From Labilibaculum euxinicum (GTDB taxonomy: Bacteria > Bacteroidota > Bacteroidia > Bacteroidales > Marinifilaceae): DNA of 53,362 nucleotides. The notes below the pieces were generated by a model. It did no database searches. It was not told the origin of the DNA and saw only the letters and a list, made by a program, of their open reading frames with translations. The stretch is taken from NCBI RefSeq assembly GCF_009795715.1, contig NZ_WTCR01000020.1, forward strand, positions 1-53,362, given 5' to 3'. Of this stretch, positions 1 to 53,362 are shown piece by piece (position 1 is the stretch's first letter; each line of letters starts with the position of its first letter). Made by a program: the position numbers and the translations under genes.

Positions 1-201
1 ATCAGCATTTAATTAAAAAGCGAGGGAAAGCAGCTTAGTAGTATTAAATTTTGACAGAGCCTGAATCACTCTATAAAATGAAAATTAAAAAATAGAATAA
101 AACTCTAGGATATCAGGGGTCAAAACATCCCTTGCTCAAAAATAATTGCAATAAATGCTTGCCTTTGCTCCTTTCATCAGTAAGTGCTTTGTACTTTTTT
201 T

Positions 202-431
202 ATCCATTGCAGTTTGGCTTTAGCCAACTGAATTCAAAATATGCCAATCTTTTGCTTTAGCATCATTTTCAGTTCTTGCAATTCAGCACATGAAATTTGT
301 ATTGGTAAGCTAAGCAATTGGCAGATTGGTCCAAACCTTAGTTTGCCTATTACTCCCATTGTTTTTTATGTGGCTAAAGCCTATTTATTAATTTCTTGCT
401 ATCAGTTGGCTAAAGCCAAACTGCAATAGAT
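202..431. repeat. 230-bp element with 30-bp terminal inverted repeats, copy 1
   Basis: The left end (202-231) and right end (402-431) are near-perfect reverse complements over 30 bp. Each end contains its own small palindrome, TTGGCTTTAGCCAA on the left and TTGGCTAAAGCCAA on the right. A third GGCTAAAGCC lies inside at about 371. There is no credible coding sequence; the one ORF inside is low-complexity. A second, diverged copy sits 122 bp downstream in the same orientation. It looks like a non-autonomous MITE or REP-type element. No transposase is present in the window, so the mobilising enzyme is unknown. Confidence 0.7.
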
Positions 432-553
432 GTTTTACTAAGTATCATATTATTTCTTCAATCATTTTAATTCCTGGTTATCTGTTGTTTGAAAACAATC
501 ACAATAAACACTCAACTTTGCTCCTTACATCAGGAAATGCTTTGTATTTTTTT

Positions 554-782
554 ATCCATTGCAGTTCGGCTTTAGCCAACTGAATTTAAAAGTTTCTCAT
601 CTTTTGCTTTAGCATCATTTTATTTCTTATAATTCAGCACATGGAATTTGTATTGGTAAACTAAGCAATTGGCAGATTGGTCCAAAGCTTAGTTTGCCTA
701 TTACTCCTATTGTATTTTATGTGGCTAAAGCCTATTTACTAATTTCTTGCTGTCAGTTGGCTTAAGCCAAACTGCAATAGAT
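554..782. repeat. 230-bp element with 30-bp terminal inverted repeats, copy 2
   Basis: This is a diverged direct copy of the element at 202-431, with left end 554-583 and right end 753-782. The interior is roughly 85-90% identical by eye and the flanks are also partly similar (from about 510), so the pair may come from a tandem duplication rather than two insertions. The right-end hairpin is slightly decayed (GGCTTAAGCC). Positions 783-965 hold no gene that I can see. Confidence 0.7.
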
Positions 783-965
783 GCTTTGCTAAGCATCATT
801 TTCATTTCTTCAATCATTTATATTTCATGCTTTAGCAGTTCGAAAACAAATACTGAAACTATGGAAAATAATATTTCATAATAACCAAATACTGTTTCGT
901 GCATTTTGCAACAATAAAGTATTATTTTTGAAGTTTATTTTAAGTAACGAACAGGTGTAACGCCC

Positions 966-1169
966 CTGTAAAAAGTGCTACACACAAAGGCATGATTATT
1001 GATAATAGTAAGTTCTCCTGAAAAATTCAGGACAAGCCATATAACAACTAAAAAACAAATTATAAACATATGAAACGACCCGACGAAAAGTGTTACACAC
1101 AGGAGAATGAGTGTAATTTGGGAGTTCCATATGGCAACTAAAAAACAAATTATAAACATATGAAACGGA
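966..1169 (+). repeat. Start-codon leader repeat, locus A (one full unit plus a diverged unit)
   Basis: The full unit runs 1070-1159 (90 bp). It begins with ATGAAACG and is followed by the true gene start ATGAAACG at 1160. A more diverged unit lies upstream (about 966-1069) and ends at the ATG at 1070. Two hairpins are visible in the full unit: TTACAC (1093-1098) with GTGTAA (1111-1116), enclosing a loop with CAGGAGAATGA, and GTTCCATATG (1124-1133) with CATATGAAAC (1157-1166, one mismatch). The second stem holds the start codon. The A-rich linker between its arms would carry the ribosome-binding region. Related units occur at 15304-15410 and 18601-18890. Confidence 0.75.
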
Positions 1170-1525
1170 TCACATTATTTTTTTTATGCATTGCTGCAGC
1201 AGCACTTTTCTCAACCTCTTGTTCTGAAGAAGAAACTCACCCCAGTTTTGATGAGTCATTAATTATCGGCAAATGGAAAAGCGGGACTTTGTTCGAAAGA
1301 TACGACTCTGACAAATCGGGTGCTACCTGGGATACTGCCGATGATGTTAAGGAATCAGAAGCTCAGAAATTTACCTGGACAATAACAAAAGATCAGCTGG
1401 AGCAGATCCACATTATCGAAAATGGCGGTAACGTTCCTAAAGTATACACCATTACGAATTTAACGGCATCATCATTAGAGTACGAAGACGCTTACGGAAA
1501 AACAAAATCATTTAGCAAACAATAG
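1160..1525 (+). CDS. Small lipocalin-like lipoprotein
   Basis: This 121-residue protein has a lipoprotein signal peptide (residues 1-20) with lipidation Cys21 in the context STSC, so it is probably membrane anchored. The mature part has the pattern of small Bacteroidota lipocalin-like proteins: an early IIGKWKSG strand, a central W/T-rich stretch and a closing strand ending YGKTKSFSKQ. The ligand is unknown. The start codon is the last element of the upstream leader repeat, which makes translation control likely. The AsmA-like gene follows after only 4 bp, so the two are almost certainly one operon. The lipoprotein call is firm; the lipocalin assignment is moderate. Confidence 0.8.
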   Translation: MKRITLFFLCIAAAALFSTSCSEEETHPSFDESLIIGKWKSGTLFERYDSDKSGATWDTADDVKESEAQKFTWTITKDQLEQIHIIENGGNVPKVYTITNLTASSLEYEDAYGKTKSFSKQ

Positions 1526-1529
1526 TAAA

Positions 1530-4500
1530 ATGCGGATAGTAAAAAAGGCAGGAATAGCTTTACTGGTACTGGTTTTTGTAGGAATAATAACTGCAGCAAT
1601 AGCCTTGTGGTATGTTCTTACGCCAGAAAAATTAACACCAATAGTTAATAAACAGGCAAAAAATTATTTAGCCTGCAATACGGTCATCGAAAAAGTTGAA
1701 CCCACTTTTTTTAGTACCTATCCGTTTTTTGGCATAGAGCTGACAAATCTCTGTTTAACCGGAAATAACAATTCTGTGAAAACAGATACTCTGTTGTATG
1801 CTAAAAAATGCTTTGCCTCGCTAAATGTTAAGTCGTATTTATTCCACGGCGATATAAAGCTTAACCCGTTTTTGGTTGAAAATGGGTATTTGAATTTCAA
1901 AACAGACTCATCCGGGCAGTCTAATTTCGATATTTTTAAAAGCAGTTCCGATGCAGCAGAAGCTGATTCAGAAGCCTCTTCGTTGGGTGATATCGACATC
2001 AGCAATGTAGAATTTACAAATTTTAATGCCAATTATGCGGATGAGACTACATTTAGAAAGGCTGCTGTTATCAACGGAAATGCTGCGCTCGGCTTTGTAT
2101 ATACCAAGGGGAAACAGTCTTTTGATTTGGATCTGCAAGTCAGCCGATTGCTGTTTACAACATCCGACTCGATGGCTCTTCGTATTGATGCCAAAAACTG
2201 CGATCTGAAAATGACTTTGAAGGCTGCGGACAAAAACCGATTCAATTCCGATGCAAAGCTTGTTTGTAAGGAATTGTTTCTCGCTATGGCTGGCGATACA
2301 ATTTTAACAAACATGAAATTGGACACACATCTGCCATGTGCTGTAAACATCGCCGAAAACAGTTTTGATTTAAAAGAGGCAAAACTGATTGTGAACAATG
2401 AGCAAGAAGTAGTATGCAGCGGGATTGTAAAAATACAGTCCGATAATTCGATTGCCACCAACATAAACTACTCGACCAACGAATTGGATATCGAAAAAAT
2501 TATGGCTCTTGTTCCCAAAGCCTATTCGGCTCCGCTAAAAGATCTGATTGCTAAGGGTTATGCACAATTATCCGGATCGGTAACTGGCCTGTATTCTGAC
2601 ACAAGTTACCCTCTTGTAAACACAAACATAGAGTACAATAAGGGCGAAATTAACTATGCAGCCTATCCAAAAGTGAAGGATATCAAATTATCGATGTCGG
2701 CGAAGGTAGATCTAAATAAAAACCAGACTTCGGATATCACTGTAAACAGCAGTTCTGCCAAAATACGAAACAGCAAAGTTTCTGTTGCAGGAAATATATC
2801 GGACATATTGGAAACGACCCGCTACGACATCTATTCGAAGGGTGATGTTAACCTGGCCGATTTTCAGTCGTTTGTACCCAAAGATCAGAATGTAATTGTT
2901 CGGGGTTGGGTAAATGGAAATCTGCATACCCGGTTTTCTCAGTCTGATTTGGATCAGGAGGCATATCACCGTATCTATTTAACCGGCGATTTCAACACCC
3001 GGGATTTTGATGCCGTTTATAACGACACGACAAAGGTAAATCTCCCTTCGGCAAAAATTAAGCTTACTTTACCGAGCCAAGCCAGAGCAGACAAAAACCT
3101 TCTGTTTGCAAACATCAAAATGGATGCTCCGAACTTTACAATGCACCTATCTCCTACTGTAAGTGCGGTGACTGAGAATCTTGAGCTTTCTGTCGATATC
3201 AATCATCCGGCAAAAGGAGCCCCGGCACCCATAACGTCGTGTATTTTTAAATTGGGCAGTCTTACTGCTGTGTCGGATACTTTATCGGTTAGCGCAAACA
3301 ATGCAAACGGACGATTCGAATACGTTCCAGGCCGTAACGGAAAACAAGAGATTGCTCTTATCAATTCAACAATTAACAGTGATGAAATTGCAGTAGCCGG
3401 CAAAGACTCTATTCTGTTTGATGCTAAAAAGCTGTATGCAAAAACGAATCTGAAGTACGACGACTCGCAAAATAATATCATTCTTAAATGGCAGCCCGAA
3501 GTGGCAATCAGTTTCTCCGATGCAGTTTATGATTTGAGTGAACAGCTAAAGGGTAAAATTCCCAACATCTCGTTTACACTTAATCAAGACACGATGGAGA
3601 TTCAAAAAGCGGCTTTAACTTTGGGCAATTCCGACTTTAGCCTTACGGGCCAGCTTACCGACATCTCCAACTATTTAAACGATCAGGCATTGCTGAAAGG
3701 AAACTTTAATTTGGTCTCTAAAAATACCGATGTATATCAGCTGATGGACATTTTTAACGGCATGGGCAGTCAGGATTCAACTCTTGCCGGCAATAAAGAT
3801 ACTGCCCCCGAAGACGATCCGTTTATGGTGCCAAAAGGTGTCGAAATTCGGTTGAACACAACAATTGCGAAGACTTTAGTAAATAATAATGTAATCGAAA
3901 ACATTAAAGGAGGACTAACTGTAAAAGATGGTACTCTTATTCTCGATCAGATGGGATTCACCAGCCGGGCTGCCAACATGCAGTTAACGGCCATGTACCG
4001 TTCCGACAGAAAAAACCACCTCTTTAGCGGCATCGACTTTCACCTTTTAGATATTGATATTGCTGAATTAATTGCTCTGATTCCTTCTGTTGATACAATG
4101 ATTCCCATGCTGAAATCATTCAAAGGGAAAGGTGAATTTCATTTGGCCGGAGAAACCTATCTTAAGAGCGATTATTCTTTGAAACAATCTACAATTCGTG
4201 GTGCGGCGGCTTTTCAGGGACAGGAACTAACCCTTATGGATACCGAAACTTTCGACATGATTGCTAAAAAACTACTGTTTAAGAAAAAAACAGCAAATGT
4301 GATAGACAGCCTTAGTGTTGAAATGACTCTGTTTAAAGACGAAATTGATTTGTATCCTTTCCTTATTGTAATGGACAAGTACAAAGCTGTTATTTCGGGA
4401 CGTCATAATATGGATAACAGCTTTAACTATCACATATCGGTAACAGATACTCCACTACCTGTTCGATTGGGACTGAATGTAACCGGAACAATGGATAACC

Positions 4501-4637
4501 TGAAATACGACCTTGTGGAATGCAAGTACAAACACTTGTACGATCCTAAAAAACAAGGAGCACTGGAGGAGCAAACTTTACGTCTGAAAAAGCTGATTTC
4601 GGAATCGCTTAAGGAGAATGTTAAAGAGATTAAATAG
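1530..4637 (+). CDS. AsmA-family protein
   Basis: This 1035-residue protein has one N-terminal membrane anchor (about residues 7-30) followed by a very long beta-rich periplasmic region. The N-terminal block (LTPEKLTPIVNKQA, then VEPTFFSTYPFFGIELTNL) is typical of Bacteroidota AsmA-like proteins. The C-terminal part (from about residue 780) resembles the AsmA_2 region, with MDNSFNYHISVTDTPLPVRLG and a TG-x-MDNLKYDL ending. AsmA-like proteins are thought to act in lipid transport between the membranes; the cargo here is not known. It lies 4 bp after the lipoprotein gene and a strong terminator follows at 4773-4809. Confidence 0.88.
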   Translation: MRIVKKAGIALLVLVFVGIITAAIALWYVLTPEKLTPIVNKQAKNYLACNTVIEKVEPTFFSTYPFFGIELTNLCLTGNNNSVKTDTLLYAKKCFASLNVKSYLFHGDIKLNPFLVENGYLNFKTDSSGQSNFDIFKSSSDAAEADSEASSLGDIDISNVEFTNFNANYADETTFRKAAVINGNAALGFVYTKGKQSFDLDLQVSRLLFTTSDSMALRIDAKNCDLKMTLKAADKNRFNSDAKLVCKELFLAMAGDTILTNMKLDTHLPCAVNIAENSFDLKEAKLIVNNEQEVVCSGIVKIQSDNSIATNINYSTNELDIEKIMALVPKAYSAPLKDLIAKGYAQLSGSVTGLYSDTSYPLVNTNIEYNKGEINYAAYPKVKDIKLSMSAKVDLNKNQTSDITVNSSSAKIRNSKVSVAGNISDILETTRYDIYSKGDVNLADFQSFVPKDQNVIVRGWVNGNLHTRFSQSDLDQEAYHRIYLTGDFNTRDFDAVYNDTTKVNLPSAKIKLTLPSQARADKNLLFANIKMDAPNFTMHLSPTVSAVTENLELSVDINHPAKGAPAPITSCIFKLGSLTAVSDTLSVSANNANGRFEYVPGRNGKQEIALINSTINSDEIAVAGKDSILFDAKKLYAKTNLKYDDSQNNIILKWQPEVAISFSDAVYDLSEQLKGKIPNISFTLNQDTMEIQKAALTLGNSDFSLTGQLTDISNYLNDQALLKGNFNLVSKNTDVYQLMDIFNGMGSQDSTLAGNKDTAPEDDPFMVPKGVEIRLNTTIAKTLVNNNVIENIKGGLTVKDGTLILDQMGFTSRAANMQLTAMYRSDRKNHLFSGIDFHLLDIDIAELIALIPSVDTMIPMLKSFKGKGEFHLAGETYLKSDYSLKQSTIRGAAAFQGQELTLMDTETFDMIAKKLLFKKKTANVIDSLSVEMTLFKDEIDLYPFLIVMDKYKAVISGRHNMDNSFNYHISVTDTPLPVRLGLNVTGTMDNLKYDLVECKYKHLYDPKKQGALEEQTLRLKKLISESLKENVKEIK

Positions 4638-4772
4638 AGTGAACAAGTTTCAAGTAAAAAGGAGAAAGGAACAAAGAACAAGAAAACCAGCAAACAGTCA
4701 GCTGTGATCAATTCGTTGATTTTGTTGATTGCACAATGAAAAACCGGGGATTTTCCCCAAGCGGAATAGTAA

Positions 4773-4809
4773 AATCCTGACGGCGTAAATGCTCGTCAGG
4801 ATTTTTTTT
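4773..4809 (+). terminator. Rho-independent terminator of the lipoprotein-AsmA operon
   Basis: AATCCTGACG (4773-4782) pairs perfectly with CGTCAGGATT (4794-4803) and is followed by a run of T residues. It lies about 135 bp after the AsmA stop codon. Confidence 0.88.
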
Positions 4810-5026
4810 ATTGTAGATATGATCCCATTTTACAAACAAATCTGAATTCTTAATTTTTTTCAGGGAGTTGTTGAATTTGGATCATGGGAAATGAATTAAT
4901 TTTTAGCTGCATCGAGGCAAAAAAGTAAAGCACAGCCATGTTACGATACATCTTTTTTAACGAAGATATAGCTGAAAAGAAACTTTTTATAAGGCATGTT
5001 TTGATTTGGTATAGAAATACAATTAA

Positions 5027-5060
5027 GTCCGGCAGAATACATTGGTGCATTCTGCCGGAC
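5027..5060 (-). terminator. Hairpin terminator of the rubrerythrin gene
   Basis: A perfect 12-bp stem, GTCCGGCAGAAT (5027-5038) with ATTCTGCCGGAC (5049-5060), lies 25 bp after the stop codon of the minus-strand rubrerythrin gene. No long U-run follows, so its efficiency is uncertain. The stretch from 4810 to 5026 holds no recognisable gene. Confidence 0.6.
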
Positions 5061-5084
5061 CTTGTTTGTGTGTTGCTGTATAAA

Positions 5085-5780
5085 TTATAAACTGTTTATT
5101 TTAATGAATTTTTCGGAACCGGTCATTGAAATACCGCAACGTTCAGAAGGTGTTTGGTCGTAGGTATTTCCGCAGGTAGGACATATATAGTAAACATTGG
5201 GCAATTCGTTCACGGTGTTGTTATTAAGTGCGAGCAAAGCATTCCTGTACATTGCCTGATGTTTTTTCTCTACCTCGAAGGCGTAATTAAAACTTATTTG
5301 TGCCAATTGGGTTTTCGAGTTGGCCGCATCCTGCAAAAAATCAGGATACATGGTAGTCACTTCATACGATTCCCCCTCAATGGCATCCTGCAGATTCTCG
5401 CCGGTTGTTTTTACCGTAAATTCAGGTGTGATGTTTGGAACTGCTCCTCCTAATTCCACAATAACAGATTTATGATTATTGGCATGCACCTTTTCGGCCT
5501 TCGATGCGGCTGCAAACAGCAAAGCGATGTTATGATTTCCCTCCTGCTCCGCTTTTTTAGAATAAGCTGCATATTTGGCTGATGCCGTGGTTTCCCCTTT
5601 AAATGCATCCTGCAGATCTGCCATTGTTTTTGCCTTGGCTTCGTTAGGTGCTATCTGCTTTTCTTTACTTTCGGCAGCTACGGGGTTTTGTAATTTTGTC
5701 TCTTTTTTGTTTCCTGTGTTACATGAACTGAGGATGCCGATCACTACGGCTAATGCTGATAAGGATAAAAGCTTTTTCAT
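5085..5780 (-). CDS. Exported rubrerythrin lipoprotein
   Basis: From the Met at 5780 the protein is 231 residues, with a lipoprotein signal ending in SSC (Cys20); longer starts would spoil this signal. A ferritin-like four-helix domain (about residues 50-190) carries the paired diiron motifs (ETTASAKY, EKVHANNH, EGESYEVTTMYP, EVEKKH). Rubrerythrins reduce hydrogen peroxide. The C-terminal rubredoxin-like site begins with ICPTCG but its second half reads RCGIS, so only three of the four expected iron-binding cysteines are present. The gene sits downstream of the HK/RR pair and has its own promoter region with the same triple box as the DUF2231 gene, suggesting control by that two-component system. 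Confidence 0.88.
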   Translation of the reverse strand: MKKLLSLSALAVVIGILSSCNTGNKKETKLQNPVAAESKEKQIAPNEAKAKTMADLQDAFKGETTASAKYAAYSKKAEQEGNHNIALLFAAASKAEKVHANNHKSVIVELGGAVPNITPEFTVKTTGENLQDAIEGESYEVTTMYPDFLQDAANSKTQLAQISFNYAFEVEKKHQAMYRNALLALNNNTVNELPNVYYICPTCGNTYDQTPSERCGISMTGSEKFIKINSL

Positions 5781-5849
5781 TTTTATTCTCTTTTTTGTTT
5801 TAATTAATAATATACAATGCAAATATGGCACGCATACCATTAAAGCTTC

Positions 5850-5882
5850 CTTTAGCCTTTCTTAAAATCAGCTTAAAAATTA
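5850..5882 (-). promoter_or_regulatory. Candidate response-regulator operator upstream of rubrerythrin
   Basis: Three boxes are spaced exactly 11 bp on the plus strand: CTTTAGCCTTT, CTTAAAATCAG and CTTAAAAATTA. The second box is identical to the second box at 8538-8548, and the identity continues into the third box. Direct repeats at 11-bp spacing are the usual pattern for OmpR/PhoB-type regulators. The site is 70-102 bp upstream of the start codon and overlaps the last codon of the histidine kinase gene. The cognate regulator is inferred to be the one at 7253-7930. Confidence 0.65.
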
Positions 5883-7256
5883 TCCATTAAAATGGAGATG
5901 AAATTGAGTTCCCCGGTTTATCTGACTGTCTGCCTGTATTTGTATTCCCTGAATACCGGCAAGCATTTTAACAATGTACAATCCCAATCCGGTACTTTGC
6001 ACCAAAGTACTTCCGGGAACGTCTACCCGGTAAAAACGATTAAAAATATGAGGCAAATGTTCCTGCGGAATGCCAGGTCCGTTGTCGCTAATCGATAAAA
6101 TTCCGGTATCGGCCTGCCAGTTACAAACCAACTGCCCCTGTTTGTATCCGTATTTAACAGCATTGCTAACCAGATTCTCCATAATCATTTCAAGCAATCC
6201 AAAATCGGCTTGAACCACTGTATCCTCCGGAATATCCAATTTCAGAATCATCTGCTTGCTGTTCATCTGCAGGCGCCATCTGTTTTTAACGGCAAGCAGC
6301 ATATCATACAGATTAACAGGTTTCTTAACAATTGAGAGATTTCCCGAATCCAACCGGGCTAAATAAAGCAACTGATTAATAATATGATTTATCGAATCAA
6401 CTTCGAGAATTACCTGCCTCACTTTTTCCTCGTATTGCTGCGGTTCCCGGGTTTTGCGGATAAGTACTTCCAGAGTTCCTTTAATACTGGTAAGCGGCGT
6501 GCGCAGTTCGTGCGAAATATCTGCTGTAATCTGTTTCTCACGGCTGCGTCCGGTTTCAATTCGTTCCAACAGGGCATTAATAGTAGTCGTAAGATGGTAA
6601 ATTTCGTCGTGATGAACCGGCAAAGGTAAACGTGGATCAATATTGTTGTAATTCATTTTTTCAGCGTAAGCAATCAACTGCTTAACAGGAGCTATACTTC
6701 GAGATGCCACCAGCGATGTTACCCCGTAAAAAAACAATAACATCAGCGGAAACGCTGCAAAAAAGGTATTCCGCAGATTGGTAAGAATTAATATGGAATC
6801 GACCTGGGAAATTCCAATATCGAGTTGTCCGATTATTTTACCACCTTCAGTTTTGATGGGAAATTGTCCCTGCCGGATCTTTTTCCCGTTAAACTCTACA
6901 TTAAAAAACAGCTCCTCAGTCAGGGAATCGGCAAACTGCAACTTATCGTTCTCTAAATTCCGCGAATGAAAGATCACAGTTCCCCGGTCATCCACCATCT
7001 GTAAAAAAATGGGATCCACTTCTGCCCTATTGTGTTCCATCTCTTCCCACTCGGCATTCAGACTAAACACCAGAGAATCACCAACAGTGCTTATCTGCGA
7101 AAACAATTCCGCCCTTTCTTCCAGGATATTGCTATCGAGGTGCCGGTACGTAGTGATGTAAACCACAGCATACACCGCAGCGAATACCACCAACATGGTA
7201 ATGGCAGCTGCAACGGTATTAAAAAGGGCTATCCGGTTTTTAAAATGCAGGTTCAT
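5880..7256 (-). CDS. Sensor histidine kinase, CusS/heavy-metal-sensor type
   Basis: This 458-residue protein has a first membrane helix (about 11-33), a periplasmic sensor of about 130 residues, a second helix (about 163-185), a HAMP linker, a HisKA domain with the H-box DISHELRTPLTSIKG, and a HATPase domain with N-box NLVSNAVKYG and G-boxes SISDNGPGIP and STGLGLYIVK. The order and length fit the CusS/CopS family, which often senses metals or envelope stress. It overlaps its regulator gene by 4 bp and is co-transcribed with it. The neighbouring rubrerythrin points to oxidative or metal stress as the signal, which is inference. Confidence 0.92.
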   Translation of the reverse strand: MNLHFKNRIALFNTVAAAITMLVVFAAVYAVVYITTYRHLDSNILEERAELFSQISTVGDSLVFSLNAEWEEMEHNRAEVDPIFLQMVDDRGTVIFHSRNLENDKLQFADSLTEELFFNVEFNGKKIRQGQFPIKTEGGKIIGQLDIGISQVDSILILTNLRNTFFAAFPLMLLFFYGVTSLVASRSIAPVKQLIAYAEKMNYNNIDPRLPLPVHHDEIYHLTTTINALLERIETGRSREKQITADISHELRTPLTSIKGTLEVLIRKTREPQQYEEKVRQVILEVDSINHIINQLLYLARLDSGNLSIVKKPVNLYDMLLAVKNRWRLQMNSKQMILKLDIPEDTVVQADFGLLEMIMENLVSNAVKYGYKQGQLVCNWQADTGILSISDNGPGIPQEHLPHIFNRFYRVDVPGSTLVQSTGLGLYIVKMLAGIQGIQIQADSQINRGTQFHLHFNG

Positions 7257-7930
7257 GCTTCCTCATTTATACGGTATCCAACTCCCCGAATGGTTTCAAT
7301 AAACGATTCGCTGTTTTTATCATCGAGTTTTTTGCGGAGTGCATTGATGTACACATCAATTACCGAGGTATCATAATCGAAATGTATATCCCACACTTTC
7401 TCGATGATGCGGGTGCGCCGACTTACTTTCCCCTTGTTGCGCAGTAAAAACTCAAGCAGGGCAAATTCCTTTTGAGTCAGTTCCACATTTTCATCGGCTT
7501 TACTTACACGGTGCGAATCTACATCGAGAATGATCTCCTTGTATCGAAAGACCGAATTTTCTCCGCTTTTTCCGCGCATCAGTACCCGAATCCGCGCTAG
7601 TAATTCGTCAAAGGCAAAAGGTTTCCGAATGTAATCATTGGCCCCGGCTTCAAGCCCAAAAACAGCATCGTCGGTGGTATCACGCGCAGTAAGGAAAATA
7701 ACCGGTACCACATGACTCTCTTTACGAATATTCCGGCATATTTCTATTCCGCTCATACCTGGCAGCATCCAATCAAGAATTATGGTATCATATTCTTCCA
7801 GATTATCCAGAGCTAACTGCAGACCTGTTTTTCCATTATCGGCCACATCAACAGCAAAACCCTCCTCTTCCAGCCCATCTTTAAGGAAATTGGAAATGGA
7901 GGTTTCGTCTTCGACTAATAAAATTCGCAT
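7253..7930 (-). CDS. OmpR-family response regulator
   Basis: This 225-residue regulator has a receiver domain with acidic pocket VEDE, phospho-acceptor Asp53 (ILDWMLPG), a conserved Thr (FLTARD) and Lys (YIRKPF). A winged-helix DNA-binding domain (about residues 127-222) ends TIRGVGYRI. It is most like CusR/CopR-type regulators. It is co-transcribed with the kinase (4-bp overlap) and lies 62 bp after the DUF2231 gene, probably in one operon. The triple CTTAAA boxes at 8527-8559 and 5850-5882 are its likely binding sites, which would make the system autoregulated. Confidence 0.93.
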   Translation of the reverse strand: MRILLVEDETSISNFLKDGLEEEGFAVDVADNGKTGLQLALDNLEEYDTIILDWMLPGMSGIEICRNIRKESHVVPVIFLTARDTTDDAVFGLEAGANDYIRKPFAFDELLARIRVLMRGKSGENSVFRYKEIILDVDSHRVSKADENVELTQKEFALLEFLLRNKGKVSRRTRIIEKVWDIHFDYDTSVIDVYINALRKKLDDKNSESFIETIRGVGYRINEEA

Positions 7931-7992
7931 ATGTTTTGTTTAAGTATTACACATTATTCTTCATTTTCATCAAGCCGTTCTACCAAAATGGA

Positions 7993-8472
7993 CTAATCAT
8001 CCTCCTCATCGTTCTGTAAGGTATCAAAATTACCAATACCTAATTCGACACCTGCTGCATGTTTAAACACCAACTGACCGCCCAGATAACCTGTACGGGC
8101 AACACTACCGGCAGCTGCGAACAATAAAGTAAAAGCCAGAATTTTTAGCCAACGCATTTCATTTTTAATATAATAGAGAACAATTTTTACTCCCGCCGCT
8201 GCCATGGTTAACCATAGAGTAAAGGCTGCAGATTCTTCATGAGCCTCCAGTGCCCGTTGTAAAGAGCCTCCATCCATACCATCGCCGGCAGCATCGCCTG
8301 TAAGATAGGCTGCAACAGCCCCTAAACCTGCCAATACTATAATATAAAACGAAACCTGAAGATAAAATTGTTTCTTAAATATAAGTCCAATTAGTTCCGA
8401 TACAAATGCCACCAATACCAAGGCAACCGGGAAATGAACAATCATTGCATGTAAATGTGTCGCTGTAAACAT
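7993..8472 (-). CDS. DUF2231 family membrane protein
   Basis: The Met at 8472 (MFTATHLHAMIVHFPVAL) is chosen because the family starts with this short HLHAMIVHFP block; an upstream start would add nine non-conserved residues. The 159-residue protein has four predicted membrane helices and the family's His residues near the first helix (HLHAMIVHFP), which could bind heme or a metal. DUF2231 proteins have no settled function but often sit near redox and stress genes. It is the first gene of the operon with the two-component system, and the triple operator lies 55-87 bp upstream. Confidence 0.8.
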   Translation of the reverse strand: MFTATHLHAMIVHFPVALVLVAFVSELIGLIFKKQFYLQVSFYIIVLAGLGAVAAYLTGDAAGDGMDGGSLQRALEAHEESAAFTLWLTMAAAGVKIVLYYIKNEMRWLKILAFTLLFAAAGSVARTGYLGGQLVFKHAAGVELGIGNFDTLQNDEEDD

Positions 8473-8526
8473 CGTTTCAGTTTTTAAAAGTTTATACAAA
8501 TATTAGTACTTCCTCTTTTAAATTGG

Positions 8527-8559
8527 CTTAAGCAAAACTTAAAATCAGCTTAAAATTTC
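8527..8559 (-). promoter_or_regulatory. Candidate response-regulator operator upstream of the DUF2231-RR-HK operon
   Basis: Three consecutive 11-bp blocks, CTTAAGCAAAA, CTTAAAATCAG and CTTAAAATTTC (plus strand), begin with CTTAA(A/G) at exact helical spacing. An 18-bp stretch (8538-8555) is identical to the rubrerythrin operator. The distance to the start codon (55-87 bp) is similar to that at the rubrerythrin gene (70-102 bp). This is best read as an autoregulatory site for the adjacent OmpR-type regulator. Confidence 0.68.
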
Positions 8560-8701
8560 TGTTTAGAACCATGCCATTGTCTGGTTAATTGGCCGGACAA
8601 CGGCAGATTACACAGTCGTTTTCCTTCCATCTGCAATGAAATCTGAACGAACTGCAAAAATTGACATTCAGCACTTTTCACACCATTCTTCACACAAAAT
8701 G

Positions 8702-9565
8702 TCAGGCTAAGTTTTTATTTACCTGTTCGTTAAAAAAGTCTTTTAATTTGTGTTTGCCGTATTGTGGTGCCTGCATATCCATTCCCATTACTGTCATAAA
8801 AAATTCAATAGGCCCGTATGTTTTTGAGTTAGTAACTGCTCGAACAGCACAAAGAGCAAATTTTCTTATCCAATCTGAAAGATGGACTATTTTTACCGGC
8901 TTCGAATAAGCTTTCAGCGCCAATTCTGCAATTTCATTTTGTGAAAGTATATCGGGACCTCCAACATTAATTTCTTTTGTTGTCTGACTTATAGCACCCA
9001 CCACTATTTTTGCTAAATCCTCACCGTGAATCGGATTTAGTTTTAGTTTCCCATTGCCAAAGAGATAAACTTTTCCTCCTTTTGCCATTTTTAAAAAATC
9101 GCCCATATCAGAGAAAAATCCGTTTGGTCTGATGATGCAAAAATCCAATCCCGAAGATGTCAAATAATCGCCTAATTTTTCTTTGGCTTCACAAATTTTT
9201 AAGTTCCTAAGCTTTTCTCCGTTTAAAACCGATATATAAATGAATTTTTTCACTCCGCTTTTTTTGGCTTCATCAATTAAGTTTGCATTTGCCTGGTAAT
9301 CGACATCCATATAGGTAAGGCCATCTTTTTGACGGGTGATTCCAACAGCACTAATTACAATGTCTATATCGCTGCAAATACCTTTTAGTGTTTCAGAATT
9401 AGTTATTTGAGCCTCAACTATTTTCAAATTATCATGCTCCAATTGAACTTTTGTCTTATCGCGAACAATAATGCTTGTATCATACCCATCTGATACTAAT
9501 TTTTTGGTTATGTATTGCCCCAGATAGCCTGTTGCTCCAGCTAATAATATTCTTTGCTTTTCCAT
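8702..9565 (-). CDS. NmrA-like/SDR NAD(P)-binding reductase
   Basis: This 287-residue protein has an N-terminal Rossmann motif GATGYLGQYI (residues 10-19) and the atypical-SDR pattern ISAVGIT, then YISVLNGEKL in place of a classical YxxxK site, as in NmrA/NAD-dependent epimerase-like proteins. The second half has IIRPNGFFSDMG and NPIHGEDLAKI, typical of complex-I-assembly-like or ycf39-like SDRs. Substrate unknown. It follows the Crp/Fnr gene by 54 bp on the same strand, so the regulator probably controls it. Confidence 0.85.
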   Translation of the reverse strand: MEKQRILLAGATGYLGQYITKKLVSDGYDTSIIVRDKTKVQLEHDNLKIVEAQITNSETLKGICSDIDIVISAVGITRQKDGLTYMDVDYQANANLIDEAKKSGVKKFIYISVLNGEKLRNLKICEAKEKLGDYLTSSGLDFCIIRPNGFFSDMGDFLKMAKGGKVYLFGNGKLKLNPIHGEDLAKIVVGAISQTTKEINVGGPDILSQNEIAELALKAYSKPVKIVHLSDWIRKFALCAVRAVTNSKTYGPIEFFMTVMGMDMQAPQYGKHKLKDFFNEQVNKNLA

Positions 9566-9619
9566 AATTTATTTTTTTTCAAAAATATAGAATGAGCATT
9601 TTTTTGCTCTTGATGTTCG

Positions 9620-10201
9620 TCAAGAATTTCCTTTGGATAATACTCTTTTTTTTATCCTGCTTAACGTTTCAGGTGAAACGCCCAAAAAAGAAGCGATGTA
9701 TTGCTGCGGAACACGTTGAAATAATTCCCCATTAGTCTCCAAAAGTTCAATATACCTTTCTTCGGCCGATTTTGTGACAAATGAAGCAATAATTCGTTGA
9801 CAGACTATCAATTCATTTTCAGTGGCAATTCGGGCAATTAACTCAAATTTTGAAGATACTTCCAATAATTTTTCAATATTGGTTTTATCGAAAACATAAA
9901 TCTCAGTTTTTTCTATTGCCTGATAATTTTCTCTTGCCGGAACATTGTATGTATAACTCTCTCCTGCACAAATAAATTGACCATCGGTGTAAAAGAAAGC
10001 AGTCCGGTCTTTCCCATCAACATTATAAAATAAACGAACACAGCCTTTGGTTACAAAGTATATTTCATTTGCTATTTTTCCTTCGCTAAAAATTATTTCG
10101 TTTTTCTCAAAATGTCTCTTTTTTACGAAAAGCAGCATGTTTTCTTTTTCATACTCACTTAACTTGGCGTAGTCTTCAATATGTCTGATTAAATATTCCA
10201 T
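9620..10201 (-). CDS. Crp/Fnr-family transcriptional regulator
   Basis: The start at 10201 (MEYLIRHIEDYAKLSEYEKE) matches the family better than an upstream start that adds 23 residues. The 193-residue protein has a cyclic-nucleotide-binding beta roll (about 20-120: FEKNEIIFSEGKIANEIYFVTKGCVRLFY) and a C-terminal HTH (VPQQYIASFLGVSPETLSRIKKRV). This subgroup is common in Bacteroidota, where the ligand is mostly unknown. No cysteine cluster for an Fe-S centre is visible, so it is not an FNR oxygen sensor. It is the first gene before the NmrA-like reductase. Confidence 0.88.
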   Translation of the reverse strand: MEYLIRHIEDYAKLSEYEKENMLLFVKKRHFEKNEIIFSEGKIANEIYFVTKGCVRLFYNVDGKDRTAFFYTDGQFICAGESYTYNVPARENYQAIEKTEIYVFDKTNIEKLLEVSSKFELIARIATENELIVCQRIIASFVTKSAEERYIELLETNGELFQRVPQQYIASFLGVSPETLSRIKKRVLSKGNS

Positions 10202-10353
10202 TAACTGTTCGTATCTGCTAAAATTTTGCCTAAGGGCAAATTGAATGCTGCGTTGCTGATTGCACGGCACTTTTCTTTCACGTTACGAAAAAAAACAAAG
10301 CCGACTGCTACCGTTGAATTTACAGCTGTTTCGATTATTGTTTCGATATATTA

Positions 10354-11394
10354 TTACGAGCTTTTTTTACTTCTCACTATTTTTACAATACGATTGTATA
10401 CAATTTCCGCTAAATTCCAGTCGTATCCATCAAAGTTGGTTGTATTATTAAATTGAATGACAACTGTATCAATGTCTTTGTGGTATTTGGCAATACTCTG
10501 ATAGCCAACAAGCAGACCTGTATGTTCGTACACGTAAATAGAAGAATAAATTTCCTGTTCCCCTTCATTAAACACTGAACCATCATTTAAAGCTCTTAAG
10601 AATTTACCCACATCCTCTGCTGTTGCCAGCATTAAACCTGTATATTCTGTTTTTAGATCCTCTTCAACTCCAACATAATAGCCACTCATCACATCATCTA
10701 TATCCACATCATGAAGCGAACCGAAGGTATTGTTGAGTTTGAGAGGAATCAAAATTTCCTCCTTGATATATTGCTGATGACTATAACCAAGCACTTTATC
10801 AATAAGATCCTCAATCAACATATAGTTGGTATTTGAATAGCCATAATCTTCACCTGGTTCAAAGTCTGCGGGTAAGTCCAGTGCGTATTCAAGTGTTTCC
10901 TGTCTGTTTTTGGGCGGTTTTTTCCAATAATCAGGATGGTCTATAAAATTGGGAATGCCACTTCGATGCTGCACCATCATTCTCAAGGTAATTTTATCAG
11001 CATTTTCAATTCTTCCCGCAAGTTCCGGAAAGTAATCAGCGAGTGTTTTATCCAAGGACAAACGTCCGTCTTTGACTAATTTAGCAACAGCAACAGCGAT
11101 GTATAGCTTGGTAATGCTGGCAATTTTGAATAATGCCTGCGGGCAGGCAGGAATTTTGTTTTTTCGGTCATGCCAGCCTGCGGCATAAAATTCCGGTGGC
11201 TTCCCGGCTTGATCTACATAAACAATCATTCCATCAAATCCATGATCAATGGCTTCATTTACTTGTTCCTGAACCGTATCAGGCAGTGGCAAAATCCAAG
11301 CCTTTACCAAAATCCATGGTACGAACCACAAAGAGGATATGCTTGCAAGAATAAATGCTATTCTGAGTATTCGTTTTATTTGTTTCTTTGCCAT
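10354..11394 (-). CDS. Serine hydrolase of the beta-lactamase/class C PBP family
   Basis: Reading from the Met at 11394 gives 346 residues with an N-terminal membrane anchor (about 10-28). The catalytic motifs are in order: SITK (S-x-x-K), YSNTNY (Y-x-N) and, near the C terminus, YEHTGLLVG (HTG in place of KTG). This is the usual set for D-alanyl-D-alanine carboxypeptidase/esterase-like members, and the catalytic domain would be periplasmic. The true substrate (peptidoglycan, ester or beta-lactam) cannot be told. It stands alone on the minus strand. The gap from 10202 to 10353 holds no further gene. Confidence 0.85.
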   Translation of the reverse strand: MAKKQIKRILRIAFILASISSLWFVPWILVKAWILPLPDTVQEQVNEAIDHGFDGMIVYVDQAGKPPEFYAAGWHDRKNKIPACPQALFKIASITKLYIAVAVAKLVKDGRLSLDKTLADYFPELAGRIENADKITLRMMVQHRSGIPNFIDHPDYWKKPPKNRQETLEYALDLPADFEPGEDYGYSNTNYMLIEDLIDKVLGYSHQQYIKEEILIPLKLNNTFGSLHDVDIDDVMSGYYVGVEEDLKTEYTGLMLATAEDVGKFLRALNDGSVFNEGEQEIYSSIYVYEHTGLLVGYQSIAKYHKDIDTVVIQFNNTTNFDGYDWNLAEIVYNRIVKIVRSKKSS

Positions 11395-11531
11395 AATATC
11401 ATATTTTTCAGAACGATGCACTTCATATCATTTATCTGTTGTTATTCGTTACTAATTCCACATAAATGACTTTTGATTCTTACAGGAGATCTTTCACTTC
11501 TTCAAGCGTAAATTCTAATTAAAGGTGATAA

Positions 11532-12560
11532 TTAGTTTCGTCTTCTTCTGCTGTTCCAGTAATTGATGTAATGATCTTGTGAAATTAAGCCAATGGAACC
11601 GGTATAGATTCCGCCTCCCTGTGTGGCGTCGTAAACACGCACAACAATTCTGTTTGCTCCTTTTTTAATCAGATTTACAGGCAGATAATAACCTCTTAAC
11701 TGCTTATAAGTATTTGAATAATGCTGCACCGTTGAAGGATCAAATTCACCGGATTGGCCAACCAACACTCCGTTTACAATTACCTGATCGAGATCATCAA
11801 TTTTGCCCAAAACAAGAACCATTCTCTCTGCCAAAAACTTATCATTGGCATTAAAGTCGAGAACGTAACAGGCATATCCATCGTAATTTTTATAACCCTG
11901 ATTCTCCCAAAATCCGGGAACAATAATATCATCCCAATTGGATGCATTTTGCAGATCTTCATGCGCATAACGCCCCGTTTTAAACTTCCATTTGCCTTGT
12001 AAATCAATATCAACGGGTATTGCATCGCGGTCTACTACAACAGAGATATCACCACGAACAATGCCTCCTTCTCCTACGTCATCGTAAACACGAACAGCTA
12101 TTACATTATTACCTCGCAAAACGGCCGAAGGAATATTGTACATCCGGTTCGAATTGTAAGCGGTAGAATAACGGGGAGGAAAACTGCCCGATTGTCCGAT
12201 TCGTATTCCATTCACAAAAACTTCATCCACATCATCAATATTTCCCAATTTAAGAAACAGACTCTGACCTTTTAGCGATGCCGAATAACTAAAACTGGTT
12301 CTGTACCATGCAAATCCATCGTAACCATGAAATCCCTGATTCTCCCATGCCGAGGGAACATCAACCCGTTCCCAGTTGGAATCATCATAATTAGGATCTG
12401 CCCAATTCGGATTGTCTCCAATTGAGAATTCCCAACGACCGTTTAAGTCAACCACTTTCTGATAATCCTGCGCTATAATTTCATTGTTAAATACACAAAC
12501 AACCATCATTACAAACAGAAACTTCATCCATTGAATTATATGCTCACCCATTCTATTCAT
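11532..12560 (-). CDS. Exported two-domain beta-sandwich (GH2 sugar-binding-like) protein
   Basis: With the start at 12560 (MNRMGEH...) the protein is about 342 residues with a signal peptide (IQWMKFLFVMMVVCVFNNEIIAQ). It consists of two homologous domains of about 150 residues. Each has W-x-FS/K-x-G, a W-x-x-V/I-x-VPxxWENQG block, G-x-IDDxD-x-V-x-VNG and IAVRVYD-type strands. These are hallmarks of the jelly-roll sugar-binding domain of family 2 glycosidases and related galactose-binding folds. No catalytic TIM barrel is present, so it is more likely a carbohydrate-binding surface or periplasmic protein. It is a paralogue of the gene directly upstream. Confidence 0.78.
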   Translation of the reverse strand: MNRMGEHIIQWMKFLFVMMVVCVFNNEIIAQDYQKVVDLNGRWEFSIGDNPNWADPNYDDSNWERVDVPSAWENQGFHGYDGFAWYRTSFSYSASLKGQSLFLKLGNIDDVDEVFVNGIRIGQSGSFPPRYSTAYNSNRMYNIPSAVLRGNNVIAVRVYDDVGEGGIVRGDISVVVDRDAIPVDIDLQGKWKFKTGRYAHEDLQNASNWDDIIVPGFWENQGYKNYDGYACYVLDFNANDKFLAERMVLVLGKIDDLDQVIVNGVLVGQSGEFDPSTVQHYSNTYKQLRGYYLPVNLIKKGANRIVVRVYDATQGGGIYTGSIGLISQDHYINYWNSRRRRN

Positions 12561-12628
12561 ATTTTCTTTATTTGCACTATTTACAAAGCAGTTTAGGCTA
12601 TTGTACAGCCCCAAAATTATTGCAGTAA

Positions 12629-13705
12629 TTAATCAAACCAATAATCAAAAAACTTCTCCAGATTCGATCGGTTGTTCTTGTGTTCTCTTTTTACCATTTC
12701 CTCAGCCAGTTCGATATCGGTAATCCCGATTGGCCCCCGATAAATTCCACCTGGTCCGGTATAATCTTTAACCATCACCTCTATCACATTCATGCCACTG
12801 CTCTTCAATACGCCTTTGGGTATTGGATAAGCCCGAAAAGTGCTGTGGTACGAATTATCATGCCAATTATTACCTCTTTTGTACCCCATCCATTTGATTC
12901 TCTCTCCATTCAGCCACACTACATCCTCATCGTCAATCACTCCCAAGATCAATGCTTTTCCTGAAGTGCTCCTATCTGATGGATAGTTGAATTCTTTAGT
13001 ATATTTGGCTTTCCCGTCTAAATCATTATAACCTCGGGCTTCCCAAAATCCGGGAACAAATATTTTTCCTTTTCGATAAGTTACACACTTTAAATTTCCT
13101 TGATCAACAGAGTTTCCGCATTCAAAATCCCAGTAGCCCGTTAGGTCTATATCCATTCTCTCCTGATCTTTATCTATAAAAATACCAACTGGTCCTTGTG
13201 TGATTCCTCCATTGTGAATTCCATCATAAACCCGCACTGCAATTACGTTAGTGCCTCCTTTACGAAGCAAATTTGTTGGCACAGGATACATTCTTGGAAT
13301 ATTGTATGCCGTTTTCATTCTTGGCGGAAAATTACCCGATGCGCCTATTAGCTTCCCGTTCAGGTACACCTCATCCACATCATCAATATAACCCATGTAT
13401 AAATAAAGGTACTCTCGGTTAAAGGCCTCCCTTATTTGAAAACTTTTACGATACCAGGCAAAACCATTGTAATCTTCATAGCCATTATCCTCCCAGCTAT
13501 TGGGAACAAATACATTTTTCCAATCGGAATCATTGTAATCAGGGATGGCTCTTGCAGGGTCATCCCCAATTGAAAATTTCCAGTTCCCTTCCAGGTTCAC
13601 CAAACTTTTCAGATTCTCGGATTGTATCGTACCCACTTGAAAAATCAAAAACAGAAGTAGAATACATCCTTTCAAAATTTGGCTTTTATAGATCATACTA
13701 TTCAT
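12629..13705 (-). CDS. Exported two-domain beta-sandwich protein, paralogue
   Basis: This 358-residue protein has a signal peptide (to about residue 29) and the same two-domain plan as its downstream neighbour, 68 bp away: WKFSIGDDP, WKNVFVPNSWEDNGYEDYNGF, GYIDDVDEVYLNGKLIG, NVIAVRVYD, then a second, more diverged domain (VIDDEDVVWLNGERI). It adds a charged C-terminal tail (from about residue 330). The pair clearly arose by gene duplication and is probably one operon. There is no visible catalytic domain. A carbohydrate-binding role is inferred from the fold only. Confidence 0.78.
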   Translation of the reverse strand: MNSMIYKSQILKGCILLLFLIFQVGTIQSENLKSLVNLEGNWKFSIGDDPARAIPDYNDSDWKNVFVPNSWEDNGYEDYNGFAWYRKSFQIREAFNREYLYLYMGYIDDVDEVYLNGKLIGASGNFPPRMKTAYNIPRMYPVPTNLLRKGGTNVIAVRVYDGIHNGGITQGPVGIFIDKDQERMDIDLTGYWDFECGNSVDQGNLKCVTYRKGKIFVPGFWEARGYNDLDGKAKYTKEFNYPSDRSTSGKALILGVIDDEDVVWLNGERIKWMGYKRGNNWHDNSYHSTFRAYPIPKGVLKSSGMNVIEVMVKDYTGPGGIYRGPIGITDIELAEEMVKREHKNNRSNLEKFFDYWFD

Positions 13706-13741
13706 TTCTTATCTCCTCTAATTTATACAAACACTTCCGGT

Positions 13742-14113
13742 CTACCATCTCAGCATTTTAAATTTAACCTTAAGGGCTAATTCTTCACCAACCAGACCGG
13801 GAATCGCCTTAATTCTTGAATCCTCCATTGTTTTGCGAACGGCTTTTTTCAGTTCTTCATTAAAACCAATTACTTTACTCACCACAACCTGATTGTTTTC
13901 ATTTATTGTGCAACGCAAAACTATTAATTCAGATTCTCCAGGGTCGATTACATCTGCAAAATTTGTTTGTGACACTGATTTATGGATTTTATCCAGTAAA
14001 ATACTTTTCTCTTTCTCTATTTTTTGTTTATCGGGAGTTGTTGCCATTCCCAAATTTGCAGCTAACAGTAAACATACCAATGCGAAAAATGCTGTTCTTA
14101 TTGTTCTCATCAT
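13742..14113 (-). CDS. Small exported protein with TonB-C-like ending
   Basis: Starting at 14113 (MMRTIRTAFFALVCLLLAANLGMA) gives about 123 residues with a clear signal peptide; Met at 14110 is an equal alternative. The mature part (ESELIVLRCTINENNQVVVSKVIGFNEELKKAVRKTMED, then ALKVKFKML) resembles the C-terminal half of the TonB fold, as in small Bacteroidota secreted proteins near two-component systems. It lies upstream of the beta-sandwich pair (36 bp) on the same strand and probably belongs to that transcription unit. Function unknown. Confidence 0.7.
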   Translation of the reverse strand: MMRTIRTAFFALVCLLLAANLGMATTPDKQKIEKEKSILLDKIHKSVSQTNFADVIDPGESELIVLRCTINENNQVVVSKVIGFNEELKKAVRKTMEDSRIKAIPGLVGEELALKVKFKMLRW

Positions 14114-14250
14114 CCTAATTTTTAAGTTACCAATCGTTTTAGTTTTTAAAAGAGAATGGAGTCGTACGCCCACCATTCCATCTATCTTAACTTTCTATTG
14201 GTAAAATTAGGCTGCTGAAAAATCATTTGTGTCACCCCCGGGTTATAAGA

Positions 14251-14280
14251 TGTCATCAATTGTCATCAGTTGTATTTTAA
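14251..14280 (-). promoter_or_regulatory. 10-bp direct repeats upstream of the exported-protein operon
   Basis: Three successive 10-bp blocks start with TGT: TGTCATCAAT, TGTCATCAGT and TGTATTTTAA. They lie about 140 bp upstream of the small exported protein gene (14113). Such spacing suits an OmpR-type regulator, and the nearest candidate is the response regulator at 14626. This is a pattern call only. Confidence 0.35.
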
Positions 14281-14370
14281 GATGATAAAGCTATCTAATA
14301 GTTCTATTTACCGACCTTTTGCCATTACAAAACTACTCCTAAATTCTCTAAAGGGGATTTTTATTTTCAG

Positions 14371-14571
14371 CTTTTTATTTTCACAAAACCCGAGCTAAAG
14401 CACGCGGCAATAGATATTTACAATTCCTATTAAATTACGGTACGCTGTACCTTCTTTATTAATTTCATTTCTTCTACAAAGACTACGCAACTCTGTTGCT
14501 TGATTTACAAAACTTGTTTCCCCTTTTACTTTTACAAACACCGAGCTAAAGCACAGTGCAATAAATATTCC
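14371..14571. repeat. Paired direct repeats with GAGCTAAAGC core
   Basis: Two related blocks (about 14371-14427 and 14523-14571) share CTTTTxxTTTxACAAAxxCC, CGAGCTAAAGCAC and GCAATA(G/A)ATATT, about 150 bp apart. Between them lie two small palindromes, GGTACGCTGTACC and GCAACTCTGTTGC. The CTAAAGC...GCAATAGAT ends recall the right end of the 230-bp elements at 202 and 554, so this may be a related REP-like family. The whole gap 14206-14625 holds no convincing gene. Confidence 0.5.
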
Positions 14572-14625
14572 TTTTGCCTTTCGACTTTTCAAGACCTTTT
14601 GACTTTTCCAGACTGTTCGACTTTC

Positions 14626-15312
14626 CTAAACCACCAGACGATAGCCAACACCGTGCACGGTTAGTATTATTTTTGCATGATTTGGATCCTGCTCAATCTT
14701 ATGCCTTAGCTTCAATATAAAATTATCAATGGTTCGGGATGTTGGCTGATAATCCGTTCCCCAGATATGATCCAAAAGATCATCACGACTAACAATTGTA
14801 TTCTTGTTGTCCCACAAATAGTTTAATATCTCAACTTCTTTGTGCGACATTTTCACTTCCTGCTGATCGACAAATCCTTCGAAAGAAGAAAAATTGATTG
14901 ATAATTTTCCGATTTCAACTGAATGATTAGCTTTGCTTTCTGTCCTGTTTTCGGTACGCCTTAACACTGCACGTATTCGTGCCAATAATTCGCGCAAGCT
15001 AAATGGTTTGGTTATGTAATCATCAGCGCCAAACTCCAATCCTAAAACTTTATCGATCTCCTCGCCTCTTGCTGTCAGCAGAATTATTGGAGTCGCAATT
15101 CCTTTTTTTCGGACTTGTTTACAAATATCAAATCCCGAAATTTTTGGAAGCATTACATCCAAAAGCACCAGAGAGTATTCATTTCCTAAGATTTTATCCA
15201 GTCCAATTTCGCCATCATCGGCAACATCAACCTGATATCCCTCAAACTCCATATTATCTTTCAATCCCATTAACATGCCGGGCTCGTCTTCCACAATTAA
15301 TATTGGTTTCAT
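14626..15312 (-). CDS. OmpR-family response regulator
   Basis: This 228-residue regulator has acidic pocket VEDE (8-10), phospho-acceptor Asp52 (LLDVMLPK), Thr in LLTARG and Lys in YITKPF. A winged-helix domain (about residues 130-228) ends LTVHGVGYRLVV. It pairs with the kinase that ends 117 bp upstream on the same strand. The space between the two genes is filled by a leader-repeat unit that ends on this gene's ATG (AUGAAACC). The regulator may therefore be translated under separate control from its kinase, which is unusual for such pairs. Confidence 0.92.
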   Translation of the reverse strand: MKPILIVEDEPGMLMGLKDNMEFEGYQVDVADDGEIGLDKILGNEYSLVLLDVMLPKISGFDICKQVRKKGIATPIILLTARGEEIDKVLGLEFGADDYITKPFSLRELLARIRAVLRRTENRTESKANHSVEIGKLSINFSSFEGFVDQQEVKMSHKEVEILNYLWDNKNTIVSRDDLLDHIWGTDYQPTSRTIDNFILKLRHKIEQDPNHAKIILTVHGVGYRLVV

Positions 15313-15410
15313 CTGTTTATAATTTTAAGTTTTTGTCAGATGAAACTTACCATATAATCATCTCCCTGTGTGTAGAAAGCTTTATACATGGACGTTTCAT
15401 GTGTTTACAA
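15304..15410 (-). repeat. Start-codon leader repeat, locus B
   Basis: One unit lies between the kinase and regulator genes. Read on the minus strand it starts at an ATGAAACG (15400) and ends 88 bp later on the regulator start ATGAAACC (15312). The stem holding the start codon is GTTTCATCTG with CAGATGAAAC (plus-strand arms 15306-15315 and 15337-15346), a perfect 10 bp. Compared with loci A and C, both sides of one pair have changed (CATATG to CATCTG/CAGATG), which preserves pairing. The loop motif ACACACAGGGAGATGAT is kept. Confidence 0.72.
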
Positions 15411-15429
15411 TTTCAAATCTTTCATTTTT

Positions 15430-16974
15430 CTATCTCAGAGGAAAACTTAGCGTGAAACAAGTTCCACCCTCTTTTGAACTCTGAACCGTTATCTGCCCGT
15501 TGTGAGCATCCATTATGTGCTTTACAATGCTCAATCCGATTCCCGAGCCTTTTACCTTATTGGCCAAATCACCCGAGCTCACTCTATAGAATTTATCGAA
15601 AATCAAGGGCTGATCTTTTTTCGAAATCCCTATTCCAAAATCGATCACATTTATATAGGCAAACTCCAGGTCGGTATGGCATTTAATCTCAATCCTCCTG
15701 GTCTCGCCACAGTATTTTACAGCATTATCAATCAAGTTGATAATTGCTTCGGAAACGGCTTCCTTGTCAATAATTAGCTTTGGTAACTCATCGAAAGCTT
15801 CAAATTTAATTTCAAAGCCCTTTTTATGCAGGTGCTGTCCGTAATTTTCGAGAATTGTTTCTATTTCGTCATTAATATCCGCTTCCTTAAAATGATATTC
15901 CCGTTTACCGCTTTCAATTTTACTGAAATTGAGGATATTATTCACCATGTTCGATAAACGGTTGGCCTCGGTGTTAATCACCTTATAGTATTCCTTCTTT
16001 TTTTCTTCAGATGGCAGACGTCCCATTTCCAAGGTCTCCGAATACATATTTATCAGTGCCAACGGCGTTCTTATTTCGTGCGATACATTAGATATAAAGT
16101 CCGATTTCAATTGGGTCAGCTTCATTTGTTGTCGGATGTTCCGATAAACTAACCAGGCGCCCAACAAAAGAATCAGATCCATCACAATCAGCATAATTAT
16201 ATTGGTATTTGTTCTTTCACGTACTAAATCCTCAATGGTATTTCCTTTCATCTGAATGCCCAAATCGTAAGCCGGGAACAGCCAAATCTGTCTGCGTTGC
16301 TGAATATTCTTTTCACCTTCATCGAAAACAACATTGGAATAAATTTCAGTATTCAACTTTTTATCAATCACCGAAATAAAAAACTGATCTTGTGCAATTC
16401 CCTGAATTTTAGGCCCCAGATTTTCTTTAATAAACTTCTCGGTGTCAACAAGCAGTAAAAGCGTTTCCACGGATAAAGAATCAACAGTTCTTGCAAACGC
16501 AAACAGACTTTTTCCTTTCCTGTTAAAGTCCAGAACACCTATTTTCTGATAACCGCTTTTAATGTATTCTTGTAATCTTTCAACATTGCCCGCATTATTG
16601 GTAAAAGCATTTTCCAGATTCCTTTTGAGAATCATGATGCTGTCTTCAGGAATTTTTTCTTTCGCGAAGAGTTGATATTTTAAAGAATCGATCAGAAAAA
16701 AAGCATCTATCGAATAATTTTTAGACACCAATAATTTTATTTCTGTTTCGATACCATATTTTCCTTTATCAAGCTGATTGGCCCAACCACTGATCACATC
16801 ATCGGAATACTGATTGACAGAAAACAGAATGGACTCTAACTGACTGGAATAGACAGAATCAATAACTGCCTCATTTTGATTGATGTTACTGATCTCGTAT
16901 GCAGAGAAAAACAAGGAAGGCAAAACCAATATAAGGGTAAGGAGTATGCCTATTTTCAATCCAGGTTTAATCAT
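15430..16974 (-). CDS. Sensor histidine kinase with large periplasmic domain
   Basis: This 514-residue protein has a first membrane helix (about 7-26), a periplasmic sensor of about 240 residues, a second helix (about 265-285), then HisKA with the H-box NVSHEIRTPLALI and a HATPase with N-box NLIDNAVKYCGE, G1 VIDFGIGIS and G2 GSGIGLSIVK. No HAMP domain is obvious. The sensor region is not one I recognise. It is upstream of the OmpR-type regulator in the same direction; the exported proteins at 11532-14113 are plausible targets because of their position. Confidence 0.9.
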   Translation of the reverse strand: MIKPGLKIGILLTLILVLPSLFFSAYEISNINQNEAVIDSVYSSQLESILFSVNQYSDDVISGWANQLDKGKYGIETEIKLLVSKNYSIDAFFLIDSLKYQLFAKEKIPEDSIMILKRNLENAFTNNAGNVERLQEYIKSGYQKIGVLDFNRKGKSLFAFARTVDSLSVETLLLLVDTEKFIKENLGPKIQGIAQDQFFISVIDKKLNTEIYSNVVFDEGEKNIQQRRQIWLFPAYDLGIQMKGNTIEDLVRERTNTNIIMLIVMDLILLLGAWLVYRNIRQQMKLTQLKSDFISNVSHEIRTPLALINMYSETLEMGRLPSEEKKKEYYKVINTEANRLSNMVNNILNFSKIESGKREYHFKEADINDEIETILENYGQHLHKKGFEIKFEAFDELPKLIIDKEAVSEAIINLIDNAVKYCGETRRIEIKCHTDLEFAYINVIDFGIGISKKDQPLIFDKFYRVSSGDLANKVKGSGIGLSIVKHIMDAHNGQITVQSSKEGGTCFTLSFPLR

Positions 16975-17041
16975 ATAATTGTTTTTTTGTATTTCAAATA
17001 TAAGGAATATTACCGATTGTATTCAATATGATTAAAGCATA

Positions 17042-17080
17042 AAAAAAGTCACGGTTCCATACGAGCCGTGACTTTTTTTT
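17042..17080. terminator. Bidirectional terminator after acr3
   Basis: AAAGTCACGG (17045-17054) pairs with CCGTGACTTT (17066-17075). A-rich sequence on the left and T-rich on the right give a U-run on both strands. It ends the ars operon on the minus strand (acr3 stops at 17103). Confidence 0.88.
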
Positions 17081-17102
17081 ATTGATAAGATTTTGTTAAT
17101 TA

Positions 17103-18176
17103 TTAATTATCAGCACACTTAACAACATCTATTTTCCCTTTAAAGTACTTGTCTTTTAATCTCAGCGAAACATTTACCAAGGCGATTAATACCGGCACTT
17201 CAACCAGTGGCCCAATAACTGCGGCAAATGCAACACCCGAATTGATACCAAAAACGGCAATGGCTACTGCGATGGCCAATTCAAAATTGTTACTGGCTGC
17301 TGTAAAAGATAAACTAGCTGTTTTGGCATATCCTGCTTTAAATTTCTTTCCCATAAAGAAGGAAATTACGAACATGATCACAAAATAAATGACCAAAGGA
17401 ATCGCTATTCGAACCACATCAAATGGCAACTGAACAATGTATTCTCCTTTTAACGAGAACATCACAAAAATGGTAAACAGCAAGGCAAATAAGGTAAGAG
17501 GGCTTATTTTAGGTATAAATTTCTTCTGATACCAATCCTTGCCTTTTGCTTTAATTCCGAAATATCGGGTAATCATTCCGGCAAAAAATGGAATTCCCAG
17601 ATAAATCATTACGCTTTCTGCGATATCTCCCATGGAAACATCAACTACAGAACCTTGTAATCCAAAATATCCGGGCAGCACAGTGATAAATACATAGGCA
17701 TAAACAGAGAAAAACAATACCTGAAAGATGCTGTTAAAAGCTACTAAACCCGCGGCATATTCAGGATCTCCTTTTGCCAAATCATTCCAAACAATTACCA
17801 TCGCAATACATCTGGCCAAACCAATCATAATTAATCCTGTCATGTATTCTGGATAATCCTGAAGAAAAATAATAGCCAAAGCAAACATCAAAGTGGGTCC
17901 CAAGATCCAATTCTGCACTAAAGAGAGAATCAATATCTTCCGGTTTTTGAAAACATCCTTTAGTTCTTCATATTTTACTTTTGCAAGTGGTGGATACATC
18001 ATGATCACCAATCCGATGGCAATTGGAACATTCGTGGTTCCAACCGATAATTTGTTCCAAAATCCAGACATGGCAGGAAAAAAATACCCCATTCCAACAC
18101 CAATTGCCATCGCCGCAAATATCCATACGGTAAGATATCTGTCTAAAAACGATAATTTCTTATTTAAAGCTCCCAT
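17103..18176 (-). CDS. acr3: ACR3-family arsenite efflux permease
   Basis: This 357-residue membrane protein with about ten helices exports arsenite across the inner membrane using the proton motive force. Family marks are [27 protein letters not shown] at the N terminus and [18 protein letters not shown], which holds the conserved functional cysteine. Other marks are [19 protein letters not shown] and [12 protein letters not shown]. Its start overlaps the end of arsC by 17 bp, so the two are translationally coupled. It is the last gene of the ars operon and is followed by a strong terminator. Confidence 0.95.
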
Positions 18177-18603
18177 GTTTTATTTTTTTTAGGATGTATT
18201 CCTCATTAAATTTTGCGAAATCCCTGCGGATTTCATCACGTACTCTTCTAAATACATTGAAAATTTCTTCTTCAGTTCCCTCGGCATAAGCCGGATCGTC
18301 GAATCCAATGTGTAACCGGGTTCCAACTGGTCCAGTAAATGCAGGACAAGCATCTTTTGCTCCACCACACACTGAGATTAAAAAATCAACTCCATCTTTC
18401 AAGAATTCATCGACCATTTTTGGGCGAAATGAGCTAATATCAACTCCAATTTCAGCCATAGCTTTCACTGCCAAAGGATGTACCCGATCTGCAATTTTAG
18501 TACCTGCCGAAACAACCTCCAATTCAGGGTTAATTTCACGTAAAATTGCTTCACCCATTTGGCTTCTGCATGAATTTCCGGTACACAAAACCAATACTTT
18601 CAT
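18160..18603 (-). CDS. arsC: Arsenate reductase, low-molecular-weight phosphatase type
   Basis: This 147-residue enzyme reduces arsenate to arsenite with thioredoxin. It has the P-loop [14 protein letters not shown] with Cys7-x5-Arg13, and the two further resolving cysteines in [11 protein letters not shown], which match the triple-cysteine relay of the B. subtilis-type ArsC. The length is normal. The end overlaps acr3 by 17 bp. Upstream are three leader-repeat units, the last of which ends on this ATG, and then arsR, so arsC and acr3 may be controlled at translation as well as by ArsR. Confidence 0.95.
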
Positions 18604-18890
18604 ATGCTTATAATTTGTTTTTTAATTGTCATATGGAACTTACCATGCTGAGACAATCATCTCTCTGTGTGTCAAAATCACTTTGGCATGAACGTTTCAT
18701 ATGCTTATAATTTGTTTTTTAATTGTCATATGGAACTTACCATGCTGAGACAATCATCTCTCTGTGTGTCAAAATCACTTTGGCATGAACGTTTCATATG
18801 CTTATAATTTGTTTTTTAATTGTCATATGCAACTTCCAAGTTACGCTCACTCTCCTGCGAGCAACTCTTTTATAAAGTCGTTTCATATTT
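18601..18890 (-). repeat. Start-codon leader repeat, locus C (three tandem units)
   Basis: Read on the minus strand, ATGAAA(CG) occurs at 18886, 18797, 18700 and finally at the arsC start 18603, giving units of 89, 97 and 97 bp. The two 97-bp units are identical. Each unit holds a hairpin of the form GTTCCATATG / CATATGAAAC around the ATG. Each also holds a second stem with the loop CACAGAGAGATGAT (GACA/TGTC in the 97-bp units; GCTC/GAGC with GTT/AAC in the 89-bp unit). The 89-bp unit is diverged but keeps pairing. The whole array lies inside the ars operon. Positions 18891-18973 add nothing else recognisable. Confidence 0.8.
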
Positions 18891-18973
18891 CTAACTAGAG
18901 ATGCGAAAACTTAGATATGAGTGCATCTCAGTATTCTGTCTGCTCTTTTCCCATTCTGATTTATATTACTTAT

Positions 18974-19303
18974 TTATGAACAATTCTTTTCTTCTTCAGG
19001 AGTTATTTCCTCCAAAAGATCACCAAATAATTGCTTCATTTTTTCAATCCCTTTTTTGTTCAAACAATACTTGATTTTTAAGCCTTCTACTTCTCCCTTT
19101 ATTAAACCGGCATGTTTTAAGTCTTTTAAATGCTGAGAAACAGTAGTTCTGCTCAGCGGTAGAAAGTCAGAAATATCACCTGAGATACAAGTTGGTGTTG
19201 CAGCTAAAAACTGCAGAATTGCAATTCGTGCCGGATGTGACATTACTTTTGCAATTGCAGCTATTTCTTGTTGGCCTTTTTCGAATAAATCTAATTTCCT
19301 CAT
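18974..19303 (-). CDS. arsR: ArsR-family arsenic-responsive repressor
   Basis: This 109-residue winged-helix repressor uses the ATG at 19303; the longer reading would need a TTG start. It has the family core AKVMSHPARIAILQFLA, the recognition helix LSRTTVSQHLKDLKHAGLI and the wing GEVEGLKIKYCLN. Cysteines that could bind As(III) are at TCISGD, in the wing (YCLN) and at the C terminus (KNCS). The classical CVCDL helix motif is missing, as is usual for the Bacteroidota type. It is the first gene of the ars operon, with a palindrome and a -7 box upstream. Confidence 0.92.
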   Translation of the reverse strand: MRKLDLFEKGQQEIAAIAKVMSHPARIAILQFLAATPTCISGDISDFLPLSRTTVSQHLKDLKHAGLIKGEVEGLKIKYCLNKKGIEKMKQLFGDLLEEITPEEEKNCS

Positions 19304-19342
19304 AGTTTTAACAAATATCAATCCTCCTTATTTCTAATGACG

Positions 19343-19350
19343 CAAACATA
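19343..19350 (-). promoter_or_regulatory. Bacteroidota -7 promoter box of arsR
   Basis: TATGTTTG on the minus strand matches the TAnnTTTG consensus of the Bacteroidota primary sigma factor. It lies 40 bp upstream of the arsR start. The -33 region is only T-rich. Confidence 0.6.
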
Positions 19351-19388
19351 CGACATAGACTTACAAATAAAAAATTAATGAAAAAAAA

Positions 19389-19409
19389 TTAATGTTTTAA
19401 TAACATTAA
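19389..19409. promoter_or_regulatory. Palindromic candidate operator upstream of arsR
   Basis: TTAATGTT and AACATTAA are perfect 8-bp arms around TTAAT. The site is about 86 bp upstream of the arsR start and 40-60 bp upstream of the -7 box. It is a candidate ArsR operator, although its position upstream of the promoter is not classical. The rest of 19410-19687 is AT-rich and holds no gene that I can see. Confidence 0.45.
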
Positions 19410-19687
19410 AAGCTGAAAAGATGCGGAATGGATCTCAACTCAAAATTGAACACTTCATATTGGCGCGATATTCAATTTTAAAACAGATGACTATTTATGC
19501 TTATATCCGGGTGAAAAATTTAAACCAATATTGTATGCTGATTTTTAAATTATGCGTTCTCTTATTTTCAAGTCAAAAAACGCATATATACTTTAATTAT
19601 TATCCTTAATCAGAACTACAACCTTCAACAAGTGGCCCGGTTCTGTGTCTTTTCATTTTATAAAACTTCTGAAAAAATCAACAACTT

Positions 19688-20593
19688 TCAATTCATTAAA
19701 ATATTATCAATTGTTTTGCTTATTTTTCCATCTACATCACCTTCTTTCACTTGTGATTTTAAACTTAATAATTCTTCTACAATTTGCTTTTTATCTATAA
19801 CTGATTGTTCTTTCTTTTTAATTTCAGATGTTTTACCATCTTCCTCTTTAGAAGTTTGACCAACCAATAAAGTTTCAACAGTAACTACCATTCTATTCAT
19901 TATTCGATAGAAAAGAGATGCAGAAAAACCTCCAAGCATTGCAATTAGAGGTACCGTAAAGAAACGAATATCTGAATTTTGTTGTGTCTCCAAAGTTACC
20001 AAATCAGGAAATAAAATGGCCAACATTAAACCTGCTATAAGTCCTAAAACAAAACGAATCCAATATGAACTTTCATATTTCGGATCATAATTTCCTTGAA
20101 TGATGTATTTATTGGCCTGAAATAGATTGCTAAAACATGCTCCAAGCGCTGCTGCTGAAAGAAAAAAAATAATATTAAGCAACAACTCCCATCCATGATC
20201 ATCTAAAATTCCCTTTAGAACAGAATCAGAATTAACACTTGGTGATAAACCTACAATAATAAAACAAGCCAAAGATAAAATTGTAGTTAACATCAAACGT
20301 CTTATTAGCCCCACAGGACCAAAAAGACGAAACAAACTCTTTTTTTGAGCTTCGCGATAAAGCAGACTAATTGCTTTTGGTTGAGCGGGATATACTTTTG
20401 CCGATAAATGATTGTGCAATTCCAAAATCTCTTTATTTTCCAGTTTAAGACTCTTGCCATTTTCTAAATTTTGATTCATTAATTTAGTTACATCTGATGG
20501 CATTAATAATCCTTCACCCGCAAGATACTTTACCATTGCTGCACATTCTTCCAAGAGAAAATTTTCGATGTTTTCAAAGTTATTTGTTTCCAT
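19688..20593 (-). CDS. Four-helix membrane protein of unknown function
   Basis: I do not recognise this 301-residue protein. The N-terminal 100 residues are soluble and mostly helical. Four membrane helices follow (about 105-125, 138-157, 180-197 and 213-233), the third with a glycine-rich stretch (VLGLIAGLMLAILFP) and the fourth preceded by LGGFSASLFYRIMNRMV. The last 60 residues are a charged, lysine/glutamate-rich cytoplasmic tail. It stands alone between the ars operon and a 600-bp gap. It might be an inner-membrane scaffold, but there is no direct clue. Confidence 0.7.
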   Translation of the reverse strand: METNNFENIENFLLEECAAMVKYLAGEGLLMPSDVTKLMNQNLENGKSLKLENKEILELHNHLSAKVYPAQPKAISLLYREAQKKSLFRLFGPVGLIRRLMLTTILSLACFIIVGLSPSVNSDSVLKGILDDHGWELLLNIIFFLSAAALGACFSNLFQANKYIIQGNYDPKYESSYWIRFVLGLIAGLMLAILFPDLVTLETQQNSDIRFFTVPLIAMLGGFSASLFYRIMNRMVVTVETLLVGQTSKEEDGKTSEIKKKEQSVIDKKQIVEELLSLKSQVKEGDVDGKISKTIDNILMN

Positions 20594-21114
20594 TATCCCT
20601 TTAATTTTAACGGTAGATTATTTTTCTTTCAACATGTCTCAATATTCACAACACACTCTTAATCATTTAATTTACAACATTCGCATAAAAAAACCATACA
20701 ATTGTCAATATTCACATGTTAAAACTTACTCATCTCATTTTTTCTAGAAACAAAGATATAGCCGCAGAACCATCGAAATAAATTACAAACTTAGAACCTC
20801 CAAAGAGAATCTGATGAATGATAAAGATCTAAAACACAGGAGCAAAAGACATGAAAAACCTTAAGCTGTATTTGAATAAATAAAATAAGGGGTTTAATAG
20901 ACTTGCAATGAAAGGATTAAATAGTGCAAGCCTTGAATTTGGCTTATGTGCAACAGGCTTCTGTTTGACTAAAATTGCCGGAAAGATCAAGATTTCTTCT
21001 AAAAATAAAATTTTCACTCATGATTTAAATTAATTTTTGACTTGTTAAATCATTGTAAATTTGAATTAGCAGTAGTCTGCTAAAAAAAATCTTTTTGAAC
21101 TTATAAACCAAAAA
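20594..21114. other. Intergenic stretch without recognisable content
   Basis: This is AT-rich sequence between the membrane protein and the yqhD terminator. No convincing ORF, RNA or repeat was found. It would hold the promoter of the membrane protein gene near 20600. Confidence 0.5.
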
Positions 21115-21142
21115 GAGGATGTCCTTAATTTTGGACACCCTC
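21115..21142 (-). terminator. Terminator of the yqhD operon built from MITE-like ends
   Basis: GAGGATGTCC (21115-21124) and GGACACCCTC (21133-21142) form a 10-bp stem with one mismatch and an 8-nt loop. On the minus strand it is followed by a U-run, 55 bp after the yqhD stop codon. The two arms are the same sequences that form the terminal inverted repeats of the elements at 37431-37586 and 45469-45600, but with the interior missing. Confidence 0.75.
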
Positions 21143-21197
21143 TTACTCATATTTGTAATATTGCTTTAAACCATACAATGTGAATTATATGGAGTTA

Positions 21198-22349
21198 TTA
21201 TAACCTAGATACAAGAATTTCAGCAACATCCTTTACCTCAACATCAGGAAGCATGCCAACAAAACCTCTTTCTTCGAAACGATTGGCAATAACATCAATA
21301 CTATCTTGTCCCACATTGTGTTCGCTCAAACGGGTTTTAATTCCAACCTGATTGAAGAATGCCTCTGTTTTATCAATTGCGAGAGCCTTTTTCTCCTCAT
21401 CAGAACCTTCGGTAATGTTCCAAACCCTTTCTGCATACTGAAGCAATTTTTCACTTCTCTTTTCTTTTAATTGGGTCAGTAATCCCGGCAAAACAATAGC
21501 CAAAGTCACGGCATGATCAATACCATGAAAAGCAGTCAGCTCATGACCAATCATATGCGTTGCCCAGTCGCTTTTCACACCCATTCCAATTAAACCATTT
21601 AAAGCCATAGTAGCTGCCCACATTAAATTAGCTCTGTTCTCGTAATCAGGAGTATCCGAAGCCAAGGCTTTTGGTCCTTCTTCCAACAAAGTGAGAAGTA
21701 TTCCCTCTGCAAAGCGATCCTGAACAGGAGAATTTACCGGATAAGTGAGATATTGCTCCATTACGTGAACATAGGCATCTACAATACCATTAGTGACTTG
21801 TCTCTTCGGCAATGAATAAGTTGTTTCAGGATCTAAAACTGAAAATTTTGGAAACAGCAATGGATTTCCAAATGCCTTTTTTTCCTTTGTTGCAGCTTTT
21901 GTAACAACACCTCCATTATTCATTTCGGAACCTGTTGCAGCCAAAGTTAAAACTGCACCTAACTCAACAGCCTTGGTAATTGGCGCCCGCTTAGCCAAAA
22001 TATCCCATGCATCGCCTTCAAAGTAGGTTGCCGCCGCAATAAATTTTGTTCCATCCAAAACAGATCCGCCACCTACTGCAAGAAGAAAATCTATCTTTTC
22101 AGATTTCACTATTTCAACAGCTTTCATTAAAGTCTCGAAATGAGGATTAGGTTCAATCCCACCAAATTCGATAATCTCATAACCTTTTAAGGCATCCACA
22201 ACCTGATCATAAACACCATTTTTCTTAATGCTGCCACCACCATAAGTCATTAAAATCTTAGCACCTTTAGAAATGTGCTTGTTTATTTCTGCAATTTTTC
22301 CTTTTCCAAAAAGAATGTTTACCGGATTGTAAAAATCAAAATTTTCCAT
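21198..22349 (-). CDS. yqhD: NADPH-dependent aldehyde reductase/alcohol dehydrogenase YqhD
   Basis: This 383-residue iron/zinc-type alcohol dehydrogenase closely follows E. coli YqhD: NILFGKGKIAEI, TYGGGSIKKNGVYDQV, EFGGIEPNPHFETLMKA, LLAVGGGSVLDGTKFIAAA and QDRFAEGILLTLLEEGPKAL. The metal ligands lie in DAYVHVMEQY and GHELTAFHGIDHA. YqhD reduces toxic short aldehydes such as methylglyoxal, furfural and lipid-peroxidation products. It is one base downstream of the DJ-1-like gene, which also acts on such aldehydes, so the operon is an aldehyde-detoxification unit, probably controlled by the divergent LysR regulator. Confidence 0.93.
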   Translation of the reverse strand: MENFDFYNPVNILFGKGKIAEINKHISKGAKILMTYGGGSIKKNGVYDQVVDALKGYEIIEFGGIEPNPHFETLMKAVEIVKSEKIDFLLAVGGGSVLDGTKFIAAATYFEGDAWDILAKRAPITKAVELGAVLTLAATGSEMNNGGVVTKAATKEKKAFGNPLLFPKFSVLDPETTYSLPKRQVTNGIVDAYVHVMEQYLTYPVNSPVQDRFAEGILLTLLEEGPKALASDTPDYENRANLMWAATMALNGLIGMGVKSDWATHMIGHELTAFHGIDHAVTLAIVLPGLLTQLKEKRSEKLLQYAERVWNITEGSDEEKKALAIDKTEAFFNQVGIKTRLSEHNVGQDSIDVIANRFEERGFVGMLPDVEVKDVAEILVSRL

Positions 22350-22350
22350 C

Positions 22351-23046
22351 TTATTTTGTTGTATTAGTTAATCTATTTTTTTCCTTTAATAATTTCACCA
22401 GTTCTTTCGCCATTTCTAAGTCAGAAGCAGGGTTTTGTCCTGTGATTAATCTGCCGTCAACCACCACATATTGCTGCCAATTTGCAGCGCAAGAATAATT
22501 TGCGCCCTTTTCAACCAAGGCTGTCTCTAATAGAAAAGGCACTTTCTGATCCATTCCTATTGCTTCCTCTTCTTTATTGCTAAAAGCAGTCAGGTTTTTG
22601 CCATCAATCAAGAAAGAACCATCGGCTAACTTTACATTGAGTAATCCTGCTCCACCATGACAAACCGCACAGACAACCCCGCCTTTATCGTAGATTTCTC
22701 CTGCTATTTTTGCAATTTTTTCACAATTTGGCAAATCAAAAACAACGCCATGTCCTCCCGGAAAATAAATCGCATCATAGTCATTTGAGTCAATTTCCTC
22801 AGGAACTTTTGAAGAGTAAAATTTTTCACTTGCCATTTTATCTGCAAAAAAAGATTTCACTTTAGCGGCATCCAAATCGCATTGCTTTGCAGGAACAGCT
22901 CCACCTTTAGGAGAAACAAAATCAATTTCCACTCCGTTTTTCACCAAATAAAAATACGGAACTGCAACTTCCAACACATAGCAACCAGATTCCCAACCGG
23001 AAGCATCTTTAAAATGGCTGGTTACTGCAAATAAAACTCTACTCAT
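22351..23046 (-). CDS. DJ-1/PfpI-family protein, Hsp31-like glyoxalase III
   Basis: This 231-residue protein has the class-I glutamine-amidotransferase-like fold. The nucleophile is Cys129 in VVCAVCHGG followed by His130, and the early acidic residue is Glu19 in GWESG. YFPGGHGVVFDLP is typical of the Hsp31-like branch, which degrades methylglyoxal without glutathione. The length fits that branch. It is the first gene of the two-gene operon with yqhD and is transcribed away from the LysR regulator. Function by homology: aldehyde (methylglyoxal) defence. Confidence 0.87.
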   Translation of the reverse strand: MSRVLFAVTSHFKDASGWESGCYVLEVAVPYFYLVKNGVEIDFVSPKGGAVPAKQCDLDAAKVKSFFADKMASEKFYSSKVPEEIDSNDYDAIYFPGGHGVVFDLPNCEKIAKIAGEIYDKGGVVCAVCHGGAGLLNVKLADGSFLIDGKNLTAFSNKEEEAIGMDQKVPFLLETALVEKGANYSCAANWQQYVVVDGRLITGQNPASDLEMAKELVKLLKEKNRLTNTTK

Positions 23047-23118
23047 GGTTCTTATTTATTATTTAAACAAAGTTAAAGTCTGTTCTTCTATAAAAAAAGT
23101 TATTCTTTTTATACATTT

Positions 23119-23136
23119 ATATAAAATAATTTATAT
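23119..23136. promoter_or_regulatory. Palindrome in the LysR / DJ-1 divergent promoter
   Basis: ATATAAA and TTTATAT form perfect 7-bp arms around ATAA, ending 3 bp before the LysR start codon. Such an AT-rich dyad next to the regulator gene is a candidate autoregulatory LysR site. Low complexity lowers the confidence. Confidence 0.35.
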
Positions 23137-23139
23137 CAT

Positions 23140-24039
23140 ATGTTGAATCTGGAATGGTACCGAACCTTTAAAGCAATCTATGAACGCGGCACCTTAACCG
23201 GCGCTGCAGAAAGTCTGCTGATTACCCAACCTGGTGTTAGTCAGCAACTATCTTCGCTGGAAGCTTATATGGGAGTTAAGCTGTTTGAGCGAAAACCACG
23301 AAGAATGCTTCCTACCCCTAATGGAATTCAATTGTATAATCAGATTGAAGAAGCAATTATTCAACTTGAAAAAACCGAAGAGAATTTTAAGAGAAAAACA
23401 CTATTAAACAGGCCTAAAATAAAGGTTGGAATGTACTTGGAAGTATTCCACTATGCCTTTGCCCCAATTTTAAACCAACTTGAAATGGATGTAGAATTTC
23501 TTTTTGGTGAAACAGAAGAATTACAGGATAAATTGTTTCGAAAACAACTTGACTTACTCATCACCACAGATCAAAGTAATTATAAGGATATAAGATACGC
23601 TCCATTCTGCAAAGAAGAATTACTTCTTATCAGCAGTAAAAATTTAGATACCATTCCTTTTAATCAATTAGTATATGAAAGAAAGATGGATGAAGCCGAA
23701 AAGTGGCTCTCCGAGCAAGATTGGTATTCTTATTCTCACAAAATGGAAACCATAAAATCATTTTGGGCTGATAATTTTAAGAAGTATCCTTATTTCAGAC
23801 CAAGATACGTGATCCCTAATTTGAATGCTATCCTCGATGCCATTCAGCACAACAATGGATTGTGTTTATTGCCTTTTAGTATGTGTAAAGATTTAATTGA
23901 GAAAAAAGAAATTAAAGAAGTATGGCAGGGAGTAAAAACGACTTATTCCACAAAATACTTTGCCTTACAAATGCAAAGTAAAAACCTAAAGCAGGCAGAA
24001 GAAATAATTCAGATTATTACCAATAACACAAATCAGTAA
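23140..24039 (+). CDS. LysR-family regulator of the aldehyde-detoxification genes
   Basis: This 299-residue protein has an N-terminal HTH (about 1-60: WYRTFKAIYERGTLTGAAESLLITQPGVSQQLSSLEAYMGVKLFERKPR) and a C-terminal periplasmic-binding-like effector domain (about 90-290). It is divergent from the DJ-1/yqhD pair with a 93-bp shared promoter region, the classical arrangement for a LysR activator. In E. coli yqhD is also under a dedicated regulator (YqhC, a different family). The effector is likely an aldehyde, by inference. The ArsC/Spx-like gene follows 17 bp downstream. Confidence 0.88.
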   Translation: MLNLEWYRTFKAIYERGTLTGAAESLLITQPGVSQQLSSLEAYMGVKLFERKPRRMLPTPNGIQLYNQIEEAIIQLEKTEENFKRKTLLNRPKIKVGMYLEVFHYAFAPILNQLEMDVEFLFGETEELQDKLFRKQLDLLITTDQSNYKDIRYAPFCKEELLLISSKNLDTIPFNQLVYERKMDEAEKWLSEQDWYSYSHKMETIKSFWADNFKKYPYFRPRYVIPNLNAILDAIQHNNGLCLLPFSMCKDLIEKKEIKEVWQGVKTTYSTKYFALQMQSKNLKQAEEIIQIITNNTNQ

Positions 24040-24056
24040 CAATATAAATAAGGACT

Positions 24057-24413
24057 ATGAGAAAAATATACCATCTATCAAGTTGTTCAACTTGTAAGAG
24101 AATAATTAAAGAACTAAATCCGGATGCCGGTTTTATACTACAGGATATAAAAACAGAAAAGATAACTGAAGAACAACTAAATCTGATGGCCGGATTATCC
24201 GGCAGTTACGAGAGCTTGTTCAGCCGAAGGGCAATTAAATACAAAGAGCTCAATTTAAAAGAGAAAAATCTAAGCGAAGAAGAATACAAAAATTATATAT
24301 TGAACGAGTACACATTTTTAAAAAGACCAGTTATAATTATTGGAAAGAAAATTTTTGTAGGAAACTCTAAAAAAGTAGTAGAAAGTGCTGAAAAAGAGCT
24401 GCAAAAAAAATAG
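24057..24413 (+). CDS. ArsC/Spx-family thioredoxin-fold protein
   Basis: This 118-residue protein has an N-terminal SSCSTCKRIIKEL with a C-x-x-C pair and a cis-Pro region FLKRPVIIIGKKIFVGNSK, as in the glutaredoxin-coupled arsenate reductase/YffB/Spx family. The SRRAIKYKEL segment is where true ArsC has its NTR-x-x-x-YKE block, so it is more likely a YffB-like reductase than a real arsenate reductase. It follows the LysR gene by 17 bp and is probably co-transcribed with it. Confidence 0.82.
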   Translation: MRKIYHLSSCSTCKRIIKELNPDAGFILQDIKTEKITEEQLNLMAGLSGSYESLFSRRAIKYKELNLKEKNLSEEEYKNYILNEYTFLKRPVIIIGKKIFVGNSKKVVESAEKELQKK

Positions 24414-24546
24414 AAAAGCATTTCCCTAATTTTGTAGTTCTCTTATTTAATAATAACTTAAGCGTTCTAACCAAGTATTTTTTCTTGATAAATTAGTGCT
24501 CATCAGTTATTATTCATGAAGAATTTTAATCTTAAAACTTTTAGCT

Positions 24547-24891
24547 ATGCCTTATTTAAAAGTTCAGACAAACAAGAGCTTTTCAAGCAAAGAACAACAA
24601 ATTTTCCTAAAAGAATGCTCAACTTTAATATCGATAGAATTAAGTAAACCTGAGAAATATGTAATGACTGCATTTGCTCCAAAAGTTGAAATGACTCTTG
24701 GCGGAAGTGAAGAGCCTTCTCTGTTTCTGCAATTAAAAAGTATTGGCTTGCCGGATACAAAAACAAAAGATCTATCCAATAAGTTTGCTTGTTTGGCTGC
24801 CGAAAAGTTAGAGATCGCAAAAGACCGGGTTTATATTGAATTTATGGATGTTCCCAGAGGTTTCTGGGGCTGGAATGGGATCTTATTTTAG
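24547..24891 (+). CDS. MIF-family tautomerase
   Basis: This 114-residue protein begins M-Pro2, the catalytic N-terminal proline of the tautomerase superfamily once Met is removed. The rest follows macrophage migration inhibitory factor in length and pattern: KYVMTAFAPKVEMTLGGSEEPSLFLQLKSIG, then AAEKLEIAKDRVYIEFMDV and GFWGWNG at the C terminus. MIF-like proteins catalyse phenylpyruvate keto-enol tautomerisation in vitro, but the bacterial role is unknown. It is separated from the genes on both sides by more than 130 bp. Confidence 0.88.
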   Translation: MPYLKVQTNKSFSSKEQQIFLKECSTLISIELSKPEKYVMTAFAPKVEMTLGGSEEPSLFLQLKSIGLPDTKTKDLSNKFACLAAEKLEIAKDRVYIEFMDVPRGFWGWNGILF

Positions 24892-24998
24892 TGTAATTAT
24901 TTCTTTATTAGTTAATATTTTAACAAATTGAATAATTTCAATTGGATTAATAAATAATTTTACACAACTTTACCCCGTCAAATAAAAAAAAGAAATAA

Positions 24999-25055
24999 AT
25001 GATGGCGATTGCATTAAAATACAAGAAGCATTATAAACGCAATAAACGTTTTTGA
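24999..25055 (+). CDS. Lysine-rich leader peptide of the lysC-lysA operon
   Basis: This 18-codon ORF reads MMAIALKYKKHYKRNKRF and has five Lys and three Arg codons, four of the Lys within ten residues. A second in-frame ATG at 25002 is an equal start. It ends 46 bp before a strong terminator (25102-25130), and the next gene is aspartokinase, the entry to lysine synthesis. This is the layout of ribosome-mediated attenuation: lysine shortage would stall the ribosome on the Lys codons and let transcription continue. I could not assign a convincing antiterminator pairing by eye. Confidence 0.7.
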   Translation: MMAIALKYKKHYKRNKRF

Positions 25056-25101
25056 CGTTATGTGATGTGAATTGATGTGAAGCTATCGGATAAGAGATAT
25101 A

Positions 25102-25130
25102 AGCCTGCAGAAATTCTGCAGGCTTTTTTT
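25102..25130 (+). terminator. Attenuator terminator upstream of lysC
   Basis: AGCCTGCAG (25102-25110) pairs with CTGCAGGCT (25116-25124), followed by seven or more T residues. It lies 94 bp before the lysC start codon and after the lysine-rich leader peptide, inside what must be the lysC 5' leader. A terminator in this place only makes sense if it is conditional. Confidence 0.8.
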
Positions 25131-25223
25131 GAGGAAAATAAAAGAACCACAAGCTGAAAGTATTGTTTTTAGCTTAAACATCATTCATTTCCGAAAGAAA
25201 TGGCAAAACTAAAATATTAATCA

Positions 25224-26534
25224 ATGAAAGTTTTAAAATTTGGTGGTACCTCGGTAGGATCGCCCGAAAGAATTAAAAATCTTGCACAACTGGTTCAAAG
25301 TGATGAATCCAGAATCATAGTTCTGTCAGCCATGGCCGGAACAACAAATTCTCTTGTTGAGATAGCTGATCTTCTGTATAAACGGGAGATGGAACAAGCT
25401 GATGAGAAAATCACAGAGCTGGAAGCAAAATACAGAGTGCGAATTGAGGAACTATTCACAAGCAAAAATGGAAAAGACAAAGGAAATGAGCTAATCACAT
25501 CTCATTTTAATTACATCCGCAATTTTGTTTACCGCAGTTTTACAGCTCTGCAGGAAAAAGCAATTCTTGCACAAGGTGAATTAATTTCGACTGCATTTTT
25601 TCATTACTATTTGACTGAAATTGGTGTTGAATCGATATTTCTTCCTGCACTTAATTTCATGCGGATTGATAAGGACGGAGAACCTGATTCATACTATATC
25701 AAAGAAAATCTGGAACGTGAACTCGCTCAATATCCTAACCATAAACTTTTTATTACTCAGGGCTTTATCTGTAGAAATACATATGGAGAAATTGACAACT
25801 TAAAGCGTGGAGGAAGCGATTATTCTGCCTCTTTAATTGGTGCTGCCCTACAATCGGACGAGGTTCAGATATGGACCGATATAGATGGTTTTCACAATAA
25901 CGATCCCCGCTTTGTTGAAAATACCAGAGCTCTTAAACAATTGTCTTTTGACGAAGCTGCCGAGCTTGCTTATTTTGGTGCTAAAATTATGCACCCTTCA
26001 AGCATCATGCCATGCAAGCAATTTAGTATTCCTGTTCGTTTAAAAAACACACTGAGTCCATCGGACGAAGGAACTCTAATTACCGACGATTTAGTTGGAA
26101 AAGGAATTAAGGCAGTTGCTGCAAAAGATGGGATTACGGCAGTAAAAATTAAATCGGGAAGGATGCTGTTAGCTTATGGCTTTTTGCGTAAAGTGTTCGA
26201 GATATTCGAGATATACAAGACTCCAATTGATATGATTACAACCTCGGAGGTAGCCATTTCGCTCACAATAGATGATGATACTCATCTCTCTGAAATAGAA
26301 TCGGAATTATTGAAGTTTGGTATTGTAGAGATAGATCAGGATCAATCGATAATTTGTATTGTTGGTGATTTTATATCCGAATCGGCAGGCAGTGCTAAAA
26401 AGGTACTGGAAGCACTTGAATCTATTCCTTTGCGAATGATTTCCTACGGAGGCAGCAAACACAATATTTCCGTTTTGGTAGATCAGAAGAATAAAGTAGC
26501 AGCCCTTCAGGCATTAAGTAGTCATTTATTTTAG
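25224..26534 (+). CDS. lysC: Aspartate kinase
   Basis: This 436-residue monofunctional aspartokinase phosphorylates aspartate, the first step to lysine, threonine, methionine and diaminopimelate. Marks are the N-terminal KFGGTSVGSPERIKNL, the substrate site TQGFICRN followed by LKRGGSDYSASLIGAAL, and WTDIDGFHNNDPR. Two ACT-type domains follow (about 300-436) and would bind the feedback inhibitor, lysine being most likely given the lysA partner. There is no homoserine dehydrogenase fusion. The gene is preceded by a lysine-rich attenuator and lies 25 bp before lysA. Confidence 0.95.
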   Translation: MKVLKFGGTSVGSPERIKNLAQLVQSDESRIIVLSAMAGTTNSLVEIADLLYKREMEQADEKITELEAKYRVRIEELFTSKNGKDKGNELITSHFNYIRNFVYRSFTALQEKAILAQGELISTAFFHYYLTEIGVESIFLPALNFMRIDKDGEPDSYYIKENLERELAQYPNHKLFITQGFICRNTYGEIDNLKRGGSDYSASLIGAALQSDEVQIWTDIDGFHNNDPRFVENTRALKQLSFDEAAELAYFGAKIMHPSSIMPCKQFSIPVRLKNTLSPSDEGTLITDDLVGKGIKAVAAKDGITAVKIKSGRMLLAYGFLRKVFEIFEIYKTPIDMITTSEVAISLTIDDDTHLSEIESELLKFGIVEIDQDQSIICIVGDFISESAGSAKKVLEALESIPLRMISYGGSKHNISVLVDQKNKVAALQALSSHLF

Positions 26535-26559
26535 TTGTTGTTTCCACAATTTTTTTATC

Positions 26560-27717
26560 ATGTTTAACAGCTCAAGAATCAACGAATTCTCAAACATACC
26601 TACTCCATTCTACTATTACGATATGGAGATTCTCCAAAACACTTTGGAGATCGTTAAAAGAGAATCATCCAAATATGGATATCATGTTCATTATGCAGTA
26701 AAAGCGAATGCCAATCCGAAAATTATGACCAAAATTCAGTCGTATGGATTTGGTGCCGATTGTGTAAGTGGAAATGAAATAAAGAGATCTTTGGAATCAG
26801 GATATCCACCGAATAAAATTGTATATGCCGGTGTTGGAAAATCCGATCAGGAAATTCAAACCGCACTTGATTCAGACATTTTCTGTTTCAACTGCGAATC
26901 AATTCCCGAAATGGAATTGATTAATGAAATGGCAGAAAAAGCCAATAAGATTGCAAAAATTGCAATTCGTATCAACCCAAATGTTAATGCAAATACGCAT
27001 CATTACATCACAACAGGGGTTGAAGAGAATAAATTTGGTATCAGCCGATGGGAATTTGACAGTGTTCTGGAAGGTCTTGCATCCTATAAAAACATAGAGT
27101 TAATTGGCCTGCACTTTCACATTGGATCTCAAATTACCGATTTGAGTGTGTTCAAAGGCTTATGTCTTCGCATCAATGAAATTAAGCAGTGGTTTTCCGA
27201 CCGGCAAATTTTTGTTGATCATATCAATGTTGGCGGTGGTTTTGGAGTGGACTACAAGCATCCTGATCAAAATCCGATCCCTGATTTTGTGACCTTTTTT
27301 GGCATTTTTAATGAGTTTTTGAATCTGGAGGCAAATCAGGAACTTCATTTCGAACTGGGAAGATCAATGGTAGCGCAATGCGGCAGCTTAATTTCCAAAG
27401 TTTTATACGTTAAAAATGGTGTGAAAACCAAATTTGCAATTTTAGATGCCGGCATGACTGAATTGCTGCGCCCGGCTCTTTATCAGGCTTATCACAAAAT
27501 CGAAAACTTAAGTTCGAATGGTGAAACTGAAAATTATGATGTGGTTGGACCTATTTGTGAATCATCTGATTGCTTTGGTAAATTAGTCAGCTTACCGGCT
27601 ACAAAAAGAAACGATTTAATTGCAATTCGCACCGCCGGTGCTTATGGAGAAGCAATGGCATCCAGATATAATTTAAGAGATATCGCACCATCGATATTTT
27701 CGAATGAACTAAACTAA
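26560..27717 (+). CDS. lysA: Diaminopimelate decarboxylase
   Basis: This 385-residue PLP enzyme of the alanine-racemase fold makes lysine from meso-diaminopimelate, the last step of the pathway. The PLP lysine is in HYAVKANANP, and other marks are GLHFHIGSQI, HINVGGGFGVDY, HFELGRSMVA, GPICESSDCFGK and RTAGAYGEAMASRYN. It forms an operon with lysC under the upstream attenuator. The stop codon lies in a short run of CTAAA repeats (27711-27729). Confidence 0.95.
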   Translation: MFNSSRINEFSNIPTPFYYYDMEILQNTLEIVKRESSKYGYHVHYAVKANANPKIMTKIQSYGFGADCVSGNEIKRSLESGYPPNKIVYAGVGKSDQEIQTALDSDIFCFNCESIPEMELINEMAEKANKIAKIAIRINPNVNANTHHYITTGVEENKFGISRWEFDSVLEGLASYKNIELIGLHFHIGSQITDLSVFKGLCLRINEIKQWFSDRQIFVDHINVGGGFGVDYKHPDQNPIPDFVTFFGIFNEFLNLEANQELHFELGRSMVAQCGSLISKVLYVKNGVKTKFAILDAGMTELLRPALYQAYHKIENLSSNGETENYDVVGPICESSDCFGKLVSLPATKRNDLIAIRTAGAYGEAMASRYNLRDIAPSIFSNELN

Positions 27718-27732
27718 ACTAAACTAAACGAT

Positions 27733-27787
27733 AAGGGCGGTATTTTTACTAATTTTAGACCAGGCAGAAAGAATGCCGCCCTTTTTT
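27733..27787 (+). terminator. Terminator of the lysC-lysA operon
   Basis: AAGGGCGG pairs with CCGCCCTT across a 36-nt loop, followed by a T-run. It lies 15-70 bp after the lysA stop codon and may also serve the convergent gene ending at 27798. Confidence 0.78.
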
Positions 27788-27797
27788 CTATATTCCC

Positions 27798-28856
27798 TTA
27801 TTTTAAACCAAGACGTTTCAGAAGTGTTTTTGAGGGTACGATAAATACTGAGAAATTGTAAAAAACTCCTCCTCCAACGGATGAATCTATAATACTGTTC
27901 TTATTGGTCAATTTGCTTCCAGACAGACTAAATCCATGGTTACTGTTGGTAACATCAAAATTAATATTGGTTCGGTAACCACATTCAAAAGAAGTCCACA
28001 GCCAGTCTGCAATTCCCTTTTCTATTTCCAGTGAAAAGTTCAAATCAGCTCTTCTTAATTCCAATGTCTTAAAATCATTCAATTCAGGATCGTTAAAATG
28101 AATGCTGTAACTACCCCCCTGCAATCTTGCTTTTGCATTGATAAAACAAAGTTTTGATGGTTGATACCGCAATTTTATCCTGGCAGGAAGTAAAGCTTCA
28201 ACACCCCATTTATCAGCAAAAGAATGATTGTAAACAAAAACAGGAAACAGCAATGGGTCGCCAAAAGTATAGGAATAAGCCAAACCAACACCCCATGATT
28301 TTTTAGAATTCACTTTCCACCCAATTATAGGCGACATCTCCATTTTCAGAAAAGTATATTTACTCACATCACCAATGTGTTCTTTCCAGTAATCACCTTT
28401 TAACCTGGCATTGAAACGAAACATGAAAAACATATTCCTTTTTAGCTGAGCAGTAAGATAGAGACTGCCTCCTACACTCTTTAGGTTTTTATCATTCAGA
28501 CTTTTATACAAAGAGTAATTATTGACTGGAATATCATCAAAATGGAATTCTTCATCACTATACTCTATACTACCTGCAATTTTCAATTTCTGATTAAGAA
28601 ATATCGGAAAGTGTAACTTTGCCGTAAAAACACGATTGTAATCAATTTCAGATTTCCCGTTTCCATATACATCTGAAGACGATCGGATGTTATAATTTGT
28701 ATTTGTTTGATAAGACATTTCCAGACCACGAACCGGACCCGTTCCTATTATTCCAGGATTCCAGCTGCACTTTAAAGTATCACCCATATTCTGACCGAAC
28801 ACTTCAATTGAAGTACTGCAAAAAAGAACCGCTAAAAACAAAATACTTTTATTCAT
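27798..28856 (-). CDS. Outer-membrane beta-barrel protein, DUF6268-like
   Basis: This 352-residue protein has a signal peptide (to about residue 21, FGQ). The rest is alternating amphipathic strands rich in aromatic residues, including SPIIGWKVNSKKSWGVGLAYSYTFGDPLLFPVFVYNH, which is characteristic of DUF6268 barrels, and a C-terminal VGGGVFYNFSVFIVPS. This suggests an outer-membrane barrel of unknown substrate. It is downstream of the patatin gene on the same strand (74 bp) and could be co-transcribed with it. Confidence 0.75.
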   Translation of the reverse strand: MNKSILFLAVLFCSTSIEVFGQNMGDTLKCSWNPGIIGTGPVRGLEMSYQTNTNYNIRSSSDVYGNGKSEIDYNRVFTAKLHFPIFLNQKLKIAGSIEYSDEEFHFDDIPVNNYSLYKSLNDKNLKSVGGSLYLTAQLKRNMFFMFRFNARLKGDYWKEHIGDVSKYTFLKMEMSPIIGWKVNSKKSWGVGLAYSYTFGDPLLFPVFVYNHSFADKWGVEALLPARIKLRYQPSKLCFINAKARLQGGSYSIHFNDPELNDFKTLELRRADLNFSLEIEKGIADWLWTSFECGYRTNINFDVTNSNHGFSLSGSKLTNKNSIIDSSVGGGVFYNFSVFIVPSKTLLKRLGLK

Positions 28857-28930
28857 AATAATCAGGTTTACCTGTCAGGAAAGTAGTAAGATTGAACTTA
28901 TAAAACCTTTAAATTAGAGCCGAGAATCGA

Positions 28931-31141
28931 TTAAAACCAAAAGCCTAAATTCACATAGTTTGAAATACCATTTTTCTTATCAGAATACATCAACGAAAAT
29001 TCTATCGGGCCAATTAAACTATTGTACGAATATGTTAATCCTATTCCTCTAATCCATTCACCCTTTGTTAATACATTATTAACATCTTCAACCAATTTAC
29101 CGGCATTGATTTTCAGAATTAAATAATTATTCCGAAATAATTCATACTGAAAATCGGCCCGGAAAACAAAAGAATTTACTGAAGCCAACTCCATACGTTC
29201 CAAACCAACAAAAGGCATTTGAATATCAAAATAATCTGTTTGATCGATTCCTCCGGTATAAGACATATAAAAATTAGGTATATTTTTACCCCATACAACC
29301 CTTCCATAAAATTTTGGATAAACCGTAAATGCAGAACTTACACTAATTGCCTTTTGAAATTTAAGATAAGCCACCGACGCTGGTCGGTTCATACCATCAA
29401 GTTTAAATCCGTTATTTGTTACTAATTTATATTCTCCATAAAGACTCATTCCGGTCTTTGGATAATAAGCCTTATCATGGGAGTCCAGATTTAAAAACGC
29501 ATAATAGGTAAAGTAATAATCTTCATCCCGGGTATCCACTAAATCAAAAGTCCTGAATTCTGAATTAATATTGTAGTATTCCAACTTGCCACCTAATCCA
29601 ACAGAATATGATTCCCGAAATATAGAATGTGTATTTACATCCAATTTCAGATAGTTAAAGTCATAACTTGCAAGTTTTTTACCATCCTCAAAAGCATCTA
29701 CCTGAGAATCATTAAATTCAGCTTCCACATTCAAGCCCGGCTTCAAACCATTATCAACAGTATAAGTCGTTTTAAATCTCGGATTTTCTGCTAGTTTTAA
29801 ATCAAACGATAAACGGGATCCACTTTTTAGTTTATTCCGAAATGTTGTATTTAGTAATACGGCAGCATTATTATCGCTATCGTAATGAAGTCCAACATTA
29901 AATCTCTTGGTGGTTCGCTCCTTCACATTTACAATAAGAGTCTTTTCTTTCTCTCCTTTCATTTGAAAATCTACACGATCGAAGTACCGGCTGCCATACA
30001 CACGATTAATCCCATCCTGTAATTTGTATAAACTAACATTACTGTTCATCTCCAAATTCAGCTTACCATACAACAACGAATAACTCACTTCATTTAACCC
30101 ATTAACCTCCATATCCTTAATAAAATAAGTGGATGAATCACATGGAGGCACATATGTTTTCATTTTTTTCTTTTCCAGATTATATTTCTTCTTTAAATCG
30201 AGTAAAGTTGGAATAAATGTTTGTGCAATTGCTTCTCCTCTATGAATTAATGAATCCGCATCCTGAAAACTCCCAACCGTGTATTCATCTATTTTAGGTT
30301 TAATATAGATATCGCAGTATTTCAGATTGTCTTTAAAATTATTCAATGCCATTAATGAAACCGTCTGATTCATTATATCCAAAATAGACTTTAATTCTTT
30401 TTTGGACTTAACACCAGACTGTACATCTACTCCAATAATAATATCGGCACCCATATTAATTAATTCCTTTACCGGAAAATTATTAATCATTCCCCCATCA
30501 GCTAATAATTTGCCATCTATCTCTACCGGAGAGAAAAAGGTTGGAATAGCCATACTGGCTCGCATAGCCAGAGGCAGATAACCCTTATCCAAAACTACAG
30601 CCTTCCCTGTTTCCAAATCAGTAGCAATACATAAAAAAGGAATGGGTAATTTATTAAAATCCGTCTGGTCATGGTATTCTATCGTTAACCGTTCAAATAA
30701 ATTGATCACGTTTTGCCCCCCAACAATACCACTAGGCAATTGAATTCCTTTCGGTTTAATCGGAAATGAAAGGATATATCTTTCAAAATCCTTTTTCTCA
30801 TAAATAGGTACAAATTTTCGCGACACATTATCTGAGAGGAGATTTTCCCAATTCTGACTCAAGATCATTTTCTCAATATCAACAGCGGAATATCCAATTG
30901 CATAAAAACCACCTATAAGGCCTCCCATACTAGTACCCGCGATATAGTCTATTGGTATACCTAATTCGTCAATAACCTTAAGAACACCAACATGAGCAAA
31001 ACCTTTTGCACCACCACCGCTTAAAACAAGCCCTATTTTTGGACGAGCCATATTGGGCAAACTATCTGTTGCCAATTGAGCAAAATTCAAGAAACTTATT
31101 GTGGATAAAACCAGACTAAGACATAAAGATTTAAATTGCAT
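28931..31141 (-). CDS. Patatin-like phospholipase fused to a POTRA and BamA/Omp85 barrel
   Basis: This 736-residue protein has a signal peptide (1-21). A patatin domain (about 30-230) carries the oxyanion hole SGGGAKGFAHVG, nucleophile Ser in GTSMGG and catalytic Asp in DGGMINNFPV. One POTRA-like domain (about 350-415) and a C-terminal 16-strand Omp85-type barrel follow (about 420-736, ending VNLGFWF). This is the layout of PlpD-like, type Vd secretion proteins. In Bacteroidota such proteins stay joined and probably act on lipids at the cell surface or in the periplasm. The catalytic dyad is intact. Confidence 0.92.
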   Translation of the reverse strand: MQFKSLCLSLVLSTISFLNFAQLATDSLPNMARPKIGLVLSGGGAKGFAHVGVLKVIDELGIPIDYIAGTSMGGLIGGFYAIGYSAVDIEKMILSQNWENLLSDNVSRKFVPIYEKKDFERYILSFPIKPKGIQLPSGIVGGQNVINLFERLTIEYHDQTDFNKLPIPFLCIATDLETGKAVVLDKGYLPLAMRASMAIPTFFSPVEIDGKLLADGGMINNFPVKELINMGADIIIGVDVQSGVKSKKELKSILDIMNQTVSLMALNNFKDNLKYCDIYIKPKIDEYTVGSFQDADSLIHRGEAIAQTFIPTLLDLKKKYNLEKKKMKTYVPPCDSSTYFIKDMEVNGLNEVSYSLLYGKLNLEMNSNVSLYKLQDGINRVYGSRYFDRVDFQMKGEKEKTLIVNVKERTTKRFNVGLHYDSDNNAAVLLNTTFRNKLKSGSRLSFDLKLAENPRFKTTYTVDNGLKPGLNVEAEFNDSQVDAFEDGKKLASYDFNYLKLDVNTHSIFRESYSVGLGGKLEYYNINSEFRTFDLVDTRDEDYYFTYYAFLNLDSHDKAYYPKTGMSLYGEYKLVTNNGFKLDGMNRPASVAYLKFQKAISVSSAFTVYPKFYGRVVWGKNIPNFYMSYTGGIDQTDYFDIQMPFVGLERMELASVNSFVFRADFQYELFRNNYLILKINAGKLVEDVNNVLTKGEWIRGIGLTYSYNSLIGPIEFSLMYSDKKNGISNYVNLGFWF

Positions 31142-31196
31142 AAATTTATTCTACTTGTATTCTATTTTAATTTTTTAAGATTATTGGCAACAAAAA

Positions 31197-33584
31197 CTAT
31201 TCATTCAGCTTCAATTCCTTAGCAACAGTAAGCACTTCATTCGGTTCTTCACCATTCTTAATTTGAACTCTTAGCGCTCTTAATCCATACACTCCTTGTA
31301 AATCTTCCAACTCCAAATGTTCAATATTGTTCTCGAAGTAGCCCTTAGCAGCCAAATACTCCAAATACCTCTGATACTCTGCCATTTCAGATTCCTGACT
31401 AAATATTACGGCTAATTTTTCAGGCTGAGTAAGGCGCTCACTGGTTCCTTTTATTACTGCCTTATCAATCCTTTTTTTAACAATCTCATAACGAATATTA
31501 TAAGCCCCATCTACATCAAATTTTTTCTCATCTTGTCTGAACCTTATTGCCAAAGGTTGGCTATGTACTAAAATTAAACCTGTGGTTTCCAGTTCAATTG
31601 GCAATGAACTTTTTAAAGCACCTGTTTTCCGGGCTAATTCAGCACTTACAATTAACTGCCACAAGCGAAGATTCTTTAAATAGATTCGATCAAATGTTTT
31701 TTGTGCTGAAATACTTTGTCCGATATAAATATTATGCTCTACGCCATCTGTACGATATTTCTCAAAATAATGAGGAAACATCTTCTGTGCTTTTTCTTGC
31801 TCTTTTTCAAGATAAGAGATAACGCAATCATTAATCATCGCCAAACTATCCTCAAAATCTTTTCTTTGCTTGTAAACTATATTTAAGTCTGGATCAATAT
31901 TTTTATTGTATTCTGCAATCGCAGCAGTTAAAGCAGATCCATTCTCTTTAAAATGCGGAAAAAGGGATTCTACATCATGACGAATAAAACTAAGAACGTT
32001 CATTTCATCACCCGAAGAAAGTCCTTTTTCAATCCCATCAATAAAATAGTCGATTTTGTATATTAACTGATCGTAAACAGGCATTTTACAATCCAAAAAT
32101 GCTTCTTTCAAAACTTCACGTGCCAATTGCAATTGTTCCACCAAATCATCCTGAATTGTCCGGTTTCGAATCACCGAGGAATGACGGACATCAATGGCTC
32201 CGTACAATGGATATACTTCCCGAAAAACGATTTCTTCCATTTGCACCAGATCATCCAAATCTCTTTTGGCTAACAAATTACTGGCCGCCTGCTGAAACCG
32301 CCACTCTACACTTGGATGTATTGCTGTACATTCTTCTTTAATCGTAGCCTCTATTCTATTTTTTAATTCCTCACTCGTCCGATGAACGGCGATAGAAAAT
32401 ACCGGAATGATATCTTTTATCACACGCAGTTTCGTGAAATTGATATCAAAAGCCTTTGTTGATCCCAATTCCATCATGCCCACCAACTCTCCCTCGTAAT
32501 AAAGAGGAATAATACAAATATTTTTAATGCCCTGATTTAGCAATTCTTGTTCTACAGGCTTTAAATCAGCCTTTTGAGAAAGGTCATTAATTAAAACAGG
32601 ATAACCGGATAGACCTGCCTCTTCATATATTGTTCTCCGGTATGCATCGCACGAGTATTTATTAGAATCAATGAATCCATGCCAAAAATTAGAAGGATTT
32701 TCAATACAACCTTGAGAAATCCCCAAAGCAAGTACTCCTAAATTTAAATTTGACAGAGTTAATAATGAGCGGATATTCTGTTCGAGAGCTTCAAAGTTAG
32801 CCCTGTTAATTATTGAAGATTTTTCCAGCAATTGAGATTTTAATGATGAGATTACTTCGATCTGAGTAACATCTACATATTTGAATGACATAAATCCACA
32901 AAAAGTAAAATTATCCAAAGGAATCGTCTTCATCCAAAAATCCATATTCATTGGATCGTTAATCATTTCTCTAATATCCTCCTCCGAGGCTTCCGGCGGC
33001 TTCCCGTTAGAAGTCACTTCTATACATGACTCATCATACTCCAATTTATAATACTTCACCAAACCATTCAACTTATCTGTCATACGATACAAAAACAGAT
33101 AATCCATATCCAATTGAAAATTATAGTATTTGGGAAGAATCATTAGATATGCATATATTAACTTCGTAAAAGTCTGATAACAATTATCCTGATTCTTCTG
33201 CTCTACATGTTCAATTTCAATATTCTGATCATTATAAATTTTTAAGTAATTTGGAGTGAAATAAAAATTATGATCGTCGAACGGACTTGCTGCAACAGCT
33301 ATATCTTTTTTGTATTGAGATGGTGTGAAAAAATAAGACATTATTGTATGAATCTCATCCTCATACTTACTAACATCCTCAATATTAAAATCGGTTTTTG
33401 CTAAATCGGGATTCCTGTTAACTACATCCAAAATAATGTTTGCCAGTGAATCATTTCCGGCTCCATTTCTTTGTTCACTCTTTAATTTATTAATTAAAGG
33501 AAGAAAACTCAATGATTTTTTGAATGGAATATGATCTATATTTAATTTCAACTGATCCAACTTCATGTATTTGTTTTTAGCCAT
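31197..33584 (-). CDS. Large GAF-domain protein of unknown function
   Basis: This 795-residue cytoplasmic protein has no membrane segment. A GAF domain can be recognised around residues 265-410 (NLGVLALGIS, GYPVLINDLS, NICIIPLYYEGELVGMMELGS). The N-terminal third and the long helical C-terminal half are not ones I recognise, although similar proteins occur widely in Bacteroidota. There is no kinase, cyclase or HTH domain, so it may be a ligand-sensing adaptor. Met at 33566 is an alternative start. It lies 55 bp upstream of the patatin gene, on the same strand. Confidence 0.8.
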   Translation of the reverse strand: MAKNKYMKLDQLKLNIDHIPFKKSLSFLPLINKLKSEQRNGAGNDSLANIILDVVNRNPDLAKTDFNIEDVSKYEDEIHTIMSYFFTPSQYKKDIAVAASPFDDHNFYFTPNYLKIYNDQNIEIEHVEQKNQDNCYQTFTKLIYAYLMILPKYYNFQLDMDYLFLYRMTDKLNGLVKYYKLEYDESCIEVTSNGKPPEASEEDIREMINDPMNMDFWMKTIPLDNFTFCGFMSFKYVDVTQIEVISSLKSQLLEKSSIINRANFEALEQNIRSLLTLSNLNLGVLALGISQGCIENPSNFWHGFIDSNKYSCDAYRRTIYEEAGLSGYPVLINDLSQKADLKPVEQELLNQGIKNICIIPLYYEGELVGMMELGSTKAFDINFTKLRVIKDIIPVFSIAVHRTSEELKNRIEATIKEECTAIHPSVEWRFQQAASNLLAKRDLDDLVQMEEIVFREVYPLYGAIDVRHSSVIRNRTIQDDLVEQLQLAREVLKEAFLDCKMPVYDQLIYKIDYFIDGIEKGLSSGDEMNVLSFIRHDVESLFPHFKENGSALTAAIAEYNKNIDPDLNIVYKQRKDFEDSLAMINDCVISYLEKEQEKAQKMFPHYFEKYRTDGVEHNIYIGQSISAQKTFDRIYLKNLRLWQLIVSAELARKTGALKSSLPIELETTGLILVHSQPLAIRFRQDEKKFDVDGAYNIRYEIVKKRIDKAVIKGTSERLTQPEKLAVIFSQESEMAEYQRYLEYLAAKGYFENNIEHLELEDLQGVYGLRALRVQIKNGEEPNEVLTVAKELKLNE

Positions 33585-33783
33585 GTACTGTTAAGAACTA
33601 CTAAAGTAGTTGTTTTTAAATCTACATAAAAATTAAAGCGTGCCCGATAACTGACAATTAAAGGAATTTTAACAAAGTTACCCGATTTACCATACGAAAG
33701 TGCGGGAAGACATTCCCAAAGGATGATCGACCCGCACACAATTCAAGTAAAATTTCTTGAAATTCTATTTTTCAATGATACAA

Positions 33784-34419
33784 TTAGAATTCAGACACGA
33801 ATTCAATCGCCTTTTCTTTTGCCAATTTTTCAATCTCCGGAATATCCAGTCCCATTGCAATTCCTTCAACAGGAACAAATTTCAATTCTGATATTCCAAT
33901 AAATCCCAAAACTGATTTTAAATAACGATGCGAAAAATCCATTTCACTTCCCGCCCCATTTGAATAAACTCCTCCTGATGCTTGAATGTGAACAGCTTTC
34001 TTTCCTTTCATCAATCCTTCCGGGCCATTTTCTGTATAGTGAAATGTTTTTCCTGCCTGCAATATGACATCAATATATGCTTTAAGTACAGGAGGAATAG
34101 AAAAATTCCACATCGGGTTAACAAACGCATAGGCATCAGCTTCCATAAATTGTTCCAAAAGTTGATTTAGATTTCCAATCTGCTGCATCTGCTCTTGATC
34201 CAAATCGTTTAAGCTGCCACCATTCTGCAACTTCGAAAAACCATCAAAAACCATTGCATTTAAATAGGGAACATCTGTTTTAAACAAATCAAGTTCTGTA
34301 ACCTCGTGATTGGGGTTTTGCTTTTTGTATTGCTCAATAAAAGCTCTTCCTACCTTTAAGCTATATGAATCCTTTTCTTCTTTTGGGTTTGCGCTAACAT
34401 ATAAAAATTTCTTACTCAT
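33784..34419 (-). CDS. azoR: FMN-dependent NADH azoreductase
   Basis: This 211-residue flavodoxin-fold enzyme carries N-terminal YVSANPKEEKDSYSLKVGRAFIE and NPMWNFSIPPVLKAYIDVI followed by GKTFHYTENGPEGLMKGKKAVHI, both typical of the AzoR/AcpD family. These enzymes reduce azo compounds and quinones with NADH and protect against thiol stress. It is a single gene. The gap from 33585 to 33783 holds nothing recognisable. Confidence 0.92.
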   Translation of the reverse strand: MSKKFLYVSANPKEEKDSYSLKVGRAFIEQYKKQNPNHEVTELDLFKTDVPYLNAMVFDGFSKLQNGGSLNDLDQEQMQQIGNLNQLLEQFMEADAYAFVNPMWNFSIPPVLKAYIDVILQAGKTFHYTENGPEGLMKGKKAVHIQASGGVYSNGAGSEMDFSHRYLKSVLGFIGISELKFVPVEGIAMGLDIPEIEKLAKEKAIEFVSEF

Positions 34420-34768
34420 ATCTTTTACTATTAATTCAACACATTTACTATTTCTTACTCAACAAAGCTAGGAAAGCAAAACTCATTCGTAAATGGATAA
34501 AACAAAGGTATTCTTGTACTTTTTATTTTTTATACCTGCGACTAAAATTGATGAAAAAAACTATTATCTCTGCAAGGAAAAAATAAAAACCGGAAGTGAA
34601 TCAAAAAGATTCTCTGAGATATTAGACCCTAAAAATCCACCTAAAGTATTCACTAACTGATCATTCATCTGATTTGGCGAATAAGATAACTGATATAACA
34701 AGATAGAATATCTTCGTTCAAAGTGCAGGAAATAGATTAAAAAGAAATCTATTTCCTACTTTTACGCA
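34420..34768. other. Intergenic region between divergent genes
   Basis: These 349 bp separate azoR and the methyltransferase gene, which are transcribed apart, and must hold both promoters. I see no clear hairpin, repeat or small gene in it. Confidence 0.5.
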
Positions 34769-35392
34769 ATGATCTCAACACAACATATTCTGCTTTGTAT
34801 ATTTCTATTGTTATGGTGCTTTTTTCACAGCAGTTTAATTTCGAATCAGTTCATCAGCTATATAAAACCTAAACTTGGCAAACAATTCAGAACCTACCGG
34901 ATTCTCTACAATCTATTTTCACTAATTACATTCTTACCACTGATTTGGTATTCCTATTCAATAAAAAGCGAGATGATTTTTACCTGGTCAGGTAATTTTA
35001 TGGTTGTACGTGTTTTTATTCTCCTAATCAGCTTTTACTTGTTTTTTGCCGGTTCCCGTACATACGATCTATCGTCCTTTTTAGGCTTTCGCCAGATTCA
35101 GCAAAAAGAACATCACAAAACTATATCTGATGATGAAAATATAAATACTTCCGGAATTCTTGGTGTAATCCGCCATCCTTGGTATACTGCAACTTTCTTA
35201 TTTATATGGGCAGGAAATTTAAATACCAGCTCATTGATCGTGAATGTAATTCTTAGTATTTATTTGATTATTGGCTGTCTTTTAGAAGAAAAAAAACTAG
35301 TTTTAAAATACGGTGAACAGTACCGGATTTATCAAAAAAATGTATCAATACTGTTCCCCTGGAAATGGTTGAAAACAAAATTAAAAAGATAA
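34769..35392 (+). CDS. Membrane methyltransferase, isoprenylcysteine-carboxyl-methyltransferase-like
   Basis: This 207-residue protein has about five membrane helices. The C-terminal half has the family signature: GVIRHPWYTATFLFIWAG (R-H-P-x-Y), a membrane helix, then LLEEKKLVLKYGEQYRIYQKNV (E-E and Y-G-x-x-Y). The ICMT/PEMT/NnrU-like family uses SAM at the membrane. The substrate is unknown and the N-terminal half is lineage-specific. It is followed after 3 bp by the LysR gene, so it forms an operon with lysR and perhaps yeiH. Confidence 0.78.
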   Translation: MISTQHILLCIFLLLWCFFHSSLISNQFISYIKPKLGKQFRTYRILYNLFSLITFLPLIWYSYSIKSEMIFTWSGNFMVVRVFILLISFYLFFAGSRTYDLSSFLGFRQIQQKEHHKTISDDENINTSGILGVIRHPWYTATFLFIWAGNLNTSSLIVNVILSIYLIIGCLLEEKKLVLKYGEQYRIYQKNVSILFPWKWLKTKLKR

Positions 35393-35395
35393 GAC

Positions 35396-36283
35396 ATGGA
35401 TTATCGGGACGAAGTATTTATTGCTGTGGCAGAAAACCTAAATTTCTCGAAAGCCGCCGAAGAACTGTTCATCAGCCAGCCTGCAGTTACCAAACACATT
35501 AAAGAATTGGAAAGCAAATTAAATACCGCTCTTTTCGAACGAAAAGGAAACAAAGTTTATTTAACTAAGTCCGGCAAATTGGTGTATCGCAGTCTTAAAC
35601 AAATCAAACAGCAGTATCGTGATTTGGAATATGAATTGGGCAGATTAAATGAGGCTTTTAATGGTTCTTTGCGAATTGGTGCCAGTTCCACAATTTCCCA
35701 ATACCTTATTCCATCGGTAATTGCATCCTTTCATAAACGATATCCCAAAATCAAACTCGATTTATTCAACGGCAATTCTTTTGAAATGGAGCAAAAACTG
35801 CTCGATAATGAAATAGATTTGGCTCTGGTAGAAAATGAAACGTCCAATTCCAACATCAAATACATGGATTTTCTGGATGATGAAATTATTGCCGTTACAG
35901 GAACACAAAGTGTATACGCAAAACGCAAAAACATTAAACTAATCGACATTCAGGAAATACCTTTGGTACTGCGCGAAAAAGGTTCCGGAACATTGCAGGT
36001 TATTCAGAAAACACTCGCTAAGCAAAATATAGATCTGGAAAAACTAAACATTCTGATTCATCTGGGAAGTACCGAAGCAATTAAAAATTTTCTTTGTGAT
36101 TTTGACGGTATTGCTCTGATATCCGAAAAGTCTGTTAAGAAGGAAATGCAGCTGAAAAGTCTTTGCAAACTAAATGTAAGTGAATTAAATATTCATCGGA
36201 AACTAAGACTGGCATCGCGTCAGGGCTCTGAGTTAAAAATCCCCGGTTTATTTATAGACCTACTTCATCACCATAACTTTTAG
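35396..36283 (+). CDS. LysR-family regulator, YeiE-like
   Basis: This 295-residue regulator has an HTH at residues 1-60 (FIAVAENLNFSKAAEELFISQPAVTKHIKELESKLNTALFERKGNKVYLT) and an effector domain with RIGASSTISQYLIPSVIASFHKRYPKIKLDLF, typical of the CysB/CysL/YeiE group. The next gene is yeiH, and LysR plus YeiH is a conserved pair (yeiE-yeiH). YeiE of enterobacteria responds to sulfite, so a link to sulfur-anion stress is likely by homology. An inverted repeat with 11-bp spacer lies just before yeiH. Confidence 0.88.
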   Translation: MDYRDEVFIAVAENLNFSKAAEELFISQPAVTKHIKELESKLNTALFERKGNKVYLTKSGKLVYRSLKQIKQQYRDLEYELGRLNEAFNGSLRIGASSTISQYLIPSVIASFHKRYPKIKLDLFNGNSFEMEQKLLDNEIDLALVENETSNSNIKYMDFLDDEIIAVTGTQSVYAKRKNIKLIDIQEIPLVLREKGSGTLQVIQKTLAKQNIDLEKLNILIHLGSTEAIKNFLCDFDGIALISEKSVKKEMQLKSLCKLNVSELNIHRKLRLASRQGSELKIPGLFIDLLHHHNF

Positions 36284-36330
36284 TTATATATAATAATAAT
36301 TTACAATTTCCATAAGCTATTCATACATCG

Positions 36331-36361
36331 TATTTTTGTTCCTGAAATCAAAGAACAAAAA
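36331..36361 (+). promoter_or_regulatory. -7 box and LysR-type dyad upstream of yeiH
   Basis: TATTTTTG (36331-36338) matches the TAnnTTTG -7 box. A dyad TTTTTGTTC (36333-36341) / GAACAAAAA (36353-36361) with an 11-nt spacer overlaps it and ends 3 bp before the yeiH start codon. The spacing fits the T-N11-A rule of LysR sites; its overlap with the promoter suggests repression or autoregulated control. Confidence 0.5.
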
Positions 36362-36364
36362 CAA

Positions 36365-37294
36365 ATGTATCAATTCTCTAAAAAAACCAGCTACTTATTC
36401 TTAATCGGCATTGCACTTTGCTTTATGCCCGGCTTTTCACCAGCTATTGCTCTAATCACCGGACTCTTCTTTTCTATGTTTGGGATTAAAACCGCCCGGT
36501 TTACCAAATACACATCTTCTGTTTTACAGGCATCCATCATTCTAATGGGTTTTGGCATGAATCTGACCCTGGTAATAGAAGCATCTAAATCAGGTTTTGG
36601 TTTTACGGCCATGTCGGTAATAACAACCATCAGTATTGGTTTGTTACTCGGTAAACTTTTTAAGGTGGAGAAAGCCACAAGCATATTAATTGCGGCAGGA
36701 ACTGCTATTTGCGGTGGTAGTGCCATTGCAGCTGTTGCACCTGTTATTAATGCAAAAAACAAGCAGGTTTTGTTTGCAATGGCTGTTGTTTTTGTGCTAA
36801 ACTCTGTCGCATTGATCCTATTTCCAATCATCGGACATTATTTTGAAATGAGTCAGGAAACATTTGGTTTTTGGTCGGCAATTGCGATTCACGATACCAG
36901 TTCTGTAGTAGGTGCTTCATCTGCTTATGGTGAAAAAGCTTTGGAAATTGCGACTACGGTTAAACTAACCCGAGCCCTTTGGATCATTCCTGTTTCAATT
37001 GTATTTGCAATTTTCAACAAAAACACAGAATCCGGTAAAATAAAAATACCTTGGTTCATCGGCGTGTTTGTATTGGCAATTATTACAGCTCACTTAGTTC
37101 CACAATGGCACGATGGTTTTGCAATCTTAAATTGGTTGGGCAAAAAAGGAATGATTATCGCCCTACTATTTATCGGTTCAAGTATTTCTGTTTCCGAAAT
37201 CAGGGAAACCGGCAGCAATGCTTTTATCATGGGAATTCTACTTTGGATTTTCATTGGAACAACATCGTTGTATTTATTACTAACTCATGTTTAG
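36365..37294 (+). CDS. yeiH: YeiH-family membrane protein, putative sulfate exporter
   Basis: This 309-residue protein has about ten membrane helices and belongs to the UPF0324/YeiH family. Marks are ALITGLFFSMFGIK, GMNLTLVIEASKSGF, TAICGGSAIAAVAPVI and AIAIHDTSSVVGASSAYGEKALEIATTVKLTRALWIIP, the most conserved stretch. Members are annotated as putative sulfate or sulfite exporters; direct proof is thin. It follows a YeiE-like LysR regulator. After its end, 37295-37430 has no gene. Confidence 0.9.
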   Translation: MYQFSKKTSYLFLIGIALCFMPGFSPAIALITGLFFSMFGIKTARFTKYTSSVLQASIILMGFGMNLTLVIEASKSGFGFTAMSVITTISIGLLLGKLFKVEKATSILIAAGTAICGGSAIAAVAPVINAKNKQVLFAMAVVFVLNSVALILFPIIGHYFEMSQETFGFWSAIAIHDTSSVVGASSAYGEKALEIATTVKLTRALWIIPVSIVFAIFNKNTESGKIKIPWFIGVFVLAIITAHLVPQWHDGFAILNWLGKKGMIIALLFIGSSISVSEIRETGSNAFIMGILLWIFIGTTSLYLLLTHV

Positions 37295-37430
37295 TTATTC
37301 AGCTCAATAAATCAAATTCTGAAAAAGCACTAATCTCTAATTTTTCCAAAGAGACAAGTACAAGTAATGAATATAAAATAATTGGAATCATCCAATCAAA
37401 GATTTTTAGCAATGTCCCTTAATTTATCAT

Positions 37431-37586
37431 GAGGATGTCCAAAAAGCATTGTTCTATTGTCATTCTGATCCCGATGAATCGGGACGAAGAATCTTTCACT
37501 TAGAAAAACAGATGTTTCGTTCCGATAGCCATCGGGATCGCTCAACATGACAATCCATTACAAAATATTCCCTTTTGGACACCCTC
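37431..37586. mobile_element. MITE-like element, 156 bp
   Basis: Terminal inverted repeats are GAGGATGTCCAAAA (37431-37444) and TTTTGGACACCCTC (37573-37586). Inside are GTCATTCTGA and GAAGAATCTTTCAC, sequence typical of a repeat family widespread in Bacteroidota, and inner hairpins (CCCGATGAATCGGG). No coding sequence. No clear target-site duplication. A shorter relative lies at 45469-45600 and a stem built from the ends alone lies at 21115-21142. Confidence 0.8.
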
Positions 37587-37736
37587 TTTAATTTATTAAT
37601 GTCAGCTTATATGAAATAAACCACAACATACAATATTGCCTTCTGACATTTTGAGATTATCATAAAATTTCGTAATTTAGATGGAACTATCCAAATTGGG
37701 TATAAATCCAATGATTTTGATGATAAAAAAATTGCC

Positions 37737-38243
37737 ATGAAAACAGACATCACACATACAAATGAGCGGTTTAGTGAACTGAGCGAATCAAGTGAATTTT
37801 TAAATCTGATTCTAAATAACATTAGTTCGTGTATTATGCTATTGGATAAAGATCTTAAATTACGGGCTTATAACGATCCATTGCTAAGCATATTTTCCAA
37901 TAAAAAAAATGAAAATTTATTATATCGAAAATGTGGTGAAGTAATAGGCTGTGCGTATCAAATAGAAGAACAGGAACTATGCGGTAATACCAGCATGTGC
38001 AGAACCTGTGAATTACGAATCTCAGCACTTAACTCTTACGCTAGTAATGAAGCTGTTTTCAACGAGAAAATTACGAAACCGTTTTTTAATTTTGAAGGTG
38101 TAAAGGTTGACAAACATTTACAGTTTTCAACACGACTGTTTCCCTATCAAAAAGAAAAATACATTATTATGATTCTGGAAGACATAACAGAATTAGTTTG
38201 TATCAAAGAAAAAATGAATCATCTCTCAGAAAATCATGCATAA
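37737..38243 (+). CDS. Stand-alone PAS-domain protein with cysteine cluster
   Basis: This 168-residue protein is a single PAS domain (about 20-155) with no kinase or output domain. It has six cysteines in the pattern KCGEVIGCAY, then ELCGNTSMCRTCELR. The C-G-x5-C-x2-C motif recurs in PAS domains of kinases from anaerobes, and a bound Fe-S cluster or other redox centre has been suggested for such proteins. It is likely a redox sensor partner for another protein. It stands alone between a MITE and the convergent isomerase-like gene. Confidence 0.78.
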   Translation: MKTDITHTNERFSELSESSEFLNLILNNISSCIMLLDKDLKLRAYNDPLLSIFSNKKNENLLYRKCGEVIGCAYQIEEQELCGNTSMCRTCELRISALNSYASNEAVFNEKITKPFFNFEGVKVDKHLQFSTRLFPYQKEKYIIMILEDITELVCIKEKMNHLSENHA

Positions 38244-38289
38244 AAGTAAAAACTACTCCTACCAAATAAACACAGACTAATTTCAATTG

Positions 38290-38324
38290 AAAAAAGGAAC
38301 ATCACAATGGTGTTCCTTTTTCGT
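38290..38324. terminator. Bidirectional terminator between convergent genes
   Basis: AAAAAGGAACA and TGTTCCTTTTT form an 11-bp stem, giving T-runs on both strands. It separates the PAS gene (ends 38243) from the minus-strand gene ending at 38337. Confidence 0.85.
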
Positions 38325-38336
38325 ATTTTGAATTGT

Positions 38337-39506
38337 CTAGATCAATTCAATTCCCAATAAACCACAGGCCAATTGTAGTTTCTCAAGCTGGTTCCCTTGT
38401 AAAATAAGATGATGATTTCCTAAAGGATTTTCCTTTAATTTAGTAATTGCAGACAGAGACAGTTTTACCTCAATTTGCGTGCGGCATGCTGTTGCATATC
38501 TCGGACGATCCAAAACCTCACCTGTGGTGATAAAAGCCTTGTTTAATTCGCTGTTGAAACGAAAAACAGTAATGTCATTGTAACGGTACATTCCCCGAAT
38601 CGCAGTTCCCAAACCTGTTTCAAAATGGGTTGTTACCTCATAATCCGACAATAAATTGGTTCCGATTGTACAATGAGCGAATAAAGCAGTTTCTGCAGAT
38701 ATTTTGGCAACGTTTGCCATCCACGGAATTGAACCGGAAAGTTCTTTGGCAAACATCATTCCCACAATACTGGCCAAATCGCCTTCGCAGCCCGCAGGTA
38801 TTTGCTGATCGTTAAAAAGAGACAACGCCAGACAGGCAGTTACCGATTTCTGACGGACCAAAGGAAAACACTCAACGGTTAAGGCATCCAATTTCTCATT
38901 CTCAACGCAATCTTTCAGGATATTGTAAATCTTCGAAGCATTCAGTTTCTCCTGATGATCTGTATATTCAAATTTGTTTAAAAAATCATTGTTAATTTCA
39001 GCATCCCCGAAGCTGCAAAGGCTTTTCCAATCAATTTGTTTCAAATTGATTCCCAACCTACTCATCAAGACATTCTTCTCAACACTTGAAGCAATCAGCC
39101 AATCGGAAACATTGCCAATTAACCCCAGCTGCTTTCCCTTTAACGCCTCAATGGCCGAAACTACTTTCAGGTAACTAGACATGTATGCCTTCATTTCCTC
39201 CGGATTCGACAGCAATACAGAACCAATCCCTTCGCGGTTCATCCACGCCTTAATTTCCAGAGCGGCTGCATTCGAATTGTCCAATTCATTCGACAGAAGA
39301 ATATAAAATCTGTTTTTTTCTGCCAATAATTTAGCGCCTTGCTCGCTCCCGCCACTCAAAATAAATAAGATATCCGCATCATCTTCAACAAATTGAAAAT
39401 GATCAACAAATTCAGGAAGCATATTTAAAAGTCTTTTCTTTCCCAGATCAAGGTATTTAGCATCAGCCTCTTTAAAAGCTAAAATTTTTACTCGTAATTG
39501 AATCAT
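38337..39506 (-). CDS. L-fucose/L-arabinose-isomerase-fold protein
   Basis: This 389-residue protein has the two-domain layout of the fucose isomerase-like family: an N-terminal Rossmann-type half with a SGGSEQGAKLLAEKN segment and LGLIGNVSDWLIAS, and a C-terminal half with LTVECFPLV, IPAGCEGDLAS (metal/substrate loop) and FAHCTIG. These match the family's Glu/Asp/His metal site region, but the true substrate is not evident. Homologues are often labelled hypothetical. The Gfo/Idh/MocA oxidoreductase is divergent from it (228 bp apart), consistent with sugar or polyol metabolism. Confidence 0.78.
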   Translation of the reverse strand: MIQLRVKILAFKEADAKYLDLGKKRLLNMLPEFVDHFQFVEDDADILFILSGGSEQGAKLLAEKNRFYILLSNELDNSNAAALEIKAWMNREGIGSVLLSNPEEMKAYMSSYLKVVSAIEALKGKQLGLIGNVSDWLIASSVEKNVLMSRLGINLKQIDWKSLCSFGDAEINNDFLNKFEYTDHQEKLNASKIYNILKDCVENEKLDALTVECFPLVRQKSVTACLALSLFNDQQIPAGCEGDLASIVGMMFAKELSGSIPWMANVAKISAETALFAHCTIGTNLLSDYEVTTHFETGLGTAIRGMYRYNDITVFRFNSELNKAFITTGEVLDRPRYATACRTQIEVKLSLSAITKLKENPLGNHHLILQGNQLEKLQLACGLLGIELI

Positions 39507-39734
39507 TAGAATCGTTTAAAGTTTTGATTTGTTTCAACGGAATTGAATGGCGTTCAAAAATACAAAATATATGATATTCTCAAAGATTCCGCATTCTAAA
39601 ATAGCTCCGCCATACAAATTTAAGGGATCTATAATTCAAAATAAAAACATGGAAGGGCTTCTGTTTCAAAATACAAAAAATCCCTATCTTGCGTAGCTAA
39701 TTAGCATTGAAATGCACATATCAAACCAGACAAA

Positions 39735-40721
39735 ATGAAGAATTCAGATACTAAAATAATACGTTGGGGAATATTGGGTTGCGGCAATGTAACCGAAGTT
39801 AAAAGCGGCCCGGCTTATCAAAAAACGGACGGATTCGAAATTAGGGCTGTTATGCGCCGCGATGCAGACAAAGCGCAGGATTATGCAAAAAGACATCATA
39901 TTACTAAGTTCTATACCAATGCTGACGAATTAATTAATGACAGTGAAATTGATGCCATATATATTGCAACACCTCCTGATTCGCACAAATATTACGCTCT
40001 AAAAGTTGCTGAAGCAGGGAAAACCTGCTGCATAGAAAAACCACTGGCTCCAAGTCATCAGGACTGTCTGGAAATCTGTGAAGCATTTAAAATAAAAAGT
40101 CTCCCCTTATTTGCAGCTTACTACCGCCGTTCCCTGCCTCGTTTTCAGCAGGTAAAAACATGGCTTGAAAATAATTCAATTGGAGAAGTAAGACATATCC
40201 GATGGCATTTGAGTAAACCGGCAAACGAAACGGATCTGTCTGGCAAATACAATTGGCGAACCGATTCGAAAATAGCACCAGGTGGCTACTTCGACGATTT
40301 AGCCAGCCATGGAATCGACTTGTTTATTTATTTGCTGGGAAATATAAAAACAGTAGCTGGCCTCAGTACTAATCAGCAAGGCCTGTATGATGCAAAAGAT
40401 GCTGTGACGGCTTGTTGGCTGCACGAAAATGGCATTACGGGAACAGGAAGTTGGAATTTTGGCTGCAGTCAAAGAGAAGATCAAGTGGAAATATTTGGCA
40501 GTAAAGGCAAAATTGAATTTTCTATTTTCGACGATGCCGCACTCTTGCTGACAAACGAAAATGGCACAGAGGAACTATTCATCGAAAATCCGGAAAACAT
40601 TCAGATTTATCATGTTGAAAATATGAAAGAAGATCTTTTAGGCTACAGCAAACACCCATCTACCGGTGAAACTGCAGCCCATACCAGTTGGGTTATGGAT
40701 AAAATACTTGGTAACTTGTAA
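39735..40721 (+). CDS. Gfo/Idh/MocA-family oxidoreductase
   Basis: This 328-residue protein has an N-terminal Rossmann domain (RWGILGCGNVTEVKSGPAYQ, IDAIYIATPPDSHKYYALKVAEAGKTCCIEKPLA) with the catalytic EKP lysine, and a C-terminal substrate domain with GGYFDDLASHGIDLFIYLLG (D-x-x-x-H). It is an NAD(P)-dependent sugar or inositol-type dehydrogenase. The specific substrate is unknown. It is divergent from the isomerase-like gene. Confidence 0.9.
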   Translation: MKNSDTKIIRWGILGCGNVTEVKSGPAYQKTDGFEIRAVMRRDADKAQDYAKRHHITKFYTNADELINDSEIDAIYIATPPDSHKYYALKVAEAGKTCCIEKPLAPSHQDCLEICEAFKIKSLPLFAAYYRRSLPRFQQVKTWLENNSIGEVRHIRWHLSKPANETDLSGKYNWRTDSKIAPGGYFDDLASHGIDLFIYLLGNIKTVAGLSTNQQGLYDAKDAVTACWLHENGITGTGSWNFGCSQREDQVEIFGSKGKIEFSIFDDAALLLTNENGTEELFIENPENIQIYHVENMKEDLLGYSKHPSTGETAAHTSWVMDKILGNL

Positions 40722-41326
40722 GCTGTATCAGTAAGCTCTCCTAATACAACTCAACCACACGATAATATCAAAGCCTGTGAAATCTCTCTCGGATTGCAAA
40801 ATTTATAATTACGGCTCGTACCCACATTTATTATTTTACTTATCATACGGTACAAGAGTGAGATAGGAGATGAAACCCTAGTTGATAACAATCAGAAAAG
40901 TGATAACCGGTAATTGGTTACCGATTTTTGCTGTCGAAAATATTAATCGAATCTTCTCACAACCTAATCCTGATCATTCGGGGCTCTATGTGTAGGGAGA
41001 AGCCTTTAAAAATACCTGATGTTAAAAATTATTTATACATAAACCCTCTTGTATTATATTAATCTTTTGAAGCGCCTGGTGTGAGAAATTTTCTACTAAG
41101 CTAATAGCTTAGTGAAACCTGCGATTGTATACTAACCGTTTATCAATTATGAATTTTATTTTGCAGTCTCATCATTCTTTCCTGTCTTGGAACGCGACGG
41201 ACTAAAGGCTCTTTCTAAAAATTTGGTTTCGTGCTGGAATAGAGCGTTTACAGCATGTGCCTAGATGTGAAGGGATAATGTGCTAAGATTAATATTTTTT
41301 CTTATCGTTTTTTCAATATTTTTTTT
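40722..41326. other. 605-bp intergenic region with hairpins but no gene
   Basis: No ORF of note is present. CGGTAATTGGTTACCG followed by a T-run (near 40910-40935) looks like a terminator for the oxidoreductase gene. Further on, ACTAAGCT (41095-41102) and AGCTTAGT (41106-41113) form a perfect 8-bp stem with a 3-nt loop. The remaining sequence is richer in G and C than nearby spacers and might be a remnant of a structured RNA or intron, but I do not recognise it. Confidence 0.4.
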
Positions 41327-41334
41327 TACATTTG
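41327..41334 (+). promoter_or_regulatory. -7 promoter box of the Fur/Zur-family operon
   Basis: TACATTTG matches the TAnnTTTG consensus exactly and lies 22 bp before the first start codon of the operon. Confidence 0.7.
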
Positions 41335-41348
41335 CATCATTGTTGCAA
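41332..41348. promoter_or_regulatory. Candidate Fur/Zur operator
   Basis: TTGCA-TCATTGT-TGCAA is a dyad with perfect 5-bp arms (plus CA/TG inside) that overlaps the -7 box and ends 8 bp before the regulator's start codon. TTGCA...TGCAA dyads fit metal-dependent Fur-family sites in this phylum. Binding by the encoded regulator would repress the whole operon when metal is plentiful. Confidence 0.6.
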
Positions 41349-41355
41349 TTAAAAC

Positions 41356-41781
41356 ATGTCTGCATTTATGAAAGCTGTTGATATACTAAACAGATATAAT
41401 CTAAAACGAACAAGTTGCCGAGAGGGAATTATTGATGTAATAACAGCAGCAAACCAAGCTCTGTCTGAAAATGAAATCAGAGAACAATTGGTTGGTAATT
41501 ACGACCGAACTACTTTTTACCGCTCTTTCAAAACACTTGAAGAGCATAAAATAATCCATAAAATTATTGTAGATAATCAATTGGTCAAGTATGCTCTGGA
41601 TAATACTGTAACACAAAAAGATGAACATGCCCATTTTTATTGCAATGAATGTAATACTGTAAAATGTATGAATGATGTTCCTGTACAAAAATATCAATTA
41701 CCAGATGGTTATTCTGATGTTGAAACAGAGGTTTTAATAAAAGGGATTTGTTCAAATTGTAAAAATCAAAAAAACAATTGA
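41356..41781 (+). CDS. Fur-family metal-dependent repressor, Zur-like
   Basis: This 141-residue regulator has a winged helix (about 5-80: ILNRYNLKRTSCREGIIDVI, LSENEIREQLVGNYDRTTFYRSFKTLEEHKII). A dimerisation domain follows with HAHFYCNECNTVKC and, at the end, GICSNCKNQ, which together form a four-cysteine structural zinc site. Met at residue 5 is a possible start. It heads an operon with a His/Cys-rich exported protein, a TonB receptor and DUF4625 lipoproteins, which points to zinc (Zur) rather than iron. It probably represses its own operon through the dyad at 41332. Confidence 0.87.
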   Translation: MSAFMKAVDILNRYNLKRTSCREGIIDVITAANQALSENEIREQLVGNYDRTTFYRSFKTLEEHKIIHKIIVDNQLVKYALDNTVTQKDEHAHFYCNECNTVKCMNDVPVQKYQLPDGYSDVETEVLIKGICSNCKNQKNN

Positions 41782-42140
41782 TAAAGCTTAGAAAACATAT
41801 TGCTTTCATGTTGTTTGTAATTTTCTTTTTTCCAATTACATTTCAATCGGTTCATATCGTATGGCATCATGCGCATGGTTATAAATGCGGACATCACCTT
41901 TGTCGTGCAGAATCATCTGATAAGAATTCCCATACGAGTACTGAAAATTTATCAGAAAAAGAAAACGCATGTTCAATATGTGAATATCAATTTTTAATAA
42001 ATAATTTACCTGAACTTTCCGTTATAAAATCAGAAATTCCTGTATTGGCCTTCTCTTACAATCAAGCAGCTTCAGTACAGCAATACGTCCAAATATTCAC
42101 CAATAAAACTCCAAGAGCACCACCCATTCTTGTCTCATAG
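41778..42140 (+). CDS. Small exported His/Cys-rich metal-binding protein
   Basis: From a TTG at 41778 (overlapping the regulator's stop codon) the protein is 120 residues with a good signal peptide (MIKLRKHIAFMLFVIFFFPITFQ). The ATG at 41808 would remove the positive charges, so TTG is preferred. The mature part holds HIVWHHAHGYKCGHHLCR and later CSICEYQF and PRAPP near the end. Such small proteins are common just before TonB receptors in Bacteroidota and probably bind the metal or help the receptor. Function is inferred from motif and context. Confidence 0.7.
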   Translation: MIKLRKHIAFMLFVIFFFPITFQSVHIVWHHAHGYKCGHHLCRAESSDKNSHTSTENLSEKENACSICEYQFLINNLPELSVIKSEIPVLAFSYNQAASVQQYVQIFTNKTPRAPPILVS

Positions 42141-42189
42141 AATAATTTTCTTCTAATTTTCAGGCGGTTAAACTCTCAATAAATTTTAT

Positions 42190-44607
42190 ATGAGCAAATT
42201 TTTCATGCTTTTTTTGAGCATGAGCATGTTATGTAGTTTTTTGTATGGGCAAACATTTTTTGAACTTAAAGGTATCGTTGCTGATGAAAACAATGAACCA
42301 TTAACAGGTGCTTCTGTGTTTCTATTTCCTATAAAAAAAGGTACGGTTACTGATGCTAAAGGTAATTTTACCATTGATAATTTATCAAAAGGTAAATATG
42401 AACTGGAAATCTCATTTGTTGGTTACAAAACTCTTGTTGATACTATTTCACTAACAGGAAATAAAACATACAATGTACAATTAAATGTTTCTGCACTTAG
42501 CCTGCAAGAGATCGTTGTAACCAGTAATTATTCCGAAACACGTAAAAAAGAAGAATCACTCAATATTGAAATTGTAAATGACGATTATCTGAAACAAAAC
42601 CTTGGCGGTAGTCTTATGAACTCACTTGAAAGGTTGCCGGGTATAACAAGCATTGATATTGGTTCAGGACAATCGAAGCCTGTAATTCGCGGGCTTGGGT
42701 TTAACCGCGTTGTGGTGGTTGAAAACAATATCAAGCATGAAGCTCAGCAATGGGGCGCAGACCATGGGCTTGAAATTGACCAATATGCTGTTGATAATAT
42801 TGAGGTGATAAAAGGTCCTGCTTCCCTTATGTATGGCTCTGATGCTATTGGCGGCATTGTAAACATAACAAACAGAAAAATATCTGTCAATAATTCCTTT
42901 GGTGGAACAATTGATTTGTCTGGCAAAACGAATAATGATTTTCTGGGAACATCCATTTCATTATATGGTAGAAAAAAATGGTTCTATGCAGATGTGCGTG
43001 CAACCATAATTGATTACGGTGATTATAAAGTTCCTGCTGACAGTGTGGATATTTATTCATATCGGGCAGCATTGTATAAAAACCATTTGCGGAATACAGC
43101 TGGTAATGAAAAAGACATCCATTTATCTTTTGGGATTCTGCAAAAAAGGTATCAAAGCAAATTTTATGTAAGCAGTGTAAATAGTAAAAGCGGATTTTTT
43201 GCCAACGCACATGGTTTGGAACCCCGCAATGTAGATGCCGAATTACATGATAAGTCAGACAGGGATATTCATTACCCATATCAGACAGTAAACCATTTAA
43301 AGGTCACGAATTCAAGTAATTTCCAGTGGAAACAATTGAAATTTGATCTGGATTTGGGTTTTCAGCGTAATTTCAGGAAGGAATGGAGTCAATACGTTAA
43401 TCATGGTTATATGCCACCAATTTTTCCTGACACATTAAATTTTAATCCCGACCTTGAACGACAATTTGAAAAATATGTGTATTCGGTGAATCTAAAGTTG
43501 TCCTATCAATGGAGTGATAAAACGCAATTTAATTTTGGAATAAACAGTGAACATCAGGACAACTGTATTGATGGCCGTGGTTTTATAATTCCGGCTTACC
43601 AGCTGATGCGAATAGGAGGTTTTGTTTTTGCAAAACATTCAATTTCAGACAAAAGTATGGTTCAATTGGGTATTCGCTATGACTATGGTCATATAATTAC
43701 CGACGAATATTTTGATTGGTTTCCATCCCCGGTTGTTGAAAATGGTAGTACAAGCATGCCGTATTTGCAAAGAGCAGGAAATATTCACCGTAGTTTTTCA
43801 AACCTAACATGGTCTGTTGGGTATAATTACAATCCCGGGAAGTGGTCATATAAAGCCAATATTGGTAAAAGTTTCCGTATGCCAATTGCTAAAGAATTGG
43901 CCACAAATGGTGTCAATTACCATCATTTTAGTTACGAGGTGGGTAAGGCTGATTTATCTCCTGAAATATCATATCAACTTGATGCAGGCATAGAATACAG
44001 TTCAGAGAAATTTGCGATTGGGATAACACCATTTCTGAATTATTTTTCCAATTACATTTATTTGAACCCTAGTTCGGAACACGACAGACTTTACGGAAAT
44101 GGAAACCAGGTTTATTTTTACACCCAGGCTAAGGTTTTTAGACACGGAGCAGAAATACATGCACACTACGAATTGTTGAAATCCCTGCAATTCGGCATTA
44201 TCGGTGAATATGTTTATTCAGAGCAGCTTTCAGGTGAGAAGAAAGGATTTACCCTGCCTTTTTCACCACCTCCTTCCGGTATTTTCAATATCAGATATCA
44301 CAGGGATAAGATAAAGTTTGTTGAACAAGCCTATATATCCTTTGATTACAGGATTACAGCAGCTCAAAATAATATTGTACCACCGGAAAAAACCACCGAT
44401 GGGTATCAGGTAATCAATCTTGGATTGGGGGGAGATATTGCAGTGAAAAAGCAAAGAATAACTATTTCATTGCAGATTAAAAACCTCTTAAACACTAAGT
44501 ATTTTAATCACACCAGCTATTATCGGCTGATAAATGTACCTGAACCAGGAAGAAATTTTATTGCGAATATTTCCATTCCTTTTTCAGGAAAAATAAAGAG
44601 TAAGTAA
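42190..44607 (+). CDS. TonB-dependent outer-membrane receptor, probably for zinc
   Basis: This 805-residue protein has a signal peptide (1-20), a CarboxypepD_reg-like domain (about 26-105, FELKGIVADENNEPLTGASVFLFP...), a plug (about 115-230, PGITSIDIGSGQSKPVIRGLGFNRVVVVENNI, IEVIKGPASLMYGSDAIGGIVNI) and a 22-strand barrel to the C terminus (FIANISIPFSGK). The plug phrase HEAQQWGADHGLEIDQYAVD recalls ZnuD-like receptors. Its place behind a Fur/Zur regulator and a His-rich protein supports zinc uptake; copper or another metal cannot be ruled out. Confidence 0.9.
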   Translation: MSKFFMLFLSMSMLCSFLYGQTFFELKGIVADENNEPLTGASVFLFPIKKGTVTDAKGNFTIDNLSKGKYELEISFVGYKTLVDTISLTGNKTYNVQLNVSALSLQEIVVTSNYSETRKKEESLNIEIVNDDYLKQNLGGSLMNSLERLPGITSIDIGSGQSKPVIRGLGFNRVVVVENNIKHEAQQWGADHGLEIDQYAVDNIEVIKGPASLMYGSDAIGGIVNITNRKISVNNSFGGTIDLSGKTNNDFLGTSISLYGRKKWFYADVRATIIDYGDYKVPADSVDIYSYRAALYKNHLRNTAGNEKDIHLSFGILQKRYQSKFYVSSVNSKSGFFANAHGLEPRNVDAELHDKSDRDIHYPYQTVNHLKVTNSSNFQWKQLKFDLDLGFQRNFRKEWSQYVNHGYMPPIFPDTLNFNPDLERQFEKYVYSVNLKLSYQWSDKTQFNFGINSEHQDNCIDGRGFIIPAYQLMRIGGFVFAKHSISDKSMVQLGIRYDYGHIITDEYFDWFPSPVVENGSTSMPYLQRAGNIHRSFSNLTWSVGYNYNPGKWSYKANIGKSFRMPIAKELATNGVNYHHFSYEVGKADLSPEISYQLDAGIEYSSEKFAIGITPFLNYFSNYIYLNPSSEHDRLYGNGNQVYFYTQAKVFRHGAEIHAHYELLKSLQFGIIGEYVYSEQLSGEKKGFTLPFSPPPSGIFNIRYHRDKIKFVEQAYISFDYRITAAQNNIVPPEKTTDGYQVINLGLGGDIAVKKQRITISLQIKNLLNTKYFNHTSYYRLINVPEPGRNFIANISIPFSGKIKSK

Positions 44608-44629
44608 ATATATTAAACAATTTAAAATT

Positions 44630-45460
44630 ATGAATACAAAGATTAAATCAATAGCTTTTATTTTAGCAGTAATGGGGATTGTCTTTTTTAGTTCCTGTGA
44701 TAATAATGATGATGAAACTGTTCAAAAACCTGTTGTCAGTAATTTAGAATTGGGAATAGGTGACAGTCATATCGGTTACATAGGTGCTGATTTGCACATC
44801 GAAGCAGAAATTGTTGCTGAAGGGAAAATAGACAAAATAACTGTCGAAATTCACCAGGAGGAAGGTAGCACAGACGAAATTGTAGTTGAATATGATGAGT
44901 TTGCCGGGCTCAAAAACACTACTTTTCATAAGCATGTTGATATTCCTGCCACAACGTTTGCCGGTACATACCATTGCCACATTACTGTAACCGACATGGA
45001 TGGCAACTCGACAACGGTAGAAGAAGAAGTATCAATTGAGTCAATGGTTGATGATAAAGCTCCGGTAATAACCATTTCATCATCACCGGAAAATGGAAAA
45101 AACTTTGCTAATGGTGAAACAATTTCCATTTCAGGTTCAATTACCGATAATATTTCGTTGGCTGGTTTGGTAGTAGCTTTGGTTTATGAAACAGATAAGA
45201 TTGCTGATGCTGATGTTTCAGGTGCTGCCAATACTAAGGTAATTGTAATGCTTCACACCCATGATTTTGAAGATCCAGATGAATCTGATTTCTCAGCCAC
45301 TATCGAAGTGGGCGCTGCAAACGACAACAATATGACTCCTGTTGCCATTCAGGGAGATAATGCATGGAAATCCGGCAACTACTATATCCTTGTAAAAAGC
45401 AAAGATGCAATGGGAAACTGGGCATTCTCAAATCATTATCCAATAGTAATAAATCTTTAG
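44630..45460 (+). CDS. DUF4625 lipoprotein, two domains
   Basis: This 276-residue lipoprotein has signal peptide FFSSCDNND (lipidation at Cys23). The first half is a DUF4625 domain (LELGIGDSHIGYIGADLHIEAEIVAEGKIDKITVEIHQE, then YHCHITVTDMDGNSTTVEE) and the second half a related Ig-like fold (APVITISSSPENGKNFANGETISISGSITDNISLAGLVVAL). DUF4625 lipoproteins usually stand beside TonB receptors of metal-responsive operons and may be surface metal-binding partners. It lies 22 bp behind the receptor gene. Confidence 0.85.
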   Translation: MNTKIKSIAFILAVMGIVFFSSCDNNDDETVQKPVVSNLELGIGDSHIGYIGADLHIEAEIVAEGKIDKITVEIHQEEGSTDEIVVEYDEFAGLKNTTFHKHVDIPATTFAGTYHCHITVTDMDGNSTTVEEEVSIESMVDDKAPVITISSSPENGKNFANGETISISGSITDNISLAGLVVALVYETDKIADADVSGAANTKVIVMLHTHDFEDPDESDFSATIEVGAANDNNMTPVAIQGDNAWKSGNYYILVKSKDAMGNWAFSNHYPIVINL

Positions 45461-45468
45461 AATCATTA

Positions 45469-45600
45469 GAGGGTGTCCAAAAAAGTATCATTCTATTGTC
45501 ATTCTGAGCTGGCCGAAGAATCTTTCACTTTGAAAAACGGATGTTTCGACTTTGCCCAATATGACAATTCAATACAAATAATTCCTTTTTGGACACCCTC
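45469..45600. mobile_element. MITE-like element, 132 bp, inside the metal operon
   Basis: The left end GAGGGTGTCCAAAA (45469) and right end TTTTGGACACCCTC (45587-45600) are perfect inverted repeats. Interior shared with the element at 37431: GTCATTCTGA, GAAGAATCTTTCAC and ATGACAATTC. It begins 9 bp after the stop codon of the first DUF4625 gene and ends 17 bp before the second, splitting them. Its ends can fold into a stem like the terminator at 21115, so it may reduce read-through into the second gene. Confidence 0.8.
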
Positions 45601-45617
45601 TCTAATATAAATCTGGC

Positions 45618-46109
45618 ATGAAAAATTTAACAGCTATATTTATCCCTCTTTTTCTGCTCATTATTTTTAACTCTTGTGGGAAAGATGAAGAAATAGATAA
45701 AGAAAAACCAATAATTAATTTGACAGCTCAGAATGCATTTCCCTTAAGTTGTGATACCCTTTATTTTGGAGAATCCTTTGATCTGAAAGCTTTGTTTTCC
45801 GATAATGTTGAATTGGGTTCTTTCAGCATTGACATACACAACAACTTCGATCACCATTCGCATAGCACCGAAGTTGCGGAATGCAATCCTGACCCAATCA
45901 AAACCCCGGTTACTCCATTTTTATATATTGAAGAGTATGATATTCCCACCGGTCAGACAGAATATCAAACCAACTTGTCCATTTCAATTCCATCCGGTGA
46001 TGAAAACGGGCTATTTGATGAAGGTGATTATCATTTTTTTATAAGTCTTACCGACAAAGAAGGATGGTCAAAACAAAAAGGACTAAATATCAAAATGCTA
46101 CATCGTTAA
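45618..46109 (+). CDS. DUF4625 lipoprotein, single domain
   Basis: This 163-residue lipoprotein has signal peptide IIFNSCGKDEE (Cys20). The DUF4625-like body reads GESFDLKALFSDNVELGSFSIDIHNNFDHHSHSTEV, with a His-rich patch (NNFDHHSHS) that could bind metal, then LFDEGDYHFFISLTDKEGWSKQKG. It is the last gene of the Fur/Zur-headed cluster, now separated from the others by a MITE. Function is inferred from context. Confidence 0.82.
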   Translation: MKNLTAIFIPLFLLIIFNSCGKDEEIDKEKPIINLTAQNAFPLSCDTLYFGESFDLKALFSDNVELGSFSIDIHNNFDHHSHSTEVAECNPDPIKTPVTPFLYIEEYDIPTGQTEYQTNLSISIPSGDENGLFDEGDYHFFISLTDKEGWSKQKGLNIKMLHR

Positions 46110-46135
46110 TCAGGGGTGTATTGGCAAAAAATAAT

Positions 46136-46187
46136 GTGTGTGGCTGCGAAGGGATGTTTTACAGCCACACACTCCTGCTTTTGCAGG
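46136..46187 (+). terminator. Double hairpin after the metal-uptake operon
   Basis: GTGTGTGGCTG (46136-46146) pairs perfectly with CAGCCACACAC (46162-46172). A second stem CCTGC-TTTT-GCAGG (46174-46187) follows at once, and then a T-rich stretch. It lies 27 bp after the last DUF4625 gene and is a likely terminator. Positions 46188-46465 show no gene. Confidence 0.6.
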
Positions 46188-46465
46188 CTGGATTTTCCTT
46201 TTTCCAAATATGCAATCATGTTACTGCTGTGTTGTTTATTCCACTTAAATACAACGTAAAAGTATTTTATCCTTTTGTTTTTTAAAATTAACAAAACATT
46301 ATTTAGAAGACTGATTTCAGATTCTGAGAATAATTCTAAATAAAGGATAAAATAAAATTGGGCAATGCCCCCACTGCCCCACGATTTTAGCATCTGCTTA
46401 CTGCATCACCTCAATCATTCCTGATCAACACACCCAAGCATTCAACTTCAGCAAAACTTACAAAA

Positions 46466-46560
46466 GGAAGCTTTAAAAACCCGATAATCAGCATGTTTTT
46501 AAAGCTCACATCTTATTTTTTAAAAATCGCAATTGGTTGTGCAGCGGTTACTTTTGTTAA
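46466..46560 (-). repeat. Cassette-boundary module, copy 1 (hairpin plus GTTAAC edge)
   Basis: AGCTTTAAAAAC (46469-46480) and GTTTTTAAAGCT (46495-46506) form a 12-bp stem, preceded by AAAAGGA. Then comes a 29-bp block, TTGGTTGTGCAGCGGTTA followed by CTTTTGTTAAC, ending at 46560, 18 bp before the stop codon of the minus-strand HD gene. The same block and the same AAGGAAGCT-hairpin layout recur at 50721-50818. On the minus strand the hairpin would act as terminator for the HD gene. Confidence 0.6.
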
Positions 46561-46578
46561 CAGCTGATTTATATAACG

Positions 46579-47169
46579 CTATTTTTTCAGGATTCCATTT
46601 TTTACGCTTTCGTTTATGAGTTCCTCAGCAAATCCCCAAATTGACTTAGAGCCTTTTTTTATAAGCTTCTTTTTGTCGTAAACACTTTCATATTTAACAT
46701 TAAATTCAGACCACGTCCCACCATTGTTAGAGGTGTTTTGTAATAGTGGTTCAAATCTGTCCATTGCCTTGGCAAATTTGGCTTCATTGGTTTCGCCTTC
46801 TTCAAATTCCTCCCAAATCGCGATAAACTCTTGTGCTTGTTCAGTGGGCAGCATCCCAAAAATTCTTTTCGCCGCTTTCAGTTCTTCTTTTGTGTTAGAG
46901 TGATTCTTAACAGAATCATAAATAAAGATATCTCCAGCATCTATTTCAACAATATCATGGATCAAAACCATTTTTAATACTTTCAATACATCTATTTGCT
47001 CATTTGCATGCTCCGACAAAACAATAGCCATCATAGCCAGGTGCCAACTATGCTCAGCGTCATTTTCATGTCTGTCGCTATTGAATAGTTTTGTTTTTCG
47101 TTGGATGTATTTGATCTTATCAATTTCTTTAATGAATTCGACTTGCTTAAGTAGGTTATCAATTTTCAT
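46579..47169 (-). CDS. HD-domain hydrolase, HDDC2/YfbR-like
   Basis: This 196-residue protein has the metal-binding set of HD hydrolases: His in NDAEHSWHLAMMA, the HD pair in VLIHDIVEIDAGD, and the distal Asp in AKAMDRFEPLLQN. The closest family is HDDC2/YfbR-type 5'-deoxynucleotidases, which remove phosphate from dNMPs. It is a single gene flanked by a repeated hairpin module downstream. Such small metabolic enzymes are common passengers in gene cassettes. Confidence 0.87.
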   Translation of the reverse strand: MKIDNLLKQVEFIKEIDKIKYIQRKTKLFNSDRHENDAEHSWHLAMMAIVLSEHANEQIDVLKVLKMVLIHDIVEIDAGDIFIYDSVKNHSNTKEELKAAKRIFGMLPTEQAQEFIAIWEEFEEGETNEAKFAKAMDRFEPLLQNTSNNGGTWSEFNVKYESVYDKKKLIKKGSKSIWGFAEELINESVKNGILKK

Positions 47170-47191
47170 AATTATTTGATGTCTTCTATTT

Positions 47192-47300
47192 TGTGAACGT
47201 TAAATTGTATAAGTAGCAGCATATTTGCAGGCAAGCTTTCCTATCAAACCGCTATGCAGTTTGAGCTCTGTCGAGTATTACTTGTCATTGTGTGGGTTAA
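47192..47300 (-). repeat. Possible degenerate attC-like site
   Basis: The region between the HD gene start and the YdeI-like stop has loosely complementary outer arms (GTATAAGTAGCAG near 47207 and GTATTACTTGTCATTGTG near 47274) and a central stem CAAAC/GTTTG. The YdeI-like stop codon lies at its edge. By position it would be the recombination site of the YdeI-like cassette, but the match is weak. Confidence 0.25.
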
Positions 47301-47863
47301 TAGTATTTGTCAATACCTCCAAAGCCTGAAATAAGTTTGTTGTCCTGTGTTTTTTGAATAAAGTTTGTCAGTCGTTTGGTAAATTCTTCGGGCCGCTTTC
47401 TGGCACTATCAATGTATGCAATTCGTATTCGTTTGTAACAGTCTGAAAAATCTTTAAAGTTTTTCCAAGCTGTTTTGTCTTTTTTTATTGCATCTAAAAT
47501 ATCCAAAGGAAAAACATACTCTTTTGAAATAATTTCCTGAACCGTTTTAAGAAAGGAATGATGAATCAGATTTTTTTCAGCCAACCATTTCAGCCGTTCT
47601 TTATTTGGTTGTGAATAACTGCTCTTTGATTGTCTGGGAGTAAACCGCTGAATTGTGTGGTCTTTGTCAAGGGTTTTATTTGTGCTGTCAATCCAACCAA
47701 AACAGAGAGCTTCTTCAACCGCATCATTGTATTGTATGCGTTGTTCACCGGTTGACTTTTTAGCGTAGACCAACCAAACTTCATTCTCAATGTTGAAATT
47801 TTGCTGAAGCCAGTTTCTCCATTCAATCCTTGTTTTTATGTATAGTATCTTGTCTGTTTTCAA
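47297..47863 (-). CDS. YdeI/OmpD-associated family protein
   Basis: This 188-residue protein has the family's core: TRIEWRNWLQQNFNIENEVWLVYAKKSTG, YNDAVEEALCFGWIDSTNKTLD, IQRFTPRQSKSSYSQPNKERLKWL and a C-terminal SARKRPEEFTKRLTNFI. YdeI-like proteins have been linked to bacteriocin and antimicrobial peptide resistance, but the mechanism is not known. The reading uses a TTG start at 47863 that lies inside a small upstream ORF (47823-47930). Confidence 0.83.
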   Translation of the reverse strand: MKTDKILYIKTRIEWRNWLQQNFNIENEVWLVYAKKSTGEQRIQYNDAVEEALCFGWIDSTNKTLDKDHTIQRFTPRQSKSSYSQPNKERLKWLAEKNLIHHSFLKTVQEIISKEYVFPLDILDAIKKDKTAWKNFKDFSDCYKRIRIAYIDSARKRPEEFTKRLTNFIQKTQDNKLISGFGGIDKYY

Positions 47864-47930
47864 GTTGCTGATTTATTTCATTTACAAAGTTATTCAAAAT
47901 TTCACTCAATTCTTTCGGTTTACTTATCAT
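47823..47930 (-). CDS. Small ORF overlapping the YdeI-like start (doubtful)
   Basis: A 35-codon ORF from ATG at 47930 (MISKPKELSEILNNFVNEIN...) overlaps the first 41 bp of the YdeI-like gene in another frame. Its composition looks protein-like (amphipathic helix). It might be a translational-coupling leader, or the start of an older gene now cut off. I do not recognise it. Confidence 0.3.
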   Translation of the reverse strand: MISKPKELSEILNNFVNEINQQLENRQDTIHKNKD

Positions 47931-47993
47931 GAGCAAATCACCCGATAAAAATGTGCGGCAACGGGAGTCAAATTTTGAGAACGACCATTACTC

Positions 47994-50282
47994 TTAAAAG
48001 GTTGAAGAAACGTAGTAGGGAAGTGTAAAAAAGAAAGTTGAGCCCTTGGATTCTTCACTATCTACCCAGATTTTACCACCCAACATTTCTACGTAAGCCT
48101 TTGAAATAGCTAATCCCAATCCTGCTCCTTGCCGTGCCATTTTATCGGCAATATCAGCTTGAATAAAACGTTCAAAAATGACTTCAACCTTTTCTTTTGG
48201 AATTCCTATCCCTGTATCTTTTACATAGAATTCCATTTTTTCTCCTTTTACTGCATATCCAAACTCTACCGTTCCCTTGTCGGTATATTTTAAGGCATTT
48301 TTAACCAGATTTGAAAGTATTCCATAGAACTTTTCACTATCGGTTATTGTAATAGATTTATATTCAGGCAATTCACAAACAAAGGAGAGTTTGAGTTTTT
48401 TATGATAGGCATCGAGTTTTAAAGAATCGTAAACAAATTGCAACTGATTGTTTATGTTTGTTTCGGAAAGGTGAATGTCAATTATTCCCGATTCTATTTT
48501 GGAAATGTTAATAATGTCGTTTATAATGTTGAGCATGCGCTCACCACTTTCTTCGATAATTCGAATGTACTCCTTTTGTTGCTCACCAGATAATTCCGGC
48601 TCTTTAAGCAGGCCGGCAAAGCCTAGAATACCGTTCATGGGAGTACGGATTTCATGACTCATATTGGCCAGGAAGGCTGATTTTAACCGGTCGCTTTCTT
48701 CGGCTTTTTCTTTGGCTTTTAGTAATTCAAACTCTGCTTCCTTTCGGTCAGTAATATCTAACCCAACCCCGACAATACCAGCCCGATTATCAGACATTGA
48801 CATAGGATTAACTATGCTCAAATAGTGTACTCCGTTAACATTTGATTCAAAAAGAGCAGATTCACCTGAAAGCGCTTTATTTATTGCTTCTAATGTTTTG
48901 GGAAAATCTTTGTATAAATCAAAAACAGATTGCCCGACTACCTGATTGGGCAACAAGCCAATACCTTTCAGACCTGCCCCAATGGAAAGATTGAAGATGC
49001 CATCTTTGTCTATCAAATAAAATACAATAGGCAGATTTTCAACAGCAGTACTAATTAAAGCTTCGTTTTTGATTAATTCCTGTTCTGATTTTTTGCGCTG
49101 GGTAATATCTCTGCCAATTCCTAATACGCCCATAAATGTTCCATCGCTCTCGTATATCGGGGTTTTTATTGTTTCTATTATTTCCTTATGTCCATCGGCA
49201 AAAGTCAATTCTTCCTCATTTATGCTTGGTTTATTTGAAACAGCGGCTTCGTTATCCTTTTGCCTGAAAAAGTCGGCCAGTTCTTTGCCCACGAAGTCAT
49301 AATCAGTTTTTCCTACAATTTCTTTTTCTGCAGCTCCATATAGCTGTTCAAATCGTTGATTGCATTGCAAATAGACGCCGTGCGGGTTTTTGACCCAAAT
49401 AAGGTCGGGGAGCGTATCAATTAGTGCCCGTAAACGATTCTTACTTATTTTGAGTTCTTCTTCAGCCTGTTTAAAGTCAGTAATATCCTTTCTTATGCCA
49501 ACCATACGTTTAATTCTACCTTGGTTGTCTTTTTCAATAATATGGCCTATAACCTGATACCATCGGTAACTTCCATCAGCGTGTAATATCCGGGCTTCAT
49601 AAATATAACGATCTTCTTTATAAGCTAATATATCCTTTATTTTTGCCCGAACATATTCCCTGTCCTCGGGATGAATTCTGGCAAGCCAAACCCTTCGGTC
49701 CGATGGTTCGGCTACCGGCTCATATCCAAGCATCGTATAATATATGGGCGAGGCATACCAAATATCATTTTTCACATCCCAATCCCAATTTCCAATCTCT
49801 GTAGCTTCCAGAGTTACACGGAAGCGTTCCTCTCCAATATACAACGCTTCTTCAACCAATTTGCGATCCGTAAAATCAATAAGTGTTCCGCTAATGGCAG
49901 GTTTTCCTTTATAGGATATTAAATTTCCAAGAGCTTTTATCCATACTATACTTCCGTCTTTCCTTACTCCACGAAACTCATACTCCATCGATTTTGATTC
50001 TTTGGAAATTAGTTTTCTAATATTTTCTTTCACAATATTTTTATCACTTCCGAAAGCAAGAAATGCAGGGCTTATTTTTTCCACAATATCCTCGTATGAG
50101 TATCCGAAAATCTCACAGAATTTTTTATTACCGTATCTAAAACAATCATTCTGAATGATATATACTCCAACAAGCAAATGTTCTACTATTTCACGATATT
50201 TTACTTCGGAATCCAAACAGGGCTTGTCTCTTTTCTTTTTGAAAAGAAAGTGTAGGTTTCGCAATGAATTGAAATTAATCAT
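47994..50282 (-). CDS. Cytoplasmic multi-PAS sensor histidine kinase
   Basis: This 762-residue kinase has no membrane segment. Four PAS domains come in order (about 25-140, 150-275, 280-400 and 405-520), each ending in DITDRK-like signatures. HisKA follows with H-box ANMSHEIRTPMNGILGF, then a HATPase domain with N-box NLVKNALKYTDKG, VKDTGIGIP and GAGLGLAISKAYVEMLGG. There is no receiver domain and no regulator gene nearby, so it is an orphan kinase. The second PAS is of the PAS_3 type (WDWDVKNDIWY, DREYVRAKI). The ligand is unknown. Confidence 0.9.
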   Translation of the reverse strand: MINFNSLRNLHFLFKKKRDKPCLDSEVKYREIVEHLLVGVYIIQNDCFRYGNKKFCEIFGYSYEDIVEKISPAFLAFGSDKNIVKENIRKLISKESKSMEYEFRGVRKDGSIVWIKALGNLISYKGKPAISGTLIDFTDRKLVEEALYIGEERFRVTLEATEIGNWDWDVKNDIWYASPIYYTMLGYEPVAEPSDRRVWLARIHPEDREYVRAKIKDILAYKEDRYIYEARILHADGSYRWYQVIGHIIEKDNQGRIKRMVGIRKDITDFKQAEEELKISKNRLRALIDTLPDLIWVKNPHGVYLQCNQRFEQLYGAAEKEIVGKTDYDFVGKELADFFRQKDNEAAVSNKPSINEEELTFADGHKEIIETIKTPIYESDGTFMGVLGIGRDITQRKKSEQELIKNEALISTAVENLPIVFYLIDKDGIFNLSIGAGLKGIGLLPNQVVGQSVFDLYKDFPKTLEAINKALSGESALFESNVNGVHYLSIVNPMSMSDNRAGIVGVGLDITDRKEAEFELLKAKEKAEESDRLKSAFLANMSHEIRTPMNGILGFAGLLKEPELSGEQQKEYIRIIEESGERMLNIINDIINISKIESGIIDIHLSETNINNQLQFVYDSLKLDAYHKKLKLSFVCELPEYKSITITDSEKFYGILSNLVKNALKYTDKGTVEFGYAVKGEKMEFYVKDTGIGIPKEKVEVIFERFIQADIADKMARQGAGLGLAISKAYVEMLGGKIWVDSEESKGSTFFFTLPYYVSSTF

Positions 50283-50720
50283 ATTTCGATTTTTTAGTTG
50301 CCCCCTATACCACTGAAGCTCAATACGTAATAAAAATAACGAAAATAGGAGAGCTTTGATTTTTTTAACAGAATGTAAAATTTATTTAAAATATCCAAAT
50401 AAATATTAATTAGTTATCCCCTGATTCGCATAGTATATCATCTAATTGTAAAAACCTATCAATAGAGCAAGTGCAGGTAGTTGTTTGTTTTTATGTTTCC
50501 AGTCAAATTAGCTGCATCATATTGTTTGGTCAAATCCATTTTTGACTCTTAATGTCGAATTATTGCAACCTCTCAGCATTGGCTATAAGGTCAGTCTGTC
50601 TAAAAACCAATCAAACTTCTCAATTCAATTTTAAATATAGCAGTTTTAAGGATACATAAAAATGAAAAATCCTTTTTAAGCCTTCAATAATTTAATCTTT
50701 TGGATTTTTGAACCTAAAAA
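50283..50720. other. Intergenic region upstream of the orphan kinase
   Basis: This AT-rich stretch must hold the promoter of the kinase gene on the minus strand. No ORF or clear repeat was found before the palindrome at 50724. Confidence 0.5.
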
Positions 50721-50818
50721 AGGAAGCTCTAAAATCATGTGAATTCACATGATTTTAGAGCTTTAATTATATCTGTTTTGAAATATTAGTTGGTTGTGCA
50801 ACGGTTACTTTTGTTAGC
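50721..50818 (-). repeat. Cassette-boundary module, copy 2, with perfect 40-bp palindrome
   Basis: A perfect 40-bp palindrome (50724-50763, left arm AAGCTCTAAAATCATGTGAA) has no unpaired centre. On the minus strand it is followed by CCTTTTTT, making a strong terminator for the AbiTii gene. It is followed on the plus strand by TTGGTTGTGCAACGGTTA and CTTTTGTTAGC (50790-50818), the block also found at 46532-46560. GTTAGC (50813-50818) ends 8 bp before the AbiTii stop codon. Confidence 0.7.
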
Positions 50819-50826
50819 CACAGTTC

Positions 50827-51750
50827 TTACATTCCGTAATATTTCTTAATAGCCTCTGCTAGTACACTACCTGCCGCACCAACACCAATATTCCAAGAAC
50901 CGTCAAGAGCTTTACCAAACATCTTTTGTGTCCATAAGTTAACTTTTTGTCCAAAAGTTTTTTTCTCTAAATCTGGTTCTTCCGTATCGATAATTTCAGA
51001 AAGTTCAACTATATCTTCTTCGCAGACACCACTAGTTTGCAAGTGTTTTTTGAGTTCTTCCTTATTTCCTTTATTTATATTGATATCTGCCGATATATTT
51101 GCTTTATCACCTGTATTGAGAACATTTCCATCACCAATATTATTAATTATCGTTTGGTTCATAATCGTTGCTATTTCTTCTTGTTTTGTTTTTAATTCTT
51201 CGATTTCTGTAATATTTCCATATTGCGAATCAATTTTCAGCATAAAATCTAAAAGATTGTTTCGAACATATGACAAGATCTCGTTTAATGCATTTACTGA
51301 AATTGAAATTTTACAGTTAATTAATTGTAAATATGGGTTTCCCATATTGCGCCAATTCTGCTGAATCATTGCTGTTATTTCAGAAGAAAATAAACTTTCA
51401 AGCAACCCTGATGTCCTTTCTCCTTTCATGTTTTCAAGACTTAAAATACTCTGAGCCAACTTTACTGAACGAATTGATTTTTCCATTTGCTTATTTAAAC
51501 CAATAGTTGGAACTGGTTGGTCATTGTATTGCATCTCACCATTTATGTAGGTGCCAGTAAGAGCGCCATGAAATATTCTGTATTTGGGTAAATCGTCGTT
51601 ACTATCATAACCCTTTAATTCTTTACTCACCCAATTTAGCAATTCTGCATTTTGCAATCTGCTTGCCAATACTTTCGTTTTAAGGAGTGGTGAAGTTATC
51701 GACATTTGAGTATCAACAAGTTCGTTTATAATGTCGTTTATTAGTTTCAT
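50827..51750 (-). CDS. AbiTii-domain protein, putative abortive-infection factor
   Basis: In this 307-residue protein the N-terminal part (1-190) matches the AbiTii domain: MKLINDIINELVDTQMSITSPLLKTKVLASRLQNAELLNWVSKELKGY. The middle has a repeated-looking segment (IINNIGDGNVLNTGDKANISADININKG) as in several predicted immune effectors. The C-terminal 60 residues end in a glycine/alanine-rich helix (NIGVGAAGSVLAEAIKKYYG) that could insert in a membrane. AbiTii is known from phage-defence proteins, but its mechanism is not settled. A phage-defence role is likely by domain and by the accessory context. Confidence 0.78.
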   Translation of the reverse strand: MKLINDIINELVDTQMSITSPLLKTKVLASRLQNAELLNWVSKELKGYDSNDDLPKYRIFHGALTGTYINGEMQYNDQPVPTIGLNKQMEKSIRSVKLAQSILSLENMKGERTSGLLESLFSSEITAMIQQNWRNMGNPYLQLINCKISISVNALNEILSYVRNNLLDFMLKIDSQYGNITEIEELKTKQEEIATIMNQTIINNIGDGNVLNTGDKANISADININKGNKEELKKHLQTSGVCEEDIVELSEIIDTEEPDLEKKTFGQKVNLWTQKMFGKALDGSWNIGVGAAGSVLAEAIKKYYGM

Positions 51751-51802
51751 TATCTTATTATTAATAGAGTTTTATAAATAATATTCAATGCTGTGGTGAA
51801 TT

Positions 51803-51994
51803 GTGGCTAACGGTTTATGTAAGTGGAGTGCGGGATTAAAAGTGATGAACTTTCAAAACCGCACGTAGCCAATTCGTTTATTCAATATTTCAAATTTTCC
51901 GTCAATCGTCGAAGACGAATTGGCGGTGTTGCAACAACGAGCCGCAGCCCGAAAAACCACTGAAACCCGCATTACATTTACATTTTGTTAGCAC
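51803..51994 (-). repeat. attC-like 190-bp imperfect palindrome
   Basis: The outer arms are GTGGCTAAC...TGTAAGTGGAGTGCGGG (51803-51833) and its near reverse complement CCCGCATTACATTTACA...GTTAGCAC (51965-51994). An inner perfect stem, GCCAATTCGT (51868-51877) with ACGAATTGGC (51915-51924), encloses a short spacer. The GTTAGC edge is 9 bp from the stop codon of the gene at 52002, and the GCTAAC edge lies 55 bp upstream of the AbiTii start. This matches the placing of an integron attC site, although no integrase is in the window. Confidence 0.62.
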
Positions 51995-52001
51995 CTGTTT
52001 T

Positions 52002-52541
52002 TTAATAGTTCCTTATCCACTCATGAGTTTTTATTCCTTTTTGATAACATTCGAATAAACAATTTCTAGTTTTTATATTCAGCTCCATATAAAATCCTAG
52101 AATATACCCGCATACATGCTCAGGTAATACAACACCATCAAAAGACCAAATGTCATCATAGTTGTCTTTTGTTAAGGCTCTTAAACGTTTTTTATCACTT
52201 TCCTTTTCCTTTTCAGGTCTATTCGATTTTTTCATTTCGATTGCAATCAAGTTGTCTTGTGCTACAATATTTCCTCTACTATGTAGAATTATATCACAAT
52301 TTATATTGACAACATTCATCTCTTCATCTAAAATCGTTTTTACTTGTCCGTTTTGTTTACGGTTATATTCAGGGTCAGCATAATAGCCCTCAATTTTTTT
52401 CTCTTTTGCTATGTTTTCAAGATAAATAGCCAGTCTTCCGCAAAGGTTCCTTTCGTTTACATCATTTAGAATATTCTCTAATTCTTCAGTAAAGAATATG
52501 TCAATCGATAATTCAAAAATATTATGTAATAATTTTTTCAT
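52002..52541 (-). CDS. PD-(D/E)XK-nuclease-like protein
   Basis: Using the Met at 52541 (MKKLLHNIFELSIDIFF) gives 179 residues and leaves a 7-bp gap to the DUF4145 gene; an upstream Met would overlap it. A nuclease-type core can be seen: Glu in YLENIAKEKKI, Asp in INCDIILHSRG, then E-x-K in NLIAIEMKKSNR, followed by helices and YILGFYMEL. This D...E-x-K layout is that of restriction-type nucleases. It is probably co-transcribed with DUF4145 and may form a defence pair with it. The enzymatic role is inferred. Confidence 0.68.
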   Translation of the reverse strand: MKKLLHNIFELSIDIFFTEELENILNDVNERNLCGRLAIYLENIAKEKKIEGYYADPEYNRKQNGQVKTILDEEMNVVNINCDIILHSRGNIVAQDNLIAIEMKKSNRPEKEKESDKKRLRALTKDNYDDIWSFDGVVLPEHVCGYILGFYMELNIKTRNCLFECYQKGIKTHEWIRNY

Positions 52542-52548
52542 TGTACCC

Positions 52549-53208
52549 CTAATTATCTCTTTTCTTAATTCCATTTTTTGCTCCCTCTGGGATGTTAGTA
52601 TTATAGAATTCTTGAATTTTTTTTGGTTGGCTAATAAGTACTTCGCAAATAATATTTACGAATCCAAATAATGCATATGCAATTTCAATTCTATCATTTA
52701 AATCAATAGTTCCAGGGTGAACGGCATTATTTCCAATGACACGTACACTATCTAGTGCTTGTTGCATGGTTTTTGGTAAACCTTTCTTCACTAAACTTGC
52801 GATATCCTCATTAATATTTTTTCCTTTTTCTCCAAGGTGAGTACAAAGCTTCTGAATGGCTAATCTTAATAAGGCAGCAGCTCCACGAGGGGAAATATTA
52901 ACAATATCTTTTGCTTCGTTATAATCATTCTTGATATCATCTGGTAGGTCAGGATTAGCTAATTCAACATTACCTGTCAATGGATAAACCATTTTTTCTT
53001 TATGCCATAATGAAAACAAATTACAGTGTTTGCATTTTGCTGTCAATGTCTCTTCTAAGGGGTATGTACTGACAACGTTATTCCCATTAGGCTGTTTTTG
53101 AACATAACTACAGTTTACTCCATGGCTAGACCATGTTTGTTCAGCTAATACGCCACAATGTGGACAATGAAAAGATTTTAGGTTTAAAGTTGGTGCAATA
53201 TGTTTCAT
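52549..53208 (-). CDS. DUF4145-domain protein with zinc-finger-like N terminus
   Basis: With the start at 53208 (MKHIAPTLNLKSFHCPHCGVLAEQTW) the protein is 219 residues. The N terminus has two C-x-x-C pairs (FHCPHCG and AKCKHCN), probably a zinc ribbon. The DUF4145 core is SPRGAAALLRLAIQKLCTHLGEKGKNINEDIASLVKKGLPKTMQQALDSVRVIGNNAVHPG. DUF4145 occurs in restriction-enzyme subunits and in defence islands. A 7-bp gap to the nuclease-like gene implies one operon. Confidence 0.82.
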   Translation of the reverse strand: MKHIAPTLNLKSFHCPHCGVLAEQTWSSHGVNCSYVQKQPNGNNVVSTYPLEETLTAKCKHCNLFSLWHKEKMVYPLTGNVELANPDLPDDIKNDYNEAKDIVNISPRGAAALLRLAIQKLCTHLGEKGKNINEDIASLVKKGLPKTMQQALDSVRVIGNNAVHPGTIDLNDRIEIAYALFGFVNIICEVLISQPKKIQEFYNTNIPEGAKNGIKKRDN

Positions 53209-53231
53209 ATTTTTCTTGGTTTTTAAAATTG

Positions 53232-53362
53232 GTGCTAACGCTTGTGAATGTGTATGTACACTTATATTTCTTTTATCAATCTTAAAACATACACTTATCC
53301 ATCTCATAGAGAGGTGTAAGTGTATATAGCTACCTGTACAGGCCAGTAAATGTACACATCCT
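53232..53362 (-). repeat. Start of a second attC-like site, cut by the window end
   Basis: GTGCTAACG (53232-53240) matches the edge of the attC-like palindrome at 51803 and lies 24 bp upstream of the DUF4145 start. Beyond it are several inverted segments: TGTACACTTAT, ATACACTTA (53289-53297) with TAAGTGTAT (53317-53325), and TGTACA near the end. The right arm is outside the window, so the call is partial. Confidence 0.4.

Follow-up and report, generated by a model that had tools for sequence, protein, structure and literature searches.

A small mobile repeat on start codons of Bacteroidota that probably uses the translation start as insertion target

Three genes in the analysed window, a stretch of 53,362 nucleotides from Labilibaculum euxinicum, are preceded by one to three copies of a repeat unit of about 88-125 nt that ends exactly on their start codons. 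The unit is mobile because identical units are found at separate loci of one genome and because orthologous sites without a unit exist in related species. It is likely, in our view, to be a small mobile DNA element of Bacteroidota that is non-autonomous and targets translation starts for insertion. According to this explanation, the element would insert at T-ATGAA(A), which in practice would mostly mean at start codons. Read from 5' to 3' it would begin with an ATG, either original to the target or copied from it, that is followed by AAAC. The imperfect hairpin HP1 would come next, then an internal CATNNG and, after an A-rich stretch, CNNATG at the right end. This CNNATG would become the start codon of the gene and pair with CATNNG to form a second hairpin, HP2, which thus contains the start codon. 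The element would be moved in single-stranded form by an enzyme supplied in trans, with the lagging-strand template as its destination, and insertions inside genes would be purged. CATNNG may serve as its guide by pairing with the site of cleavage or joining. A consensus initiation region at the right end would keep the start codon, and the left ATGA an overlapping upstream stop codon, so that insertion would be tolerated.

Units in the window and their predicted hairpins

The units of the window, their putative guide sequences, and the genes behind them are the following:

955..1069, plus strand: degenerate unit of about 115 nt with the left end GTGTAACG, upstream partner in the pair at the lipoprotein gene (nhmmer E 2.8e-12)
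1070..1159, plus strand: 90-nt unit with its right end on the lipoprotein ATG (1160) (sequence, nhmmer)
1128..1133, plus strand: internal CATATG, able to pair with 1157-1162 (CATATG including the start codon) (sequence and family covariation)
1160..1525, plus strand: lipoprotein gene, 121 aa, behind its unit pair
14626..15312, minus strand: response-regulator gene, 228 aa, behind one unit
15313..15400, minus strand: 88-nt unit with its right end on the response-regulator ATG (15312) (sequence, nhmmer)
15337..15342, minus strand: internal CATCTG, putative partner of 15310-15315 (CAGATG including the start codon) (sequence and family covariation)
18160..18603, minus strand: gene of an ArsC-like protein, 147 aa, behind three units
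18604..18700, minus strand: arsC unit 1, 97 nt, with its right end on the arsC ATG (18603) (sequence, nhmmer)
18630..18635, minus strand: internal CATATG in arsC unit 1, putative partner of 18601-18606 (CATATG including the start codon) (sequence and covariation)
18701..18797, minus strand: arsC unit 2, 97 nt, identical to arsC unit 1 (sequence, nhmmer)
18798..18886, minus strand: arsC unit 3, 89 nt, of another subtype (ATGAAACGACTTTATAAAAGAG...) and most distant from arsC (sequence, nhmmer)

The initial annotation had placed units before these three genes, with three at arsC, two of them identical, and had let every unit end at an ATG, either that of the following unit or that of the gene itself. 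All of this was found again when the sequence was re-read, and the identical units are those closest to arsC. The left end, given as ATGAAAC, is present in many units, but some copies have TTG, GTG, or ATA there, and the three units at arsC span 18604-18886 and not 18601-18890. The upstream unit at the lipoprotein gene has the left end GTGTAACG where ATGAAACG is expected and bears an extra internal hairpin (CTCCTGAAAAATTCAGGAC). The pair CATCTG/CAGATG at the response-regulator gene is a compensatory variant of CATATG/CATATG. At 17103-19321 (minus strand) there are consecutive genes which we take to encode ArsR-like, ArsC-like, and ACR3/ArsB-like proteins, and only arsC carries units in this row.

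The units of the window belong to a large family. In the own genome, 34 sites match AAAAAACAAATTATAARCATATGAAA, the pattern of the right end, when up to three mismatches are allowed, and none match its backward control. A BLAST search of this genome with the two-unit stretch at arsC gave 44 matches at E<=1. Iterated nhmmer found 50 units in 38 segments, so that at least 50 are present, and a sequence-only model gave at least 70 matches.

The variable bases of HP2 are paired in 250 of 280 units, and shuffles reached at most 206. In an alignment of 40 diverse units (A3), 96.3% of the HP2 cells are paired, one column pair being AU in 23, CG in eight, and GC in five units, and variants such as CATCCG/CGGATG and CATACG/CGTATG appear in distant genomes. 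The base helix of HP1 is 99.2% paired in the same alignment and hardly varies, and 66.5% of the cells are paired in the upper helix. The real arms of HP1 gave -9.83 kcal/mol versus -6.53 +/- 0.35 for swapped arms (51 rows; lowest of 200 swapped sets -7.51), in a set that was chosen by a regular expression and in which several rows, kept in, are probably not units. RNAalifold predicted no pair in the first alignment (A1). Folded singly, three of ten units had at most four of 200 shuffles that were as good, and most units were no better than shuffles. Covariation of the predicted HP2 pairs and co-evolution of the arms of the putative HP1 are shown. Some units, among them those in L008, L012, L029, and L040, have an extra hairpin (CCCGAAAGCTTTCGGG or CTCCCGAAACAAGTTCGGGACAGGC) between HP1 and HP2.

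Mobility, preference for start codons, and the initiation region

The upstream regions of 13 genes were compared between the own genome and up to five congeners. A fourteenth gene (C22:391220, L141-L145) remained unaligned and was left out, as was the genome G008 (13 matches), which resembles G007. The comparison comprises 69 ortholog rows, namely 13 of the own genome, picked for having a unit, and 56 of congeners, one of which is a second gene copy in G004. No unit at all is present in 21 of the 56 congener rows. At rpiB, G002 has TTTTGAAAAATTACAAAT directly joined to ATGAAAACACTA, and in G005 and G007 the identical 18 bases are followed by a unit and then by ATGAAAACACTA. The gene at C36:321025 is empty in G005 and G004 (ATTGCAACAGAACAATTGAGTT directly before ATGAAAGAAAT) and filled in the own genome, G007, and G002, which have the identical 22 bases, a unit, and then ATGAAAGAAATC. 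The 22-base leaders in G004 differ from those of filled relatives by one base at the HdrA gene and by two at the TolC gene. Because some leaders of empty sites are identical or nearly identical up to the ATG, the insertion point lies exactly at the start codon. ATG(AA) is present on either side of the unit, which leaves room for a target duplication of 3-5 nt, and any duplication longer than ATG(AA) is excluded.

The number of units at one start codon varies among species, as the counts per locus in related genomes revealed. For example, the response-regulator site (15312) is empty in G005, G007, and G003, and holds one degenerate unit in G004 and two units in G002. Judged by eye, units of different subtypes are found at one start codon in different species. 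More than one left and right flank was found for 13 of 243 distinct units. Among the 12 groups of repeated units that were examined, five represent separate loci in one genome, five a single locus with tandem copies, and two different genomes. One identical pair at separate loci of the own genome is that at C22:7401 and C37:332481. The repeat had been called mobile or duplicating at the outset, and both terms hold, the former through the empty orthologous sites and the identical units at separate loci, the latter through the tandem arrays, which reach four units. An initiation-region consensus that is merely shared within the genus, without any unit, is ruled out by the 97-nt identity at separate loci, the exact empty sites, and the tandem copies.

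The left end also meets a gene in some cases. At 15 of 165 distinct left junctions, an upstream frame of at least 80 codons stops in the TGA of ATGA, and some of these junctions are orthologous. Since the left end of the unit begins with ATGA, the upstream stop codon is intact after insertion.

The units have a preference for start codons. In the own genome, 34 of 39 array ends lie on starts of ORFs of at least 118 codons, and five lie on ORFs of 4-44 codons. The genes at these ends, which judged by their N-termini are presumably arsC, rpiB, and those of a dUTPase, a UDP-glucose dehydrogenase, an HdrA-like protein, a LytTR regulator, and a TolC-like protein, are functionally unrelated, as the initial annotation had maintained. 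In G004, 41 of 49 terminal sites are on an ORF start and 44 of 49 have ATGAA; these sites come from 40 regions, and five of the 60 matches in this genome lie outside them. Over the pooled loci, 190 of 210 ends are on ORF starts and 206 of 210 have ATGAA, the ATGAA counts being inflated by L190-L297, which were picked by a pattern ending in CATATGAA. Among 311 roughly called genes of two genomes, 108 begin with ATGAA.

How much of this preference lies in the target sequence can be estimated from native sites. The left flank of the units has T at -1 in 84% of 178 cases versus 36% of 113 native ATGAAA starts, and the A-rich positions -11 to -13 are alike in both. Among first-in-array units, T precedes the site at -1 in 140 of 163 with the putative guide AT and in 10 of 21 with CT or GT. 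Outside of units, ATGAAA is found at 113 starts, at 229-231 intergenic sites, and at 995-996 sites inside ORFs. The share of starts among the non-coding ATGAAA sites is 0.33 and rises to 0.60 with the flank profile; that observed for units is 0.84-0.90. Flank sequence and a probable loss of units from coding regions explain much, but not all, of the preference for starts. Of the 210 sites in their empty form, 40 lie within a six-frame open stretch of at least 25 codons on both sides, such stretches not being resolved into real genes. One unit (L021) sits on ATGAAAGGC of an apparent terminator hairpin, with its empty site in an open frame of the opposite strand, and is a rare non-start insertion.

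What the element brings to the gene is a leader. In 263 distinct units, A is present at -6 in 95%, at -11 in 94%, at -12 in 97%, and at -13 in 92%, and the right 25 nt of the units resemble native leaders. According to PMC6847099, A at -3, -6, -12, and -13 are positive determinants of initiation in F. johnsoniae. As the base composition shows, the 3' end of the unit mimics the Bacteroidota initiation region, which it supplies to the gene behind. At -3 the 263 units have C in 95%, versus A in 51% of the native ATGAAA starts. Because pairing with CATNNG demands this C, we infer that a constraint of mobility overrides initiation at -3.

It could be argued that the unit is a cis-regulatory RNA, a mobile riboregulator that is retained since HP1 and HP2 would control translation of the gene. 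Its location on the start codon, the pairing of the start codon with CATNNG, and the co-evolution of the HP1 arms across the phylum are in line with this. However, the genes behind the units are unrelated in function, many of their orthologs do without a unit, HP2 is a 6-bp stem with a long A-rich loop and a weak fold, and the C at -3 is unexpected under selection for initiation. In addition, covariation would look alike for RNA and for single-stranded DNA. We therefore consider a riboregulator unlikely. The translation-control cassette that the initial annotation suspected is at most a possibility: the unit carries an initiation region of its own, but the frame that opens at the 5' ATG is not conserved, and C is not the optimal base at -3. 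Far less probable still is an attenuator in the form of a leader peptide or upstream ORF starting at the 5' ATG. Many units begin with ATGAAACG, which translates as MKRPCQSDFDTQGDD.., but the ORFs range from 4 to 62 codons, frame shifts occur among copies, and some copies start with TTG, GTG, or ATA. Thus, a conserved leader peptide at the 5' ATG was rejected because the frames are not conserved.

Distribution, strand orientation, and the search for the mobilising enzyme

The mobile element that we favour is widespread. Six of eight Labilibaculum congeners have at least 63-76 matches each, the fragmented genome G001 at least 10, and the 63% complete G006 at least 26. With the sequence-only model, unit matches were found in at least 27 of 59 genomes, the own genome included. 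A covariance-model search of Bacteroidota genomes, as suggested in the initial annotation, revealed units across the order and in the sampled phylum. With the structured model (R2) at least 89 of 295 genomes of the order, own included, have units, the unit counts being those of the best 13 or fewer candidates per genome. In the phylum sample units were found in 11 of 395 genomes at E<=1e-5, again with the own genome included, two of them outside the class. The unit family extends to other orders. Named hosts among the matches listed are Marinifilum, Plebeiobacterium, Saccharicrinis, Carboxylicivirga, and a Prevotella MAG. The 10 distant copies examined have the layout ATGAAA, hairpin, TTCCATNNG (TTACAT in one of them), A-rich stretch, and NNNATGAA, and 23 of 27 loci (L326-L352) match a regular expression of this layout. 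The viral contigs of IMG/VR contain no match to one strict unit pattern. Rfam has no family that matches the units at its gathering score, the only hit being a tRNA elsewhere in L455, and there are eight sub-threshold matches with up to E 5. A literature search, with subscription journals outside its reach, returned no description of an element that lands on start codons, and we could not find an earlier description of this mode of jumping.

The arrays are not randomly oriented. Their coding strand is on the lagging-strand template, co-directional with replication, in 89 of 124 cases where about half would be expected, compared to 156 of 311 sampled genes and 56 of 108 ATGAA genes (Fisher P 4e-5 and 0.003). 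The arrays are those of the one-contig genomes G004 (54 from 60 matches) and G007 (70 from 78), which share some sites; tandems were merged by hand, and replichores were taken from the GC skew of 20 sampled stretches per genome. This bias towards the lagging-strand template suggests that a single-stranded intermediate takes part in the movement. A bottom-strand model, which predicts head-on orientation, was discarded as the opposite bias is seen.

Hairpin, guide-like pairing, lagging-strand bias, and the lack of a duplication beyond ATG(AA) would all fit a REP- or IS200-IS605-type element, for whose movement a Y1 (HUH) transposase would cut single DNA strands beside TATG or TTCAT. The Y1 domain PF01797 is present in 39 of 59 genomes and, at E<=1e-10, in 174 of 295 genomes of the order. 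At this threshold, it was scored in 15 of 16 genomes with at least 10 units versus 159 of 279 others, and it is found in 38 of 47 genomes with at least three units versus 136 of 248 others, although genome size confounds both comparisons. Matches are present in all nine Labilibaculum genomes, 2-10 in each. However, nine of the 47 genomes with at least three units have no Y1 match, and none of the Y1 loci examined, which include six regions of the own genome and 14 of congeners, is flanked by units on either side at once. Only a few Y1 loci (L162/L170, L166, L439, L444) have a unit at a distance of up to about 1.2 kb, and by eye 18 Y1 flanks contain other palindromes. A single Y1 match is present in 12 unit-bearing genomes; the proteins of seven of them have a place in a Y1 tree, in which 21 of 51 Y1 proteins are missing, and these seven belong to scattered subfamilies. 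Moreover, if AA is needed downstream of the cut, this departs from the usual rule of IS200/IS605 elements. The co-occurrence of Y1 and units is real yet not specific, and we remain doubtful of this reading. The absence of two-sided flanking at the examined Y1 loci, together with the strict-pattern search of IMG/VR and the Rfam search at cut-off, also speaks against the units being chance fragments of a single known IS or phage.

An integron-like cassette, with HP1 as an attC-like folded site for an IntI-like tyrosine recombinase, seems very improbable to us. The AAC..GTT base of HP1 resembles attC R boxes, and IntI-like recombinases are present in 48 of 89 unit genomes versus 52 of 206 others (A4, E<=1e-70). 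But the junctions are at ATG and not at a GTT box, and the recombinase was rejected as mobiliser because at this threshold it is missing in 15 of 31 genomes with at least five units. At the TIGR02249 cut-off an integron integrase was found in one of 59 genomes (G041), which itself has no unit match. An IntI-like tyrosine recombinase with an N-terminal WSQTKKCWW domain is encoded at L306:2634-3713 with relatives in L307-L323; several Labilibaculum genomes have a similar locus, and L. filiforme has extra copies.

An autonomous copy would carry a gene between its halves. The profile of the left half has 15 rows at E<=1e-4 that are not followed by a right half, none with a long insert, in loci that were mostly chosen around whole units; by eye these rows are short variants. 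Neither the enzyme nor a parent element was found among the loci searched, mostly taken around whole units.

The small mobile element landing on start codons may possibly be a new kind of mobile element, although we put this forward only tentatively: single-stranded, recognised by pairing of the start codon, with the translation start as attachment site, distributed phylum-wide, and swapping the leaders of unrelated genes without loss of frame, so that it would rewire initiation genome-wide. If so, insertion would not carry its usual cost, since the element would land on a start codon and restore a functional one. Orthologs in otherwise similar genomes would then offer natural, repeated swaps of 5' leaders, by which the Bacteroidota mode of initiation, without Shine-Dalgarno sequences, becomes testable. 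There would also be consequences for the annotation of start codons, and some enzyme that moves the element must exist.

Comparison with known repeats and mobile elements

The units are, like REP/REPIN sequences moved by RAYT (TnpA_REP), short, present in many copies, hairpin-forming, and biased to the lagging strand. They differ from them by their length of 88-125 nt, by a helix that holds the start codon, and by their location on start codons. In the REP/RAYT system the RAYT/Y1 gene is flanked by the repeat, whereas no such gene was found with units on both sides, and by eye neither the A3 consensus nor the units examined have the tetranucleotide GT[AG]G at the hairpin foot. Elsewhere in the window, two direct repeats of 351 bp at 163-849 contain the palindrome GTTTGGCTTTAGCCAACTGA. 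In G004 and G007 (L177, L182), a Y1/RAYT gene (MSWVRVYVHMVFSTK...) is flanked by a similar palindrome, and the repeats look like a REPIN of that RAYT.

IS200/IS605 elements insert beside a fixed short target without duplicating it. The target of the units is T-ATGAA, and ATG(AA) on either side would allow for a duplication of 3-5 nt. In these elements a guide pairs with the cleavage site; in the units CATNNG and CNNATG covary, and CATNNG may be such a guide. IS608 and ISDra2 target the lagging-strand template according to PMC6006769.

The palindromic repeats with CGTC, known from Bacteroidetes and also without a transposase of their own, have stems of 8-9 bp and loops of 4-5 nt according to PMC3733652, whereas the hairpin of the units is long and imperfect. 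Among 263 distinct units, mostly from Labilibaculum, 190 have CGTC at the foot of their hairpin, but only 15 of the 40 diverse units have it. Membership of the units in this REP family was rejected, as many diverse units lack the tag and the hairpin is not a short perfect palindrome. Some CGTC repeats at the N-termini of annotated ORFs are ascribed to mis-called starts there, and the term 'start codon' does not appear in that paper.

With MITEs and PATEs the units would have in common that they are non-autonomous, dispersed, and moved in trans; they differ by the lack of a parent element in the loci searched and by the unusual target. Two similar copies 8 kb apart in the window (37441-37595 and 45468-45609), with inverted ends of the AGAGGGTGTCC type, are MITE-like. 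Integron cassettes (attC) share the imperfect hairpin and the tandem arrays, but the units have no cassette ORF, lie at scattered sites, join at ATG, and come with no consistent integrase. Rickettsia palindromic elements are small repeats that are tolerated by genes and inserted within ORFs. The units are tolerated as well, but they replace the leader and the start codon instead of entering ORFs. These Rickettsia elements are also named in PMC3733652. Altogether, the hairpin and the strand bias are common to the units and to REP/IS200-type elements, whereas the target, the pairing with the start codon, and the replacement of the leader are not.
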